Below, one piece after another: positions 1 to 64,000 of a stretch of 64,000 nucleotides of DNA. The notes under the pieces were generated by a model, which was given only the letters and a program-made list of their open reading frames with translations, had not been told where the DNA came from and ran no database searches. This DNA comes from an uncultured Rivibacter sp. GTDB taxonomy: Bacteria; Pseudomonadota; Gammaproteobacteria; Burkholderiales; Burkholderiaceae. How positions within the stretch are numbered: the stretch's first letter is position 1; every line of letters begins with the position of its first letter. Position numbers and translations under genes: made by a program. The DNA lies in NCBI GenBank assembly GCA_946480925.1, contig CAMLLU010000026.1, positions 1 to 64,000 of the forward strand, in the 5' to 3' direction.

Positions 1-34
1 CCAGGGAAGCCAGCACAAGCGACTTTTTCATCAT
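1..34 (-). CDS. 5' end of an exported protein (partial)
   Basis: Only the first eleven codons lie in the window: two Met codons (34-32, 31-29), then Lys-Lys and a hydrophobic run (SLVLASL). This is the beginning of a Sec signal peptide. A GAGGG ribosome binding site lies just upstream on the minus strand. The pattern is typical of betaproteobacterial porins and other periplasmic proteins, but nothing of the mature protein is visible, so the product cannot be named. A perfect 16-bp palindrome lies in its 5' leader. Confidence 0.5.
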   Translation of the reverse strand, partial: MMKKSLVLASL

Positions 35-59
35 CTTTTTCCCTCAACAAAGAGTCGAA

Positions 60-75
60 CAATTACCGGTAATTG
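60..75. promoter_or_regulatory. Perfect 16-bp palindrome in the leader of the exported-protein gene
   Basis: CAATTACC followed directly by GGTAATTG is a perfect palindrome 26-41 nt upstream of the start at 34. It is AT-rich compared with its surroundings. It could be an operator or overlap promoter elements. Its function is inferred from position only. Confidence 0.35.
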
Positions 76-173
76 ACGGGCCCTCTTGCGGAAGGGTCCC
101 AACTGAAGGCTGGGAACGCTCGAGCATTTCCCAGTCCAGCCCACGATTATACGTGCCAATCCTCTTGCGTCTT

Positions 174-680
174 TCACAGTCCCAGTGTTGTGACCGGGAA
201 GGCCTCAATGGAGCGTTGCGCGACGGCCTCGATCAACTCCTGGCAGCGGGCCAGATCCGAGCCCTCGCGATAGACACGCCCGCGGTAGAGACGCTCGTCT
301 AGACGACGTACGCCGATGCAGCCCGGCGCGAACAGCAGGCTTGGCATCTGCGGCGCCTCGTCTTCATGCACGGTGCGGCACTCGACGATATGAGACCAAT
401 GCACACGCCACTCGAGCCAGCGCGCATGCCGCCTCACCACTTCGTCGAAATTGGCGGCCAGCACGACGAGTCTGCGATGTGCATAGGCCCACTGCGTCAG
501 CGATTCGATCACTGCGCGCTCACCGACCGGCCACTCGGCAAGGTCGCGATCGCACAACCACAGTTCGCGTCCGCCATGCCTCGCCACCTCGGCAAAGGCA
601 TCGCGCAGCGCCTGCTGGAACTCGCTGCGCGATTCGAACTGCTGCGTGCCTTGCGACACTGCGTTGGTGTCATCACTCAT
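174..680 (-). CDS. Conserved hypothetical protein (DUF7931-like)
   Basis: This 168-residue protein has no signal peptide or membrane segment. The start at 680 (MSDDTNAV) is chosen because it overlaps the RoxA stop by 8 nt (ATGAGTGA), which points to translational coupling. The protein ends in TTLGL, as in a small betaproteobacterial family of unknown function annotated as DUF7931 (recalled from memory, not checked). The middle alternates hydrophobic strands with Arg-rich turns (RLVVLAANF, HIVECRTVHEDE). No catalytic motif is apparent. Coupling to RoxA is the only functional hint. Confidence 0.65.
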   Translation of the reverse strand: MSDDTNAVSQGTQQFESRSEFQQALRDAFAEVARHGGRELWLCDRDLAEWPVGERAVIESLTQWAYAHRRLVVLAANFDEVVRRHARWLEWRVHWSHIVECRTVHEDEAPQMPSLLFAPGCIGVRRLDERLYRGRVYREGSDLARCQELIEAVAQRSIEAFPVTTLGL

Positions 681-1860
681 CGTCGTGCTCCTCTGGCTGC
701 AACCAGCCGTCTTCACACCATTGCGACAACAGCGCGCGTGCGGCTTCGCTGGCTCGGTTCACTTCGCGCGCGGTCAGGAAGCGCTGGTCGGCCAGCCGCC
801 TCATCAACTTGGCATCACGCCCAGCCGCGCGCCACGATTCGCCGTTCACGTACACGTGCTCCGCGTCGTACATCATGCGCGTGCGTGCATCCAGCCGCAC
901 ACCCTGCCCATCATGCAGGGGCTCACGCAACTCGAACCAGATCTGCGCCTTGGGCTCAGTGAGATATTCACCCAGGGCCACCCGCAGCGCTTGTGGATCA
1001 CGCAGGGCCGCTTGCACCGCCTGCGTCGCAAACTGCGCCAACGCATCAGGGATGCGGCCGGGCTCATCGGTGGCCACCTGGTTCGCGTCGCGATAGAGCG
1101 CGGCGGACACCCGTTCCTCGTCGACGCCATCGGCACAGCGCACGAGCAGCTCACGGGCGAGTTCAGCACGCTTGGGTGCACGAAAGCCGATCGAGCAGGT
1201 CATGCATTCACCGCCCTCGGCCACACCGTCATGTGCCCAGCGCGGGGGCAGGTAGAGCATGTCGCCGGGCTCGAGCACCCATTCCTGCTCGACGGCGAAA
1301 TTGCTCAGGATCTTGAGCGGCACGTCGGGCACAAGGCTCGGGTCTTCGAGCCGGCCGATGCGCCAGCGGCGCTTGCCATGCACCTGCAGCAAAAACACGT
1401 CGTACGAATCGAAGTGCGGGCCAACACCGCCGCCTTCGGTCGCGAACGAGATCATCAGGTCGTCGAGCCGTGCCTCCGGCACGAAGCGGAAACGGTCGAG
1501 CAGCGCGCGGGCCGCGGGGACGTGAAGGTCCAGCCCTTGCACAAGCAACGTCCACGCCGGTTGCGCGAGCGGTGGCAGAGCACGCCGCGTGAAAGGCCCG
1601 TGTTTCAACGACCAGCCGGCAGCTCCTTTCTTGAGCGGCAGCTGTTCGATCAGCCGGGACTCCACTCCTTCGCGACCCGCGAGTAAAAACAGATCGGCAC
1701 GCGAGATTGGCGCCCCCACTTCCGGCAGCGCCTGCCGGATCAGCAACGGCCTCTTCTGCCAGTGCTTCTTCATGAAACGCTGCGGCGACAGGCCACCGAG
1801 CAGATGCGTGGCGGCCTCGATGTCGATGACCATGCTGGAATGAGTTTTCATGCGGCACAT
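673..1860 (-). CDS. roxA: Ribosomal protein L16 arginine hydroxylase, JmjC/cupin oxygenase
   Basis: A 2-oxoglutarate/Fe(II) oxygenase of the YcfD/RoxA family, which hydroxylates an arginine of ribosomal protein L16. The sequence has the hallmark GGGVGPHFDSYDVFLLQ stretch (about residues 143-159), giving Fe ligands H149 and D151. The distal ligand is H210 in PPRWAHDG. The N-terminal HWQKRPLLIR also matches the family. The product is 395 residues from 1860, close to the family's usual length. Met codons at 1851 and 1833 are alternative starts, since no ribosome binding site decides between them. It is followed by the overlapping DUF7931-like gene and is divergent from the SlyD-like gene, with about 40 nt between starts. 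Confidence 0.9.
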   Translation of the reverse strand: MCRMKTHSSMVIDIEAATHLLGGLSPQRFMKKHWQKRPLLIRQALPEVGAPISRADLFLLAGREGVESRLIEQLPLKKGAAGWSLKHGPFTRRALPPLAQPAWTLLVQGLDLHVPAARALLDRFRFVPEARLDDLMISFATEGGGVGPHFDSYDVFLLQVHGKRRWRIGRLEDPSLVPDVPLKILSNFAVEQEWVLEPGDMLYLPPRWAHDGVAEGGECMTCSIGFRAPKRAELARELLVRCADGVDEERVSAALYRDANQVATDEPGRIPDALAQFATQAVQAALRDPQALRVALGEYLTEPKAQIWFELREPLHDGQGVRLDARTRMMYDAEHVYVNGESWRAAGRDAKLMRRLADQRFLTAREVNRASEAARALLSQWCEDGWLQPEEHDDE

Positions 1861-1899
1861 TTTGCCGGGGCGCTCCGGCGTTCATGCGATGATCGCCCG

Positions 1900-2421
1900 A
1901 TGCAGATTTCAGCGCCCTGTGTCGTCAGCCTGACGTGGCGACTCCAAGATGCCCAGGGTCAGCTCATCGACGAGCTGGTCGATCCCGTCGAGTTCTTCTA
2001 CGGGGGCGACGACCTGCTGGCCAAGGTGGAAGAAGCGCTACTCGGCCAGAGCGAAGGCTTTGAAGCCGCCCTGCACCTGGAGCCCGAGCATGCCTTCGGC
2101 GACTACGACGCCAACCTCGTGTTCTTCGAAGCGCGCGACGTGTTCACCGGCCATATCGAGCCAGGCATGCAATTCGACGGGCCGCCTGAAGGAGCCACCA
2201 CCGCTGGCCTGCCACCCGATGCGATCTACACCGTCACCGAGGTGTACGACTCGCACGTGGTGCTCGACGGCAACCACCCGCTGGCCGGCATTGCGCTGAA
2301 CCTCGCGCTCAAGGTGCGCGCGGTGCGCGAGGCCACCGAAGAAGAAGTGGCAGCCGGCTCGGTAGCCGAGCCGACCTTCACGGTGCTCAACACCGTGCCG
2401 ACTTCGCAGAACCTGCACTGA
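1900..2421 (+). CDS. FKBP-type peptidyl-prolyl isomerase, SlyD-like
   Basis: A 173-residue cytoplasmic protein with the FKBP fold interrupted by an IF (insert-in-flap) domain, as in SlyD. The visible features are VVSLTWRLQDAQGQLIDE at the start, FFYGGDDLLAKVEEALLGQ (active-site strand and helix), the EPEHAFGDYD loop, and the returning NHPLAGIALNLALKVRAVR segment. The His/Cys-rich metal-binding tail of E. coli SlyD is missing; the tail ends in SQNLH. It probably acts as a folding catalyst and chaperone. It is divergent from roxA and converges on dut across a hairpin. Confidence 0.88.
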   Translation: MQISAPCVVSLTWRLQDAQGQLIDELVDPVEFFYGGDDLLAKVEEALLGQSEGFEAALHLEPEHAFGDYDANLVFFEARDVFTGHIEPGMQFDGPPEGATTAGLPPDAIYTVTEVYDSHVVLDGNHPLAGIALNLALKVRAVREATEEEVAAGSVAEPTFTVLNTVPTSQNLH

Positions 2422-2423
2422 CC

Positions 2424-2450
2424 ATTGAACGCGCTTGCTGCGCGCTCAAT
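2424..2450. terminator. Bidirectional hairpin between the SlyD-like gene and dut
   Basis: ATTGA-x-CGCGC, a 5-nt loop, then GCGCG-x-TCAAT: a stem of ten pairs with one internal mismatch. It lies in the 31-nt gap between two convergent stop codons. There is no strong U tract, so termination is inferred from its position. Confidence 0.55.
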
Positions 2451-2452
2451 GC

Positions 2453-2902
2453 TCAATGCTTTCCGGTCGATCCGAAGCCTCCCTCGCCGCGATGCGAGGC
2501 GTCGAAGTCGTCCACGCGGCGAAAGCTCGCCTGCACCACCGGCACGATGACCAGCTGAGCAATACGCTCCATCGGGTTGATCGTGAACGTGGTGGAGCCG
2601 CGGTTCCAGCAGCTCACCATCAACTGCCCCTGGTAGTCTGAATCGATGAGGCCCACCAGGTTGCCCAGCACGATGCCGTGTTTGTGCCCCAACCCGGAGC
2701 GCGGCAGGATCAATGCGGCCAGGCCCGCGTCACCGATGTGGATGGCCAGGCCGGTCGGGATGAGCGTGGTCTGCCCCGGCTTGAGCACGATGGGCGCATC
2801 AAGGCAGGCACGCAGATCGAGGCCGGCGCTGCCGGGCGTGGCGTAGGTCGGGATCTGCTCGGCCATGCGCGGGTCGAGCACCTTCAGGTCGATTTCGGTC
2901 AT
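2453..2902 (-). CDS. dut: Deoxyuridine 5'-triphosphate nucleotidohydrolase
   Basis: Trimeric dUTPase: hydrolyses dUTP to dUMP and PPi, keeping uracil out of DNA and feeding dTMP synthesis. The five conserved motifs are visible in 149 residues: AGLDLRA (motif 1), [11 protein letters not shown] (motif 2), [10 protein letters not shown] (motif 3, catalytic Asp region), [10 protein letters not shown] (motif 4) and the C-terminal GGFGSTG (motif 5). Its ATG overlaps the coaBC stop by 4 nt (ATGA), so the two are co-transcribed. The coaBC-dut pairing is common in proteobacteria. Confidence 0.97.
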
Positions 2903-4131
2903 GCGGTGTGAGTGGAAATACGGCGCGCGATCTCGGCCACCAGGGCCCGCGCGAGAGTGAGCTTGTCGGTGGCACTGCCGTCGGCCGGCAGCGGCTGCTC
3001 GCCATGGGCGTCTACCAGCAGCAGCGCATTGTCGTCACGGCCGAAGGTAGCCGGCCCGAGATTCCCCACCACCAGCGGCAGGCGCTTGCGCTCGAGCTTG
3101 GCGCGTGCGTGGGCCGCAAGGTTTTCGCTTTCGGCCGCAAAGCCGACGCAGTAAGGAGGCGCGGGCAATGCGGCCACCGCCGCCAGGATGTCGGGGTTTT
3201 CGGTGAGCTCGAAGGTCGGCGCGAGCTTCTTGCCGTCTTTCTTGATCTTGTGCGCCGACAGCGTGGCCGGCCGCCAGTCGGCGACGGCGGCAGTGGCAAC
3301 GAACACCTGGTGCTTTTGCGCTGCCGGCAGCACGACGTCGAACATCTCCTGCGCGGTGCGCACGTCGATGCGCGACACGCCGCGAGGCGTGGGCAGGTGC
3401 ACCGGCCCTGCCACCAGCGTGACCTCGGCGCCGGCCTCACGTGCAGCCCGCGCAATGGCGAAGCCCATCTTGCCGCTGGAAAGATTGGTGATACCGCGCA
3501 CCGGGTCGATGGGCTCGAAAGTCGGCCCGGCCGTGATCAGCACCTTCTGGCCTGCAAGCGCCTTGGGCTGGAAGAACGCCACGATGTCTTCGAGCAGCTC
3601 CTCGGGTTCGAGCACGCGCCCGTCACCCACCTCGCCGCAGGCCTGGTCACCGCTGCCCACGCCCAGCACCACAGAGCCGTCCGCCCGCACCGCGGCAAGG
3701 TTGCGCTGCGTGGCGGGGTGCGCCCACATCTCGCGGTTCATGGCCGGTGCCAACAGCAGCGGGCAACGTTCAATGGGCCGAGCCAGACACAGCAATGACA
3801 GCAGATCACCGGCACGCCCCTGTGCCAACTGCGCAATCAAGTCGGCGCTGGTCGGCGCGATGACGATGGCATCTGCCTCGCGCGACAGGTTGATGTGCGC
3901 CATGTTGTTGGGCTCGGCCGCGTCCCATTGGCTCGTCACCACGCGCTGGTTCGACAGCGCCTGCATCGTGACCGGCGTGATGAACTGCATCGCGGCTTCG
4001 GTCATCACGACCTGCACACTGGCGCCGGCCTTGATGAGCAGGCGCACCAGTTCGGCCGACTTGTAGCAGGCGATGCCGCCGGAAAGGCCGAGGACGATGC
4101 GCTTGCCGGCGAGGTCTGGTCTTTCGCTCAT
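2899..4131 (-). CDS. coaBC: Bifunctional phosphopantothenoylcysteine decarboxylase / phosphopantothenate-cysteine ligase
   Basis: Two steps of coenzyme A synthesis: CoaB joins cysteine to 4'-phosphopantothenate with CTP, and CoaC (FMN-dependent) decarboxylates the product. The N-terminal CoaC domain shows [18 protein letters not shown], the His of NMAHINLSR, the PAMNREMW substrate motif, and [12 protein letters not shown] with the catalytic Cys. The CoaB domain starts near [20 protein letters not shown] and carries KIKK (residues near 290). The protein has 410 residues, as usual. The start at 4131 (MSERPDL) is 4 nt after the transglutaminase-like gene's stop. Confidence 0.96.
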
Positions 4132-4135
4132 GACG

Positions 4136-5251
4136 TCAGGCCGTGATTTCGCGGGCCGAGATCGTGTACTTGAAGTTGTCCGGGTCCAGCGAGTCGTAGC
4201 GCCCCTGCGCACTCTCGGCCTGCGGATACATCAGGAAGCCCAGGCGGCCGCCGGAAGAGCCGGGCAGCGCCACGTCGTGCGCGGTGTTGTAGCCCAGCCA
4301 GTTGCCTTCCCAGCCACCGAAGAGCGCCTTGCGCACCGGGGCCACCACCGGGTGGTCGGCATCCTTGATCCAGTCGCCGGTTTCGAGCCGCATCACCTTG
4401 CCGACGTCGGCCGGATCCATGGCCACCCAGCCGTAGTCGCGCAGGAAGACTTCGGCGCGGCAGTGCTGCGCGCTCTTCAGGTTGGCCGGGTTGCCGCTCA
4501 GCTCGCGGTAGCCGAAGGCGCTGGGCACGAGGCGGATACCGTACACGTCACGCGCCGGCACGCCGGCTGCGCGGCACAGGCCGACGAACAGGCCGTTGAT
4601 GTCGCCGCACTTGCCGCCGAAGTTCTGCGTCTCGAGCATGCTCTTGATGTCGCCCACGCCGCAGCCGCGCACCTTGGGCTCGCGGTAGGTGTTGGCAACG
4701 ATCCAGTCGTAGATGCCGCGCGCCTTGTCGAGGTCGGTCTTGGCGCCCTTGGTCACCTGCAGCGCGGTGTCGCGCACGATACCGTCGGTAGGCATCAGCT
4801 CGGTGGGCTCCAGCCATGCCTTCAAGGCCGCCGGGTCTTCCTTAGCGGCCGACCTGGCCGACCAGTCCGTCGCACGGCTCATCGTCTGCACGCGGCTCGT
4901 GATCTGCACCGTCGGGTCGGTCTGCCGCTCGTCGAACTCGGCCAGCAGCATCTTCGCGCCATACCGCATGTCCGACACGATCTTCATGCTGCGCGCGTTG
5001 CCCGACCAGCTGCTCTCGAGAGAACGCTGCCAGGCCGTATCGACCGAAGGGACCGGCAGCCACACGCGGCTCGCGCCCATGGCCTGGCGCAGCTCCACCG
5101 TCGTGGTGATTTCGAAGGTGCGCCACGTGCCGGGCTGCGGCTCGAAGCGCCGAACGGCTTGCTGAGCATGTGCGGCGAACGACATGCCGGACAGCGCAAT
5201 GGCTTTCGTGGTGGTCTTCAGCAGGGCACGGCGAGACAGGTGGTAGGTCAT
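4136..5251 (-). CDS. Exported transglutaminase-like (papain-fold) protein with Tat signal
   Basis: A 371-residue protein. The N-terminus MTYHLSRRALLK...AHAQ is a twin-arginine signal (SRRALLK). The mature part ends in a transglutaminase-like core with the nucleophile in NFGGKCGDINGLF, the His in SAQHCRAEVFL and the Asp in WVAMDPADVG, giving a complete Cys-His-Asp triad. Such domains act as proteases or cross-linking enzymes; the substrate is unknown. It sits between a TlpA-type thioredoxin and coaBC with small gaps (28 and 4 nt), so it is probably in one transcript with them. A periplasmic reducing protein next door would suit a Cys-dependent enzyme (inference). Confidence 0.82.
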   Translation of the reverse strand: MTYHLSRRALLKTTTKAIALSGMSFAAHAQQAVRRFEPQPGTWRTFEITTTVELRQAMGASRVWLPVPSVDTAWQRSLESSWSGNARSMKIVSDMRYGAKMLLAEFDERQTDPTVQITSRVQTMSRATDWSARSAAKEDPAALKAWLEPTELMPTDGIVRDTALQVTKGAKTDLDKARGIYDWIVANTYREPKVRGCGVGDIKSMLETQNFGGKCGDINGLFVGLCRAAGVPARDVYGIRLVPSAFGYRELSGNPANLKSAQHCRAEVFLRDYGWVAMDPADVGKVMRLETGDWIKDADHPVVAPVRKALFGGWEGNWLGYNTAHDVALPGSSGGRLGFLMYPQAESAQGRYDSLDPDNFKYTISAREITA

Positions 5252-5279
5252 GACGACTCTCCTTCTTGTGGCGGGCGGA

Positions 5280-5858
5280 TTATCGCGAGGCCCCGGCCGC
5301 GCCGGCCAGCAGGGGATTCAGCAGCCGCTCGCCCTGCTCGCCCGCCCAGTCGAGCTCCCCCACGACCGTGAGCGCCGGCCGGCCGTCGCGCCCGATCAGC
5401 ACGGTGCTCGGGAAGATGCGCGTGGTCCACGCCCGGGCCGCCTCGCCGTTGCGGTCGAGCAGCACGAGGTACGAGACAGGCACGCCCTGCAGGAAGCGCC
5501 GCACCTTCGCTTCGTTCTCCTGGTAGTTCACGCCCAGCACCACCACGTCGCCGCGCGCAGCGTGCGTTTCGGCCAGCCAGCTCAGGGTAGGAATCTCGGT
5601 GACGCAAGGCTCGCACCAACTGGCCCAGAAGTTGAGCACGACGACCTTGCCGCGCAGCGCTGCCAAGCTCCAGCGGCGCCCTTCGAGATCGTCCAGCGTC
5701 AAGGGCGGCGTGGGCTTCTTCGCCGGCCAAGGCTGGTGCATGTTGCCGGCTGCGTGCAACGGCGCACAGACCAGCGAGGCCGCCACCAGCGCAAGCCAGC
5801 TGCGCCGGTCTACGGCTGCATGTTCGAATAACAAGGGGGAAAGGCTTTCACTGCTCAT
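5280..5858 (-). CDS. TlpA-like periplasmic thiol-disulfide oxidoreductase
   Basis: A thioredoxin-fold protein of the TlpA/ResA/DsbE type. It has an N-terminal hydrophobic segment (SWLALVAASLVCAPLHAAG), then VVVLNFWASWCEPCVTEIP with the CxxC redox pair WCEPC, and the cis-Pro region IFPSTVLIGRDG. The start at 5858 (MSSESLSP) gives 192 residues; a longer in-frame start at 5909 lacks support. It probably keeps periplasmic cysteines reduced, for example in cytochrome c maturation or for the neighbouring Cys-dependent transglutaminase-like protein. It is the first gene of the presumed TlpA-transglutaminase-coaBC-dut run. Confidence 0.87.
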   Translation of the reverse strand: MSSESLSPLLFEHAAVDRRSWLALVAASLVCAPLHAAGNMHQPWPAKKPTPPLTLDDLEGRRWSLAALRGKVVVLNFWASWCEPCVTEIPTLSWLAETHAARGDVVVLGVNYQENEAKVRRFLQGVPVSYLVLLDRNGEAARAWTTRIFPSTVLIGRDGRPALTVVGELDWAGEQGERLLNPLLAGAAGASR

Positions 5859-5968
5859 CGCGCCATTGTCGGACGCGGGCTGAAAACCTGCCGCAGGCTG
5901 CTGCGGCATGACTGTTCAGTATTTCTGAAAGCTGCCGACTCCCTGGCTTCGGCCGCTGCCCAGCCACG

Positions 5969-6310
5969 CTATCGGCGCCGCCGGGGCCTCACGCTGCGGT
6001 CCCAATACTCCGGCGGCTTCTTCACCACCCAGGCCACGAAGTCGGCGATCTCCGGGTGTGCGCGCAGCTTGGCCCAGCTGTGGAATTCGCGCGCCAGTTC
6101 CTTTTCGCTGAAGGTCGCATGGATCTTGCGGTGGCAGATGCGGTGCAGGCGTTCGGTCTCGCGGCCGCCTTCGCTGCGCGGCACGAGGTGGTGCTCGTCG
6201 GCGCTGGGGCCGGGCACGATGAGGCGCAAACACAGCGGGCAGAACTCCGGCTCGCGGGAGGCCGGCGCAACGAAGGGCTCACCGGAGCGCAGGTGACGCT
6301 TGCCGACCAT
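5969..6310 (-). CDS. HNH endonuclease domain protein
   Basis: A 113-residue small protein. CPLCLRLI supplies a CxxC zinc knuckle, EHHLVPRSEGG is the HNH strand with the catalytic His, and RICHRKIHATFSE supplies C and H ligands of the bba-metal fold. It therefore has the essential residues of an HNH nuclease, of the stand-alone YisB-like type. The start at 6310 lies 13 nt after the hydrolase stop, so it is the third gene of the GNAT-hydrolase-HNH run. The tail is strongly basic (RPRRRR), fitting nucleic acid binding. The biological substrate is unknown. Confidence 0.8.
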   Translation of the reverse strand: MVGKRHLRSGEPFVAPASREPEFCPLCLRLIVPGPSADEHHLVPRSEGGRETERLHRICHRKIHATFSEKELAREFHSWAKLRAHPEIADFVAWVVKKPPEYWDRSVRPRRRR

Positions 6311-6323
6311 CGCGCCTATCGCC

Positions 6324-7172
6324 CTATTGCAGCTGCTCGCGCAAGAAGGCCAGCAGCCGTTCGCGCGAAGCCACGCGTGCCATCGGGTCGCCGCCCACGT
6401 GCACGCCCTGGCCCGGCGACACGCCGTTGGGCACGTCGCGACGCAGCCGCAGCTTCGCGTCGCTGTCGAAGCCGTGGTAGGCGCCGGCATACACCTCGGC
6501 CTGCACCTTGTCACCGGCGCGGCGCGCGAGTTCCATGCAGGGTTGCGGCGAGGTCCAGTCGTCCTTTTCACCCAGCAGCATCAGCATTGGTGACGCGGGC
6601 TGGTAGCCGCGCTTGAGCTCGGCTGCGCAGCCCGGATAGAAGGCCGCGGCGGCGCGCGGCTTCACGGCAGCCCCCGACACCTCGCGCAGCTTGAGGTTGG
6701 TGGCGGCCAGCACGGTGCTGCCGCCGTTGGACCAGCCCACCAGCGCCAGCCGGCCGGCATCCACGTCGGCCCGGGCCGCCAGCCACCGCAAGGCGCCCAG
6801 CGCATCGAGCCGACGGTTCGCCTGCGTGACGGCGCGCGTGCCGTTCTTCTGCGTGCACAGCTCGCGCTCGCCGCGCGGGCCGAGCGAATCGACCACCAGC
6901 GCATGCCAGCCCTGCACCCGCATCCACGAAGCGTAGTCGGCGAGCCGCTCCGACAGTTCGCCGTTGCGGCCATGCGGGCCGCCGCAGCCGTGCAGCAACA
7001 CCACCGCGGGCCGGCGGCCGGGCTCGTCCACGGGGAACCAATAGCCGGTCAACGGCACCGGCTCGCCGCCTCGCTGTTCGAGGCTGGGCAACTCGACACG
7101 TTGCTGCGCCGTGGCGGCACCGGCCGCGCCGCACAGCGCCACCAGCAGCATGGGAACGCGAAGCCACTTCAT
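6324..7172 (-). CDS. Exported dienelactone hydrolase-family alpha/beta hydrolase
   Basis: A 282-residue protein with a Sec signal (MKWLRVPMLLVALCGAAGAATAQ). The fold shows the oxyanion segment VVLLHGCGGPHGRN, the nucleophile elbow LALVGWSNGGSTV (Ser), the acid in LLGEKDDWTSP and the catalytic His in YAGAYHGFDSD. This complete triad is arranged as in dienelactone hydrolase-like esterases. The substrate cannot be told from sequence. The start at 7172 overlaps the GNAT stop by 4 nt (ATGA). Confidence 0.87.
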   Translation of the reverse strand: MKWLRVPMLLVALCGAAGAATAQQRVELPSLEQRGGEPVPLTGYWFPVDEPGRRPAVVLLHGCGGPHGRNGELSERLADYASWMRVQGWHALVVDSLGPRGERELCTQKNGTRAVTQANRRLDALGALRWLAARADVDAGRLALVGWSNGGSTVLAATNLKLREVSGAAVKPRAAAAFYPGCAAELKRGYQPASPMLMLLGEKDDWTSPQPCMELARRAGDKVQAEVYAGAYHGFDSDAKLRLRRDVPNGVSPGQGVHVGGDPMARVASRERLLAFLREQLQ

Positions 7173-7690
7173 GGAAAGGACGGCGGGTTGGGATGCAGCC
7201 GGGCCATCGCCAGCGCATCGACGAAGCGGCCCGCACGCATGGCATAGGCACGGTGCGTGCCTTCGACCTCGAAGCCGAATTTTCGATACAGCGCAATGGC
7301 AGGCGCGTTGTCGCTGAACACGGTGAGCTCCAGCCGCAGCACCTGCACCCAGTTGTCGGCGTAGTCGCACATCGCCTGCATGAGCGCCGAGCCCACGCCC
7401 TGGTTCTGAGCCTCCTTGGTCACCGAGATGCCGAGCATCATCACGTGGCGGCGCCTCAATTGCGGGCCGGCGGGGTGCAGCCCGCAGGTGCCCACCACTT
7501 CACCGTGACGTTCGGCTACCAGCAGCACGTCGTGCCGGCCGGGCACGCAGGTCTCGGTGAGCCACTGCCGCACACGTTCCTCGTCGGGAAACGGCACCTG
7601 CATCAGGCCCGGAAAGACGTCGGGGGCGGCCACGATGTGGGCCCACGCAACGGCGTCTTTGGGGGATGCGCGGCGAACGGTGATGCTCAT
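7169..7690 (-). CDS. GNAT-family N-acetyltransferase
   Basis: A 173-residue acetyltransferase of the RimI/YhhY type. It starts with ITVRRASPKDAVAWAHI (b1-a1), followed by the acetyl-CoA loop LGISVTKEAQNQGVGSALMQAM (motif A, QNQGVG) and the b5-a4 segment DNAPAIALYRKFGFEVEGTHR. The substrate is unknown. It heads a run with the hydrolase (4-nt overlap) and the HNH gene. Its start codon overlaps the stop of the 38-codon ORF in the upstream conserved cassette (7687-7803), so its translation probably depends on that leader. Confidence 0.92.
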   Translation of the reverse strand: MSITVRRASPKDAVAWAHIVAAPDVFPGLMQVPFPDEERVRQWLTETCVPGRHDVLLVAERHGEVVGTCGLHPAGPQLRRRHVMMLGISVTKEAQNQGVGSALMQAMCDYADNWVQVLRLELTVFSDNAPAIALYRKFGFEVEGTHRAYAMRAGRFVDALAMARLHPNPPSFP

Positions 7691-7803
7691 GGCGACACCC
7701 CGCTCGCCGAGTACGGTGATCGACCCTCCGAGAGGGGCCGGCCTTGCTCGGGGCGCCCCGGCACGGCGGCCCGGGATGTGCAGGTTGACACCGGATGTCT
7801 CAT
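7687..7803 (-). CDS. Leader ORF / conserved 117-nt cassette, copy A
   Basis: A 38-codon ORF starting MRHPVSTCTSRAAV and ending in SPYSASGVSP, with an AAGGAG ribosome binding site about 10 nt upstream. Its TGA overlaps the GNAT ATG (CCATGA). The same cassette occurs at 25105-25221 with 103 of 117 bases identical and no gaps, before an unrelated gene. Near the 3' end two RNA hairpins can form: CCCUC-UCG-GAGGG, and a CACC...GGUG stem enclosing CUC-GGC-GAG. The second covers the GAG/GGGG that would serve as the GNAT ribosome binding site. I read it as a translationally coupled leader or structured regulatory RNA; a mobile repeat is the alternative. Confidence 0.6.
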   Translation of the reverse strand: MRHPVSTCTSRAAVPGRPEQGRPLSEGRSPYSASGVSP

Positions 7804-7911
7804 GAGGGGGCTCTCCTTCTGCCGCAAGACTCTAGCGCTTCAGTCGCTCCAGTCGTTTCACCGTATTTCGTCGATACACACGGGTTCTGCGGCTGTGAAC
7901 TCGCCTGCAGA

Positions 7912-8454
7912 TCAACGCTGGCGGCCCCGCATGGTCAGGCCGACACGGCCGAATCGACCGTCGATTCCTCCGCCAACGGCCGCATGCCGCGCACGGCCGC
8001 CCGGCCAGGCCAGCTGCAGCTCGCCCAGCGTGGCAGCGCCATAGCGCAACGGAAACACCGCATGCACTGCCATCGGCAGGTGGTTGCGTCCGTTGCCGGC
8101 GGCATGCTGCGCGCCAGGGTGCGACGCACCGAATGCACCGTTTGGCAGGCTGCCGGCGTGCGCATGGCCGTTGCGCGCCGGCATTTCAGCGTCATGCCAT
8201 TGCGCTGTGAACGCATCACCACCGGCTTCGAACGCCAGCGTGCCGACGCCGCGCAGTGCAAGGGCTCCGCGGCTGGCCGCGGTCCGGGACGCAAGCCCTT
8301 CGAGCAGCCCACGCAGCAGTTCGGCCCACGATCGATGCGGCCGGTAGGCATTGCGTATGAACTCGGCTGTGAGCGCAGCGCGCGGCCGAGCACGGCGATC
8401 GACCCGACCGCCGACGGTATCCGTTTCAAGCGCCATGGACTGGTTGTTATCCAA
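7912..8454 (-). CDS. Hypothetical protein, possible degenerate GAF-like C-terminal part
   Basis: A 180-residue ORF starting MDNNQSMALETD. I do not recognise the family. The segment HAVFPLRYGAATLGELQLAW resembles the strand pair of GAF-type sensory domains, where an outer strand is followed by 'G.L.L.W'. The part before it is rich in Ala, Gly and His with little predicted structure. Its composition is protein-like, whereas the overlapping frames are Arg/Pro/Ser-rich shadows. It is the only gene candidate in 7804-8678. A coding role is likely but unproven. Confidence 0.45.
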   Translation of the reverse strand: MDNNQSMALETDTVGGRVDRRARPRAALTAEFIRNAYRPHRSWAELLRGLLEGLASRTAASRGALALRGVGTLAFEAGGDAFTAQWHDAEMPARNGHAHAGSLPNGAFGASHPGAQHAAGNGRNHLPMAVHAVFPLRYGAATLGELQLAWPGGRARHAAVGGGIDGRFGRVGLTMRGRQR

Positions 8455-8616
8455 GCTGACGCTTCATCGGCACACCGTCCGGTATTCCCGGGCCGGAGAT
8501 GAGTGCTGCCGAACCGCCGATTCGGCATGCACAGAGCGGTCACCTCCCTGCGACCCATGGTGGCTCGATTCGTCACAAACTCAGGCGCCGAAGAATAGGC
8601 GCACCGCGATCAGCGT

Positions 8617-8640
8617 CCAACTGTCAGGGCTGACAGTTGG
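8617..8640. promoter_or_regulatory. Perfect inverted repeat CCAACTGTCA-GGGC-TGACAGTTGG
   Basis: Ten-base arms match perfectly around a 4-nt spacer, 39 nt beyond the stop of the exported protein at 8679 on the minus strand. As RNA it would form a stable hairpin. No U tract follows on the minus strand, so it is either a terminator without a tract or a protein-binding site (TGTCA...TGACA core). Confidence 0.5.
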
Positions 8641-8678
8641 CGGTGCCGGGGCCGGCAACTGGGCAGGCCCTCTGCGCG

Positions 8679-9308
8679 TCAGCGCCGCGGCAGTCCGTCG
8701 GGTTCGCGAGTCACCGCTGGCGGCAGGCGCTCCAGGTGCAGCGCCTGCGAGCCCGGCTGTTCGCCCAGCGTGGTCACCGCGCCCAGCCCGTAGTCGTTGC
8801 TGTCGCCCACGCGGCGATAGCGCCATTGCACCTGCCGGCGCCAGGCGCCCGCCCGCTCCACCGTGCGTTCCAGCGTCATCTCGGCCTTGGCGCCCTTGGC
8901 AACGAGCTGCGACATGGCCTGCTGGAACGCCAGGTGCAAGACCGGACCTGCGGTGCGTTCGGCCCACACGGTACAAGGACCGCCGGTGGCGGTCACCAGC
9001 CACACCGGCTGCCCGGGCATCGTGAGAGCCGTGCCGGGCTTGCCGGCCAGCAGCGGCTCGACGTTGGGCGCCAGCACGTCCAGCGGGTCGAAGCCGTTGG
9101 AAACGGCCCAGTCCACCGCGGCGGTCTGGTCGCCTTCGGTCAGCACGCAGGCTTCGATGAACACACGTACCACTGCTTCGGCGGCGGGGGCCGGGCGTGG
9201 GGCTTCGGTGGCCGGCGGTATGGTCTGCGCGGCAGCGGGCAATGCCGCCGCGGCGGTTGCAAGGGCCAGCAAAAACGCCCGCACCGGGCGCGCCAGGGCG
9301 GGCGTCAT
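8679..9308 (-). CDS. Exported hypothetical protein (NMCC_0638-like)
   Basis: A 209-residue protein with a clear Sec signal ([28 protein letters not shown]). The mature part has a motif VRVFIEACVLTEGDQTAAVD, with a possible disulfide to the Cys of GGPCTVWAE. The family resembles small periplasmic proteins annotated after Neisseria NMCC_0638 (recalled, not checked). The start at 9308 has a GGAAAG ribosome binding site and lies 20 nt after the alaS stop, so it is probably co-transcribed with alaS. The function is unknown. Confidence 0.7.
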   Translation of the reverse strand: MTPALARPVRAFLLALATAAAALPAAAQTIPPATEAPRPAPAAEAVVRVFIEACVLTEGDQTAAVDWAVSNGFDPLDVLAPNVEPLLAGKPGTALTMPGQPVWLVTATGGPCTVWAERTAGPVLHLAFQQAMSQLVAKGAKAEMTLERTVERAGAWRRQVQWRYRRVGDSNDYGLGAVTTLGEQPGSQALHLERLPPAVTREPDGLPRR

Positions 9309-9328
9309 GCGCTTGCTTTCCAAGCGGG

Positions 9329-11956
<2,628 letters not shown>

Positions 11957-12181
11957 CGGGGCTTTCTGCTGGCTGTCACGCACGGTGCTCGCTCTGTTGA
12001 ACACGGCTAAGTGCTTGATTGAGCGAAGTTTTCGATTATAGGTTTAGGGTCGGGGCAATGGCCCTGCACGCCCCGGCCGGGGTGCCCGCAGAGACCGTGA
12101 GCTGATGCACTGCGGCATATCATCGACCGCTTGTGCGTGCCGCGGCCGCTGTGGCGCGCGCCCTCCCACACTGGAACGCCC

Positions 12182-13660
12182 ATGGACATGAAGACTTCTC
12201 CCCTGGCCGCCCTGAAAGACCCCACGCTGCTGAAGACCGATTCGCTGATCGACGGTGAATGGATCAAGGGCAGCGCCCGTTTCGACGTGGTGGACCCGGC
12301 CACCGGCGCCAGGCTGGCCGACGTGGCCAACCTGGGCGCCACCGACACCGAGGCCGCCATCGCCGCGGCAAACAAGGCCTGGCCCGCGTGGCGCGCCAAG
12401 ACGGCCAAGGAACGCGCCGCGGTGCTCATGAAGTGGTTCGCGCTGCTCAACCAGCATGCCGACGACCTGGGCCGCATCATGACGGCCGAACAGGGCAAGC
12501 CGCTGCCCGAAGCCAAAGGCGAAGTCATCTACGGCGCCAGCTTCATCGAATGGTTCGCCGAAGAGGCCAAGCGCGTCTACGGCGAAACCATTCCGACCAC
12601 CGACAACAACAAGCGCTTCCTCGTCATCAAGCAGGCCATCGGCGTGTGCGCGGCCATCACGCCGTGGAACTTTCCGATCGCGATGATCACGCGCAAGGTG
12701 GCGCCCGCGCTGGCCGCCGGCTGCCCGGTGGTGCTCAAGCCCGCTGAGCAGACGCCGCTGTCGGCGCTGGCCGTGGCCGAGCTGGCGCAGCGCGCCGGCA
12801 TGCCGGCGGGCGTGCTCAACATCGTCACCGCCGACGGGGCCAACTCCATTGCAGTGGGCAAGGTGCTTTGCGCCAGCGACACGGTGCGGCACCTGTCGTT
12901 CACCGGCTCCACCGAGGTGGGCCGCATCCTGATGCAGCAGTGCGCGCCGACCATCAAGAAGCTCTCGCTCGAGCTCGGCGGCAATGCACCCTTCATCGTG
13001 TTCGACGATGCCGACCTCGACAGCGCCGTCGAAGGCGCGCTGGCCAGCAAGTACCGCAACGCCGGCCAGACCTGCGTGTGCGCCAACCGCCTCTACGTGC
13101 AGGAAGGTGTCTACGACGCCTTCATCGCCAAGCTGGCCGAAAAGACCAGGACCATCAAGGTGGGCAACGGCTTCGAGGCCGGCGTCAACCAGGGCCCGCT
13201 GATCGACGACACCGCCATCGAAAAGGTGGAGCGCCACGTGGCCGATGCGCTGAGCAAGGGCGCCAGGCTTGTGATCGGCGGCAAGAAGCTGGGCGACCGC
13301 TTCTACGAGCCCACGGTGCTCGCTGATGCGACTTCTGAAATGCTGTGTTCGCGTGAAGAGACCTTCGGCCCGGTGGCACCGGTGTTCAAATTCAAGTCCG
13401 AGCCCGAAGCCGTTGCGCTGGCCAACGCCACCGAGTTCGGCCTGGCCAGCTACTTCTACAGCCGCGACGTCGGGCGCATCTTCCGCGTGGGCGAGGCACT
13501 CGAATACGGCATGGTGGGCATCAACACCGGCCTCATCTCGGTGGCCGAGGTGCCGTTCGGCGGCGTGAAGCAGTCGGGCCTGGGCCGTGAAGGTTCGCAC
13601 CAGGGCATGGAAGACTACGTCGAGACCAAGTACCTGTGCCTGGGCGACATCGACAAATGA
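12182..13660 (+). CDS. gabD: Succinate-semialdehyde dehydrogenase (NADP+)
   Basis: An ALDH-superfamily enzyme of the GabD type, oxidising succinate semialdehyde to succinate (GABA and related degradation). It has 492 residues. Visible motifs are [22 protein letters not shown], the NAD(P) loop FTGSTEVGR, the general base in LELGGNAPFIVFDDADLD, the catalytic Cys in NAGQTCVCANR, and EETFGPVAPVF. The start is MDMKTSP at 12182, with a Met at 12188 as alternative. A long palindrome begins at its stop codon. Confidence 0.92.
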   Translation: MDMKTSPLAALKDPTLLKTDSLIDGEWIKGSARFDVVDPATGARLADVANLGATDTEAAIAAANKAWPAWRAKTAKERAAVLMKWFALLNQHADDLGRIMTAEQGKPLPEAKGEVIYGASFIEWFAEEAKRVYGETIPTTDNNKRFLVIKQAIGVCAAITPWNFPIAMITRKVAPALAAGCPVVLKPAEQTPLSALAVAELAQRAGMPAGVLNIVTADGANSIAVGKVLCASDTVRHLSFTGSTEVGRILMQQCAPTIKKLSLELGGNAPFIVFDDADLDSAVEGALASKYRNAGQTCVCANRLYVQEGVYDAFIAKLAEKTRTIKVGNGFEAGVNQGPLIDDTAIEKVERHVADALSKGARLVIGGKKLGDRFYEPTVLADATSEMLCSREETFGPVAPVFKFKSEPEAVALANATEFGLASYFYSRDVGRIFRVGEALEYGMVGINTGLISVAEVPFGGVKQSGLGREGSHQGMEDYVETKYLCLGDIDK

Positions 13661-13783
13661 GAAGGCATGAATAAACCTGCTGAGCAACCCGATTTCACGT
13701 TTGCGCCCCTCGCCGTACAGGAGTACGGCTGCGGTACTCGACGTGACCTCGGGCTGCTCGCTAGGGTTTCTTCACGCCTTCTC
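13659..13783. repeat. 125-bp imperfect palindrome (possible REP/MITE-like element)
   Basis: The left arm (from GAGAAGGCATGAATAAACC) and the reverse complement of the right arm (GAGAAGGCGTGAAGAAACC...) align over about 43 nt with few differences and one gap. The centre holds a second hairpin, GCCGTAC-AGGA-GTACGGC. The element begins within the gabD stop and ends about 37 nt before the LpxO-like start. A folded transcript would form one very long hairpin. I see no second copy in this window. Confidence 0.65.
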
Positions 13784-13820
13784 TCGTGAAACAAGGGCCG
13801 ATAAGGCCGCTGGAGAAATG

Positions 13821-14738
13821 ATGGAAGGATGGACGCTCGCACCGCGTCACTGGGTGCTGGTGATTTTCATTGCGTCGGCGCTGTACGTGCACCTGCGCGG
13901 CAAGGTGCGTTTCGGCCTCGTGCGCGCACTCACAGACTTCACGGTGCTGCTGGCGCCCTTCAATGCGCTGATGTACCTGTTCTCGCGCGCGCCGGCCACG
14001 GCCTACCTGGACCCGAAGCGGTTCAAGGAGCTGGAGGTACTGCAGCAGAACTGGCAGCTGATCCGCGACGAGGCGTTGAAGCTCAACGACGAAGGCCACA
14101 TCAAGGCGGCCTCGACCTACAACGACATCGGCTTCAACTCGTTCTTCCGCACCGGCTGGAAGCGCTTCTATCTCAAGTGGTACGGCGACGACCTCGCTTC
14201 CGCGCGGGCGCTGTGCCCCAAGACCGTGGAGCTGCTGGCCAGCATTCCCACCGTGAAGGCCGCCATGTTCGCCTCGCTGCCGCCCGGCAGCCGGCTGGTG
14301 CGGCACCGCGACCCGTACGCCGGCTCGCTGCGCTACCACCTCGGCCTCACCACGCCCAACTCGCCGGCCTGCTACATCGAAGTGGACGGCCAGCGCTACC
14401 ACTGGAAGGACGGCGAGGCGGTGATGTTCGACGAGACCTACATCCACCACGCCGAGAACACCACCGACCACCAGCGCGTGATCCTCTTCTGCGACGTGGA
14501 GCGCCCGCTGTACCTGGCGCCGCTGCGCTGGTTCAACCGCATGTTCGCGCGCGTGGTGATGACCGCTTCTGCCACGCAGAACGTCGAAGGCGAGCCGGTG
14601 GGCGCGCTCAACAAGTTCTTCTTCCACTTCTACAAGCTGCGCGCGTCGGCCAAGGAGTTGAAGGCGAAGAACCGCACGGTCTATTACGTGGGCAAGTGGG
14701 CGCTGATCCTCGGCGTGCTGTTCGCGATCTTCTACTGA
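13821..14738 (+). CDS. lpxO: LpxO-like aspartyl/asparaginyl beta-hydroxylase family protein
   Basis: A 2-oxoglutarate/Fe(II) dioxygenase. Family members of this size hydroxylate the secondary acyl chain of lipid A (LpxO) at the inner membrane. There is a membrane helix at the N-terminus (HWVLVIFIASALYVHL) and another at the C-terminus (WALILGVLFAIFY). The core holds the Fe/2OG residues RLVRHRDPYAGSLRYHLGL and MFDETYIHHAENTTDHQRVIL. It has 305 residues. The ATG at 13821 is preferred over the adjacent one at 13818 because GGAG lies 5 nt before it. It stands alone downstream of the long palindrome. Confidence 0.85.
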   Translation: MEGWTLAPRHWVLVIFIASALYVHLRGKVRFGLVRALTDFTVLLAPFNALMYLFSRAPATAYLDPKRFKELEVLQQNWQLIRDEALKLNDEGHIKAASTYNDIGFNSFFRTGWKRFYLKWYGDDLASARALCPKTVELLASIPTVKAAMFASLPPGSRLVRHRDPYAGSLRYHLGLTTPNSPACYIEVDGQRYHWKDGEAVMFDETYIHHAENTTDHQRVILFCDVERPLYLAPLRWFNRMFARVVMTASATQNVEGEPVGALNKFFFHFYKLRASAKELKAKNRTVYYVGKWALILGVLFAIFY

Positions 14739-14790
14739 GGCTGAAGCGCTCAGGCGGGCTCAGCCAACCCTGAGCTCGGTGACCTCGACG

Positions 14791-15105
14791 TCACTTCAGC
14801 GCCTGCAGGACCTTGCCTTCGTAGGTGGCCCGGCAGCTTGCCGGGTTGCGTGGGTCCCAGTCGGCGTTGCCTTCGTTCAGCAGCGCGCCGATGACGATCT
14901 CCATGGCAAGCTCACGGCGCTCCAGCGCGGCTTCGCGACGAGCTTCGGCCGCATCGCCGAGCGCGCTCAACCCGCCGCCTCCACCCATCGACCTCGGCGC
15001 CGGCGCGGGTGCCGCCGCGGCCAGCATCGAGGCGACGCGAGACACGATTTGCTCGAGCTCGTGGTTGAGCATTGCTCGGGAGTCAGGGGCTTGATCGTCT
15101 TGCAT
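14791..15105 (-). CDS. Small hypothetical protein
   Basis: A 104-residue protein of unknown family. The N-terminal helix (NHELEQIVSRVASML) is followed by an Ala/Pro linker and Gly run (GGGGGLSAL), then a charged helix (EARREAALERRELAMEIVIGALL) and a Cys near the end. It has no signal peptide. It lies 48 nt downstream of the repeat-bearing protein on the same strand with an AAGG ribosome binding site, so the two probably form one unit. A partner or chaperone role for the larger protein is a guess. Confidence 0.55.
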   Translation of the reverse strand: MQDDQAPDSRAMLNHELEQIVSRVASMLAAAAPAPAPRSMGGGGGLSALGDAAEARREAALERRELAMEIVIGALLNEGNADWDPRNPASCRATYEGKVLQALK

Positions 15106-15153
15106 GGTTCGTTGCCTTCGTGATGGCGTGCGTGGCCGTATGGCCCGTGCGGT

Positions 15154-16482
15154 TCACCGGTAGCCGTTGTCGAGGGCTGCCTGGTGTGCGTCCCGTTCGG
15201 CTCGCTGTTTCGCCGCCGCTTCCGCGGTAGATTGCATGGGGGCGCTCGCCTCAGGGCTCGCGGGGCGGCGCAGTTCCGGCCTCGGCTCAGGCACGTATCC
15301 GTCGGGCATGGGCTTGTCGTAATCGAAGTGGTTGTCCTTTTCCCACTGGTCGAGGGCGCGCGCAAAGGCCCGCGGGTCGGTGAAGACCTGGCCCTTCGGT
15401 GATGCCGGCTCCGGTGCAGCAGTGGCGGACGCGGCCGTGTTCGACGAAGAAGACTCCTTCCCGGCTGCCGCAGGCTTGGCCTGCGACGCGCTCAACCCCG
15501 GCATCAACGAGAGAAGGTCGGACTGCGACTCGCTCAGGCCCTGCTTGCGGTTCAACAGCATTGCGGCTGGGTCGTCGGCACGCGACACCGGTTGCTGTTG
15601 CACGGGCGACGTTGCGGCCGCGCTCGGAGCAGCCTCCGCGGGCGGTGTCTTGGCACTGCCCGCCTTGTGGCCGCTGCCTCCTCCGTCAGCGGGCTTGCTC
15701 GCCACCTCGCCCAGATCGATGAGCGGCCCGAGAGCCTGCGGTGCGGACCCAGGCAGTTTCGGCGCCGCGGCAGGGGTGGTTGTCGGTGCTGCAGACGGCG
15801 TCTTGGGGCTCTCGAAGTTGTTGTCCTTCACCCACTTGTCGAACGCTGCGCTGAAGCCGGGATCCTGCTCGAGGCGCGACAGGCGTGCCTGTGGCGCAGG
15901 CGCAGACTCAGGCGCTTTGGAAGCCGCGGCCGGGCTGGGCGTTGGAGCGGCGGCAGACGGTGCCTTCGCGCCCTCGAAGTTGTTGTCCTTCACCCACTTG
16001 TCGAACCCGGCGCTGAAACCGGGGTCCTGATCGATCCTTCTCGGCGGCACCTGGCTCGCCGGCTCGAAGGAGAGCGGCCCAGGCATGGGTATCGAGGGCC
16101 GTTCGATGGGCGGCAGCTTCGCTCGCAGGGGAGACAGCGCCGGGTCGGCCGGCTTCGCGCCACCCGATGCACTGCCGTGGCCACCTGCCGCGGGCGTGGC
16201 ATGCGCGCCAAACGTCGCGGCGGCCACCGAAGAGGCAAGGTTCGTGACGGCGGACTTGACGTAGCTGACTGCACTCTGGACGACCGCATCGGACAGCCCG
16301 CTCAGCTTGGCGCTGAGCATCTCGGAGGCATAGCCCGCCATCTTTCCGAGCAGGTTGAGCCCGCTGTCGCCCGTAGGGTGACGAGCCCGCGCACTCGCCT
16401 GCGCCCCACTGGTCGTCGCACTGGGTTTGATCGCCTCGGCACCCAGCAATTGACGCAGGTCGATGCGGCCTGGAATCTTCAC
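15154..16482 (-). CDS. Disordered protein with three copies of a DPxF..FDxWxKDNxF repeat
   Basis: A 442-residue protein of no family I recognise. The GTG start at 16482 is chosen because AAAGGAG precedes it by 6 nt, giving MKIPGRIDLRQLL. Residues about 40-95 form amphipathic helices. Most of the rest is Ala/Pro/Ser-rich and likely disordered. Within it a short motif recurs at about 153-169, 207-223 (near identical) and 369-386 (diverged: DPRAFARALDQWEKDNHF). There is no Sec signal or membrane segment. The composition resembles secreted effectors or adaptor proteins with short linear motifs, but no secretion genes are nearby. It lies 133 nt downstream of the ClsC-like gene. Confidence 0.6.
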   Translation of the reverse strand: MKIPGRIDLRQLLGAEAIKPSATTSGAQASARARHPTGDSGLNLLGKMAGYASEMLSAKLSGLSDAVVQSAVSYVKSAVTNLASSVAAATFGAHATPAAGGHGSASGGAKPADPALSPLRAKLPPIERPSIPMPGPLSFEPASQVPPRRIDQDPGFSAGFDKWVKDNNFEGAKAPSAAAPTPSPAAASKAPESAPAPQARLSRLEQDPGFSAAFDKWVKDNNFESPKTPSAAPTTTPAAAPKLPGSAPQALGPLIDLGEVASKPADGGGSGHKAGSAKTPPAEAAPSAAATSPVQQQPVSRADDPAAMLLNRKQGLSESQSDLLSLMPGLSASQAKPAAAGKESSSSNTAASATAAPEPASPKGQVFTDPRAFARALDQWEKDNHFDYDKPMPDGYVPEPRPELRRPASPEASAPMQSTAEAAAKQRAERDAHQAALDNGYR

Positions 16483-16615
16483 TTCACGCTCCTTTGCGCG
16501 GGCCTCGACGGACTGCCTGTCGAGAACCCCGATGGCGTTGCATGCTGCATTGCGGCGCAGGCCACTCGCAGCCGCCATGCGAAGCGCTGCACGGGCAAGC
16601 GATACAAGCAGCGGC

Positions 16616-18178
16616 CTACAGCATCTCTTCAGGAGCGATGGGCGTGAGCAACCACAGCAGCAACCGCAGTCCCACCCCGGCCTGCGGGTCGCGCTCGTAG
16701 GTGACCGGCCCCTTGTCGGGGTCGTGGCCGTCGATCCATTTGATGCGGCCATCAGCCTCCTGCACGACGCGGTAGCTGCTGCGCTGGCTCACGTCGTCGT
16801 ACAGCTTCACCAACTGCTCGGCCAGCGGCTGGCTGCGCAGCACGAGGCCGATCTCGCTGTTGAGGTTGGCCGAGCGCGGGTCCATGTTCATCGAACCCAC
16901 GAGCACGACGTTGCGGTCGATCACCAGCGCCTTGGCATGCAGGCTGGCCTGCGACGAGCCGAACGAGCCCACCTGGCTGCGCGGCGAGCCGAGCTGGGGC
17001 CGCAGTTCGAAGAGTTCGACCCCCAGCTTCAGCAGCTCCGGCCGGTAGCGCGCATAGCCGATGTGCACGGCCGGCGCGTCGGTGGCGGCCAGCGAGTTCG
17101 TCAGCACGCGCAGCTTCACGCCGCGCCGCTTGAGCTCACGTGCCAGCGCCATGCCCCGCCCGCCCGGCACGAAGTACGGCGAGATGATGATCACCTCGCG
17201 GCGTGCCGCACGCAGCAGTTCCTCGATGTCGTCGGACACCGTCTCGGCATTCGTCGGCTGGCCTTCACTGGTGATCTTCGAAGGCTTGTCGGCCAGCAGC
17301 GTGGCGGGTGCCCACACGAGCTTGAGCTCGTTGCGCAGCAACTCCTGCGTGAGCGTGCCGGCCGGCGGCGGAGGGTTCGGTGCCGTAGCAGCCACCGCCT
17401 CGCCTTCGTGCACAGGGTCGGCCCCGGCGCATTTCGGCTCGCGCTTGACCAGCGCGCCGATCGGGTAGGCCAGCTCGTTGTTCCAGAAGCCGTCGAACGA
17501 CGCAGACAGCTTGCGCACGACCGGCCCGGCCACCAGCACGTCCAGGTCGAGGAAGTTGCTTTCCTTGCTCTGCACGAAGTAGGCGTCGCCGAGATTGCGC
17601 CCGCCGGTGACGGCCAGCGCGTTGTCGGCCACCAGCATCTTGTTGTGCATGCGCGCGCTGATGCGCGCCGCGTCGGTGGCCGATGCCACGACGCGGCTGA
17701 CGGTCGAGAACCGCCCCATCGGGAAGGGGTTGTAGAGCCGCACCTCGATGTTGGCGTGGCGCTCCAGGCACAGCAGGAGCTCTTCTTCGCCAGAGGTGTT
17801 GAGGTCGTCCACCAGCAGCCGCACGCGCACGCCGCGCTCGGCCGCCGCAAACACGCGCCGCAGCAGCACGCGCGACGACTCCTCGTTGCGCACGATGTAG
17901 TACTGCAGGTCGAGCGAACGCTGCGCCCGGTCGGTCAGCACCGCCAGCGCGCCGAAGGCGTCTTCACCTGCCAGCAGCAAACGGAAGCCCGAGACCGAAG
18001 GATTGGGGGCCACGGCAATCACCTGCTTGCCCAGCGTTGTGGCGTGCGACTCGGAGAAGGCACGTACCGGCGGCTTGTCCGCCGGCGGGGGGAGGCTCGC
18101 ACAACCCGCTGAAGCCATCACGCCCACCGCAGCCAGCACCGCCCGCGCAAACCACCACGCGAACTGGGTCGAGTCCAT
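16616..18178 (-). CDS. Phospholipase D-family lipoprotein, ClsC/YmdC-like cardiolipin synthase
   Basis: A 520-residue protein with two HKD motifs: HNKMLVAD...GGRNLGD and HAKALVID...GSMNMDPRS. This is the arrangement of the phospholipase D superfamily, including ClsC (phosphatidylglycerol plus phosphatidylethanolamine to cardiolipin). The N-terminal hydrophobic run ends in VMASAGC, a plausible lipobox, so it is probably membrane anchored in the periplasm as YmdC-type proteins are. LQYYIVRNEESSRVLL and NPFPMGRF are typical of this subgroup. No YmdB partner is adjacent. Confidence 0.85.
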   Translation of the reverse strand: MDSTQFAWWFARAVLAAVGVMASAGCASLPPPADKPPVRAFSESHATTLGKQVIAVAPNPSVSGFRLLLAGEDAFGALAVLTDRAQRSLDLQYYIVRNEESSRVLLRRVFAAAERGVRVRLLVDDLNTSGEEELLLCLERHANIEVRLYNPFPMGRFSTVSRVVASATDAARISARMHNKMLVADNALAVTGGRNLGDAYFVQSKESNFLDLDVLVAGPVVRKLSASFDGFWNNELAYPIGALVKREPKCAGADPVHEGEAVAATAPNPPPPAGTLTQELLRNELKLVWAPATLLADKPSKITSEGQPTNAETVSDDIEELLRAARREVIIISPYFVPGGRGMALARELKRRGVKLRVLTNSLAATDAPAVHIGYARYRPELLKLGVELFELRPQLGSPRSQVGSFGSSQASLHAKALVIDRNVVLVGSMNMDPRSANLNSEIGLVLRSQPLAEQLVKLYDDVSQRSSYRVVQEADGRIKWIDGHDPDKGPVTYERDPQAGVGLRLLLWLLTPIAPEEML

Positions 18179-18263
18179 GCCGGCAATCTAGCCATACGGT
18201 CATGGCCGGGCCTGTAGGCCTAGGGGAAGACGCGCTGTGCGACAGCGCCGGCACATGGCGTGC

Positions 18264-19418
18264 CTACGCCAGCAACTCGAAGGCGAGCGAACCCAGCACC
18301 GCGCCGTTCACCAGCACCTGCGCCTCATGCCGGCCAGGGTAGAGACGGCGCGTGGTGCGCGGCACGAAATCGCGCTTGAACTCGATGTGCTGCACCTGGC
18401 CGGGCATCAACTGCAGGTTGGTGCCCTTGAAGACCTTGTAGCGGTCGGCCCCTTCACGCGCACCGGCATAACGGATCGCATAGTCCACGCAAGCCAGCAC
18501 CGGCTCGCCGGCTTCGGAGCGCAGCTCGAACGACAGCGTGATGGCCGCGCCGATGCGCACGCGCTGGTTGCTGCACTTGAACCGCGCAAGCTTCACGCTC
18601 GCTTCGACGTGGTAGCCCAGCAAGCTCAAGGCCCGCGGGTCACCGCTTTTCACCAGCGTGCGCAATGCATGGCGCACCGTCTGCAGGCCTGTTTCGCCGG
18701 CCCGCGCAGACCAGCTTTCCGCGTGCTGCAACGCGAGTGCCACGTCGAGCCGGCTCACGTCGTTCAGGTGGTTGGCGGCAGAGCGGCGCACCACCTCCGA
18801 ATCGTCGCCAGCCAGCGGCGCAATGAGCGCCAGGCAGCGCGCCGGTTCGCGCTTCAAGGCCATCACGTGCTTGCCCCACGGCAGCAGCGGGCGCGTGCCT
18901 TCGGAGGCGAGGCGCCGCACGCGCCAGTCGCCATCGCCCACCCAGCGTTCCACGTGGGCCAGCGTGGTGTCGAGATGCCGTTCGAGAAAGGGCCGGATCG
19001 CGAACTCGGCGCTGAAGTGCCGCGTGAGGCGCTGCAGTGCGGGCAAGGCGAGGTCGGGCTCGCTCACACCCGCGATCGCCACGAACTCGAGGAAAGGCGC
19101 GCGCCGGAACGCCGCGATGCCCTCGCCTTCGGGGCTGTGGGCCGGCGCCGGGCCCAGGGCCTTTTCAACCACCACCAGCGCCCGTTCGAAGTCCGCAGGC
19201 AGTGCCTGCTGCAGGCCTTCGGCCACGCGGCGCACACGCGTCATCAGGCTGAGCTCGTCGAACCCTGCCATGCAATAGGCCATGAAGGCTGCGCGGTCGA
19301 AGCGCGACGAGGCTGCCCTCACCTGCCGCGCGATGCCTTCGACGGTGGCGGCCGAGAAGCCGTCCTTGAGCGCGTAGGCGCTTTCGTTCGCGGCGGTTGC
19401 ATTCGCGGCAGGTGCCAT
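18264..19418 (-). CDS. AlkC-type DNA alkylation repair glycosylase with Ig-like C-terminal domain
   Basis: HEAT-like-repeat DNA glycosylase of the AlkC/AlkD superfamily, removing N3-methyladenine-type lesions. LKDGFSAATVEGIARQVRAA at the N-terminus, FMAYCMAGFDELSLMTRVRRVAEGL and the hallmark VRRLASEGTRPLLPWG support AlkC. From about residue 275 a beta-rich region (ARFKCSNQRVRIGAAITLSF...) continues to VLVNGAVLGSLAFELLA. This matches the C-terminal Ig-like domain described in one AlkC branch. It has 384 residues. It lies 12 nt after the DUF2164 gene and is probably co-transcribed with it. Confidence 0.82.
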   Translation of the reverse strand: MAPAANATAANESAYALKDGFSAATVEGIARQVRAASSRFDRAAFMAYCMAGFDELSLMTRVRRVAEGLQQALPADFERALVVVEKALGPAPAHSPEGEGIAAFRRAPFLEFVAIAGVSEPDLALPALQRLTRHFSAEFAIRPFLERHLDTTLAHVERWVGDGDWRVRRLASEGTRPLLPWGKHVMALKREPARCLALIAPLAGDDSEVVRRSAANHLNDVSRLDVALALQHAESWSARAGETGLQTVRHALRTLVKSGDPRALSLLGYHVEASVKLARFKCSNQRVRIGAAITLSFELRSEAGEPVLACVDYAIRYAGAREGADRYKVFKGTNLQLMPGQVQHIEFKRDFVPRTTRRLYPGRHEAQVLVNGAVLGSLAFELLA

Positions 19419-19430
19419 GTGGGCAGCGCC

Positions 19431-19709
19431 TCAGCGGCCCTTCTTCTGCGGCGGGCGCTCGAACTTGCGCCAGTACTGGAACTCGTCTTCGTGCACTTCG
19501 AGGTCCAGCTCGGCCACGCGGGCCTGCAGCCTTTCCTGCACGTCGGCCACCGCGCGGTTGTAGATGAGCGGGCCGACCTCTTCGAGAAAGAAGCCCAGCA
19601 GAGCGCCGGCGGCGATGTTGCCGATCGGCTCGTCCATGTTCTCGCGGAAGTAGCGCTCGATGGAAGCGATGGCCTGGCTGCGGGCTTCCTTGGAGATCTC
19701 GATGCTCAT
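19431..19709 (-). CDS. DUF2164-family protein
   Basis: A 92-residue cytoplasmic protein. The start at 19709 gives MSIEISKEARSQAIASIERYF. The core RENMDEPIGNIAAGALLGFFLEEVGP is typical of DUF2164, a small helical family of unknown function. It ends with a basic tail (PPQKKGR). It lies immediately upstream of the AlkC-like gene (12-nt gap). Confidence 0.8.
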   Translation of the reverse strand: MSIEISKEARSQAIASIERYFRENMDEPIGNIAAGALLGFFLEEVGPLIYNRAVADVQERLQARVAELDLEVHEDEFQYWRKFERPPQKKGR

Positions 19710-19788
19710 GGCAGGCGGCACGCGTGGATGCGAAGCGGCAACGATACCGCAGCGTCATCACGCGCGTGCCTGCCTGGCCGTACTTGCG

Positions 19789-21432
19789 CTACTGGTCTTG
19801 CGGCGCGTCGCGATGCCCCTTCATCGGCCCGACCTTCTGCGCCCGCTCAGGCTTGAAGAGGCCCGGGCCCAGCTCGCCGTTGATGAAGAAGGTGCTCTTC
19901 GAGAACATGAGCGTCACGTACGCCACGGCGTCCGAGTTCACGTCGAGCGCGTAGGTCTTCACGTTGTCGTACGTGTCGCACGCCTGGTGATAGCACGGGT
20001 CGTAGGCCTGGCCGGCCGTGCCGCCCCAGAGCGTGGCCTCTTCGGCGGTCTTGATGCCTTCGGCCCCCGTGAACAGGCCGCCCGACGGGATGCCCGCCGC
20101 GATGAAGGGCCCGTAGTCCGAGCGTCCTGAGAAGTCGGTGCCCTTGTACGGGATGTGCCTCACCATGTAGTACAGCTCGAAGGCCTTCTCGATGTTGGCC
20201 GAGCCCTCGGGGCCGGGCCCTGCGCCCACCTGGTCGGAGTCGTCACCGTCGTAGATGAAGAACACGTGGTTCGGCGAACCGATCATGTCGAAGTTGAGGT
20301 AGAGCGCGATGCGCGACCGCTCTTCGGCAGTGAGGCTGTTCACGTAGTAGGTGGAGCCGACGAGGTTGGACTCCTCGGCACCCCACAGCGCGAAGCGCAC
20401 CTTGTTGCGCGGTTTCACCTTGCCCATCTGCACGGCCGTCTCGAGGATGGCCGCAACGCCGGAGCCGTTGTCGTTGATGCCCGGGCCTTCGTCCACCGAG
20501 TCGAGGTGGGCCCCGACCATCACCACGTTGTCGGCACGCCCTTCCTTCGTTTCGGCCAGCACGTTGCTCGTGGTGGCAATGCCGCGGAAGGTGTCGGTCT
20601 TCAGCCGCAGGCGCAGCCCGGCCGTGGCGGCCAGCTCCTGCCCCAGCGCCTGCGTGACCGACGTGACCGGCACGTCGAGCGTGAAGTCGTTGCCCAGCGT
20701 GCCGTTCACGTTGCCGGCCGCGTTGTTGTAGATCACCACGCCCACCGCCCCGGCATTCACGGCGTTGGTCGTCTTGATGGCGAAGGTGCAGCCGCCGCGG
20801 CTCACGAGTGCGATGTTGCCGGCCGGAAAGCCCGCGAAGTCGCTCGCCTCGCAGCCGGGCGTGGCATCGACCGCCGGCCCGGGCAAGGCCGTCACGTTGG
20901 CCGTCACGTCACCGCTGCCCGAATACGCCAGGATGGTGTTGACCAGCGGCCCGGCGGGCGCAGGCGCCACGCGCTCCAGCACGCTGGGCGTCAGCGACAC
21001 GAAGGTCTGGAACTGGAATTCCTGCCGCGTGACGAGGTAGCCCGCATCGCGCAGCACCTGCTCGGCATAGGCCACCGACTGGTCGTAGCCCGGCGTACCC
21101 GAAGCGCGGGTGCCGCCGTTGGCATCGGCAATGGCCTGCAACGCAGCCTGGTGACTGCGCACGCCTTCGAGCGTCACGCACTCGAGCAGCTTCTGGAAGT
21201 TGTTGTTGACGCGGTTGCTGCAGGCAGTGGGCGACGCCTTGGATTCCGCCGCCTCCTTGGTCAAGGGCGCGAGGTCGCCGTCGTCTTGCGCAGCCGCCTC
21301 GGGCTGCGCACTGCTGGTACTGCCACCATCGCCGCCACCGCAAGACGCCAGCAGCAGCAAGGCTGCGCCCGCGATCGAAACGCCCAGCCCCATGCGCGGC
21401 CTGCGCATGCGGTCTCGAAGCATGAAGTTCAT
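19789..21432 (-). CDS. Secreted M28-family metallopeptidase lipoprotein with PA domain
   Basis: A 547-residue protein. The start at 21432 is set by GGAGG 6 nt upstream. The signal peptide ends in LLLLASC (lipobox, Cys31), followed by a Gly/Ser/Ala linker. A protease-associated domain (NIALVSRGGCTFAIKTTNAVNAGAVGVVIYNN) is inserted in an M28 aminopeptidase fold. Its co-catalytic zinc residues sit in VGAHLDSV (His), INDNGSGVAAILE (Asp), GAEESNLVGS (Glu pair), NFDMIGSPN (Asp) and CYHQACDTYDN (His). It is likely an outer-membrane or secreted aminopeptidase. It stands alone. Confidence 0.9.
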   Translation of the reverse strand: MNFMLRDRMRRPRMGLGVSIAGAALLLLASCGGGDGGSTSSAQPEAAAQDDGDLAPLTKEAAESKASPTACSNRVNNNFQKLLECVTLEGVRSHQAALQAIADANGGTRASGTPGYDQSVAYAEQVLRDAGYLVTRQEFQFQTFVSLTPSVLERVAPAPAGPLVNTILAYSGSGDVTANVTALPGPAVDATPGCEASDFAGFPAGNIALVSRGGCTFAIKTTNAVNAGAVGVVIYNNAAGNVNGTLGNDFTLDVPVTSVTQALGQELAATAGLRLRLKTDTFRGIATTSNVLAETKEGRADNVVMVGAHLDSVDEGPGINDNGSGVAAILETAVQMGKVKPRNKVRFALWGAEESNLVGSTYYVNSLTAEERSRIALYLNFDMIGSPNHVFFIYDGDDSDQVGAGPGPEGSANIEKAFELYYMVRHIPYKGTDFSGRSDYGPFIAAGIPSGGLFTGAEGIKTAEEATLWGGTAGQAYDPCYHQACDTYDNVKTYALDVNSDAVAYVTLMFSKSTFFINGELGPGLFKPERAQKVGPMKGHRDAPQDQ

Positions 21433-21620
21433 GCCGTCCTCCGAAAGTGCCGAAACGCCCCTCCCGTTGCGTCTTTGACGAGACCGCGGCAGCAACATCA
21501 CCTCAGTCAGGCGAAGAAGCCCGGGAAGTTTAGGCAGCGCACCAACTTTGTGAAACTGCTGATACGTCTGTTGCCTGTTGCGAGCGAGGCCTGCCCGATC
21601 GCGTAAACTCGCGGCCTGCT

Positions 21621-21694
21621 GCGGGTGTAGTTCAATGGTAGAACGGCAGCTTCCCAAGCTTCATACGAGGGTTCGATTCCCTTCACCCGCTCCA
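21621..21694 (+). tRNA. tRNA-Gly (anticodon CCC)
   Basis: A 74-nt cloverleaf: acceptor GCGGGTG pairs with CACCCGC, then TCCA with an encoded CCA end. The D arm is TTCAATGGTAGAA, the T arm GAGGGTTCGATTCCCTT. The anticodon loop TTCCCAA reads CCC. The anticodon stem GCAGC/GCTTC has one C-U mismatch at pair 28-42. A strong terminator follows at once. Confidence 0.95.
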
Positions 21695-21704
21695 CCGATC
21701 ACCA

Positions 21705-21734
21705 GACAAAGGGCCCCCACACGGGCCCTTTGTC
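21705..21734 (+). terminator. Intrinsic terminator-like hairpin after tRNA-Gly
   Basis: GACAAAGGGCCC, loop CCACAC, GGGCCCTTTGTC: a perfect 12-bp stem 10 nt after the tRNA. It probably ends tRNA transcription, or at least protects the 3' end. It lies 26 nt before the trmB start. Confidence 0.8.
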
Positions 21735-21760
21735 GCTTGTGCCCCAGCCCTTTCGTTGCC

Positions 21761-22459
21761 ATGAGCCAGCCCGACTCCCCACAACCACCGCACCGCCCCA
21801 TTCGCAGCTACGTGCTGCGCGCAGGCCGCATGGGTACAGGGCAGCAAAGGGCATTGGAAGAACTCGGCCCGAAGTTCGTGCTGCCGTACCAGGAACAGGC
21901 GCTCGACTACACGGCCGTGTTCGGCCGCCGCGCGCCGGTGGTGTTCGAGATCGGCTTCGGCATGGGCGGGGCCACGGCCGAGATCGCCAAGACGTTGCCG
22001 GGCACGGACTTCATCGGCTGCGAGGTGCATGAGCCGGGCGTGGGGGCCTTGCTCAGGCGCATCGGCGACGAGCAGCTCACCAACCTGCGCATCGTGCAGC
22101 ACGACGCGGTGGAGGTGCTGCGGCACATGATCGCCCCGGGCTCGCTGGCCGGCGTGCACATCTTCTTCCCGGACCCGTGGCACAAGAAGCGCCACAACAA
22201 GCGCCGGCTCGTCCAGCCGCCCTTCGTGGCCGAGCTGGTGACGTGCCTGGCCCCCGGCGGCTACCTGCATTGCGCCACCGACTGGGAGCCCTACGCGCAG
22301 CAGATGCTCGAGGTGCTGGGCGCCGAACCAGCACTGCGCAACACCGCCGAGGGCTATGCGCCCAAGCCCGCCTACCGGCCGCTCACGAAGTTCGAGCAGC
22401 GCGGCCTGAAGCTCGGCCACGGCGTGTGGGACCTCGTGTTCGAGCGCCGCACGGCCTGA
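21761..22459 (+). CDS. trmB: tRNA (guanine-N7-)-methyltransferase
   Basis: Makes m7G46 in the tRNA variable loop using SAM. A 232-residue Rossmann methyltransferase: [18 protein letters not shown] is the SAM-binding motif [14 protein letters not shown] is motif II, and [20 protein letters not shown] is the diagnostic TrmB stretch. [21 protein letters not shown] closes the protein. The start at 21761 (MSQPDSP) follows the terminator of tRNA-Gly. Confidence 0.96.
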
Positions 22460-22588
22460 CTGCGGCTGCCCCCGCTTGGCAACGGCGGTTGAAGCGCGAA
22501 TACTGCACGGTGGTCATCGGTTGATCCGGCAGGCGCCACCACCTGAGCGTTCTCCGGCTCTCACCCGAAGCCGCCAAGGAGCATCGAC

Positions 22589-23248
22589 ATGTCACTACGC
22601 ATCAACGACGTGGCCCCGGACTTCACCGCCCAGACCACGCAAGGCAGCATCAGCTTCCACCAATGGATCGGCGACAGCTGGGCCATCCTGTTCTCGCACC
22701 CCAAGGACTTCACGCCGGTGTGCACCACCGAGCTCGGCTACATGGCCAAGATCGAGCCCGAATTCGCCCAGCGCAACTGCAAGCTCATCGGCCTGAGCGT
22801 CGACCCGGTGGACAGCCACGCCAAGTGGTCCAGGGACATCGAGGAAACGCAGGGCTACCTGCCCAAGTACCCGATGATCGGCGACCCGGAGCTCGAGGTT
22901 TCCAAGCTCTACAACATGCTGCCGGCCGAAGAGCCCGGCACTTCAGAAGGCCGCACGGCAGCCACCAACGCCACGGTGCGCTCGGTGTTCGTCATCGGGC
23001 CGGACAAGCGCATCAAGCTGATGCTCACCTACCCCATGACCACCGGCCGCAACTTCGACGAGATCCTGCGCGTGCTCGACTCGATGCAGCTCACCGCCAA
23101 GCACAAGGTCGCCACGCCGGTGAACTGGAAGCAGGGCGACGACGTGATCATCGCGGGCTCCGTGTCCGACGACGACGCGAAGACGCTCTTCCCGCAGGGC
23201 TGGAAGGCGCCCAAGCCTTACCTGCGCATCGTCAAGCTGTCCAAGTAG
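22589..23248 (+). CDS. 1-Cys peroxiredoxin (Prx6 type)
   Basis: A 219-residue thiol peroxidase. The peroxidatic Cys45 sits in SHPKDFTPVCTTELG. The LIGLSVDPVDSHAKWSRDI segment and the C-terminal dimer arm (WKAPKPYLRIVKLSK) are typical of the Prx6 subgroup, which reduces peroxides without a resolving Cys. AAGGAG lies 6-7 nt before the start. It is monocistronic: a 270-nt gap with the sigma-54 promoter of the aldehyde dehydrogenase follows. Confidence 0.93.
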   Translation: MSLRINDVAPDFTAQTTQGSISFHQWIGDSWAILFSHPKDFTPVCTTELGYMAKIEPEFAQRNCKLIGLSVDPVDSHAKWSRDIEETQGYLPKYPMIGDPELEVSKLYNMLPAEEPGTSEGRTAATNATVRSVFVIGPDKRIKLMLTYPMTTGRNFDEILRVLDSMQLTAKHKVATPVNWKQGDDVIIAGSVSDDDAKTLFPQGWKAPKPYLRIVKLSK

Positions 23249-23281
23249 TGACTCGTGACTGGTCACTGGTCGACGCCCCGC

Positions 23282-23311
23282 TGTGACACGTCGCAGCAGG
23301 GCGTTGTCACA
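23282..23311 (+). promoter_or_regulatory. Candidate activator-binding inverted repeat upstream of the aldehyde dehydrogenase
   Basis: TGTGACA and TGTCACA are perfect 7-nt inverted arms separated by 16 nt. They lie about 110-135 bp before the -24 element of the promoter at 23418, where enhancer-binding proteins usually bind. Confidence 0.35.
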
Positions 23312-23417
23312 GCAACTGTTCCTTCCTGCCACACAGGCGGCCGCCGTTGCGCGGCCGCGTTGGTACTAGCCCTCGTTTCCTGCGCGTTGCGGCCTGCCTT
23401 CGGGCTTGGCCGGGCTT

Positions 23418-23433
23418 TGGCACGGGGCTGGCA
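23418..23433 (+). promoter_or_regulatory. Sigma-54 (-24/-12) promoter of the aldehyde dehydrogenase gene
   Basis: TGGCACGGGGCTGGCA has the invariant GG and GC separated by exactly 10 nt. It differs from consensus TGGCAC-N5-TTGCA by one base. It predicts a transcript start near 23444 and a 5' leader of about 75 nt. The AcoR-like activator at 30940 is the obvious candidate regulator. Confidence 0.7.
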
Positions 23434-23519
23434 CTCACTGGTTCAGCAGCCCTGAACGCCCTGCCCCGCCGGTGCTGCCAGTCGACAGGGGCGCACACGC
23501 ACGCAGGAGTGAGACAGAC

Positions 23520-25040
<1,521 letters not shown>

Positions 25041-25057
25041 CACCTTGCGACGTGCAG

Positions 25058-25089
25058 GGCACCGGCCGCATTGGCAGCCGGTGCCTTTT
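25058..25089 (+). terminator. Intrinsic terminator after the aldehyde dehydrogenase
   Basis: GGCACCGGC, 10-nt loop, GCCGGTGCC, then TTTT: a perfect 9-bp GC-rich stem with a U tract. It separates the aldehyde dehydrogenase from the DUF779 gene and stands just before cassette copy B. Confidence 0.85.
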
Positions 25090-25104
25090 CATGAAGGAAC
25101 CGGC

Positions 25105-25221
25105 ATGAGACATCCGGTGTCAACCTGTACTTTTCGGGCCGCCGCGCCGGGCCGCCCCAAGCAAGGCCCGGCCCTCCCGGAGGGTCGCTCGCCGTATTCG
25201 GCGAGCGGGGTGTCGTCATGA
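25105..25221 (+). CDS. Leader ORF / conserved 117-nt cassette, copy B
   Basis: A 38-codon ORF (MRHPVSTCTFRAAA...[10 protein letters not shown]) with AAGGA 8 nt upstream; its TGA overlaps the DUF779 ATG (TCATGA). Compared with copy A at 7687-7803, 14 bases differ; 6 codon changes are silent and 7 alter the residue (31/38 identical). The loop of the first hairpin changes from UCG to CCG with the stem kept. In the second hairpin CACC becomes CGCC and CUC becomes UUC, both still pairing by G-U wobble. A 5-codon ORF (25091-25108) overlaps its ATG in the same ATGA way. Confidence 0.6.
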   Translation: MRHPVSTCTFRAAAPGRPKQGPALPEGRSPYSASGVSS

Positions 25222-25601
25222 CCACCGAAGTCCTCCAGGTCACCGCCACCGACGCCGCCCTCGCCCTCATCGAAACCCTGGTGGCCCGCCACGGCCCGGT
25301 GATGTTCCACCAGTCAGGCGGCTGCTGCGACGGCAGCGCGCCGATGTGCTACCCCGACGGCGAGTTCCAGGTGGGCGCGAGCGACCGGCTGCTCGGGCAC
25401 ATCGGCGGCATGCCGTTTTTCATCAGCGCCTCGCAGTTCGAGTACTGGTGTCACACCCAGCTCGTCATCGACGTGGTGCCGGGTCGCGGCGGCATGTTCT
25501 CGCTTGAAGGGCCGCTGGGCCGGCGCTTCCTCACCCGCTCGCGTCTGTATGAAGACGCGGAATGGCAGCAACTGGTGGCCGGCGGGCGGGTGCAGGGTTA
25601 A
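25218..25601 (+). CDS. DUF779 family protein
   Basis: A 127-residue cytoplasmic protein of DUF779, a family regularly found beside ExaC/AcoD-type aldehyde dehydrogenases. Its function is not established. Conserved parts are [22 protein letters not shown] (three Cys, potential metal or redox site), the [24 protein letters not shown] segment, and [10 protein letters not shown]. Its start overlaps the stop of the leader ORF in cassette copy B. A terminator isolates it from the dehydrogenase, so it may have its own control. Confidence 0.87.
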
Positions 25602-25687
25602 CCCTCGCATCATTTGATTCAACTCAAGTCAGGGCGCGCAGCGGCCGACAACCCCCAGCACAACAAGCCGCTGGGGGAGAGACCCGC

Positions 25688-27139
25688 ATGCACCCGACCG
25701 CACCCGCCGCGGCTTCCACCGCGCTCGACCTGGCCAGCCTGCGCCGCGAAGCCGACCGCTGGATGCTGGCTGCGCTGGCCCTGGCCTCGCTGATGGCCGT
25801 GGCCCTGGGCGCCTGGATGGGCCAGACGTCGCTCGCGCTCATCGGTGCCGCCTTCGTGTTCGTGCCCGGCGCCGCGCTCTTTGCGCTGGCGCGCGGCAGC
25901 CTGCTGGCCCGCTGCGCCTTCCCGGTGCTGCTGATGGCAGCAGTGGCATTGCACATCCAGCTGGGCTCGGGCCGTGTGGAATTCCACTTCGGCGTATTCG
26001 TGGCGCTGGCCTTCCTGCTGCTGTACCGCGACTGGCTGCCGCTGGTGATCGGCGCGGTGGCCATCGCCGTGCACCACCTGGCCTTCGACCGCCTGCAGGC
26101 GCTGGGCTTCCCGGTCTACTGCATGACCCAGCCCGACTTCGCGCTGGTATGGCTGCATGCCGGCTACGTGATCGTGCAGACCGGCTTCGAGGTCGTGATC
26201 GGCGAGCGCATGCGGCGCGACGCCGTGCAGGCGCACGAACTGCACCAGCTGGTGGGCCGGCTGCAGCAAGGCGAGCGCCTCGCGCTCGACGCGCATGCCG
26301 GCACGCACGCCAGCTCCGCGGCCGCCGGGCTGCTGCAGGGCGCGCTGGGCCGCATCGCCCGGGCCATCGGCGACGTCGATCACGCCAGCAACGCCATCGG
26401 CACCGCGGCCGTGCAGATCGCCAGCGGCCAGGGTGACCTGGCGCAGCGCACCGAGCAGGCGGCCAGCAGCCTGCAGCAGACGGTGAGCTCGGTGCAGCAG
26501 ATCACGGAATCGGTGCGGCACAACGCCAGCTCGGCCCAGCAGGCCAACCAATTGGCCGATAGCGCCGCGCAGGCCGCCACGCGCGGCGGCGAAGTCGTGG
26601 CGCAGGTGGTGGGCCACATGAACGACATCGCGAGCTCATCGCGCCAGATCGCCGAGATCACCGGCGTGATCGACGGCATCGCTTTCCAGACCAACATCCT
26701 GGCCCTCAACGCCGCGGTGGAAGCGGCACGCGCCGGCGAAAACGGCCGCGGCTTCGCGGTGGTGGCCGGCGAAGTGCGCCAGCTCGCGCAGCGCAGCGCG
26801 CAGGCCGCACGCGAGATCAAGGGGCTGATCCAGTCTTCGGTGCAGCGCATCAACGACGGCGCGCAGCTCGTGCAGGTGGCCGGCACCTCGATGAGCGAGA
26901 TCGAAGCGGCCATCCAGCGCGTGACCACGCTGATCGCCGAGCTCAGCAGCTCGGCCGGCGAGCAGTCGCAGCGCATCGCCGAAATCAACACCGCCATCGT
27001 TCAGCTCGACCAGATGACGCAAGGCAACGCGGCACTGGTGCAGCAGTCCAGCGCCGCGTCGATGTCGCTGCGCGAACAGGCGCAGCGGCTGGCGGAGGTG
27101 GTGAACGTGTTTTCGCTGCGGCGCGGGGTTGCGGTCTAG
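25688..27139 (+). CDS. Methyl-accepting chemotaxis protein with a multi-pass membrane N-terminus
   Basis: A 483-residue chemoreceptor. Residues about 25-185 are hydrophobic with about six membrane helices and short loops rather than a periplasmic ligand domain. The C-terminal signalling domain carries the canonical hairpin tip [42 protein letters not shown], split here by reading as [20 protein letters not shown] and [14 protein letters not shown]. Such receptors often sense redox state or membrane-soluble ligands. Its place between the DUF779 gene and the TonB/ped genes suggests taxis to alcohols or aldehydes (inference). It ends on a CTAG shared with the convergent TonB gene's stop. Confidence 0.9.
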
Positions 27140-29253
27140 AAACGCAACGACGCGCTCAATCCACCCAGCCACGTGCGCCCCGGCGCCGGCTCGAAGTAGC
27201 GGCCATTGCTTTCGTTCACGATCACCGAGCCGGCATGGCGGCGGCCGGTGAGGTTGTCGCCGCGCACGAAGCCGCTGAGTTCCCACGCGCCGGCGCGCAG
27301 CAGATAGCCCACGCTGGCATTCACGACGGCATAGCGCTCGGCCGCATCGGAGTTGGTGTCGTTCACCGGCACGCTGCTCAACCAGCGCACCTCCACGCCG
27401 GCGCGCCAACCGGTCTCTGGTGCCCAGTTCAAGGCGGCGTAGGCATTGCCGCGCGCCAGGCCGGGAATGCGGTTGCCAGCCGGGATGGTGAGGTTGGGCG
27501 TGGTGCACGGCGTGCCGGAGCACACCATGAAGCTGTCGCGGTAGCGCGCGTCCAGCCACGTGAGCGCGGCCTGCGCGCGCCAGTCGGCGCCGAGCCTGGC
27601 CGACCACGACAGCTCCGCACCGTAGCGCCGCGTGCGCCCGGCGTTGCCGAAGCTGGCGCGGCCGCCGCTGTTGCGCTGGGTGACGATCTCGTCCTTCGTG
27701 CGGGTGTCGAACAGCGCCACGTCGATGGCATGCGGGCCATGGCGCAGCTTGGCACCGAGCTCCACGTTGTCGCTGCGTGCCGGCTTGAGCGTGAAGTTGA
27801 GGCCGGCGCTGCCATCGCTGCGGTAGGCCATCTCGTTCATCGTGGGCGTTTCGAAGCCGCGCCCTGCCGCGGCATACAGGTGCAGCGCGTCGCTGGCCTT
27901 GAACATCACCGCCAGCACCGGCGTGGTGGCGCTGAACTTCGTCGCGCCGCTGTCGTCGCCATTGGCCCCCGCGACGTAGTGGTCCTGCGAGCGCACGCGG
28001 ATGGTGCTGCGGCGCACGCCGGCATCCACCCGCCAGGCCGGCGCGGGCTGCAGCGTGGCCTGCAGGTAAGGGTCCACGCTGGTGATGCGGTTGCCCTCGT
28101 CGCGGCGCAGTTCGCCCTCCACGCCCAGCGTGCTGCCAACGAAGTTCTGGTAGCCGCGGCGGTGTTCGTCCAGCCGGTCGTAGGCGATGCCGGCCACCAC
28201 CGTGTAAGGCAGCGCCGCAGTGGTGTCGCGCAGGGTCCAGCGCGCATCGGTGCCGTGGTAGTCGCGTGCAAGCAGGATCACGCCGCCGGGGTGCAGCGCG
28301 TTGGCTTGCGGCCCGGTGGGAATGGCCTGGAACTGCTGCGTGTGGCGGCTGCCGCCGTAGAGCACCACCGACAGCGCGTGGCGCGCATCCAGCCGGTGCT
28401 CATAGGTGGCGCCGAGCTGCGTCTGGTTGAAGTTCTTGCGCGTGTTGAAGTCGGTGGCGGCGGCGTCCACGCCGCGCGGGTCGGCTTCGAACTGGGCCCG
28501 CGTGAGCCCCAGCGGGTCCTGCGCCTCAGGCACCGCCACGCTGTTGGCCACCAGCGTGAGCTTGCCGGCATCTCCCGTGCGCCAGGTGAGCTTGGCGTTG
28601 CCGAGCTTGCGCTGCGCCGCGCTGTGATCGCGGTAGCCGTCGGTCTGGAAGCGGCTCGCGTGCACCACGTAACCCAGGCTGCCGTCGCGCCCCGTCACCT
28701 TGGCCGAAAGCCGCTGCAGCTCGTCGCTGCCCGCGGCGGCGCCGAGCTGCAGCGTGGGCCGGCCTTCGCCCTCTTCTGTGAACACCTGCAGCACGCCGCC
28801 CGAGGAGTTGCCGTACAGCGCCGAGAACGGCCCGCGCAGCACCTCGATGCGCTCGGCGCTACCCAGGTCGGCATGCGAGATCTGGCCCTGCCCGTCGGGC
28901 AGCGTGGCGGGGATGCCGTCGACGTACAGGCGCACGCCGCGGATGCCGAAGGTCGTGCGCGCGCCGAAGCCGCGTATCGAGAGCTGCACGTCCTGCGCGT
29001 AGTTCTGCCGGTCGCGCGCCATGAGGCCCGGCACGCCGCCCACGCTTTCGGAAAGGTTCACCTGCGCCCGGCCGTCGCGGATCAGCGCGGCGTCGATGCG
29101 GTCCACCGAGGCCGGCACGTCGAAGGCCGGGTCGGCCACGCGGGTGCCCGTGATCACCACCGTCTCGCCCAGGCTCTGGGCCGCGGCAGGCAAAGCTGCG
29201 CACAACGCCCCCGCCAGGGGCGCCAGACAGCGGGAGCGACGACGTCTGTTCAT
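27136..29253 (-). CDS. TonB-dependent outer-membrane receptor
   Basis: A 705-residue protein with a Sec signal (...[18 protein letters not shown]), a plug domain ([63 protein letters not shown]) and a beta-barrel ending in GLSASLRF (terminal Phe). ATG at 29253 with GAGGG upstream. The gene is 13 nt after the PedG/XoxJ-like gene, which follows pedF, so it is in the same transcript. Receptors at this place in PQQ dehydrogenase loci import lanthanides or chelates in methylotrophs. Here lanthanide or PQQ uptake is an inference from context; FecA-like siderophore uptake is the alternative. Confidence 0.88.
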
Positions 29254-29266
29254 CACGCCACCCTCT

Positions 29267-30106
29267 TCAAAGATGCCAGGCTACATCGTGCGCTCGAAAC
29301 AGTTCCTTCACACGGCCACTGGCCTGCAAGGCTTGCATGGCCTGCTGCAGCGCCAGCGCGAGGTCGGTGGCGTCTTTCTTGATGGCCAGGCCAATGGCCC
29401 AGCCGTCGTGCGGGGCACGGGGCGACGGCAGCGGCCCAATGACGAACCGGTCGTCGCCGTGCAGCGCCGACTCCAGCTCCGAAGCCAGCCCGCCGGCTGC
29501 CACCACCTCGCCGCGCTGCAGCGCCTGCGCCGCGGCCACGCCATCGGGCAGCCGCGTCTGCAGCGACTCGCGCAAGGCGCCCTGCTCCGCACCGATGAGC
29601 AGCCAGCCCGCCAGCGACTGCCCGGCCACCGCCACCGGCAGGCCCCGCAGGTCGGCCAGGCTTTCCAGCCGCGGCAGCGCTTCCTTGCGCCACGCGATGG
29701 CCACGCGCTCGCGGTAGTAAGGCGCGAGGATCTGCACGCGCGGGTTGGCCTGCATGAGCGGTGTGTCCACCGGCACGTGCATCAGCACGTCGGCCGGCCC
29801 CCAGCCGAGGAAGTGGCCGCGCCACACGACGTTGCGCAGGTCGTCGGCCATGTTCTCGTCGGCATTGAAGGGCAGCATCGAGAGGCTCACGCCCAGCTGC
29901 CGTGCCAGCGCGCGGGCCAGCTCCACGTCGATGCCGCGGCCTGCGCTGTGGAAGGGCGGCATGTCGTTGTAGAGCCCCACCACCAGGCTGCCCCGGCGGC
30001 GGATGCGCTCGAGCGCGCTTGTTGCCGCCTCGGCACGCACCAGCCCAGGCGCGCAGAGCGCAGCGCCCAGTGCCGCCACCACGCGGCGGCGCTGGAGGGC
30101 GCTCAT
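29267..30106 (-). CDS. pedG: Quinoprotein-dehydrogenase-associated periplasmic binding protein (PedG/XoxJ-like)
   Basis: A 279-residue protein resembling family 3 solute-binding proteins, with a signal peptide (VVAALGAALCAPGLVRAEA). LERIRRRGSLVVGLYNDMPPFHSAGRGIDVELARALARQ is the domain start, and WGPADVLMHVPVDTPLMQANPRVQILAPYY carries the hallmark of XoxJ/MoxJ/PedG proteins. Members help activate or mature PQQ dehydrogenases rather than serving an ABC importer, and no permease is nearby here. The start at 30106 overlaps the pedF stop by 4 nt (ATGA). Confidence 0.85.
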   Translation of the reverse strand: MSALQRRRVVAALGAALCAPGLVRAEAATSALERIRRRGSLVVGLYNDMPPFHSAGRGIDVELARALARQLGVSLSMLPFNADENMADDLRNVVWRGHFLGWGPADVLMHVPVDTPLMQANPRVQILAPYYRERVAIAWRKEALPRLESLADLRGLPVAVAGQSLAGWLLIGAEQGALRESLQTRLPDGVAAAQALQRGEVVAAGGLASELESALHGDDRFVIGPLPSPRAPHDGWAIGLAIKKDATDLALALQQAMQALQASGRVKELFRAHDVAWHL

Positions 30107-30606
30107 AGCGGCTTCTCGCGGCGCGTTTCGAGGTACGACTTGATGGCCCACACCGCCTCCTGGCTCAGCGTGCCTTCGAAGGGCGGCATGTAGACCGCGC
30201 CGTTGCGCGTGCGGCCCTTGCGTACCGTGTTGGAGAAGAAGTCGTCGTTCTCCTTCACGCAGGCGGCGCGCTTCTTCTCGTCCTTGAGCGAGCCACATTC
30301 GTTGTCGAGCTTGCGCAAGTCGGGCGCAATGCCGCCCGAGACGGCCTCGATGCCATGGCAGCGCGCGCAGTTCTGGTTGTAGGCAGAGGTGCCGATGCGC
30401 ACGGCCTTCTCGTTCTTGCGGTAGGGGTTCTCGGCGCGCCATTGCTCGCCGAGCTGCGGCAGCTCTTTCGTGTCCACCGCTTGCGGTGTCACGTCGCCAT
30501 GAGCGAGTGCGAGGCAGCTCGTGGCAAGCGCTGCAAGCAGCACGGCGCTGTTGCACACGGAGCGCAAGGCGCGTCGATGTTGTGGGTGGAAAGGCGATCT
30601 CGTCAT
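30103..30606 (-). CDS. pedF: Periplasmic cytochrome c550, PedF/ExaB-like electron acceptor
   Basis: A 167-residue c-type cytochrome. The signal region is CNSAVLLAALATSCLALAHG. The heme motif CARCH (80-84) lies in YNQNCARCHGIEAVSGGIAP, and the axial Met is in GAVYMPPFEGTLS. The layout follows the PQQ-dehydrogenase-specific PedF family, which accepts electrons from alcohol dehydrogenase. It is first in the transcript pedF-pedG-TonB, with GGAGA 7 nt before the start and a sigma-54 promoter at 30651-30666. Confidence 0.87.
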   Translation of the reverse strand: MTRSPFHPQHRRALRSVCNSAVLLAALATSCLALAHGDVTPQAVDTKELPQLGEQWRAENPYRKNEKAVRIGTSAYNQNCARCHGIEAVSGGIAPDLRKLDNECGSLKDEKKRAACVKENDDFFSNTVRKGRTRNGAVYMPPFEGTLSQEAVWAIKSYLETRREKPL

Positions 30607-30650
30607 GGCTTGTCTCCGGTCGGTCCTCTACAGGGGGTGCCGGCCCAAAC

Positions 30651-30666
30651 TGCAATGCATATGCCA
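30651..30666 (-). promoter_or_regulatory. Sigma-54 (-24/-12) promoter of pedF
   Basis: On the minus strand: TGGCATATGCATTGCA, with GG and GC exactly 10 nt apart and the TTGCA half perfect. The predicted transcript start near 30640 leaves a leader of about 34 nt before pedF. Confidence 0.75.
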
Positions 30667-30790
30667 CGACGCTCACTGGGCGGGTGATTGCCTTCGCGCT
30701 CGGTGTTATCCCCGAAGCCGCGAGAGTTTTCCGAGGCCAGGTGTCACGGAATGGAGCGTCAGCTTGATGCAAATCAGTTGCGCCACATTC

Positions 30791-30824
30791 GCACACGCAC
30801 CGGCAATGGAATTGCGTGTGCAAT
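30791..30824. promoter_or_regulatory. Nested inverted repeats between pedF and the activator gene
   Basis: GCACACGCA (30791-30799) and TGCGTGTGC (30813-30821) are perfect arms. ATTGC-GTGT-GCAAT (30811-30824) overlaps the second. They lie about 125-160 bp upstream of the pedF -24 element and about 115-150 bp before the activator's ATG. That fits an enhancer site and/or an autoregulatory operator. Confidence 0.4.
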
Positions 30825-30939
30825 TACCAATAGACCAATAGCATCGCCCCACAGAGCGAGAGACAACGCGCTGGCGCAGGCCCCATCTCGCCAAGCGACG
30901 ACAGGAGACAACCCCCACGCGGGGGAAAGGATGGTCACC

Positions 30940-33009
<2,070 letters not shown>

Positions 33010-34397
33010 GAAGGTGTGAACCACGTCCCCTGCGCAGCCATCCCCCCACCAGCAGTCCTGCCGCCAGCATCGCCATCACCTGCGGCTCTGGCACGGGCGA
33101 AAGGACGAACACGAGATTCGGATCGTAGAAACCGCCGTTCATGCGGAACAGGACCTGCCCGGCGTCATTCAGGGCCACCTCGCTGACCGAGTAGTAGTCG
33201 GAGAGGCCGACAAGGCCGACCAGTTGCTCGGTGAGATCGACGACCTGCCCTTCGCTCCAGAGGAAGATACGGGTCGGCCGGCCCCCGGAGCCGAACCACG
33301 CCATTGCGAGCACCTGGCCTTGCTCATTGATGTCGAGGGCGCGGCTTCCGAAGGGCAACTGCCCCTCCACACCGAAGGATGCGTCCAGGAAGGTCGTCTG
33401 CCCCCGCTCGAACAGGAATGCGCGGCCGCAACCACGGCTGCTGATGCACGAAGGGTCGCTGGGATGGTCGAAGCCGACCACCTGCCCACGTTCGTTCATG
33501 TCGTTGAAGCGGGATGCAACACCGTGGCCATAGGTATGGCTGGTGCCATCGGCGAGCAAGACCGTGCCGTTGCTCAGGGCCACGTCGCCGCGATCGTTCA
33601 GCACGTTCACACCGACGTCATACCCAAGGAAGCGCAGCTGGCCATGGTCGTCGAGAGACGCACGGCTGGGCGGCACCGCCTGACCCTCGATCCATGACGG
33701 GACGGTGAACGTCGAGACGACACCCCGGTTGTTGATATGCATGGCGCTCACGGCACCTCCGCCCGACGGCAAGGCCTCGCCGACACTGCGGATCTGGCCG
33801 GTGCGGGTGTCATGCACATAGCTGCGGTCGCCGTACCCCAGCAGCACCTCGCCGCGGTCGTTGATGTCGTGCGCGATGATGAAGCTGCCCGGCGGGGTCG
33901 GCAACAGGCTCGTCACCCCCGTACTGCTGCGATGGAACGCCCGGTAGGAGCTGAGCCCGCCCGAAGAGAGACCTGCCACCTCGCCGGCGTCGTTCAGCAT
34001 GAGGTGTTCGGTACGCGTGTCGCCCGCCAACGGCGCGACCAAGCTGCTCACGCCAAAGGGATCGGCCAAGACACCCCGAGGAAACTCGGCGCCCCCACGC
34101 ACCATGCCGACGAAGGCACCGTGCCGGTTGAAGTCACCGACGTCGTCCCATTGCGTACCTGCTGGAGCGAAGACCTGCCGCGCTTCCCAGGCGGGAGGCA
34201 GCGACTGCGCATGCGGCAGGCTGGGCAAGAGGGCAAGCGTAACGGCCAGCATGGCGCCAAGCGCACCGAGGCAATCGGGCTTGCAAGCAGGCATGTGCAT
34301 CGTCTTCTCCCTGAATCCGCGGCCTGTTCACTATAGGAACCGGATCGGAGTTCCGACAGAGGCTGCAAGAGGTGCTTACGCTTGTGTTGACCCAGGC

Positions 34398-36335
34398 TCA
34401 CGAAAGCACGGGTATGACGGCCGCCGGAACCTTCACTCCCGGGCGGGTTTGGAGAACCCGAAATTGCGCCAACCGCTGCGCATACGGATCCAGCGCATCC
34501 TCCGGCGTCCCCAGCGGCAGCCCCACCAACGCCGCAAACCGTGCCGGCGTGACCTGCCCTTGATCCATCAGCTCGTCCACCAGCGCAAGCAGCGCGTTGC
34601 GATGCGTTTCGATCAGCCTCGTGGCCCGCGCATGTTCGGCCTGCAGCAGCGCTTCGATCGGCGCGTTGCTGGCTTCCACGTCGGTGCAGAGGTTGTCTTC
34701 GCTGTCGGTGGACACGTCGCTGCGGCCGATGCGCGCGCCATGGCCGAGGTGGCGCAGCATGCGGGCTGCCGTTTCAGTGGCCTTGCGCAGATCGCTCTCG
34801 GCGCCGCTGGAGCTCAGCTCGGGCCCGAAGACCAGAAGCTCGGCGGCGCGGCCGGCGAGGCTGGTGCAGATGGAGTCGAGCAGGTTGCGGCGCGACCAGA
34901 CCTTGCGCGAGGTGTAGACGTTGTAGCCGCCCTCGAAGCTGGCCACGTGGATCTTGATCTCCTGGGGGGCGCGGCCGAAGAGCAGCGCGTGCACGAGGCC
35001 GTGGCCCGCCTCGTGCACGGCCAGCAGCGCGCGGAAGTCGGCGTTGCAGCGCTGGCGCAGTCGGCTGATCTCGAAAGGCGCGGCGATGGCGTGCGACTGG
35101 CCGCGCCAATGCGCGATCAGGCTTCGGCCATCGGCCGTGAGGCCCACGCTTTCGCCGGCCTCCGCGCCGCGTTCGATTGCCCACAGCGCCGCCTTGGCCA
35201 AGCCGGCACCGAGGATGGCGTGCAGAGATGAAAACAGCGGCCGGGTGCCTTGGGCGGGGAAGACGGCATTGGCATAGATCTGCGCGTGCACGCTGGCGTC
35301 CAGCTCGAAACGCAGGCCGCAGCGAGCCTCGGTCTCGCCGGCATAGCGGGCACAGCTCTGCTCGATCAACTGCTCGTACGCACGCCGCGAGAGCGAGGGG
35401 TAGACCACGTGCTCGTTGCCCAGGCGTGCCACCTGCTCGGGCTTGAAGCGCTTGTTGAGCGCCTGCTTGACGTCGATGACGCTCAATTTGCTGGTGATCG
35501 CGTGGAAGGTGTCGGCATCGCTGTCGCAGTCGTCCACGCTGGTGGCAAGGTCCTCGTACATCTCGTCGAGGTTGCCGCAGACGAAGACGAGCAGGCGGCT
35601 GTAGTCGGTCTCCCATTGCTGCTGGCCGCTCTCGCGGAAGGCGCGCAGGCGCTCCTGGATCTGCTCGGGCGTCCAAGCCATGATCTCCATCAGCGGCGCG
35701 TCGAGCTTGAGGTTGCGCTGCAGCTCCTGGGCCTCCCAGCTGCGCAGCTTGAAACGCAGCTTGGCCTCACCCGCCTCGGCGCGTTCGGCGTCGTAGGCGG
35801 CTTCGGCGATGGACGATTCGATGTCGCCCAGCAACGAGAGCGCGGGCGGCAGGCGGCCGTCGGACAGCAAAGCCCAGACGTCCTGGTAGCGCTCGACGCG
35901 CAGCTCGGCGCGCTTGGGGTCGATGGTGCGGAAACGCTGGAACTCGTCGAGCGCCAGGATGCCCGGCTCGCCCTCGCGCACGCCGGACTGCGCCAGCATG
36001 CCCGAGATGCTCTGGGCTCCGCGCCAGCTCGCGCCGTTGGAGAAGCCGTCCATCTGCACCTCGACGAAGCGGTCGTAGAAGCCCAGCAGTTGGGCCAGGC
36101 GGCGCACGAGCTGGGTCTTGCCGGTGCCGGTCAGGCCCCAGAGGCAGACGATGACAGGCCGCGAGACGAGCTCGGGCAGCACGTACCACGCACGCACCGA
36201 ATCGATGACGCGGTCGATGATGGTGTCGATGCCGAACAGCTCGGTCTTGAGCTGGGCGGCGATCTCCTGCAACCGGCGGTTTCTCTGCGCCAGTTGTTCG
36301 CGAAGTCCTTCGCGCAGTTGCGGGGAATCATTCAT
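34398..36335 (-). CDS. Soluble AAA+ ATPase fused to an M41 (FtsH-type) zinc peptidase domain
   Basis: A 645-residue protein with no membrane helix. The N-terminal AAA+ domain (about 30-310) has Walker A GLTGTGKT (67-74), Walker B ILALDE (126-131), sensor-1 Asn in LLVFVCGN (255) and an Arg-finger-like NKRF (295). It looks closer to ClpX/ClpB-type modules than to FtsH. The C-terminal peptidase domain carries HEAGH (441-445) and GAESD (D515, third zinc ligand), with [12 protein letters not shown] between them as in FtsH. It should be an ATP-driven protease, but without FtsH's membrane anchor. It is coupled (8-nt overlap) to a small basic protein upstream. Its substrate and role are unknown. Confidence 0.8.
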   Translation of the reverse strand: MNDSPQLREGLREQLAQRNRRLQEIAAQLKTELFGIDTIIDRVIDSVRAWYVLPELVSRPVIVCLWGLTGTGKTQLVRRLAQLLGFYDRFVEVQMDGFSNGASWRGAQSISGMLAQSGVREGEPGILALDEFQRFRTIDPKRAELRVERYQDVWALLSDGRLPPALSLLGDIESSIAEAAYDAERAEAGEAKLRFKLRSWEAQELQRNLKLDAPLMEIMAWTPEQIQERLRAFRESGQQQWETDYSRLLVFVCGNLDEMYEDLATSVDDCDSDADTFHAITSKLSVIDVKQALNKRFKPEQVARLGNEHVVYPSLSRRAYEQLIEQSCARYAGETEARCGLRFELDASVHAQIYANAVFPAQGTRPLFSSLHAILGAGLAKAALWAIERGAEAGESVGLTADGRSLIAHWRGQSHAIAAPFEISRLRQRCNADFRALLAVHEAGHGLVHALLFGRAPQEIKIHVASFEGGYNVYTSRKVWSRRNLLDSICTSLAGRAAELLVFGPELSSSGAESDLRKATETAARMLRHLGHGARIGRSDVSTDSEDNLCTDVEASNAPIEALLQAEHARATRLIETHRNALLALVDELMDQGQVTPARFAALVGLPLGTPEDALDPYAQRLAQFRVLQTRPGVKVPAAVIPVLS

Positions 36336-36570
36336 CCCAATCCTTTCGTCGCAGCAGCGCCTGCAGCGCCACGCGGTCGGCACGGCGCTGGGCGCCGCGG
36401 CTTTGGATGTGCTGGCCTGCACCACGCAAGCCGCGCTGGCCGAGCGCACGCGCGACGGGGTCGCGCGCACCGGGGCTCTTTTCGAGCACCAGCGTCATCG
36501 GCTGTTTCATGCGGCGCAGGGCCTTGACCCGGCCCTCTTGAAGGGCGCGGGAACGGAGTTGTGCACTCAT
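36328..36570 (-). CDS. Small basic protein coupled to the AAA+/M41 protease
   Basis: An 80-residue Arg-rich protein (MSAQLRSRALQEGRVKALRRM..., ending RRKDWDE) of no known family. GGAAA lies 6 nt before the ATG at 36570. Its stop overlaps the protease start by 8 nt, so the two are translated together. It could be an adaptor, substrate or nucleic-acid-binding partner. An intrinsic terminator-like hairpin sits just upstream of its start. Confidence 0.6.
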   Translation of the reverse strand: MSAQLRSRALQEGRVKALRRMKQPMTLVLEKSPGARDPVARALGQRGLRGAGQHIQSRGAQRRADRVALQALLRRKDWDE

Positions 36571-36580
36571 TCGGTTTCCG

Positions 36581-36621
36581 AAAAGCAAAAGCCCCGGCTC
36601 GATGGCTGCGGGGCTTTGCTT
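36581..36621 (-). terminator. Intrinsic terminator/attenuator 5' of the small basic gene
   Basis: On the minus strand: GCAAAGCCCCG, a loop, CGGGGCTTTTGC, then TTTT, ending about 10 nt before the start at 36570. It is a good intrinsic terminator, yet no gene lies upstream on that strand for 500 nt. It may act as an attenuator in the leader of the two-gene unit. Confidence 0.6.
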
Positions 36622-37158
36622 GCCGCGCGGTCTGAGGCCGTATCTGTGAACAGACACGGTTCAGCCGGGGCTCGGGAACCGTGTTCAGTCGATCGTCGAG
36701 ATGAACAAGGAGGACATAAGAGGGATCTCCGTCATGCGGGCGCTGTCGTGGGCGCCTTCAGCAAGGGCGCGAATGATGCGGGCGTTGATGCGAGTGCGCA
36801 AGCGGGATGGGGCTGTTGTGTTGTGGCGTGCCAACGGGGCACGCGGTTGCTCGGGAGGTCATTGCCGTGCCAGGACGGTTGGCCTGAGGATGGTCATGCG
36901 CGGATGACGCTTGTGCCTGGGGCGGCTCAGGTCAACCCATCAGCGACATCCACAGCCCTGAAGTCGTTGCCTCAAAGCAGCCGGTCGTGTCCTAGCGATG
37001 ACCTGTGGTTGGCGAACTGTGGTACTGCCGACGTCAGAGGTCATCGCGATCCGCGTTCGCCTACCTCGCAGGCGCACCGGACGGTGCGGTCAAGCTCCCT
37101 AGCTTTCAACAGCTTCGCATCCTCGGGCCGTTCCGGCGCAAAAAACCACAAAGCGCGC
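36622..37158. other. 537-nt region without a convincing gene
   Basis: No ORF here has protein-like composition together with a ribosome binding site. It contains an inverted repeat, TGAACA-x2-CACGGTTC (36647-36661) against GAACCGTGTTCA (36676-36687), and CGCACC-GGAC-GGTGCG near 37071-37087, just past the hsdM stop. The latter may end the restriction operon transcript. The region separates the protease unit from the restriction operon. Confidence 0.5.
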
Positions 37159-38766
37159 TTACGGCAACGGCTTGAGCCCCAGCTCCTTCAGGAACCTGTT
37201 GTGCCTTTGTTTCGCATTTTTGATGGCCCGCTCCACTTGGACCAACTCGGCATGCACCGCATCCAGGTCGATCTCTGCCTCACCCACCGCCGTGCTGACA
37301 TACCGTGAGATGTTCAGGTTGAAGTTGTTCTTCTCGATCTCTTCCATCGCCACCTTGCGGGCATATCTGGGTTCTTCGTCTCGGAACTGGTAGGTCTTGA
37401 TGATCTTGGCGATGTGCGCGTCGGTCAGCTGATTCTGGCGCTTGCCTTTGACGAACTGCTCTGCCGCGTTGATGAACAACACGTCGTCCGGCTTCTTGCA
37501 CTTCTTCAGCACCAGGATGCACACCGGAATGCCGGTGGAATAGAACAGGTTGGACGGCAGGCCGATCACTGTGTCGATGTGCCCGTCCTTCAGCAGCTTG
37601 GTGCGAATGCGCTCTTCCGCCCCGCCACGGAACAGCACACCGTGCGGCAGGATGATGGCCATCACCCCCTCGTCCTTCAGGAAGTGGAAGCCGTGCAGCA
37701 GGAAGGCAAAGTCCGCCGCCGACTTCGGCGCCAGGCCATGGTTCTTGAAGCGCACGTCGTCGGCCAGCGCGTCGCTGTTCTCCCAGCGATAGCTGAACGG
37801 CGGGTTGGCCACGATGGCATCGAAGGCCGGCTTCTTGGCCGGGTTCAGCTCGCGCAGCATCTCCCAGTCGTTGGTCAGCGTGTCGCCGTGGAAGATCTCG
37901 AACTCGGTGTCCTTCACCCCGTGCAGCAGCATGTTCATGCGCGCCAGGTTGTAGGTGGTGATGTTCTTCTCTTGCCCGTAGATCTTGCCGATGCCGTGCG
38001 GCCCCATGCGCTTGCGCACATTCAGCAGCAGCGAGCCCGAGCCGCAGGCAAAGTCCATCACGCTTTCCAGGCGTTCCTTCTTGCCCGTTGCGGGCTCCTG
38101 GCTGTCCAGCGTGACGATGGTCGAGAGGATGTCCGAGATCTGCTGCGGCGTGTAAAACTCGCCCGCCTTCTTGCCCGAGCCGGCAGCGAACTGGCCGATC
38201 AGGTATTCGTAGGCATCGCCCAGCGCATCAATGTCGGTCGAGAACTCGGACAGACCCTCCGCAATCTTCTGGATGACGGCGCACAGCTTCGCGTTGCGCT
38301 CAGGCAGCGACTTGCCCAACTTCGGCGAGGCCAGGTCGATCTCTGAGAACAGGCCTTGAAACACGCTCCCGAAGGACTCTGTCTCGATGTACTTGAAACC
38401 CTTCTGAAGCGTATCCAGCAAGTCACCGTTCTGCGTGCGGGCCAGGTTGGCGATGCTGCTCCAGAGGTGCTCTGGGCGAATCACGTAATGCACCTTGCGG
38501 CGCATCTGCTTCTCGAACGCCGAGATGTCGTCTGGGTTGTTCGCGTACCAGAGGGCCAATGGCACGCGGCGGTCGTCATCCTTGACCTTGGGGTAGTCGC
38601 GACCCAGTTCCTTCTTCGCCGCCGCCTCGTAGTTGTCCGACAGATAGCGCAGGAACAGGAACGACAGCATGTAGTCACGGAAGTCGTCGGCGTCCATCGC
38701 GCCGCGCAGCTTGTCGGCAATGGCCCACAGGGTCTTGCCCAGTTGTTTTTGTTTCTCTTCGGTCAT
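37159..38766 (-). CDS. hsdM: Type I restriction-modification DNA methyltransferase subunit
   Basis: N6-adenine methyltransferase subunit of a type I system: methylates the site read by HsdS and is needed for cleavage with HsdR. It has 535 residues. The N-terminal helical HsdM domain (LGKTLWAIADKLRGAMDADDFRDYML) is followed by GEFYTPQQISDILSTIV, SAM motif I DFACGSGSLLLNV and catalytic motif IV NPPFSYRW. It is the last gene of the operon, overlapping the DUF1016 gene by 4 nt (ATGA). hsdM placed last, away from hsdS, is unusual. Confidence 0.95.
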   Translation of the reverse strand: MTEEKQKQLGKTLWAIADKLRGAMDADDFRDYMLSFLFLRYLSDNYEAAAKKELGRDYPKVKDDDRRVPLALWYANNPDDISAFEKQMRRKVHYVIRPEHLWSSIANLARTQNGDLLDTLQKGFKYIETESFGSVFQGLFSEIDLASPKLGKSLPERNAKLCAVIQKIAEGLSEFSTDIDALGDAYEYLIGQFAAGSGKKAGEFYTPQQISDILSTIVTLDSQEPATGKKERLESVMDFACGSGSLLLNVRKRMGPHGIGKIYGQEKNITTYNLARMNMLLHGVKDTEFEIFHGDTLTNDWEMLRELNPAKKPAFDAIVANPPFSYRWENSDALADDVRFKNHGLAPKSAADFAFLLHGFHFLKDEGVMAIILPHGVLFRGGAEERIRTKLLKDGHIDTVIGLPSNLFYSTGIPVCILVLKKCKKPDDVLFINAAEQFVKGKRQNQLTDAHIAKIIKTYQFRDEEPRYARKVAMEEIEKNNFNLNISRYVSTAVGEAEIDLDAVHAELVQVERAIKNAKQRHNRFLKELGLKPLP

Positions 38767-39860
38767 GAGGGGTCTTCTTCGCTGCCCAGATCTTTTTCCC
38801 GGGCTTCAATGTCTTCGCGGTCGCGTTGCAGCTCCAACCGCAGTTCTTCTTCGCTGGGCAGGATCAGGCGGTATTTACTGGCAAAGAGTTGCTCGCTTCC
38901 GTGGAGCACGGAATAGCGCGCCACCGACTGGTCTTTGCTGCCACACAGCAAGATGCCCACCGTGGGGTTGTCGCCCTCGCCGCGGCGAAGGTCGTCGTAC
39001 ATACGCACATACATGTCCATCTGCCCCACGTCCTGGTGCGTGAGCGGCCCGGTTTTCAGGTCGATCAGCACAAAGCACTTGAGCAGGTAGTTGTAGAAGA
39101 CGAGATCGATGTAGAAGTCTTGCGTCTCGGTGCTGATGCGCTGCTGCCGGGCCACGAACGCAAAGCCTTTGCCCAGCTCCATCAGGAACTGCTGCAGCTT
39201 GTCCATCAAGGCCGCCTCCAGCGTGGCCTCCAGCAGGCGCCCACTGCTGGGCAGCCCCAGGAATTCCAGCATCACCGGGTCGCGCACAAAGGCGCGCGGC
39301 GAATCCTCCAGCGCCGCCAGGTTGGCCTGCGCTTCGGCGCTCACCGTCGCCTTGTCCTGGCTCAGCAGCAAGCGCTCGTAATACAAACTGCCAATCTGCC
39401 GCTCCAGCGCTCGTGTGCTCCAGTTCTGGGCCGCGGCCTCCTGCACATACCACTGGCGGGCCTCGGCGCTGTCCACCCGCAGCAGCAGGCGGTAGTGCGT
39501 CCAGCTCAATTCGCGACGCAGTGCGTCGCGAATTGGAAACGCCTGGTAGAAGCCCCGCATGTGCCGCAGGTTGGTGGCGTCGAAGCCGCGCCCAAACTCT
39601 GCCGACAGGGCCTGCCCCAACTGAGGCAGCAATCGCTGTCCATAGGCCGCGCGCTGCGCCCCGCCTTGCTCGAACTCCACAATGTGCCGACCGATGTGCC
39701 AATAGGTCTGCACCTGCACAACGTCCACTGCCCGCAGCACCTGCTGGCGCGAATCGGCAATGAGCTGACGCAGCGTGCCCAGCAACGGCGCGAAGCCGTC
39801 GGCTGACGTGGTGTCAATCGTGCGCGCACCGCCCACTGGTTTCTGGCTCTTGGGTGTCAT
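38763..39860 (-). CDS. DUF1016 / YhcG-type PD-(D/E)xK nuclease family protein
   Basis: A 365-residue protein. The N-terminal DUF1016 part is helical: VQVQTYWHIGRHIVEFEQGG, NLRHMRGFYQAFP, LSWTHYRLLLRVDSAEARQWYVQEA and NWSTRALERQIGSLYYERLL. The C-terminal YhcG nuclease domain has a PD-(D/E)xK core, IDLVFYNYLLKCFVLIDLKTG. Such genes are frequent in type I restriction operons and defence islands. Their action is not settled. It is embedded between the PrrC-like gene (14-nt gap) and hsdM (4-nt overlap). Confidence 0.9.
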   Translation of the reverse strand: MTPKSQKPVGGARTIDTTSADGFAPLLGTLRQLIADSRQQVLRAVDVVQVQTYWHIGRHIVEFEQGGAQRAAYGQRLLPQLGQALSAEFGRGFDATNLRHMRGFYQAFPIRDALRRELSWTHYRLLLRVDSAEARQWYVQEAAAQNWSTRALERQIGSLYYERLLLSQDKATVSAEAQANLAALEDSPRAFVRDPVMLEFLGLPSSGRLLEATLEAALMDKLQQFLMELGKGFAFVARQQRISTETQDFYIDLVFYNYLLKCFVLIDLKTGPLTHQDVGQMDMYVRMYDDLRRGEGDNPTVGILLCGSKDQSVARYSVLHGSEQLFASKYRLILPSEEELRLELQRDREDIEAREKDLGSEEDPS

Positions 39861-39874
39861 GCCTTCCCTCTGTG

Positions 39875-41074
39875 TCAGAGTTGACCCGCCGCGGGTGCCT
39901 CGGCTCTCTTGGCGGCGGGCGAGGCAAAGATGTCTGGCAGCTCGAACTGGTAGCGCTGCAAGAACGCGTCCAGGATCTGCCTGAACAGTTGCTTGTTGTC
40001 CTCCACCAGCTCGACCGGTTGATAAACGCTGTAGGTCTCGTGGCTCAGCAAGTTGAGCGCACGGGCATACAACTCGTCGTCGTCCAGTCCGTGGACGCAA
40101 ACACCGAAGTCATCGTTGCCGAAGAAGGTGGCCGTCTTTTCGAGAATGCCACGCAGCACGTTGAAGTGGTAGGCGTAGAGCCTGCCGCTGTCGGAGGCCT
40201 TCTTGACCTCGGCGAGCATGGCCACGTGGTGAAAGAAGGGCGTGTCGTTGGTGGTGCGCAGGATGTAGGCATCACCCCGCTCGGGGCGGTGCAGAAAGTA
40301 CTTCTTGTGCGTGTTCTTCTTCAGTTCGTTGCACACCACGTTGAAGAACAGTGCGTGGTGCGACGAGATCACCGCCCTGATCGGTGCAGAGACCATGCGG
40401 GGCGCCTCGCCAACGCCGACGGGGCCATCGACAACGGCCGGGTCGGGCAGCTTTCGCTCCCTGGCCTTGCGCAGCAGCTTGGCGAGATCGCTGGCCACGG
40501 CGATGGCGTTGTTGTCATCGAGCGAGGTGATGGGGTCGTCGATATAGAGGTACTTCACCCACTGGTAGGACTCGGCCCCGTCGATCACGCGCTCGCAAAT
40601 GGCCATGAAGAGGCACCAGATGAAGATGTTCTCTTCACCGCGCGACACCTTGATGTGGCGGGCTTCTTCACCCTTACGGAAGCTGACGGTCCACTGGTCG
40701 TAGTCAATGTCGAACAGGAAGTCCGCATAGCGGGCCAGGTAGTGGCCAATGCGCTCTTCCAGGGCCAGTTCCTTCAGCCCTTTGAAGAAGGTCGAGTCGG
40801 TGTTGATGTGCAGCCGCCGTTCGCTGTCTTTCTCCAGGTCGTTGTCCCAGGAGAACAGGTCTTCAGTGAAGGCGTTGAAGTACAGGGTGTCGGGCCGACC
40901 CTTGTTCTTGCGCTTGCCTGCGTCCTTGAATTCCATCGACAGGCGGGTTTTGCCGGTGCCGTTGTAGGCGTAAAGCAGCACGAAGTCCTGGCCGCCGCCG
41001 TTCAGGTCATCGCGCAGCCGGGAGACCAGCCGACGCATGTCGGTGAAGCGGTGAATCCTCGGCTTCTCGTTCAT
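39875..41074 (-). CDS. PrrC/RloC-like AAA (ABC-type) ATPase, putative anticodon nuclease
   Basis: A 399-residue protein, nearly the length of E. coli PrrC (396). The ABC-type ATPase shows Walker A YNGTGKTR (38-44), signature VSRGEEN (143-149), Walker B LYIDDP (176-181) with D-loop SLDD, and an H-loop (VISSHH). The C-terminal region has R308-GIL-E312 and H345 in NLLSHE. This matches the R-x3-E...H triad reported for PrrC and RloC anticodon nucleases (R320, E324, H356 in PrrC). PrrC is kept silent by the type I complex and cuts tRNA-Lys when phage disables restriction. Here the gene overlaps hsdS by 4 nt. A generic AAA_13 protein without nuclease action remains possible. Confidence 0.72.
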   Translation of the reverse strand: MNEKPRIHRFTDMRRLVSRLRDDLNGGGQDFVLLYAYNGTGKTRLSMEFKDAGKRKNKGRPDTLYFNAFTEDLFSWDNDLEKDSERRLHINTDSTFFKGLKELALEERIGHYLARYADFLFDIDYDQWTVSFRKGEEARHIKVSRGEENIFIWCLFMAICERVIDGAESYQWVKYLYIDDPITSLDDNNAIAVASDLAKLLRKARERKLPDPAVVDGPVGVGEAPRMVSAPIRAVISSHHALFFNVVCNELKKNTHKKYFLHRPERGDAYILRTTNDTPFFHHVAMLAEVKKASDSGRLYAYHFNVLRGILEKTATFFGNDDFGVCVHGLDDDELYARALNLLSHETYSVYQPVELVEDNKQLFRQILDAFLQRYQFELPDIFASPAAKRAEAPAAGQL

Positions 41075-42387
41075 GCTTCGAGCGGGTCTGCCGATGGGAA
41101 GAGTTGCTGCATCAGCCCCGACTTGTGGGTCTTGAGGGCCTCCAGTTCTTCGGTCGCGGCGGTGATGCTGTCGTTGAGGGCGGTAAAGTAATCGGCAATT
41201 CTTAACTGCTCAGGCAATTTTGGGACTTGTAGATTGAAGGTTCTTTGTGTAGTTATGGGAATCTGATTTCGGGTGGATTGAGACATCACGCGAGCGCATT
41301 GATCGACGAAACCCGGGCTAACGAGCGCGCACTGAAGAAAATCATTTGATAGAAGCGCGCTGTCGCATCTAAAGTAGGTGAGACTCGTGCTAAGAATGAC
41401 GAAATCGTGCTTAGTGACTAGCTTGGCTACCGGCCCTACGGTTGCGTTGTGCGCAAAAAGTATGTCCCCGTCGCGGGCGACACCCTTTTTAAACTGAGTC
41501 GCTCTTTCATTCGGCAAATATTTGCATCTTCCGAAGTCAATGCCACCATTGTTAAAACTTGTGGCTGATATGTAAGGAACGCCAGAGTCGGAAAATTCCT
41601 CTGCGCGCGGATACAGGGAGCCATGGTTGCCGTCCAGATGTCCGACAAGAAACTTCTTGTCGATTAGCTCTTGAATGCTTGAGATCGACCAGCCTTCTTG
41701 ATCCTGAAACTCAGGAAACCGGAGGGCCGGTTGGACTTCACCCTCGCCTGGGAAAAGCTGCTGCAGAAGACCACTTTTGTGGGCCTTAAACGCATCCACT
41801 TTGCGGGCTTGCGCGGCGATCAGTTCGTCCAGCGAAGCCAGGCAGTCGGCAATTTTTCGTTGTTCCGCCGAGCTTGGTGTGGGGATTTCTACCCCATAGA
41901 AGGCTTCCTTGCTGATATTCAGAAGGCCGTTGCTCCGCGCGCCGCTGGTGATGTGCTTCTTAAGCTGTCTGCCATGTGCATTTGCCTCGAAGCAGTTTTG
42001 AAAGAAGCCGTTCGAGAAACCTTTTTTTAGGCGAAAGCAGATGAATACGTTGGGCGCTGCAACTTGCCCCCAGTTCTGCAAGAGGTAGATGCAGCCTTCG
42101 GGGAATTTGAGCGAGTTGCCCTTGTTGTAGACAAAGTCGCCATCTTTTACAAGCGTGTAGAGCTCGTATTGCTTCCCTGAAATATCTCTACCGAATTTCT
42201 CCGCTTGCGGCACGAATCCGATACCAGCAGAAATACTCACCGGCGTGAGCCTTCTTTCCCCAACCCGCTCTGCTACTGGGGTGGATGCCTCACCAAGCGG
42301 GACTGGTTGCCAAGGCTCAGCATTTCGAAACTCCGGGAACCGGCGCTTGGGGACAAGCGCTGCTTTTTCCTTATTGCTCATACGCAC
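41071..42387 (-). CDS. hsdS: Type I restriction-modification specificity subunit
   Basis: A 438-residue protein with two target-recognition domains, each followed by a conserved helical spacer. The spacers end in a repeated motif: AHKSGLLQQLFPGEGE after the first, THKSGLMQQLFPSADP after the second. EQRKIADCLASLDELI and EQLRIADYFTALNDSI are the dimer helices. The recognition domains, especially 41200-41700, are markedly more AT-rich than the rest of the window, as expected for exchangeable HsdS modules. The N-terminus overlaps hsdR by 11-17 nt (Met at 42387 or 42381), and the stop overlaps the PrrC-like start. Confidence 0.95.
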   Translation of the reverse strand: MRMSNKEKAALVPKRRFPEFRNAEPWQPVPLGEASTPVAERVGERRLTPVSISAGIGFVPQAEKFGRDISGKQYELYTLVKDGDFVYNKGNSLKFPEGCIYLLQNWGQVAAPNVFICFRLKKGFSNGFFQNCFEANAHGRQLKKHITSGARSNGLLNISKEAFYGVEIPTPSSAEQRKIADCLASLDELIAAQARKVDAFKAHKSGLLQQLFPGEGEVQPALRFPEFQDQEGWSISSIQELIDKKFLVGHLDGNHGSLYPRAEEFSDSGVPYISATSFNNGGIDFGRCKYLPNERATQFKKGVARDGDILFAHNATVGPVAKLVTKHDFVILSTSLTYFRCDSALLSNDFLQCALVSPGFVDQCARVMSQSTRNQIPITTQRTFNLQVPKLPEQLRIADYFTALNDSITAATEELEALKTHKSGLMQQLFPSADPLEA

Positions 42388-45300
42388 TCAATCCCGAAAT
42401 CTCTCGCCCTTGGGCCCGCTTTTGCAACAGCGAAATCAAATCACCCATCAGCGCCGTCTCAGCCTCCGCTCGCGCCTTCCAGCCCAGATCGAGCGGCGCC
42501 ATGAGGTCGCTCAGCGCGTCGCCGTCCAGGATCAGGCGTTGCAGGACGCCGTCCACAAAGACCCGCAGGTCAGCGACAGCGACGCCGTGTTTCGTGGCGA
42601 TACCGGCCAGTTCCGCACCGTCCTTCTCCTTCTTGAAACGAGCATAGCCGTCACGGATGGCACTCTCGCTCAGGCCCTCGCCGGCCTTCAGCGTGCTGAT
42701 GTACGCGGCAATGTCTTCACGCTCGTCGATGAACTTGGCATCGGCCTGGATGAGGCCGATAAGCTCCTCCCGGCTCATCTTCTGCTTGGTGCCCGCCCCC
42801 TGCTGCGAGAAGCGCGCCATCAGGCCCATGATGTAGTCGTAGTCGATGACCGCAGAGGCGAACAGCACGAACTCGAAGTCGAGCTGGTCCACCTCGCTCG
42901 CGCCCGCGGCGTCGTCCTCTGGGCTGCCCTTGCCCTGCTGATCCTTGAGGCGCTTGGCTGTGTCCAGGTACACGCCCCGAAAGGCCTGCAGGTCTTCGCG
43001 CGGCAAGATCGCTTCGATGGCGGCGGCGTTGTCGGCCGTGAGGTCGGTGTACTGGTCGAGCTGGGTCTTCAGGCGCTGCACTTCCTTGAAGGCCTTGATG
43101 AAGGCGGCGCGGGCGTCGTCGCCCTTGAGCTGGGGCACGGCTTCGGGCTCGCAGGCGAGTCCCTGGGACTGCATGAAGTCGGCCAGCTTATGCACGGCGG
43201 CGTCCAGCTTCTCGATGACCACAGGCGCCTTGTCCACCAGCCAGATCTCGCGGGCCTTGGGATCGGACTTTTCGCCCGAGAACAGGGCAATGGCGTCGTC
43301 CACGTTGCCTTGCTGCTGGCGAAAGTCGAGGATGTTGCCGTAGGGCTTGCTGCCGTTGAGCACGCGGTTGGTGCGCGAGAAGGCCTGGATGAGACCGTGG
43401 TACTTGAGGTTCTTGTCCACGTACAGCGTGTTCAGGTACTTGCTGTCAAAACCGGTGAGCAGCATGTCCACCACGATGGTGATGTCGATCTTCTTCGCCG
43501 CCGGGTAGTCGGCGTTGGGCCACTGCTGGTCTTTGATGCGCTTTTGCACGTCCTGGTAGTACAGGTCGAACTCGCCGATGCTGTGGTTGCTGCCGTAGCG
43601 CGCGTTGTAGTCGGCCAGGATGGCCTTGAGCGCTTCCTTCTTCTTGTCGGGCTCTTGTTCGTTGTCGGCTTTCTCCTGCGGCAGGTCTTGCTGCAGTTGC
43701 TTCACATCGGCATTGCCTTCGGCCGGGGGTGAGAACACACAGGCGATGTTCAGCGGCTGGAAGCCTGGGTCGGCTTGCGCCTTTGCCTTCTGCAATTCGC
43801 TGAACAGGCCGTAGTACTCGATGGCGTCGTTGATGCTGGCGGTGGCCAACACGGCGTTGAAGCGGCGCCCTGCGGTGGCCACGTCGTGCTTGGCGTGGAT
43901 GGCTTCGATCACGGCCTTCTTGGCCAGGGCTTCGCCGGGCTTGGGCGGGTTCTTGCCTTCTGGTTTGTAGTAGTCCACGTGGAAGCGCAGCACGTTGGCG
44001 TCTTCAATCGCGTGGGTGATGGTGTAGGCATGCAGCTGCTTCTGGAACAGGTCTTCGGTGGTCTTGAACTGCCCCTCCTCGCCCTCGAACTGCTTGGCGG
44101 TGGCGTTCTTCTCGAAGATGGGCGTGCCGGTGAAGCCGAAGAGCTGCGCCTTGGGGAAGAAGGTCTTGATGGCCTCGTGGTTGTCGCCGAACTGCGAGCG
44201 GTGGCATTCGTCGAAGATGATGACGATGCGCTTGTCGCTCAGCGGTTCAAGCTGCTCCTTGTAGGTCTTGAGGTCGTTCTTCTTGCGCTGCTTGTTGCGC
44301 TTGCTGTTTTCGTCCAGCGCCAGGCCCAGCTTCTGGATGGTGGTGACGATGACCTTGTCGGCGTAGTCGTCTGACAGCAGGCGACGCACCAATGCGCCGG
44401 TGTTGGTGTTCTCCTCGACGCAGCCTTCCTGGAAGCGGTTGAACTCCTCGCGGGTCTGGCGGTCGAGGTCTTTGCGGTCCACCACGAAGAGACATTTCTC
44501 GATGTCGGGGTTGTCCTTTAGCAGCGTGGAGGTTTTGAAGGACGTGAGCGTCTTGCCGCTGCCGGTGGTGTGCCAGATGTAGCCGTTGCCGCAGTTCTGG
44601 TGGATGCAGTCGACGATGGCCTTGACGGCATACACCTGGTACGGGCGCATCATCAGCAGCTTCTGCTCGCTGGCCACCAGCACCATGTAGCGGCTGATGG
44701 CCTGGCCCAGCGTGCACTTGGTGAGGAAGGTCTCGGCGAAGGTGTCGAGGTGGGTGATCTTCTTGTTGGTCTCGTCGGCGTACTGGTAGATGGGCAGGAA
44801 GCGCTCGTCGGCATTGAAGGCGAAGTGCCGGGCGTTGTTGTTGGCGAAGTACCAGGTGTCGGTGCGGTTGCTGACGATGAACAGCTGCAGAAAGCACAGC
44901 AGGGTCCTGCTGTAGCCGTTGCCCGGGTCGTTCTTGTAGCCAACGATCTGCTCCATGGCCCGGCGCGGGCTGATGCTCAACGTCTTCAGCTCGACCTGCA
45001 CGCAAGGCACGCCGTTGATGAGGATGAGAACGTCGTAACGGTGGTGGCTGTAATCGCTGTTGATGCGCAGCTGGTTGACGACCTCGAAGCTGTTCTTGCA
45101 CCAGTCCTTGATGTTGACCAGTGTGTAGTTCAGCGGAGTGCCATCGTCGCGGGTGAATGCGTTGCGCTCGCGCAGGGTACGGGCGGCGGTGTAGACGTCG
45201 GCGGTGACGATCTCGTCCAGCAGACGGGCGAATTCACCATCGGACAGGTGGACACGGTTCAGCGCTTCGAACTTCTCTCGAAAGTTGCTCTCCAGGGATG

Positions 45301-45439
45301 CTCGGTCGCGGATGTCGGGCCGGTACTCGTACTTCAGGCCTTGCAGCTTGCCGATGAAGCCGTACTCAAGCTGCTCCTCCTTGACGCCAAGGCTTGGGTG
45401 TGCGGGAGGCGGGTCGTAGGTTTGCTTGGGTGAGGGCAT
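42371..45439 (-). CDS. hsdR: Type I restriction enzyme endonuclease/translocase subunit
   Basis: A 1022-residue protein. The N-terminal nuclease domain has DVLILINGVPCVQVELKT (PD-ExK). The superfamily 2 translocase follows: Walker A HTTGSGKT, DECHRSQFG (DEAD motif), FTGTPIFE (motif III), LTGFDSKYLNTLYVDK and QAFSRTNRV (motif VI). A C-terminal helical domain binds the methylase core. It translocates DNA and cleaves far from unmethylated sites. It is the first gene of the five-gene operon. Confidence 0.96.
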   Translation of the reverse strand: MPSPKQTYDPPPAHPSLGVKEEQLEYGFIGKLQGLKYEYRPDIRDRASLESNFREKFEALNRVHLSDGEFARLLDEIVTADVYTAARTLRERNAFTRDDGTPLNYTLVNIKDWCKNSFEVVNQLRINSDYSHHRYDVLILINGVPCVQVELKTLSISPRRAMEQIVGYKNDPGNGYSRTLLCFLQLFIVSNRTDTWYFANNNARHFAFNADERFLPIYQYADETNKKITHLDTFAETFLTKCTLGQAISRYMVLVASEQKLLMMRPYQVYAVKAIVDCIHQNCGNGYIWHTTGSGKTLTSFKTSTLLKDNPDIEKCLFVVDRKDLDRQTREEFNRFQEGCVEENTNTGALVRRLLSDDYADKVIVTTIQKLGLALDENSKRNKQRKKNDLKTYKEQLEPLSDKRIVIIFDECHRSQFGDNHEAIKTFFPKAQLFGFTGTPIFEKNATAKQFEGEEGQFKTTEDLFQKQLHAYTITHAIEDANVLRFHVDYYKPEGKNPPKPGEALAKKAVIEAIHAKHDVATAGRRFNAVLATASINDAIEYYGLFSELQKAKAQADPGFQPLNIACVFSPPAEGNADVKQLQQDLPQEKADNEQEPDKKKEALKAILADYNARYGSNHSIGEFDLYYQDVQKRIKDQQWPNADYPAAKKIDITIVVDMLLTGFDSKYLNTLYVDKNLKYHGLIQAFSRTNRVLNGSKPYGNILDFRQQQGNVDDAIALFSGEKSDPKAREIWLVDKAPVVIEKLDAAVHKLADFMQSQGLACEPEAVPQLKGDDARAAFIKAFKEVQRLKTQLDQYTDLTADNAAAIEAILPREDLQAFRGVYLDTAKRLKDQQGKGSPEDDAAGASEVDQLDFEFVLFASAVIDYDYIMGLMARFSQQGAGTKQKMSREELIGLIQADAKFIDEREDIAAYISTLKAGEGLSESAIRDGYARFKKEKDGAELAGIATKHGVAVADLRVFVDGVLQRLILDGDALSDLMAPLDLGWKARAEAETALMGDLISLLQKRAQGREISGLSAYEQ

Positions 45440-45910
45440 GGGTGAGCGTATGAACGCAATTGACCAAGTAGGGAGCTGTTCAAGCTGTCGATTGGCGAGA
45501 AGTGTTGCGATTCTGGCGTGGAACGCCGGTCGCCGGAGAGTCGTGCCGGGTTCTGCCTACTGCTCACCGTAGCCGGCCGCAGCGCCACGAAAAAATGCTT
45601 ACCAGGTTTCCCTGAGGTCGCATCACCTGGGCACAGTTGCGCAAACACGTCTTTGCCGTCGACGTGCCCCACGGCCCGAATTGTGGTGCAGGCAAGGTCA
45701 CTCATCACAGCCGCGCTTCAGCGTGGCAATCGAGAACGCCCTGATGAACGTGGGTTGGCGTTTGGCCCAAGCCCCCCACGACCAAGGGAAGCCAGGTCTC
45801 GTACGCCGCTACGCTTTAAACACGCCACTTGCTTCGGACCAGCCCGTCGCGGAGCCCCGCTCCTGGCCGGCCTCAGCCGCCAGGCACAAGCCGCCTCATA
45901 CGCAGGGCAT
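45440..45910. other. 471-nt region without a supported gene
   Basis: It lies between hsdR's start and the end of the next minus-strand gene. It must hold the restriction operon's promoter. A minus-strand ORF from 45705 running into hsdR lacks a ribosome binding site and family resemblance. Overlapping plus-strand ORFs are Arg/Pro/Ser-rich shadows. I see no repeat or att-like duplication at this edge. Confidence 0.5.
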
Positions 45911-46906
45911 TCAGCCGCCAAGCCGCATCAACTCGACCGTGTCGATCCGCGAGTTGTCGCCAGCCGAGACGCTTCGCACATGGCGCACGCTCACGGGCCA
46001 GGCCGTCGCGGTGTCGATGGTGAAGTCGCAGCGGTCGTCGAAGTCCAGGCTCGCCGTGGCCTCAGCCACGGTGGATGCCGCGACTTGTTCTGGCGGCTCA
46101 CCCGCAGGGACAGGCTTGGCGGCTTCCGTACGCCGCACCACGCCCAGGATCTCCGTGCCGACAGCGCGCGCGGCACTCGCTCGGTCGAGCACCATGAGCC
46201 ATCCGATCTCGGCACGCGGCTCGGTTGAAGAGATGGCGCGTACCTGGTAGCGCCCGAGGATCGGGATCTCGCCCGTGCCCATCGGCGATGGTATGCGCGC
46301 ACGAACCTCCAGCGGTTCGCCGACGCGATAGTCATGCCCCATGGCACCCAGCAGGATTGCGGGCTCCTTCAGCAAGCTGTGCGCAAGCATTCCGCCAGCG
46401 GCCAGAATCGGCCGCATGGCAAACCGCAGCGCGCCGGCCATCGGCGCGCTTGCAGGGTCGGCCTCCAGCAATGCTGCAAGACGATCGAGAGACTCCGCGC
46501 CAAGCGCGCACATGGCATCCGGATCGGCCAAGCCCGCCACGCGGCCACCGTCATCCAGCAGAAGGTCGATCGGGACGCCGTCCCACAGCGCATGGAGCGC
46601 CTCCAGCATTGGGCGAGCGCGAGGGTCGGCCTCGAGGAGTTCGCTTTCCGAGGACGTCCAGCGCGCCACCCAACCGCCCGCGATGCGCTCACACACCTCG
46701 ACCTTCACGGTCGATCGGGAGCGGTGTGCGATCGCGCCGTTGTGCGTCAATCGCAGGTCCTGGCGATAGCGCAGCACGTGCCCCACGGCGAGTTTCGGCA
46801 CGAGCGTGAACGTGTCGACCGCGCTGGTTCGTGGCGAGGCGCGAAAGACAGGCAGACCGCCGATCAGGCTCAGCAGCATCCGCCGGGTCGTCTTGGAAGC
46901 AGTCAT
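45911..46906 (-). CDS. Exported hypothetical protein with Tat-like signal
   Basis: A 331-residue protein of unknown family. The N-terminus MTASKTTRRMLLSLIGGLP has a twin Arg before a hydrophobic run. The mature part alternates strand-forming segments (VLRYRQDLRLTHNG, VKVEVCERIAGGWVARW, IPILGRYQVRAI, RCDFTIDTATAWPVSVRHVRS) as in beta-rich periplasmic proteins. No catalytic motif is evident. It lies between the restriction operon and the SNF2 gene and has no clear partner. Confidence 0.7.
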   Translation of the reverse strand: MTASKTTRRMLLSLIGGLPVFRASPRTSAVDTFTLVPKLAVGHVLRYRQDLRLTHNGAIAHRSRSTVKVEVCERIAGGWVARWTSSESELLEADPRARPMLEALHALWDGVPIDLLLDDGGRVAGLADPDAMCALGAESLDRLAALLEADPASAPMAGALRFAMRPILAAGGMLAHSLLKEPAILLGAMGHDYRVGEPLEVRARIPSPMGTGEIPILGRYQVRAISSTEPRAEIGWLMVLDRASAARAVGTEILGVVRRTEAAKPVPAGEPPEQVAASTVAEATASLDFDDRCDFTIDTATAWPVSVRHVRSVSAGDNSRIDTVELMRLGG

Positions 46907-47050
46907 CGGGCAACTGGGTAGCGGCGGGAGGGACGCATCTTCTCACCGACGAGGCTCTTGCAGCTTCGCGGCAGCGCCCGCTATCACCGTGCCTCGAAGA
47001 GACGTCGAAGTCCGCCCGCAGCGCAACCCTATGCGCCTGGCAACGGGTGA

Positions 47051-49549
47051 CTACGCCCCATCCAGCGGCGCCAGCAACCCCTGCAGATCCGCCTCCCCGA
47101 ACTTCACCGCACGATCCGCATCGCTGCCCAGTACTCCCTCGGCCAACGCCGCCTTCCTCTCCTGCAGCGCCAGCATCCGCTCTTCGATGCTGCCCTCCAC
47201 CACGAGCTTGTAGACGAACACCGTCTGGTCCTGGCCGATGCGGTGCGCGCGATCGGTGGCCTGGCGCTCGACGGCCGGGTTCCACCAGGGGTCGAGGTGG
47301 ATCACCGTGTCGGCCGCAGTGAGGTTCAGGCCCACGCCGCCGGCCTTGAGGCTCAGCAGCATCACCGGCTCATGCTCCTTGGACTGGAACCTCGCCACGA
47401 GGTCGCCGCGTTCGCGCGGCGGCGTCTCGCCGGTGAGCGTGAGGTGCGGGAGCGCAAGCGCCGACAAGGCCTGCTGCACCAGCGCCAGCATCTCGGTGAA
47501 CTGGCTGAACACCAGCACCCGGCGGCCCTCTGCCACCAGCGCGGGCAGCATGTCGGTGAGCAGGTCGATCTTCGCGCCCGGCAGCGCCGACGTCGCTTCG
47601 GTACCCTTCACGAGCCGCGGGTCGCAGCACACCTGGCGCAGCTTCAGCAACGCGTCGAGGATCGCGATCTGTGAACCGGCAAAGCTTCTGCGCGCAAGGA
47701 CGCGCCGGACCTGCTCGTCGGCCGCGAGGCGCACGCTCTCGTACAGGGCAAGCTGCTGGCCGCTGAGCTGCACGCGGCGGATCACTTCGACCTTGGGCGG
47801 CAGCTCGGTCGCCACGTCTTCCTTGCGCCTTCGCAGGATGAAAGGCCGCACACGCTGCGCGAGCAATTGCGCGCGCAGCGTCTCGCCATTGGTCTCGATG
47901 GGCCTGCGCCATTGGCGCGCGAACGTGCGGGCATCGCCCAGGAAGCCGGGCATCAGCAGGTCGAAGTGCGCCCAGAGTTCGCCCAGGTGGTTTTCCAGCG
48001 GCGTGCCCGTCACGCACAGGCGGTGGCGCGCGTTCAGGCGCCGCAGGGCGCCGGCCGCGCGGCTGCCTGCGTTCTTGACGGTCTGTGCTTCGTCGAGGAT
48101 CAGCAGGTGCCACGGCTGCTGCTGCAACGACTCGATGTCGCGCCACAGCAGCGGGTAGGTGGTGAACACCACATCGTGCTCGCCGATGCGCTGGAGCTGC
48201 CGGTGGCGCTGCGCGCCCTGCAGCACGAGGGTGCGCAAGGCCGGGGCGATGCGTGCCGCCTCGGCCTGCCAGTTCGCGAGCAGCGACGTGGGCAGCACCA
48301 CGAGTGCGGGCACGTCGAGCCGCCCCGCCTGTTGCTCCAGCAGCAGATGGGCCAGCACCTGCGCCGTCTTGCCGAGGCCCATGTCGTCGGCCAGGATGCC
48401 GGCCAAGTGGTGCGCACGCAGGTATTGCAGCCAAGCCAGGCCCTGCAGTTGGTAAGGGCGCAACGTGAGCCCCAGGCCGGCGGGCGGCTCCACCGGCGGT
48501 GGGGTGCCGGCCTCGCGCAGGCGCCGGGTCAGGGCAGCCACGCCTGCTTCACCCTGCACCTGCCACGCGCCATGTTCGCCGGCACGTGCTGCCTGGGTAT
48601 CGGCCAAGCCGTCGCGCAATGCTTCCAGGCGATGCGCCTCCCAGGTCGAGAGCCGGATCGGCCCCGGGTGCTGGGCCCGCTGCGGGTCGGTCAGCAGGTC
48701 CACCATCGAGCCGACGATGGACTTCAATGGAGCGGCCCGCGCCTCGATGTGCCGCCCGCCCGGCGCGCGCAGCCGCACGATCGCACTGTCGGGCATGGCC
48801 GCGATCTCGCGGGCGTCGAGCCAGCGCGCGTCGCGCTTGATCAGGTCGGCCAGCAGCGGCACGAGGTCCAGGGTTTCGCCGTCGACTTCGATGCCCAGGC
48901 TCAGCATCCATGAGCCTTGCTGATGCGGCCCCCGCAGCGCGGCTATCTCGGGTGCGCGCTCGCCCAGCTCGGCGAGTTCGCGCCCCGGTTCGCCCTCGGC
49001 GGAGTCGACGACCAGGCGCCACTTCTGCACAGGCACGCTCTCGTGCGCGAAACCCGGCCGCACCACGATCTGCCAGCTGGCGGCCTGCAGCCGCGGCACC
49101 TGCTCGGCCCAGAAGTCGCCGAAGTGCGCTTCCTCGGCGAGGCTCCAGAGCGACTCATGGCCCTCGGCCGCGTCGGGCCGGCGCCATTGCAGCGCTTCGG
49201 GCGGCAGGGGCCGCAGGCCGCTGGCCCACAGCGCATCGCGGGCATCACCTTCTGCGGCCAGGTCGCGCAGCAGCAGCACGCGCTCGTCCCACGCACCGCG
49301 CAGCAACTCGGTCGGCTTGGGTCGCGTGTTGAGCACGCGGGTGGGTGCGGGTGTGTCCCAGCGCAGGCCGCTGGCGGTGGCGTAGGTCCAGTGCGCCTGC
49401 GCCACGGTCACCTGCGTGCTGCGCGGGCCGAAGCCGGGCACCGCGCGCAGGCCCAGCAGGCCGTCGCCGCGATTGAGGGTCTGAAGGGTCAGGCGGGGGC
49501 GGAAATGACCGGGGACTGCAGTGTCGGTGCTGCGCGACGCGGAAGGCAT
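47051..49549 (-). CDS. SNF2-family DEAD/DEAH-box ATPase
   Basis: A Swi2/Snf2 superfamily 2 helicase-like translocase of 832 residues. The C-terminal motor shows motif I ILADDMGLGKTAQ, motif II LILDEAQTVKN (DEAQ), motif III VTGTPLENHLGELW, motif V SLKAGGVGLNLTAADTVI, and motif VI DRAHRIGQDQTVFVYKL. The N-terminal third is specific to bacterial SNF2 proteins. The SWIM zinc finger often present in relatives is absent from the start chosen (49549, MPSASRS). It lies 31 nt downstream of the PQQ dehydrogenase on the same strand. Confidence 0.9.
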   Translation of the reverse strand: MPSASRSTDTAVPGHFRPRLTLQTLNRGDGLLGLRAVPGFGPRSTQVTVAQAHWTYATASGLRWDTPAPTRVLNTRPKPTELLRGAWDERVLLLRDLAAEGDARDALWASGLRPLPPEALQWRRPDAAEGHESLWSLAEEAHFGDFWAEQVPRLQAASWQIVVRPGFAHESVPVQKWRLVVDSAEGEPGRELAELGERAPEIAALRGPHQQGSWMLSLGIEVDGETLDLVPLLADLIKRDARWLDAREIAAMPDSAIVRLRAPGGRHIEARAAPLKSIVGSMVDLLTDPQRAQHPGPIRLSTWEAHRLEALRDGLADTQAARAGEHGAWQVQGEAGVAALTRRLREAGTPPPVEPPAGLGLTLRPYQLQGLAWLQYLRAHHLAGILADDMGLGKTAQVLAHLLLEQQAGRLDVPALVVLPTSLLANWQAEAARIAPALRTLVLQGAQRHRQLQRIGEHDVVFTTYPLLWRDIESLQQQPWHLLILDEAQTVKNAGSRAAGALRRLNARHRLCVTGTPLENHLGELWAHFDLLMPGFLGDARTFARQWRRPIETNGETLRAQLLAQRVRPFILRRRKEDVATELPPKVEVIRRVQLSGQQLALYESVRLAADEQVRRVLARRSFAGSQIAILDALLKLRQVCCDPRLVKGTEATSALPGAKIDLLTDMLPALVAEGRRVLVFSQFTEMLALVQQALSALALPHLTLTGETPPRERGDLVARFQSKEHEPVMLLSLKAGGVGLNLTAADTVIHLDPWWNPAVERQATDRAHRIGQDQTVFVYKLVVEGSIEERMLALQERKAALAEGVLGSDADRAVKFGEADLQGLLAPLDGA

Positions 49550-49580
49550 GGGCCATTGTCGCGTCGCGCAGCGCGCAGGG

Positions 49581-51332
49581 TCAGGGCTTGGGCAGCTTGA
49601 ACACCCACACCATGCCGCCCTGCTCGAGGTAGTTGACCTTCTTGGCCACGTCGCCCCCCCACAGCGGCACGGCACCGCCCCAGCCCGAGACGACGCTCAC
49701 GTACTGCACGCCGTCTTGTTGCCAGGTGACCGGCGGCGCCACCACGCCCGAGCCGGTCTGGAACTGCCAGACCACCTTGCCGGCCTTGGCATCGGCCGCC
49801 TTCAGGTAGCCCTCGGGCGTGCCCCAGAACACGAGGTTGCCACCGGTGGTGAGCACCCCGCCCCACAGCGGCGCGCCGTTCTTCTGTTCCCAGACGATCC
49901 TGCCGGTCTTGGGGTCGATGGCGCGCAGCGCGCCGATGTAGTCGTCGCTCAGCGTGCGGATGGTGAAGCCGGCGCCCAGGTAGGCCGCGCCCTTCTTGTA
50001 GGCGATGGGCTCGTTCCAGATGTCCATGCCCCATTCGTTGGCCGGCACGTAGAAGAGCTTCGTGTCGGGGCTGTAGGCCATGGGCATCTGGTTCTTGCCA
50101 CCCAGGAAGCTGGGGGCTGCGAACACCGTCTTGCCCTTGCCTTCGGTTGCAGAGGTGGGGTCACCGGGGCGGTTGTCGGCCACGTAGTTGGGGCGGCCGG
50201 TGGCGAGGTCGATGCTGGTGGCCCAGGTGACCTTGCGCACGAACGGGAAGGCGTTGACGAGCTTGCCGGTGGTGGCGTCGTTCACGTAGAAGAAGCCGTT
50301 GCGGTCGGCCTTGCCGCCCACGCGCTTGCCGTCCATGTCGAAGGTGACGAACTCGTTCACGCCGTCGAAGTCCCAGCCGTCGTTGGGCGTGTTCTGGTAG
50401 TGCCAGACGATCTTGCCGGTCTTCACGTCGATGGCCACCGTGGAGCACGAGTAGAGGTTGTCGCCCTTGCGCAGGTGGCTGTTCCACGGCGCGGGGTTGC
50501 CGGTGCCGAAGTAGGCGAGGCCCGTCTTCGCGTCGTAGGTGCCGCCCAGCCACGTGGCCGCGCCGCCGGTCTTCCACAGGTCGCCCGGCCAGCTCTTGCC
50601 GGCGGTGCCCGACACGCCGTTTTCCTTCTTGTTGCCATCGGGGTCGTAGGTGTAGCCCATGTGGCCTTCGACGGTGGGTCGCGTCCAGACGAGTGCGCCG
50701 GTCTTCGCATCGCGCGCTTCCACGCGGCCGACCACGCCGAACTCGCCGCCCGACACGCCGGTGAGCACGAGGCCGTTGACGATGAGCGGTGCGGCGCTCA
50801 TGGAATAGCCGGCCGCGTAGTCGTCGACCTTCTCCTTCCACACCACCTCGCCTGTGCCTTGGTCGAGCGCCACGAGCTGGGCGTCCAGCGTGCCGAAGAT
50901 CACCAGGTTGTCGTACAGCGCGGCACCGCGGTTGATGACGTCGCAGCACGGCATGATGCCGTCGGGCAGGCGGTGCTCGTACTTCCACAGCTTGCGGCCG
51001 GTGGCGGCGTCGAGCGCGAAGAGGCGCGAGTACGACGCGGTGACGAACATCCTGCCGTTGTGGATGACGGGCTGCGACTCCTGCCCGCGCTGCTTTTCGC
51101 CGCCGAATGAAAACGCCCAGGCGGGCACGAGCTTGCCCGCGTTGCCCGTGTTCACCTGCTTGAGCGGTGAGTAACGCTGGCCCTGCGTGCCCAGGCCCCA
51201 GCTCAGCACGTCGCCTCCGGTCCTGGCGTCGTTTTCGATCATCTGGCTGGTCACGCCCTCGGCGCTTGTCGCCTGATGGCCCAGCGATGCACAAGCCATC
51301 GCAATGAGGAAGGAAAGGTGCCGTGCCTGCAT
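49581..51332 (-). CDS. PQQ-dependent alcohol dehydrogenase, lanthanide-type signature
   Basis: A 583-residue periplasmic quinoprotein (signal to about residue 23, ATSA/EG). Eight-bladed propeller with W-motif repeats ([28 protein letters not shown]). It has the adjacent-Cys disulfide C129-C130 in [10 protein letters not shown], which contacts PQQ. The catalytic region is [12 protein letters not shown]321 is the catalytic Asp and D323, two residues on, is the extra carboxylate found in XoxF, ExaF and PedH and replaced by Ala or Ser in calcium enzymes. This predicts lanthanide dependence. Length and sequence are nearer ethanol-type (PedE/PedH/ExaF) enzymes than XoxF. AAGGAG lies 6 nt before the ATG; a sigma-54 promoter is at 51423. 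Confidence 0.9.
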
Positions 51333-51422
51333 GTGTGTCTCCTTGGGGGGTGGCCTCTATGAATGAACATGCGCGCAGACGGCAGCGAGCCATCAGCCCG
51401 CCCGTGCGCCGCCAGGCGTTCG

Positions 51423-51438
51423 CGCAATCGCCATGCCA
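51423..51438 (-). promoter_or_regulatory. Sigma-54 (-24/-12) promoter of the PQQ alcohol dehydrogenase
   Basis: On the minus strand: TGGCATGGCGATTGCG, with GG and GC exactly 10 nt apart. The predicted transcript start near 51412 leaves a leader of about 80 nt. It is of the same type as the pedF promoter. Confidence 0.72.
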
Positions 51439-51508
51439 TTCGCAATGCCTGCTGAAGGCCGCAGGAAAGCGCGGGTTAGCCCGGTATGCGGGGCCCTGAG
51501 ACGAAGCA

Positions 51509-51535
51509 GCGGTTGCTGCGGACTGCAGCAACCGC
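51509..51535. promoter_or_regulatory. Inverted repeat upstream of the PQQ dehydrogenase promoter
   Basis: GCGGTTGCTGC and GCAGCAACCGC are perfect 11-nt arms with a 5-nt spacer, about 70-100 bp upstream of the -24 element at 51437. It is a candidate enhancer site for the sigma-54 activator. No plus-strand gene ends here for which it could be a terminator. The rest of 51440-51791 shows no other clear element. Confidence 0.4.
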
Positions 51536-51791
51536 CGTTGTCTTGTCGAGCGCTGCTACAGCATCGAACAGCATCAAGAGACGAACGTCATTTTTGAGCC
51601 CGGCTGCAACATCACCTTTGGTTTGCAAAAGAAACACGGCCTCTGCGGCACAGACTTCTGCAAAGCTCTCGGCCGCAGGACTTCTGATCGGGGTGGCGCA
51701 GGTGTGTCTCAGCGATCGGGGACCTGTGCTCTTCGTACGCAGCCAGCCGCAGGGAGGCTGTTCATTTCATCCACAGACAAAAAGGTTCAGC

Positions 51792-53021
51792 ATGCAGTGG
51801 AGTTCGTTTCGCACGTCGCGGTCTCGTCTTGATGCCGTCCGCACGTGCACCGCAGTAGCACAAGCCATCACGACCTCGCCCAGCCGCCTTCCGCGCTGGT
51901 CTGCCCGAGTAGCCGCCGGCCTGCTCGGTGCCTCGATCGCCTGTGCCGCCGTAGCGCAAGGCGCTTGGACGCGCATCGCCCCGGCCGGCGAGGCCCTGTC
52001 GCCCCGCTCAGCGCCGGTCGCAGCCGCCATCGGCTCGCAAGTCTTCGTGTTCGGGGGTGTGAAGGACGACTTCAGCACCGGCCAATACACGTTCTTCAAC
52101 GACCTGCATCACTTCGACGCGAACACGCGCCGGTGGTCGCTGCTCTCGCCGACCGGTGCGGCACCGGCCCCGCGGGCCCTGGCCGCGGCCGTGTCGGTGG
52201 AACACCGTCATCAGGTGGTGGTGTTCGGCGGCGTGAGCTACACCTCGGACCTCAGCAGCATCGTCACCTTCGACGATCTCTGGTCCTATGACACGCTGCG
52301 CAACCGCTGGACGCAGCTGCGCTCCGCGACGGCCGGCCCGATCGGGCGTGCGGGCCCGGCCATGTGGCAGGTGGGTGACCAGATCTTCGTGTTCGGCGGT
52401 GCCACTTCGTCGCAGCAGGCGCTGAACGACCTCTGGGCCTTCGACCTGCGTACCAGCCGCTGGACCCAGGTCACCGCCAATGGCGCAGCGGGCTCGCCAG
52501 TAGCTCGCTTCGAAGGCTATACCGGCACGGACGCCAGGATGGGCAAGCTGACGATCTTCGGCGGAATCACGGGGGCGGACACCGGCTTCGTGTCGAAGAA
52601 CGACACGTGGCAGTTCGACCTGCGCAGCCGCACCTGGGCGGAAGTGACACCGCAGTCCGGCACCAACGTCACTCCGGGCCGCAGCAGCGGTGCGGCGGCG
52701 AGCCTGGGCTCGTCACTGCTCATCCACGGCGGCGACGTGCCCGGTGGTTCGTCCGGCTGCGGCGCCGGTTTTCCGCAGAACCCGACCGACGAGCTGTGGC
52801 GCTTCGACCTCAAGCGCCTGCGCTGGGACAAGCTGACCCCGGGCGGCGACGCGGCACCGCGGCTCAAGCGCACGGCCGCCGTCAGCGTCGAGGGGCGCAT
52901 GCTCGTGTTCGGCGGCTACGACTTCTCGTGCCCGAATGGCGTGGGCTCCGGCCAGGTCTGGAATGAGGCGGTCTACTCGTATTCGCCGCTGCCGCACGAA
53001 GGACTTCAGCCCCGGCGCTGA
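51792..53021 (+). CDS. Exported kelch-repeat (galactose-oxidase-like propeller) protein
   Basis: A 409-residue protein. A long N-terminal part (about 55 residues) ends in a hydrophobic run (VAAGLLGASIACAAVAQGAW) serving as signal peptide. It is followed by about six kelch repeats, each with a GG doublet and spaced Tyr/Trp: VFVFGGVKDDFS, VVVFGGVSYTSD, IFVFGGATSS, LTIFGGITGAD, LLIHGGDVPGG, MLVFGGYDFSC, and W-containing partners (FDANTRRWSLLS, YDTLRNRWTQL). It is a beta-propeller for protein or carbohydrate contact; no copper-radical oxidase residues are apparent. It is divergent from the PQQ dehydrogenase. Confidence 0.82.
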   Translation: MQWSSFRTSRSRLDAVRTCTAVAQAITTSPSRLPRWSARVAAGLLGASIACAAVAQGAWTRIAPAGEALSPRSAPVAAAIGSQVFVFGGVKDDFSTGQYTFFNDLHHFDANTRRWSLLSPTGAAPAPRALAAAVSVEHRHQVVVFGGVSYTSDLSSIVTFDDLWSYDTLRNRWTQLRSATAGPIGRAGPAMWQVGDQIFVFGGATSSQQALNDLWAFDLRTSRWTQVTANGAAGSPVARFEGYTGTDARMGKLTIFGGITGADTGFVSKNDTWQFDLRSRTWAEVTPQSGTNVTPGRSSGAAASLGSSLLIHGGDVPGGSSGCGAGFPQNPTDELWRFDLKRLRWDKLTPGGDAAPRLKRTAAVSVEGRMLVFGGYDFSCPNGVGSGQVWNEAVYSYSPLPHEGLQPRR

Positions 53022-53028
53022 CGGTCGA

Positions 53029-53068
53029 GAAGGCCCGTGAGCTTCACCATGAAGGCTCACGGCCCTCT
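53029..53068. terminator. Bidirectional terminator hairpin between the kelch gene and uppP
   Basis: GGCCCGTGAGC, a loop, GCTCACGGCCC, then CTCTTG: a stem of about ten pairs with one mismatch between two convergent genes. The weak T-rich run on the plus side suggests termination of the kelch gene. Confidence 0.6.
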
Positions 53069-53163
53069 TGATCTTGAGTCAACGAAGGGCCGCCCCCGAG
53101 TTGACTCACCCCCTCGGAGGTCGGCGACGCCAGGCGTCGGTCTGGGGGCGCGCTCTCGCGGCC

Positions 53164-53985
53164 TCATGCGTGCCAGGTCACGGCTCCAGTCCACGCCGTG
53201 GCCAGCACGATGAGGCCGAACGCGATGCGATACCAGGCGAAGGGAATGAAGTCGTGCGTGGCCACGTAGCGCAGCAGCCAGCGCACGCAGACCCAGGCCG
53301 AAAGGAACGAGAACAGCAGCCCGATGGCGAAGATCGGCACGTCGGCCACCGACAGCAGCGCGCGCTCCTTGTAGAGGCTGTAGGCGCCCGCCCCCACCAG
53401 CGTGGGAATGGCCAGGAAGAAGCTGAATTCGGTGGCCGCCTTGCGCGACAGGCCCAGGAACATGGCGCCGATGATGGTGGCGCCCGAGCGGCTGGTGCCG
53501 GGCACCAGCGCGAAGCACTGCACGAGGCCGACCTTCAGCGCGTCCCACGGGCTCATGTCATCGACCTCGGCCACCGTCACGCGGGCGGGCCGCTTTTCGG
53601 CCCACAGGATCACCAGCCCGCCGAGGATGAAGGTGCTGGCCACCACCACGGGCGTGAAGAGATGCTCCTTGATGACCTTGCCCAGCAGGAGGCCGAGGAC
53701 GACCGCCGGCACGAAGGCCACCAGCACGTTGAGCGTGAAGCGTTGCGCGCGTGCGTCGGAGCCCAGACCCACCACCGTATCGCGCAGCCGCTGCCAGTAC
53801 ACGAGGATGATCGCGAACATCGCGCCGGTCTGGATCGCGATCTCGAACACCTTGATCTTGTCGCCGGTGAAGTCGAGCAGCGAGCCGGCCAGGATGAGGT
53901 GCCCGGTGCTCGAGATGGGCAGGAACTCGGTGAGCCCTTCGACGATGCCCATCAGGGCGGCCTTGATCCACAGCGTCAGATCCAA
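53164..53985 (-). CDS. uppP: Undecaprenyl-diphosphate phosphatase
   Basis: An integral membrane enzyme that dephosphorylates undecaprenyl-PP to recycle the lipid carrier for peptidoglycan and O-antigen; it also gives bacitracin tolerance. It has 273 residues. The two conserved motifs are [19 protein letters not shown] (with the ExxxE region) and the P-loop-like [10 protein letters not shown]. There are eight hydrophobic segments. It appears monocistronic. Confidence 0.96.
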
Positions 53986-54213
53986 TGCAAAACTCCTGCG
54001 CTAAGCGCCGGGCCGCGCGGCCCGGCAAAGCGCGGCATCTTAAGCGGGCCGAATGAAGGCCCGACGGCGCTGCAGCAACATCGAACACGTCTTGCCGATT
54101 GCACCGCGCACAATGCCGCCGGCCCGCCACTGAAACCGTAGCGCGCAGGCACTGGCGGCCGGTGAATGGCCAAAGCCCCAGCCTTGACCTCGGGCACTCC
54201 CCCGCCTACATTA

Positions 54214-54227
54214 CTGACCGGTCAGTC
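54214..54227. promoter_or_regulatory. TetR-type operator palindrome
   Basis: ACTGACCGGTCAGT is a perfect 14-bp palindrome 45 nt before the TetR gene's ATG, with a further half-site (CAGTTACTGG) beside it. The position fits autorepression. The rest of 53986-54271 has no gene and separates uppP from this divergent unit. Confidence 0.7.
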
Positions 54228-54271
54228 AGTTACTGGGCCGCCACAAACCGGCTGCCCTTGTTGTTGTGCCG

Positions 54272-54955
54272 ATGTCGCGCGCCACCCCCTCCCGCCAACG
54301 ACGCAAGGAAGCCCGCCCGCAAGAGCTGCTCGATGCGGCACTGGGCCTATTCGTCGAAAAAGGCTTCGCCGCCACCCGCTCCGAGGAGGTGGCAGCCCGC
54401 GCGGGCGTCTCCAAGGGCACGCTGTACCTCTACTACCCCAGCAAGGAAGAGCTGCTCAAGGCCGTGGTGCGCGAGAACCTCTCCGGCCTCATCGCCGAAG
54501 GCATCGGCATCGCCGAGCAGTTCGAGGGCCCGGCTTCGGATCTGGTGGCCCTGCTGCTCAACACCTGGTGGGAGCGCGTGGGCGAATCGCCGGCTTCGGG
54601 CATCTTCAAGATCATCATCACTGAGGTCGGCAACTTCCCGGACCTGGCGCTCTTCTACACCGAGGAAGTGATCCGCCCGGCACGCGTGCTGTTCGGCAAG
54701 GTCCTGCAGCGCGGCATCGATTCAGGGGAATTCCGCCCGGTGGCGGTCAACGACGCCGTGCACGTGCTGATCTTTCCGCTGCTGATGCTGTGCCTGAACA
54801 AGCATGCGGTGGGCGCCTGCCACGTCGAGGCGAACCTCGAGCCCAGGCACTTCATCGCCACGCACGTCGACGTGGTGCTGCGCGGCCTGCAGGCGCCAGG
54901 CACGGCCTTGTCCGGCGTCAAGGCGGGCGGCAAACGTGCAACACAGCCCCAATAA
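54272..54955 (+). CDS. TetR/AcrR-family transcriptional regulator
   Basis: A 227-residue repressor. The HTH is in AALGLFVEKGFAATRSEEVAARAGVSKGTLYLYYPSKEELLKAVV, the classic TetR N-terminal domain (visible as LFVEKGFAATRSEEVAARAG and SKGTLYLYYPSKEELLKAVV). The helical C-terminal domain senses a ligand. The start at ATG 54272 is preferred over GTG 54266. A palindromic operator lies upstream. It heads a run with pcm, a rhodanese and tolC, so it may control an envelope or efflux function through tolC. Confidence 0.93.
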   Translation: MSRATPSRQRRKEARPQELLDAALGLFVEKGFAATRSEEVAARAGVSKGTLYLYYPSKEELLKAVVRENLSGLIAEGIGIAEQFEGPASDLVALLLNTWWERVGESPASGIFKIIITEVGNFPDLALFYTEEVIRPARVLFGKVLQRGIDSGEFRPVAVNDAVHVLIFPLLMLCLNKHAVGACHVEANLEPRHFIATHVDVVLRGLQAPGTALSGVKAGGKRATQPQ

Positions 54956-54993
54956 AATCGCGCGCTTTGCACCACTCCGCCTCACCGACCGCC

Positions 54994-55647
54994 ATGAACA
55001 TCGAACAAGCCCGCTTCAACATGATCGAGCAGCAGATCCGCCCGTGGGACGTGCTCGACACCTCGGTGCTCTCCCTGCTGGCAGTGGTCAAGCGCGAAGA
55101 CTTCGTGCCCGCCCAGCACCGCGCGCTGGCCTTCACGGACCTCGAAGTGCCCCTTCCCGGCGGGCAGACCATGCTGGCGCCCAGGATGGAAGCGCGCCTG
55201 CTGCAGGAGCTGGCTCCCGCCAAGCACGAGAAGGTGCTCGAGGTGGGCGCGGGCAGCGGCTACATGGCAGCACTGCTGGCGCACAAGGCACAGCGCGTCA
55301 TCACGCTGGAGATCCGCCCCGAGCTGGTGGCGCTGGCGCGCAGCAACCTGCACCGCGCGGCCGTGGTCAACGTCGAGGTGCGCGAGGCCGACGGCGCGCA
55401 GGGCCTGCCCGCCGAGGCGCCGTTCGATGCGATCGCCCTGTCGGGCTCCGTGGCCGAAGTACCGCAGGTGCTGTTCGACCAGCTCAAGGTGGGCGGCCGC
55501 CTGATCGCCGTCATCGGCGACGAGCCCGTGATGCGCGCCACGCTGTTCACCAAGGTGAGCGAGCACGACGTGCGCTCCACCTACCTCTTCGACACCGTGG
55601 CACAGCGCCTGGAGCGCTTCCCGGCGCCGACCCGCTTCACCTTCTGA
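54994..55647 (+). CDS. pcm: Protein-L-isoaspartate O-methyltransferase family protein
   Basis: A 217-residue SAM-dependent methyltransferase of the PIMT family, repairing isoaspartyl residues. Motif I is EKVLEVGAGSGYMAALLA. The family's pre-motif regions REDFVPAQHRALAFTDLEVP and GGQTMLAPRMEARLLQEL are present. The acceptor-side residues are less typical than in E. coli Pcm (QTMLAPRM in place of QTISQPYM). Betaproteobacteria carry this form upstream of tolC. It is in the TetR-pcm-rhodanese-tolC run. Confidence 0.88.
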   Translation: MNIEQARFNMIEQQIRPWDVLDTSVLSLLAVVKREDFVPAQHRALAFTDLEVPLPGGQTMLAPRMEARLLQELAPAKHEKVLEVGAGSGYMAALLAHKAQRVITLEIRPELVALARSNLHRAAVVNVEVREADGAQGLPAEAPFDAIALSGSVAEVPQVLFDQLKVGGRLIAVIGDEPVMRATLFTKVSEHDVRSTYLFDTVAQRLERFPAPTRFTF

Positions 55648-55657
55648 ACGCACGCAC

Positions 55658-55996
55658 ATGCAGCAGGTAGCCGTCCGCGACGTCAAGGCACTGATCGAGT
55701 CTTTCGAGGCCGGCAGCCAGCCCGTGCTGCTGGACGTGCGCGAGCCCTGGGAGGTACAGCTCGCCTCGCTGCAGCTGCCCGGCGTGCGCACGGTCCACAT
55801 TCCGATGCGCGAGGTGCCGCAGCGCCTGCACGAGCTCGACGCGTCGCAGCCCATCCTCGCTTTGTGCCACCACGGCATGCGAAGCCTGCAGGTCGTCGCA
55901 TTCCTGCAGCGCGAGGGTTTCGAGTGCCTGTACAACGTCGCCGGCGGCATCGCCGCATGGTCCCACGAGGTCGATGCGTCGGTGCCGACCTACTAG
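55658..55996 (+). CDS. Single-domain rhodanese-like sulfurtransferase
   Basis: A 112-residue protein with the complete rhodanese fold: QPVLLDVREPWEVQ (b2 and CH2A-like), then ILALCHHGMRS with the catalytic Cys in a six-residue loop, and FECLYNVAGGIAAWS. It is a cytoplasmic, GlpE-like sulfur carrier or sulfurtransferase. It starts 10 nt after the pcm stop and precedes tolC by 40 nt. Confidence 0.93.
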   Translation: MQQVAVRDVKALIESFEAGSQPVLLDVREPWEVQLASLQLPGVRTVHIPMREVPQRLHELDASQPILALCHHGMRSLQVVAFLQREGFECLYNVAGGIAAWSHEVDASVPTY

Positions 55997-56036
55997 GTCT
56001 TGTGTTGACACCAACCACAACGAGGAAGCCACTCCC

Positions 56037-57395
56037 ATGCCCGCTGCGATCCGCCTGCCTGCCCTGAGTCGCCTGATGCTGGCCTGCGTTGCCGCGTTCG
56101 GCGCCGCCTCCGTGGCGCAAGCCCAGAGCCTGGCCGAGCTGTACGAGGCCGCGCGCGGCTATGACGCGACCTATCTGGCTGCACGCGCACAGGCGGACTC
56201 GGCCCAGTACCGGGCCGAGCAGGTGCATGCGCTGCGCCGGCCGCAGGTGAATGCCACGCTCAATGCGGCTCGCAGCACCAACGAACAACCAAGCGTCTCC
56301 ACCCCCGGCGAAAGCACGGTGCGCTCATCGAGCGCGGCCATCAACGCCACGCAAAGCCTGTTCAACCGCGCCAACGACGCCACCATTGCGCAGGCCGACA
56401 AGGCGCTGGAATCAGCCCAGGCCGATCTGCAGACCGCCGAGCAGGATCTGATCGTGCGTGTGGCACAGGCCTATTTCGACGTGTTGGCCGCACAGGATGC
56501 GCTGGCTACCGCACAGGCCAACAAGACGGGTATTTCGGAACAGCTGGCCTCGGCCAAACGCAACTTCGAGGTCGGCACCGCCACCATCACAGACACACGT
56601 GAAGCGCAAGCCCGCTTCGATTTGTCCACCGCCCAGGAGATTGCCGCCACGAATGATTTGCTGACCAAGCGCATCGCGCTGGACCAGTTGATCGGACGCT
56701 CTGGCGTAGCGCCCAGGCCTCTGGCCACGCCGGTGGCGCTGCCACCGGTTTCACCGGGCTCGGTGGATGACTGGGTTGTCAGCGCAGAGCAGGCGCCGGG
56801 TGTACGCAAGGCACGCGTGGGCTATGAAGTCGCCCAGCTCGAGACCGATAAAGCACGCGCCGGCCACCTGCCGACCGTGGGATTGAGCGCCGGCTACACC
56901 AAGGGGCACAGCAACCTTCGCTTCGAGCCGACAAGCGGTGGCTCGGTGAGTGCATCCGGCCCGCTCACTCAATCGAGCATCGGCGTCACGGTCAACATTC
57001 CCCTGTTCGCCGGCTTCGCCACGCAGAACCGCATCAAGGAAACGCTGCTGCTCGAAGAGCAGGCCCGCAACAACCTCGAGGCCGTGCGCCGCACGGTGGC
57101 TCAATCCACCCGCCAGGTGTTCTTCGGCGTGCAGTCCGGCCAGGCCCAGGTGCAGGCCCTCGAGGCGGCCGAAGCCTCCAGCAAGCTCGCGCTCGAGGCC
57201 ACCCAGCTCGGCTACCGCGTGGGCGTGCGCGTCAACCTCGACGTGCTGAATGCGCAGACGCAGCTCTTCACCACGCAGCGCGACCTCGCCAAGGCCCGCT
57301 ACGACGTGGTGGTCAACAGCCTCAGGCTGCGCCAGGCCGCCGGCACCCTGAACCCCGGCGACGTGAACGCCGTCAACCAGCTGATCGCACGCTAG
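56037..57395 (+). CDS. tolC: TolC-family outer-membrane efflux channel
   Basis: A 452-residue protein with a signal peptide (LMLACVAAFGAASVAQAQS). It has the two-fold TolC repeat: SLAELYEAARGYDATYLAAR starts the first half, FNRANDATIAQADKALESAQADLQ forms coiled-coil helices, and NIPLFAGFATQNRIKETLLLEEQARNN mirrors it in the second half (IPLFAGF motif). It forms the trimeric outer-membrane tunnel for type I secretion and RND efflux. Its 3' end overlaps the convergent waaA by 23 nt. Confidence 0.94.
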   Translation: MPAAIRLPALSRLMLACVAAFGAASVAQAQSLAELYEAARGYDATYLAARAQADSAQYRAEQVHALRRPQVNATLNAARSTNEQPSVSTPGESTVRSSSAAINATQSLFNRANDATIAQADKALESAQADLQTAEQDLIVRVAQAYFDVLAAQDALATAQANKTGISEQLASAKRNFEVGTATITDTREAQARFDLSTAQEIAATNDLLTKRIALDQLIGRSGVAPRPLATPVALPPVSPGSVDDWVVSAEQAPGVRKARVGYEVAQLETDKARAGHLPTVGLSAGYTKGHSNLRFEPTSGGSVSASGPLTQSSIGVTVNIPLFAGFATQNRIKETLLLEEQARNNLEAVRRTVAQSTRQVFFGVQSGQAQVQALEAAEASSKLALEATQLGYRVGVRVNLDVLNAQTQLFTTQRDLAKARYDVVVNSLRLRQAAGTLNPGDVNAVNQLIAR

Positions 57396-58689
57396 CCGCC
57401 AGCACCGCACTGGCGATGCGGCCTGCCGCGCCGCGGTGCGCGGCGGCAAAGCCCAGCGCACGCCCGGCCATGCCGCTGTGTGCGGCGGCATCACTCGCCA
57501 GGCGCACCGCGGCGACCACGCCTTCGTCGAGCGTGTCCACGCGCTGCGATGCACCGGCCGCGATGGAAAGCTCGGCCGCCAGCTCGAAATTGAAGGTGTG
57601 CGGCCCCATCACCACCGGGCAGCCGCAGGCCGCAGCTTCGATGAGGTTCTGCCCACCCAGCGGCGCAAAGCTGCCACCCAACAAGGCAGCGTCGGCCGCC
57701 GCGTAGTAGGCCGGCATCTCGCCCATCGAGTCGCCCAGCCACACGTCGGCGGCCAGCGCTGCGGCGTCGGGCGTGTCGTCGGCCCAGGCAGAGCGGCGCG
57801 AAAGTGAAAGTCCCTGCCGCAACACCAGCTGCGCGACTTCATCGAAACGCTGCGGGTGGCGCGGCACCAGCAGCAGCCGAGGCCTTGGCGCCGACAAGGC
57901 GCTCCAGGCCTGCAGCAGCGGAGCTTCTTCGCCTTCGCGCGTGCTGGCCGCCAGCACCACCGGCCCGCCCGACACGGCATGCCACTGCTCGCCGAGAGCC
58001 AGCATGGCTGCGTCGGGCGCCATGTCGAACTTGAGGTTGCCCAGCACGCTGACGTTGGGCGCCCCCGCCTGACGCAGCCGCTCGGCGTCGCCTTCGGTCT
58101 GCGCCAGCACGGCGGTGAAGCTCTCGATGGCCGGGCGCAGCACGACATGGAGGCGCTGCGCCTGCCGCAGGCTCTTGTCGCTCAGGCGTGCGTTGGCCAG
58201 CACCATCGGCACCCCGGCCTCGCGCGCGGCCAGCAGCAGGTTGGGCCACACCTCGGTTTCCATCAGCACGCCGACCGATGGGCGGAACTGCGCGAAAAAG
58301 CGCCGTACCACGCCGGGCGTGTCGTAGGGCAGCCAGACCTGCTTGTCCTGCGGCCCCAGCAGCTCGGCACCAGCCGTGCGACCCGTGGCAGTGCCGTGCG
58401 TGAGCAGCAGCCGCAAGCCCGGCCGCTGCTGGCGCAGCGCGGCAATCAACGCAGCCGCGGCACGCGTTTCACCCAGAGACACCGCATGCACCCACACCCA
58501 GCCGGCACTCGGCGCCCCGCTGTAGGCCCCAAGCCGCTCGCCGACCGCATGGCGGTACAGCGGCTCGGCCCGACCGCGCCACCACAGGCGGGCCACGTAC
58601 AAGGGGGTGAGCGCGCGCAGCAGGCCGTTGTAGCCGGCGCGTGCCAGGCGTTGTTTCACGGTGGGCATCGTGGCGACAGCGGCAGCCAT
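57373..58689 (-). CDS. waaA: 3-deoxy-D-manno-octulosonic acid (Kdo) transferase
   Basis: Transfers Kdo from CMP-Kdo to lipid IVA at the inner membrane. A 438-residue GT-B enzyme (GT30): N-terminal anchor segment, VWVHAVSLGETRAAAALI, VLMETEVWPNLLLAAREAGVP, VLAASTREGEE, and the CMP-Kdo-binding LLGGSFAPLGGQNLIEAAACG. The start at 58689 lies 1 nt after the waaC stop; longer (58707) and shorter (58668) starts are possible. It lies in a waaC-waaA pair and overlaps tolC tail to tail. Confidence 0.95.
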   Translation of the reverse strand: MAAAVATMPTVKQRLARAGYNGLLRALTPLYVARLWWRGRAEPLYRHAVGERLGAYSGAPSAGWVWVHAVSLGETRAAAALIAALRQQRPGLRLLLTHGTATGRTAGAELLGPQDKQVWLPYDTPGVVRRFFAQFRPSVGVLMETEVWPNLLLAAREAGVPMVLANARLSDKSLRQAQRLHVVLRPAIESFTAVLAQTEGDAERLRQAGAPNVSVLGNLKFDMAPDAAMLALGEQWHAVSGGPVVLAASTREGEEAPLLQAWSALSAPRPRLLLVPRHPQRFDEVAQLVLRQGLSLSRRSAWADDTPDAAALAADVWLGDSMGEMPAYYAAADAALLGGSFAPLGGQNLIEAAACGCPVVMGPHTFNFELAAELSIAAGASQRVDTLDEGVVAAVRLASDAAAHSGMAGRALGFAAAHRGAAGRIASAVLAASVRSAG

Positions 58690-58690
58690 G

Positions 58691-59677
58691 TCAACCGTGC
58701 ACCGCAACAGCAGAAGCGGCCCAGGCGCGTTCCCAGGTGTGCCACACCTCGTCCACGCCGGGCGTGTGGTCGCCGCCGACCGGCAGTTGATGCGGCGTAT
58801 CCACCGGCCCGGCGCGCCAGACGCGGGGCTGGCTGAAGATCTGCACGTGCGGCAAGTCCAGCGCCACGGCCAAGTGGCTCAGGCCTGAATCGACACCCAC
58901 CACGCCGGCGCAGGCCGCCATGCGTTTGGGCAGCTCGGCGAGCGACATGCGCGGCAGCACTTCGGCGCCGGGGCCGATGGCCGTGCAGGTCTCTTCGGCA
59001 AAGGCTCGTTCGGTATCGTTGGCATATGGAATGCGCACCGGCCAACCGCCGGCCTGCAGCCGCTGGCCCAATGCCACCCAGTGCGACTGCGGCCATTCGT
59101 TGTCGGGCCGCGTGGTGCCGTGCACCAGCATCACCTCGCGGCCGCGCCCGCCGCGCTGCAGGCGCAGGTCGTAGTTGGCGCGGCCTTGCAGTTCATAGCC
59201 CAGTGCGCCGGCCGCGAGCAGGCGATAGCGCTGCACCGCATGCACCCGGCGCGGCATGGGGATGGGCTTGTCCACCATGTAGCGCACCGGCCATTCGTAG
59301 CCGCAGGCTTCGCTGGCATTGGCATAGGTGTAGCGCGAGCCGCCCCGCGCCAGGCGCGCGATGCGGGCCACCAGCGCCGACTTGACGAGGCCCTGGAAGT
59401 CGATCACCGCCTCGTACCGCTCGGCCTGCAGCTCGGCCGTGAAGCGCGCGCGCTCGGCGCGCGTGGCTGCGGCAAAGCGCGAATGGCGCCAGCGCCGCTG
59501 CGCGATCGGGATCACGCGCACGATCCCGTCGGCATTGGCTTTCAGCAGCGGCGCGAACGCCTCTTCCACCACCCAGTCCACGGCGGCGGTGGGAAGGGCC
59601 GCGCGCAGGTCGTGCAGCGCCGGCAGCGTCTGGATCACGTCGCCCAGCGACGAAAGCTTGACGAAAAGAACGCGCAA
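58691..59677 (-). CDS. waaC: Lipopolysaccharide heptosyltransferase I
   Basis: Adds the first L-glycero-D-manno-heptose to Kdo2-lipid A. It has 328 residues. The TTG start at 59677 is chosen because it gives RVLFVKLSSLGDVIQTLPAL, aligning with RfaC's N-terminus, with GGAG 5 nt before it. GT9 motifs follow: DFQGLVKSALVARIA, LVHGTTRPDNEWPQSHW and GVDSGLSHLAVALDLPHV. It is downstream of the phosphomannomutase (26-nt gap) and is followed by waaA. An upstream in-frame ORF extension to 60250 is an antisense-like shadow inside the mutase gene. Confidence 0.93.
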   Translation of the reverse strand: MRVLFVKLSSLGDVIQTLPALHDLRAALPTAAVDWVVEEAFAPLLKANADGIVRVIPIAQRRWRHSRFAAATRAERARFTAELQAERYEAVIDFQGLVKSALVARIARLARGGSRYTYANASEACGYEWPVRYMVDKPIPMPRRVHAVQRYRLLAAGALGYELQGRANYDLRLQRGGRGREVMLVHGTTRPDNEWPQSHWVALGQRLQAGGWPVRIPYANDTERAFAEETCTAIGPGAEVLPRMSLAELPKRMAACAGVVGVDSGLSHLAVALDLPHVQIFSQPRVWRAGPVDTPHQLPVGGDHTPGVDEVWHTWERAWAASAVAVHG

Positions 59678-59703
59678 TGCCGCTCCGCCCCTATGCGACC
59701 GCG

Positions 59704-61095
59704 CTAGTGCGCAGCCGCGCCGATGTGCGCGTCGGGCTTCACGGCCTTGAGCGCCGCGGTGAACTGCTCGCGAATGCGCTCCAGCGCCTCGGGCGTGTGG
59801 CCTTCGAAGCGCAGCACCAGCACCGGCGTGGTGTTGGAGGCGCGAATGAGGCCGAAGCCGTCGTCGAACTCGGCACGCAGCCCGTCGATCGTGACCATCT
59901 CTTTCGCGCCGTCGAAACGCGCGGTTTCGCGCAGCTTTTCGATGATGGCGTGCGGCTCGCCTTCCGCGCAGGCCACGTTGAGCTCTGGCGTGCTGTAGCT
60001 GGTGGGCAGTGCGTTGAGCACGGCGCTCGGGTCTGCATGGCGCGACAGGATCTCGAGCAGGCGTGCTGCCGTGTACATGCCGTCGTCGAAGCCGTACCAG
60101 CGCTCGGCAAAGAACATGTGGCCGCTCATTTCGCCGGCGATGGGGGCGCCGGTTTCCTTGAGCTTGGCCTTGATGAGCGAATGGCCGGTCTTCCACATCA
60201 GCGGCTCGCCGCCGGCCGCTTCGATGACGCCGGACAGCCGCTGCGTGCACTTCACGTCGAAGATGACCTGGCCGCCCGGCACGCGCTGCAGGATGTCCTG
60301 CGCGAAGAGCATGAGCTGCCGGTCTGGGTAGATGATCTGGCCGTCTTTCGTGACGACGCCGAGCCGGTCGCCGTCGCCGTCGAACGCGAGGCCCAGCTCG
60401 GCATCGGTTTCGCGCACGGTGCGAATGAGATCGGCCAGGTTCTCGGGCTTGGAAGGATCGGGGTGGTGGTTGGGGAAGTCGCCATCCACTTCGGAATACA
60501 GCTCCTTCACCTTGCAGCCCAGCGCACGCAGGATGCCGGGCGCCGACGCGCCGGGGATGCCGTTGCCCGAATCGACCACCACGCGCATCAGGCGCTTCAG
60601 CTTCACGTCGCCGGTGATGCGGCGCTGGTATTCGGACAGGATGTTCATCTTGCCGATGCGCCCCTTGCCCTTGGTGTAGTCCTCTGCCTCGATGCGCTGG
60701 CGCAGCGCCTGGATCTCTTCGCCGTAGATGGCGCGGCCGGCCAGCACCATCTTGAAGCCGTTGTAGTCCTTGGGGTTGTGGCTGCCGGTGACCTGGATGC
60801 CGCTGCGACAGCCGTATTCGGCCCGCGTGGCGGCTACGTAATAGAGCATGGGCGTGGTCACCGCGCCGATGTCCACCACGTCGAGCCCGGTGGAGGCCAG
60901 CCCGCGCATCAGCGCTGCGGCGAGGCCGGGGCCCGAGAGGCGCCCGTCACGGCCAACCGCCACGGCCTTTTCACCGGCGGCCAGTGCCTGCGTGCCGAAG
61001 GCCCGGCCCAGGTGTTCTGCAAAGCTTTCGTCGATCGTCTTGCCGACGATGCCGCGGATGTCATAGGCCTTGAAGACCGAGGCGTGCACTTGCAT
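59704..61095 (-). CDS. Phosphomannomutase/phosphoglucomutase, AlgC type
   Basis: Interconverts hexose 6- and 1-phosphates for LPS and exopolysaccharide precursors. It has 463 residues. FKAYDIRGIVGK at the N-terminus, the phosphoserine loop GIQVTGSHNPKDYNG, the metal loop AFDGDGDRLGVV, the sugar-specificity loop GEMSGHMFF and the phosphate-binding RASNTTPVLVLRFEG are all present. This matches the dual-specificity AlgC/PMM-PGM family. The start is ATG 61095. It lies upstream of waaC, consistent with core-sugar supply. Confidence 0.95.
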   Translation of the reverse strand: MQVHASVFKAYDIRGIVGKTIDESFAEHLGRAFGTQALAAGEKAVAVGRDGRLSGPGLAAALMRGLASTGLDVVDIGAVTTPMLYYVAATRAEYGCRSGIQVTGSHNPKDYNGFKMVLAGRAIYGEEIQALRQRIEAEDYTKGKGRIGKMNILSEYQRRITGDVKLKRLMRVVVDSGNGIPGASAPGILRALGCKVKELYSEVDGDFPNHHPDPSKPENLADLIRTVRETDAELGLAFDGDGDRLGVVTKDGQIIYPDRQLMLFAQDILQRVPGGQVIFDVKCTQRLSGVIEAAGGEPLMWKTGHSLIKAKLKETGAPIAGEMSGHMFFAERWYGFDDGMYTAARLLEILSRHADPSAVLNALPTSYSTPELNVACAEGEPHAIIEKLRETARFDGAKEMVTIDGLRAEFDDGFGLIRASNTTPVLVLRFEGHTPEALERIREQFTAALKAVKPDAHIGAAAH

Positions 61096-61244
61096 GAGGA
61101 GTCTGCCCGAGGGAGTGGGTAGCGGAGGACGGCGCATTGTAGGCAGCCAGTGCCAAGGCACCGCGCCGGTTGCCACTTGTCGCAACAGCTTGCCATCCGT
61201 CGCAAGCACCACGATTCGAACCACCGCTTACATACACTGCCCGC

Positions 61245-62375
61245 ATGCTGAACCGACAGGTCGTGCGGCTATCGATGAGCGAGTGGGGCAGCGCATCGCT
61301 GCGCCCCACCGGCCCCTACTGGCTACAGCTCGTGTGGACCGCGCTTTTCTGCCTGCTCATGACGGCGGCCGTCACCGTGGCCCTCGTGCTCGCGCAGGGC
61401 CATTACGACCGGCTCACCTGGTCATACGTGCAACGGACCTTCAGCGCCAACCTGGTGATGTCGCTCACCATCGGTTACCTCATTGAGGCGCTGTTCGCCA
61501 TCGTGACCGCGTCGATGGGCTCTGCGCGCGTGGCCCGCCTCTCGCGCAGAGCCAGCACCGCACTGTTCTGCACCGTGGTCTGCTGCGGCTTGCTGATGGG
61601 CTGGCCGCTGGGCTACTGGCTCGCCATGGGCGACCTGTCGTCGCTGCTGGAAAGCCCGCTCGTCTTGAGCGCGTCGATCTTGCTGACCGCGTTGCTCACG
61701 GTGATCCTGCTGCTGTGGTTCTCGCATCGCGGCTACAAGCAGGAGGTCGAGCGGCGCGCCACCGAGGCGCAGCTCAAACTGCTGCAGGCGCAGATGGAGC
61801 CGCACTTCCTGTTCAACACGCTGGCCAACGTGCTGAGCCTGATGGAGGCTGACCCTCCCCGCGCGCGGCATATGCTCGAAACCTTCGTCGACTACCTGCG
61901 TGCTTCGCTCGGCCGCCTGCGCCGCACCGGGCACACGCTCGGGCACGAACTCGACACGGTGCAGGCCTATCTGCAACTGCTGCAAATCCGCATGGGCGAT
62001 CGGCTGCGTTACGCCATCGACGTGCCTGCCGAGCTGCTCGATGCGAGTCTGCCGCCGCTGCTGTTGCAGCCGCTGGTGGAAAACGCCGTGCACCACGGCC
62101 TGGAGCCCAGCACCGAGGGCGGCACGGTGAGCGTGCGGGCCTGGCTCGAGGGCGGCCAGCTGCACCTGAGCGTGTGTGACGACGGCATCGGCCTGGGCGC
62201 TCCGGCATCGCGCCTGCCACGCCCAGGGGCCGGCAGCGCGCTCGACAACATCCGTGCCCGGCTGGATGGCCTGTTCGGCCACCGTGCGGCGCTGCACCTC
62301 CAGCCTGGCCCCCGAGGCTGCGGCGTGCTCGCCAGCCTGCAGCTGCCCTATGCGACCACCGCGCCTGCGGCATGA
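61245..62375 (+). CDS. Sensor histidine kinase, LytS/AlgZ (His_kinase) type
   Basis: A 376-residue membrane kinase. There are about four hydrophobic segments in the first 160 residues with little periplasmic loop. The phospho-acceptor is H187 in QMEPHFLFNTLANVL, and the ATP lid region is LQPLVENAVHHGLEP with GAGSALDNIRARL. This is the LytS/YehU class (PF06580 plus HATPase). Its stop overlaps the response regulator's ATG by 4 nt, so the pair works together. The signal is unknown. Confidence 0.93.
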   Translation: MLNRQVVRLSMSEWGSASLRPTGPYWLQLVWTALFCLLMTAAVTVALVLAQGHYDRLTWSYVQRTFSANLVMSLTIGYLIEALFAIVTASMGSARVARLSRRASTALFCTVVCCGLLMGWPLGYWLAMGDLSSLLESPLVLSASILLTALLTVILLLWFSHRGYKQEVERRATEAQLKLLQAQMEPHFLFNTLANVLSLMEADPPRARHMLETFVDYLRASLGRLRRTGHTLGHELDTVQAYLQLLQIRMGDRLRYAIDVPAELLDASLPPLLLQPLVENAVHHGLEPSTEGGTVSVRAWLEGGQLHLSVCDDGIGLGAPASRLPRPGAGSALDNIRARLDGLFGHRAALHLQPGPRGCGVLASLQLPYATTAPAA

Positions 62376-63154
62376 ACACCCAGGCCGCCGCGTCCGCCTT
62401 CACCGCCGTCGTGGCTGACGACGAAGCCCATCTCGCGCGCCACTTGGTCGAACAGCTCGCCGCTCTGTGGCCTGCCTTGAAAGTGGTGGCGACGGCGGCC
62501 AACGGCGTGGAGGCCGCGGCTGCGATCGAGAGACTGGAGCCCGACATCGCCTTCCTCGACATCCGCATGCCCGGCCTTTCGGGGCTGGAGGTGGCGCAGG
62601 GCATCGAAGGCGACACCCGCGTCGTCTTCGTCACGGCCCATGACGAATACGCGATCGAGGCCTTCGACCGCGAGGCACTCGACTACCTGCTCAAGCCTCT
62701 TACGGGCGAGCGGCTGGCGCGCACGGTGGAGCGCCTGCAACGCCGGTTGAGCGACACACTTGGCGACCGCGGCGACGCCCGGCTGGCCCGCCTGCTGCAG
62801 CAGCTGCGGCCCGATGCCGTGCTGCAGGCACCGCTGCGCTACGTGCGGGCCAGCCAGGGCGGGCTGACGCACCAGATCCCCATCGAAGAGGTGATGTTCT
62901 TTCGCGCCCTTCACAAATACACCTGCGTGCAGACCGCTGATGGCGAACACCTCATCCGCACCGCCATCGCCGAACTCGCCCCCCAGCTCGACGCGAGCCA
63001 GTTCTGGCAGATCCACCGTTCGACGCTGGTGAACCTGCGCTACCTGGCCGGCACGCGTCGCAACGAAGCCAGCCGCCTCTTCGTTCGAATCAAGGGTTAC
63101 GCGCAGGAGTTACCGGTCAGCCGCGCCTACGTGCATCTTTTCAAGGCGATGTAG
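62372..63154 (+). CDS. LytTR-family response regulator (LytR/AlgR type)
   Basis: A 260-residue protein. The receiver domain has acidic pocket D16/D17 and phospho-acceptor D63 in AFLDIRMPGLSGLE, the Thr in VFVTAHDEYAIEAF and the Lys in DYLLKPLTG. The C-terminal LytTR DNA-binding domain (IPIEEVMFFRALHKYTCVQT, FWQIHRSTLVNLRYL, ELPVSRAYVHLFK) follows a short linker. It is translationally coupled to the upstream LytS-type kinase. Target promoters are not identifiable here. The ABC exporter gene follows after about 60 nt and may share the transcript. Confidence 0.94.
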   Translation: MNTQAAASAFTAVVADDEAHLARHLVEQLAALWPALKVVATAANGVEAAAAIERLEPDIAFLDIRMPGLSGLEVAQGIEGDTRVVFVTAHDEYAIEAFDREALDYLLKPLTGERLARTVERLQRRLSDTLGDRGDARLARLLQQLRPDAVLQAPLRYVRASQGGLTHQIPIEEVMFFRALHKYTCVQTADGEHLIRTAIAELAPQLDASQFWQIHRSTLVNLRYLAGTRRNEASRLFVRIKGYAQELPVSRAYVHLFKAM

Positions 63155-63213
63155 GGCGCACCGTGCGGCGGCGTGCCGGTGGCCGCCGGGCACGCCGATT
63201 GCGCCTGCGCGGC

Positions 63214-64000
63214 ATGGCCCTCGACCCCGACCTCCGCCACAAGGTGTTCCAGGGTTTGTGGAACGCCGCCTGGAGCTACCGCCAGCGCACCACGCTCGCC
63301 CTCGCCCTGCTGGTGCTGGCCAAAGTGGCCGGCGTGTGCGTGCCGCTGCTGCTCAAGGCCATCGTCGACCGCTTCAGCCAGCCGTCAGAAATGTCGGCCG
63401 ACAACCTCAATACCGGTCAGGTGGTGCTGGTGCTGCCGGTGTTCCTGCTGCTGGGCTACGCGCTGCTGCGCTTTTCGGGCACGCTGTTCACCGAGCTGCG
63501 CGACCTCGTGTTCGCGCGTGTCACGCAGCGCACCGTCAAGGCATTCGCCGAGCGCACCTTCGGCCACCTGCTGTCGCTCAGCCCGCGCTTCCACGTGCAG
63601 CGCAACACCGGCTCGCTCATTCGCGACGTGGAGCGCGGCACCGCCGGCATCGGCTTCCTGCTGGGGGCGGGCCTGTTCACCGTGGTGCCCACGATGGTCG
63701 AATTCGTGGGCGTGCTGGTCGTCATGGCCGTGGGCTACAGCCTGTGGTTCACCGTGGCCATCGTGCTCACCTTCGCGGTGTATGCCAGCTACACCATGCT
63801 CATGACGCAAAAGCGCGAGCTGCGCCAGCGCGCCGTCAACGACATGGACTCGAGGGCCAACGGCCGGCTGGTGGACACGCTGCTCAACTACGAGACGGTG
63901 AAGGTCTATGCGCGCGAGCAGTTCGAGCGGGCACGCTATGCCGACATCTGCACCCAGTGGATCGAAGGCAGCGTGCGCAACCAGAAGGCGCTCTCGGCGC
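63214..64000 (+). CDS. ABC exporter, Atm1/HMT-like transmembrane domain (partial)
   Basis: 262 codons are visible; the gene runs off the window, so the ATPase domain is not seen. The membrane domain shows ATM1-type signatures: YALLRFSGTLFTELRDLVFARV, RTFGHLLSLSPRFHVQRNTG, LIRDVERGTAGIGFLL and LLNYETVKVYAREQFE. Atm1-like exporters move glutathione-bound sulfur or metals. The ATG at 63214 is chosen; an in-frame GTG at 63163 would add 17 Arg-rich residues. It stands downstream of the LytS/LytTR pair. Confidence 0.85.
   Translation, partial: MALDPDLRHKVFQGLWNAAWSYRQRTTLALALLVLAKVAGVCVPLLLKAIVDRFSQPSEMSADNLNTGQVVLVLPVFLLLGYALLRFSGTLFTELRDLVFARVTQRTVKAFAERTFGHLLSLSPRFHVQRNTGSLIRDVERGTAGIGFLLGAGLFTVVPTMVEFVGVLVVMAVGYSLWFTVAIVLTFAVYASYTMLMTQKRELRQRAVNDMDSRANGRLVDTLLNYETVKVYAREQFERARYADICTQWIEGSVRNQKALSA

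Follow-up and report, generated by a model that had tools for sequence, protein, structure and literature searches.

Why does nearly the same 117-nucleotide sequence stand directly before two unrelated genes, one for a GNAT acetyltransferase and one for a DUF779 protein, in the window (the whole 64,000-nucleotide stretch analyzed here)? The initial annotation proposed a portable translational switch, in which translation of a short open reading frame (ORF) opens a hairpin over the ribosome binding site of the downstream gene. The question is what kind of element these copies represent, how they arrived at the two start codons, and whether their structure or their reading frame matters to the gene that follows.

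A direct alignment of copy 1 with copy 2 gives 103 identities in 117 positions without a gap, whereas the next-best ungapped match to copy 1 within the window reaches only 55/117. This likeness is far beyond chance. Both 38-codon ORFs end, as first described, in a TGA that overlaps the ATG of the next gene, sharing the ATGA at 7690-7687 (copy 1) and at 25218-25221 (copy 2). A ribosome binding site precedes each short ORF (Table 1). The earlier count of about equal silent and non-silent changes also agrees with the alignment, in which 13 codons differ, with the residue kept in 6 and changed in 7. The repeat matches no known RNA or protein family; an Rfam scan of the window returned a tRNA alone, and the weak matches at 25040-25300 lie far below the gathering scores. 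Elsewhere in the window, two 94-nt direct repeats with 84% identity (15779-16034) lie inside a predicted gene (15154-16482, minus strand) and are an internal protein duplication.

Table 1. Features of the two repeat copies and their downstream genes, in window coordinates.
Feature	Positions	Strand
Copy 1: 38-codon ORF, MRHPVSTCTSRAAVPGRPEQGRPLSEGRSPYSASGVSP followed by a stop codon that overlaps the GNAT ATG	7687..7803	-
113-nt insert lying between two ATGs; the M. rhizosphaerae orthologue (L286) lacks it	7691..7803	-
5' direct repeat CATGAG (copy 1)	7799..7804	-
3' direct repeat CATGAG, holding the GNAT start codon	7686..7691	-
AAGGAG ribosome-binding site: in front of the short ORF here, of the GNAT start where the repeat is missing (L286)	7813..7818	-
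Copy 1 structured core (model R1), 80.8 bits; P3 with two mismatches	7689..7777	-
GNAT acetyltransferase gene, downstream of copy 1	7169..7690	-
Copy 2: 38-codon ORF, stop overlapping the DUF779 ATG	25105..25221	+
5' direct repeat CATGA (copy 2)	25104..25108	+
3' direct repeat CATGA, holding the DUF779 start codon	25217..25221	+
AAGGAA ribosome-binding site of the copy 2 short ORF	25094..25099	+
Copy 2 structured core (model R1), 106.8 bits	25131..25219	+
Hairpin P1 CGGGCC/GGCCCG, near-invariant loop GCCCCAAGCAA (copy 2)	25148..25170	+
Hairpin P2, covarying (copy 2)	25171..25185	+
Hairpin P3 GCTCGCCG/CGGCGAGC, strongest covariation (copy 2)	25187..25206	+
GGGGTG, Shine-Dalgarno-like box for the downstream gene, within the element (copy 2)	25207..25212	+
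DUF779 gene, downstream of copy 2	25218..25601	+

A covariance-model search places the window copies in a dispersed family of short repeats in Burkholderia-type bacteria. The model, R1, was built from 58 copies; like alignment A2, it derives mostly from copies picked for a terminal CAT and so leans towards such copies. At E <= 0.001, R1 detects 80 copies in Methylibium rhizosphaerae (the source of L008; genome G001) and 24 and 48 copies in two further genomes; at E <= 1e-4, it detects 33 copies in a single-contig genome of 5.25 Mb (G214). M. rhizosphaerae is also the closest relative found for the window, with the two downstream proteins 91% and 88% identical. At E <= 1e-5, R1 has matches in at least 116 of 250 genomes of the family of M. 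rhizosphaerae, at least 6 of 250 across its order, and at least 2 of 229 across its class. These counts are lower bounds, with 17-22 candidates scored per genome, and G001 served as the positive control in these three surveys only. In the high-GC control, the class of a Nonomuraea genome (Actinomycetes), R1 matched 0 of 197 genomes at the same threshold, with 22 candidates scored per genome under stricter filters; this, too, is a minimum count, and such a negative carries no weight by itself.

A DNA pattern for the core occurs in at least 120 stretches, and most of the 80 titled ones are from Burkholderiales; in a few matches outside that order (L032, L035, L044, L071, and L073), the pattern is present without the rest of the core. 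Four viral matches to the pattern proved to be unrelated sequence, and blastn returned no plasmid copies with copy 1 as query and no phage copies with copy 2 as query. A protein search with the 41-residue frame returned 215 proteins at E <= 1. The core RAAAPGRPKQGPTLSEGRSPYSASGV is largely common to the best 120 of them; the N-termini are unrelated in many of those 120 listed proteins, and some are tandem duplicates. At the DNA level, units also form tandem arrays, spaced mostly at 87-93 nt with a few at 70-79 nt or longer, and the GC content of family matches ranges from 0.59 to 0.89. One seven-unit array with 87-nt spacing precedes MetW in M. rhizosphaerae (L246:3014-3624), and a single unit precedes a MetW-like gene in another genome (L020). 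A related Acidovorax-type repeat (L007, L015, L028, L040, and others) has the 5' half in common and a different 3' half (GGGAGCGACACGCAGTGCGCGACCGTGGGGGCC).

Comparison of filled and empty sites shows that the family inserts exactly at the start codon and leaves ATGA at both ends. In the GNAT orthologue of M. rhizosphaerae (L286, 91% protein identity), the same upstream sequence, AAGGAGAGCCC, is followed directly by ATGAGCAT, and in the window two ATGAGs stand 113 nt apart. All 30 GNAT homologues examined, L286 included, lack the repeat (63 matching genomes among 250), which makes gain in the window lineage the simplest reading. A gene for a 2-oxoacid oxidoreductase with POR domains gives further pairs. 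L290 is filled and L291, 97% identical, is empty; L297 is filled and L294, with a short flank much alike, is empty. The ATGA at this gene can also hold the stop codon of the upstream gene. In the gene tree, L290 groups as sister to L291 (support 100/99) and filled rows are scattered among empty ones; the tree is formally compatible with a single origin followed by losses, in which precise loss via the direct repeat could mimic gain.

The same start codons have been occupied more than once. No core lies upstream of DUF779 in 29 of the 30 homologues examined (97 matching genomes), and in M. rhizosphaerae (L155) another subfamily sits at that start. Two loci counted as core-less, L162 and L169, do carry a reverse Acidovorax-type-like sequence (CTGCCCCCGAGGGGCCGGCCGC) before DUF779. 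Across species, different copies use the starts of DUF779 (window and L155) and metW (L246 and L020). The biotin-ligase-like start is also reused (L230, together with L029 by sequence likeness only, among the matches listed). In L303 and L304, the oxidoreductase ATGA holds a related repeat in reverse orientation (R1 scores of 40 and 36.6 bits). This reverse repeat forms a bridging ORF, MTTTPTCALRTAPRGGSASLGAARREAA in L303, which ends in the overlapping TGA. Reverse bridging ORFs suggest that continued translation mattered at that start, not a particular sense-strand RNA. The reverse leader of L303 and L304 lies near base 1500 of the gene strand and is a relative of the Acidovorax-type repeat.

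The reading frame was analyzed on 219 matches, reduced to 205 by dropping identical contexts; one input was 97 chosen loci without Acidovorax-type and chance-match loci, and L186-L213 entered as best-scoring matches. Leaders, defined by ending in NTGA at a start codon (ATG, GTG, or TTG), make up 87 of the 205 distinct matches. A further 13 end in ATG or GTG without a following A, and the 105 non-leader matches include the inner units of tandem arrays. In the core-frame analysis, 13 of the 205 matches are without the anchor. The terminal frame is open through the core in 86 of the 87 leaders; in 85 the open frame extends upstream of the core to a start codon, ATG in 78. Most frames of GC-rich sequence lack stop codons, as the remaining two show here, being open in 86 and 76 of the 87 leaders. 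An open frame is therefore no evidence by itself, and the phase of the ATG is the telling feature. An in-frame ATG upstream of the core is present in 78/87 leaders and in 42/105 matches without a terminal start. Where an ATG lies within 45 nt of the core, the closest one is in frame in 56/66 leaders and in 24/41 others. The second fraction also exceeds one third, which is unsurprising because inner units of leader arrays belong to that set. This phase holds although the 5' parts are often unrelated. In a second subfamily the frame through the core is shifted, yet the start is kept and the same stop is reached.

The surroundings of the short ORFs point in the same direction. Gene positions come from our own gene calls and not from an annotation. 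An ORF with at least 100 codons begins at 75 of the 87 leaders, and 6 others run off the locus, against 466 of 1203 background ATGA tetramers. Among the 58 leaders with an in-frame ATG near the core, 36 overlap the stop codon that closes an upstream ORF of this minimum length, against a background of 225/1203 in which only ATGA was counted, the leaders being counted for ATGA or stop-ATG. A Shine-Dalgarno-like 4-mer precedes the downstream ATG in 77/87 leaders and 33/184 random ATGs. The downstream genes include those for a Mur ligase, RRF, an AccD-like protein, LpxB, MetW, a PBP transpeptidase, TrpC, GshA, and LptG, which are unrelated to one another and share no theme among those named.

Very probably, the family is a mobile repeat that preserves translational coupling: it inserts on start codons, and its own short ORF hands ribosomes to the gene. 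The family itself, its exact insertion, the layout of the ORF, the preference for one frame, and the covarying stems are evident from sequence; the handover of ribosomes, the nearly neutral effect on the gene, and transposition are the inferred part. The element would be short and probably non-autonomous, with a core unit of about 87-93 nt; the GNAT copy of the window would be a 113-nt version with an MRHPVST head. Its targets would be ATGA start codons and start/stop overlaps, with ATGA left at both ends. The short ORF would be started by the old ribosome-binding site or by the terminating ribosome of the upstream gene, cross the repeat, and stop at a TGA overlapping the gene's own ATG, which would re-create the ATGA overlap. 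Ribosomes may then reinitiate at this ATG, aided by the Shine-Dalgarno-like box in the 3' end of the repeat. A study of overlapping gene pairs describes strict coupling in 13 of 14 (PMC6728339). With the gene still translated, insertion would be nearly neutral and tolerated, and the family could accumulate, even on housekeeping genes. We infer that it spreads by transposition. The mobilizing enzyme was not found in a search restricted to PF01797: Y1 transposases matched in 3 of 6 host genomes and not in the single-contig genome G214. A Y1 transposase as the general mobilizer is unsupported.

Several observations, the outcome of the enzyme search among them, weigh against this coupling-preserving repeat. 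Covariation of stems is not required of a pure passenger unless mobility needs the stems, and many copies are not leaders. The latter was assessed in the window, in the single-contig genome, and in M. rhizosphaerae (L155 included), which together give 81 places. Leaders account for 36 of these, more than any other class. At another 27, a gene on the opposite strand has its stop codon no more than 6 nt from the 3' end of the repeat, and the remaining 18 fit neither description. Relative to the repeat, the flanking genes lie in the orders (+,+) at 40 places, (-,-) at 16, (+,-) at 15, and (-,+) at 4, with 6 unknown. Some (-,-) places have reverse bridging ORFs, for example L216 and L232, and others of the 17 listed are without one. 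Three loci of the single-contig genome (L240, L243, and L244) show a variant antisense junction, with stop and start one base apart (TGACATG or TGAAATG).

These placements bear on the possibility that the family is a passive repeat of the REP/MITE type, which lands anywhere and survives at ATGA because translation continues. The initial annotation had named scatter without regard to start codons, or stems without covariation, as signs of such a repeat, and the outcome is mixed: the stems do covary, and 45 of the 81 places are not leaders. The 27 stop-codon and 18 other places fit a passive repeat, as do the scarcity of copies between divergent genes (only 4/81), the tandem arrays of 87-93-nt units, and the REP ends that have been described as supplying stop codons (PMC3733652). 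The use of one start codon by several copies, by different subfamilies, and in both orientations suggests instead a target preference. A passive repeat is possible but somewhat doubtful, a judgment that overlaps with that on the coupling-preserving repeat, as the two differ only in the denial of target preference.

The core holds three hairpins, P1 (with its almost invariant loop), P2, and P3. Across P1-P3, 95.2% of cells pair; both sides have changed in 97 cells, the shuffled value being 23.5, and the signal disappears when the partner strands are slid. Most of the covariation is carried by P3, and P2 also covaries strongly. A C-G to A-U double change in P3 separates L009 from L030 and L092, which apparently represent the same insertion. 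A similar difference between L085 and L107 at the oxidoreductase site was left uncounted because the tree sets filled rows apart among empty ones, so the two may be separate insertions. P3 is perfect in window copy 2, and copy 1 is no better than shuffles in folding energy (z -0.96), copy 2 being better (z -3.80). The predicted fold of copy 2 pairs its first with its last bases, CAUGAGACA with UGUCGUCAUG, which is reminiscent of terminal inverted repeats. The most likely reason for the upkeep of the stems is that a folded single strand is needed for mobility, since the orientation is reversible and the named downstream genes share no theme. Separately, at L098:4983 onward and in the second core of L115, both apparently from M. 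rhizosphaerae, the repeat is broken after the first strand of P2 by the same foreign sequence (TTCTATGAGACCCGCTTTGTCAAG...), which may be an insertion sequence with the repeat as its target.

A more elaborate proposal would make the family a second, independent lineage of start-codon-homing elements. Its enzyme would read the folded strand together with a TCATGA-like palindrome, and the element would be domesticated in some genes, with stems tuning reinitiation, hence the re-occupied start codons. This is rather unlikely as a whole.

Less likely still is the switch originally proposed, a regulatory leader whose folding sets downstream expression according to the state of translation. The terminal hairpin on which it was based, pairing CACC/CGCC with GGUG and CUC/UUC with GAG, occupies alignment columns other than those of P1-P3 and is not the fold that is conserved. 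Across the alignment of 58 copies, 75.1% of its cells pair (73.7% in shuffles), with a covariation score of 0.173 (0.144 in shuffles, 2 of 500 as high). Sliding its 3' side by 3 columns raises the score to 0.224. Being only slightly above shuffles and below its own slid version, this hairpin was rejected. The stem differences cited as preserving pairing each alter one strand only: A or G faces U, and C or U faces G. A switch based on pairing of the 5' strand of P2 with the G-rich box that precedes the downstream ATG was rejected as well, as real pairings with a copy's own box average -11.5 against -11.9 with permuted boxes of other copies (149 haplotypes).

Some features do fit a regulatory leader: the covarying stems adjoin the Shine-Dalgarno-like box, different copies have taken the same gene starts across species (DUF779, biotin-ligase-like, and metW), and P3 shows the C-G to A-U double change. 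Against it, the named downstream genes have no common theme, reverse copies bridge too, and window copy 1, with two mismatches in P3 and ordinary folding energy, nonetheless has an intact ORF. From the initial annotation, the portable cassette on the start codons of unrelated genes stands, as does the short ORF ending on the next start; stems that covary across many copies were found. The analysis gave no support for the proposed hairpin, for a P2-based switch, or for regulation. That the short ORF is a functional leader peptide conserved for its amino acid sequence is highly improbable despite the shared protein core, given that mean entropy by codon position (0.55, 0.57, and 0.40 bits in 56 leaders) has no third-position excess, that the N-terminal parts are unrelated between many copies, and that the second subfamily keeps start and stop around a shifted core; translation seems to be kept, and the peptide not.

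The original description of the mycobacterial MIRU elements in 1997 reportedly gave a DTGA target and the sizes of the repeats. MIRUs are described as mycobacterial repeats, apparently mobile, that insert at start codons and carry an ORF coupled to the gene with a spacing of -4 nt, which would spare the gene (PMC12548453). By description, the present family resembles MIRUs in its start-codon insertion and in an internal ORF whose stop overlaps the gene start by 4 nt. It differs in belonging to another phylum, and R1 matched none of the 197 genomes of the Actinomycetes class, with 22 candidates scored per genome. Set beside the MIRU description, it also has three hairpins, two of them covarying, and includes reverse inserts and sites at opposite-strand stop codons. 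By analogy, the same principle may operate in this other phylum, and the gene may depend translationally on the short ORF.

Closer to the present hosts, BRE repeats are reported to be about 75-91 bp long, GC-rich, and tandem with variable copy number in Polaromonas, Acidovorax, Rhodoferax, Delftia, and Bordetella (PMC3110155). In Table 3 of that account they lie between co-directed or convergent genes, and some overlap ORF ends by a few bases; section 14 of that account proposes no function, start-codon insertion, or coupled ORF (PMC3110155). The present family, with its GC-rich tandem units of about 90 nt, may well be related to BRE, as compared by description and not by letters. REP and REPIN sequences are described as dispersed palindromic high-copy repeats whose ends lend stop codons to genes (PMC3733652). 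Unlike these, and their associated RAYT (Y1) systems, the present family has three hairpins and an ORF, and a Y1 transposase is without a match in three of the six hosts. A reading of betaproteobacterial repeats, BRE included, as start-codon-inserting elements with a coupled ORF was not found in the literature searched, which mostly excluded subscription papers.

The family suggests that the MIRU strategy extends beyond mycobacteria and is common in a large betaproteobacterial group. Natural pairs of filled and empty sites make the coupling, and the cost of placing 28-38 codons before housekeeping genes, directly testable. Additionally, many predicted 'hypothetical proteins' about 29-38 residues long may derive from the ORFs of the repeat.
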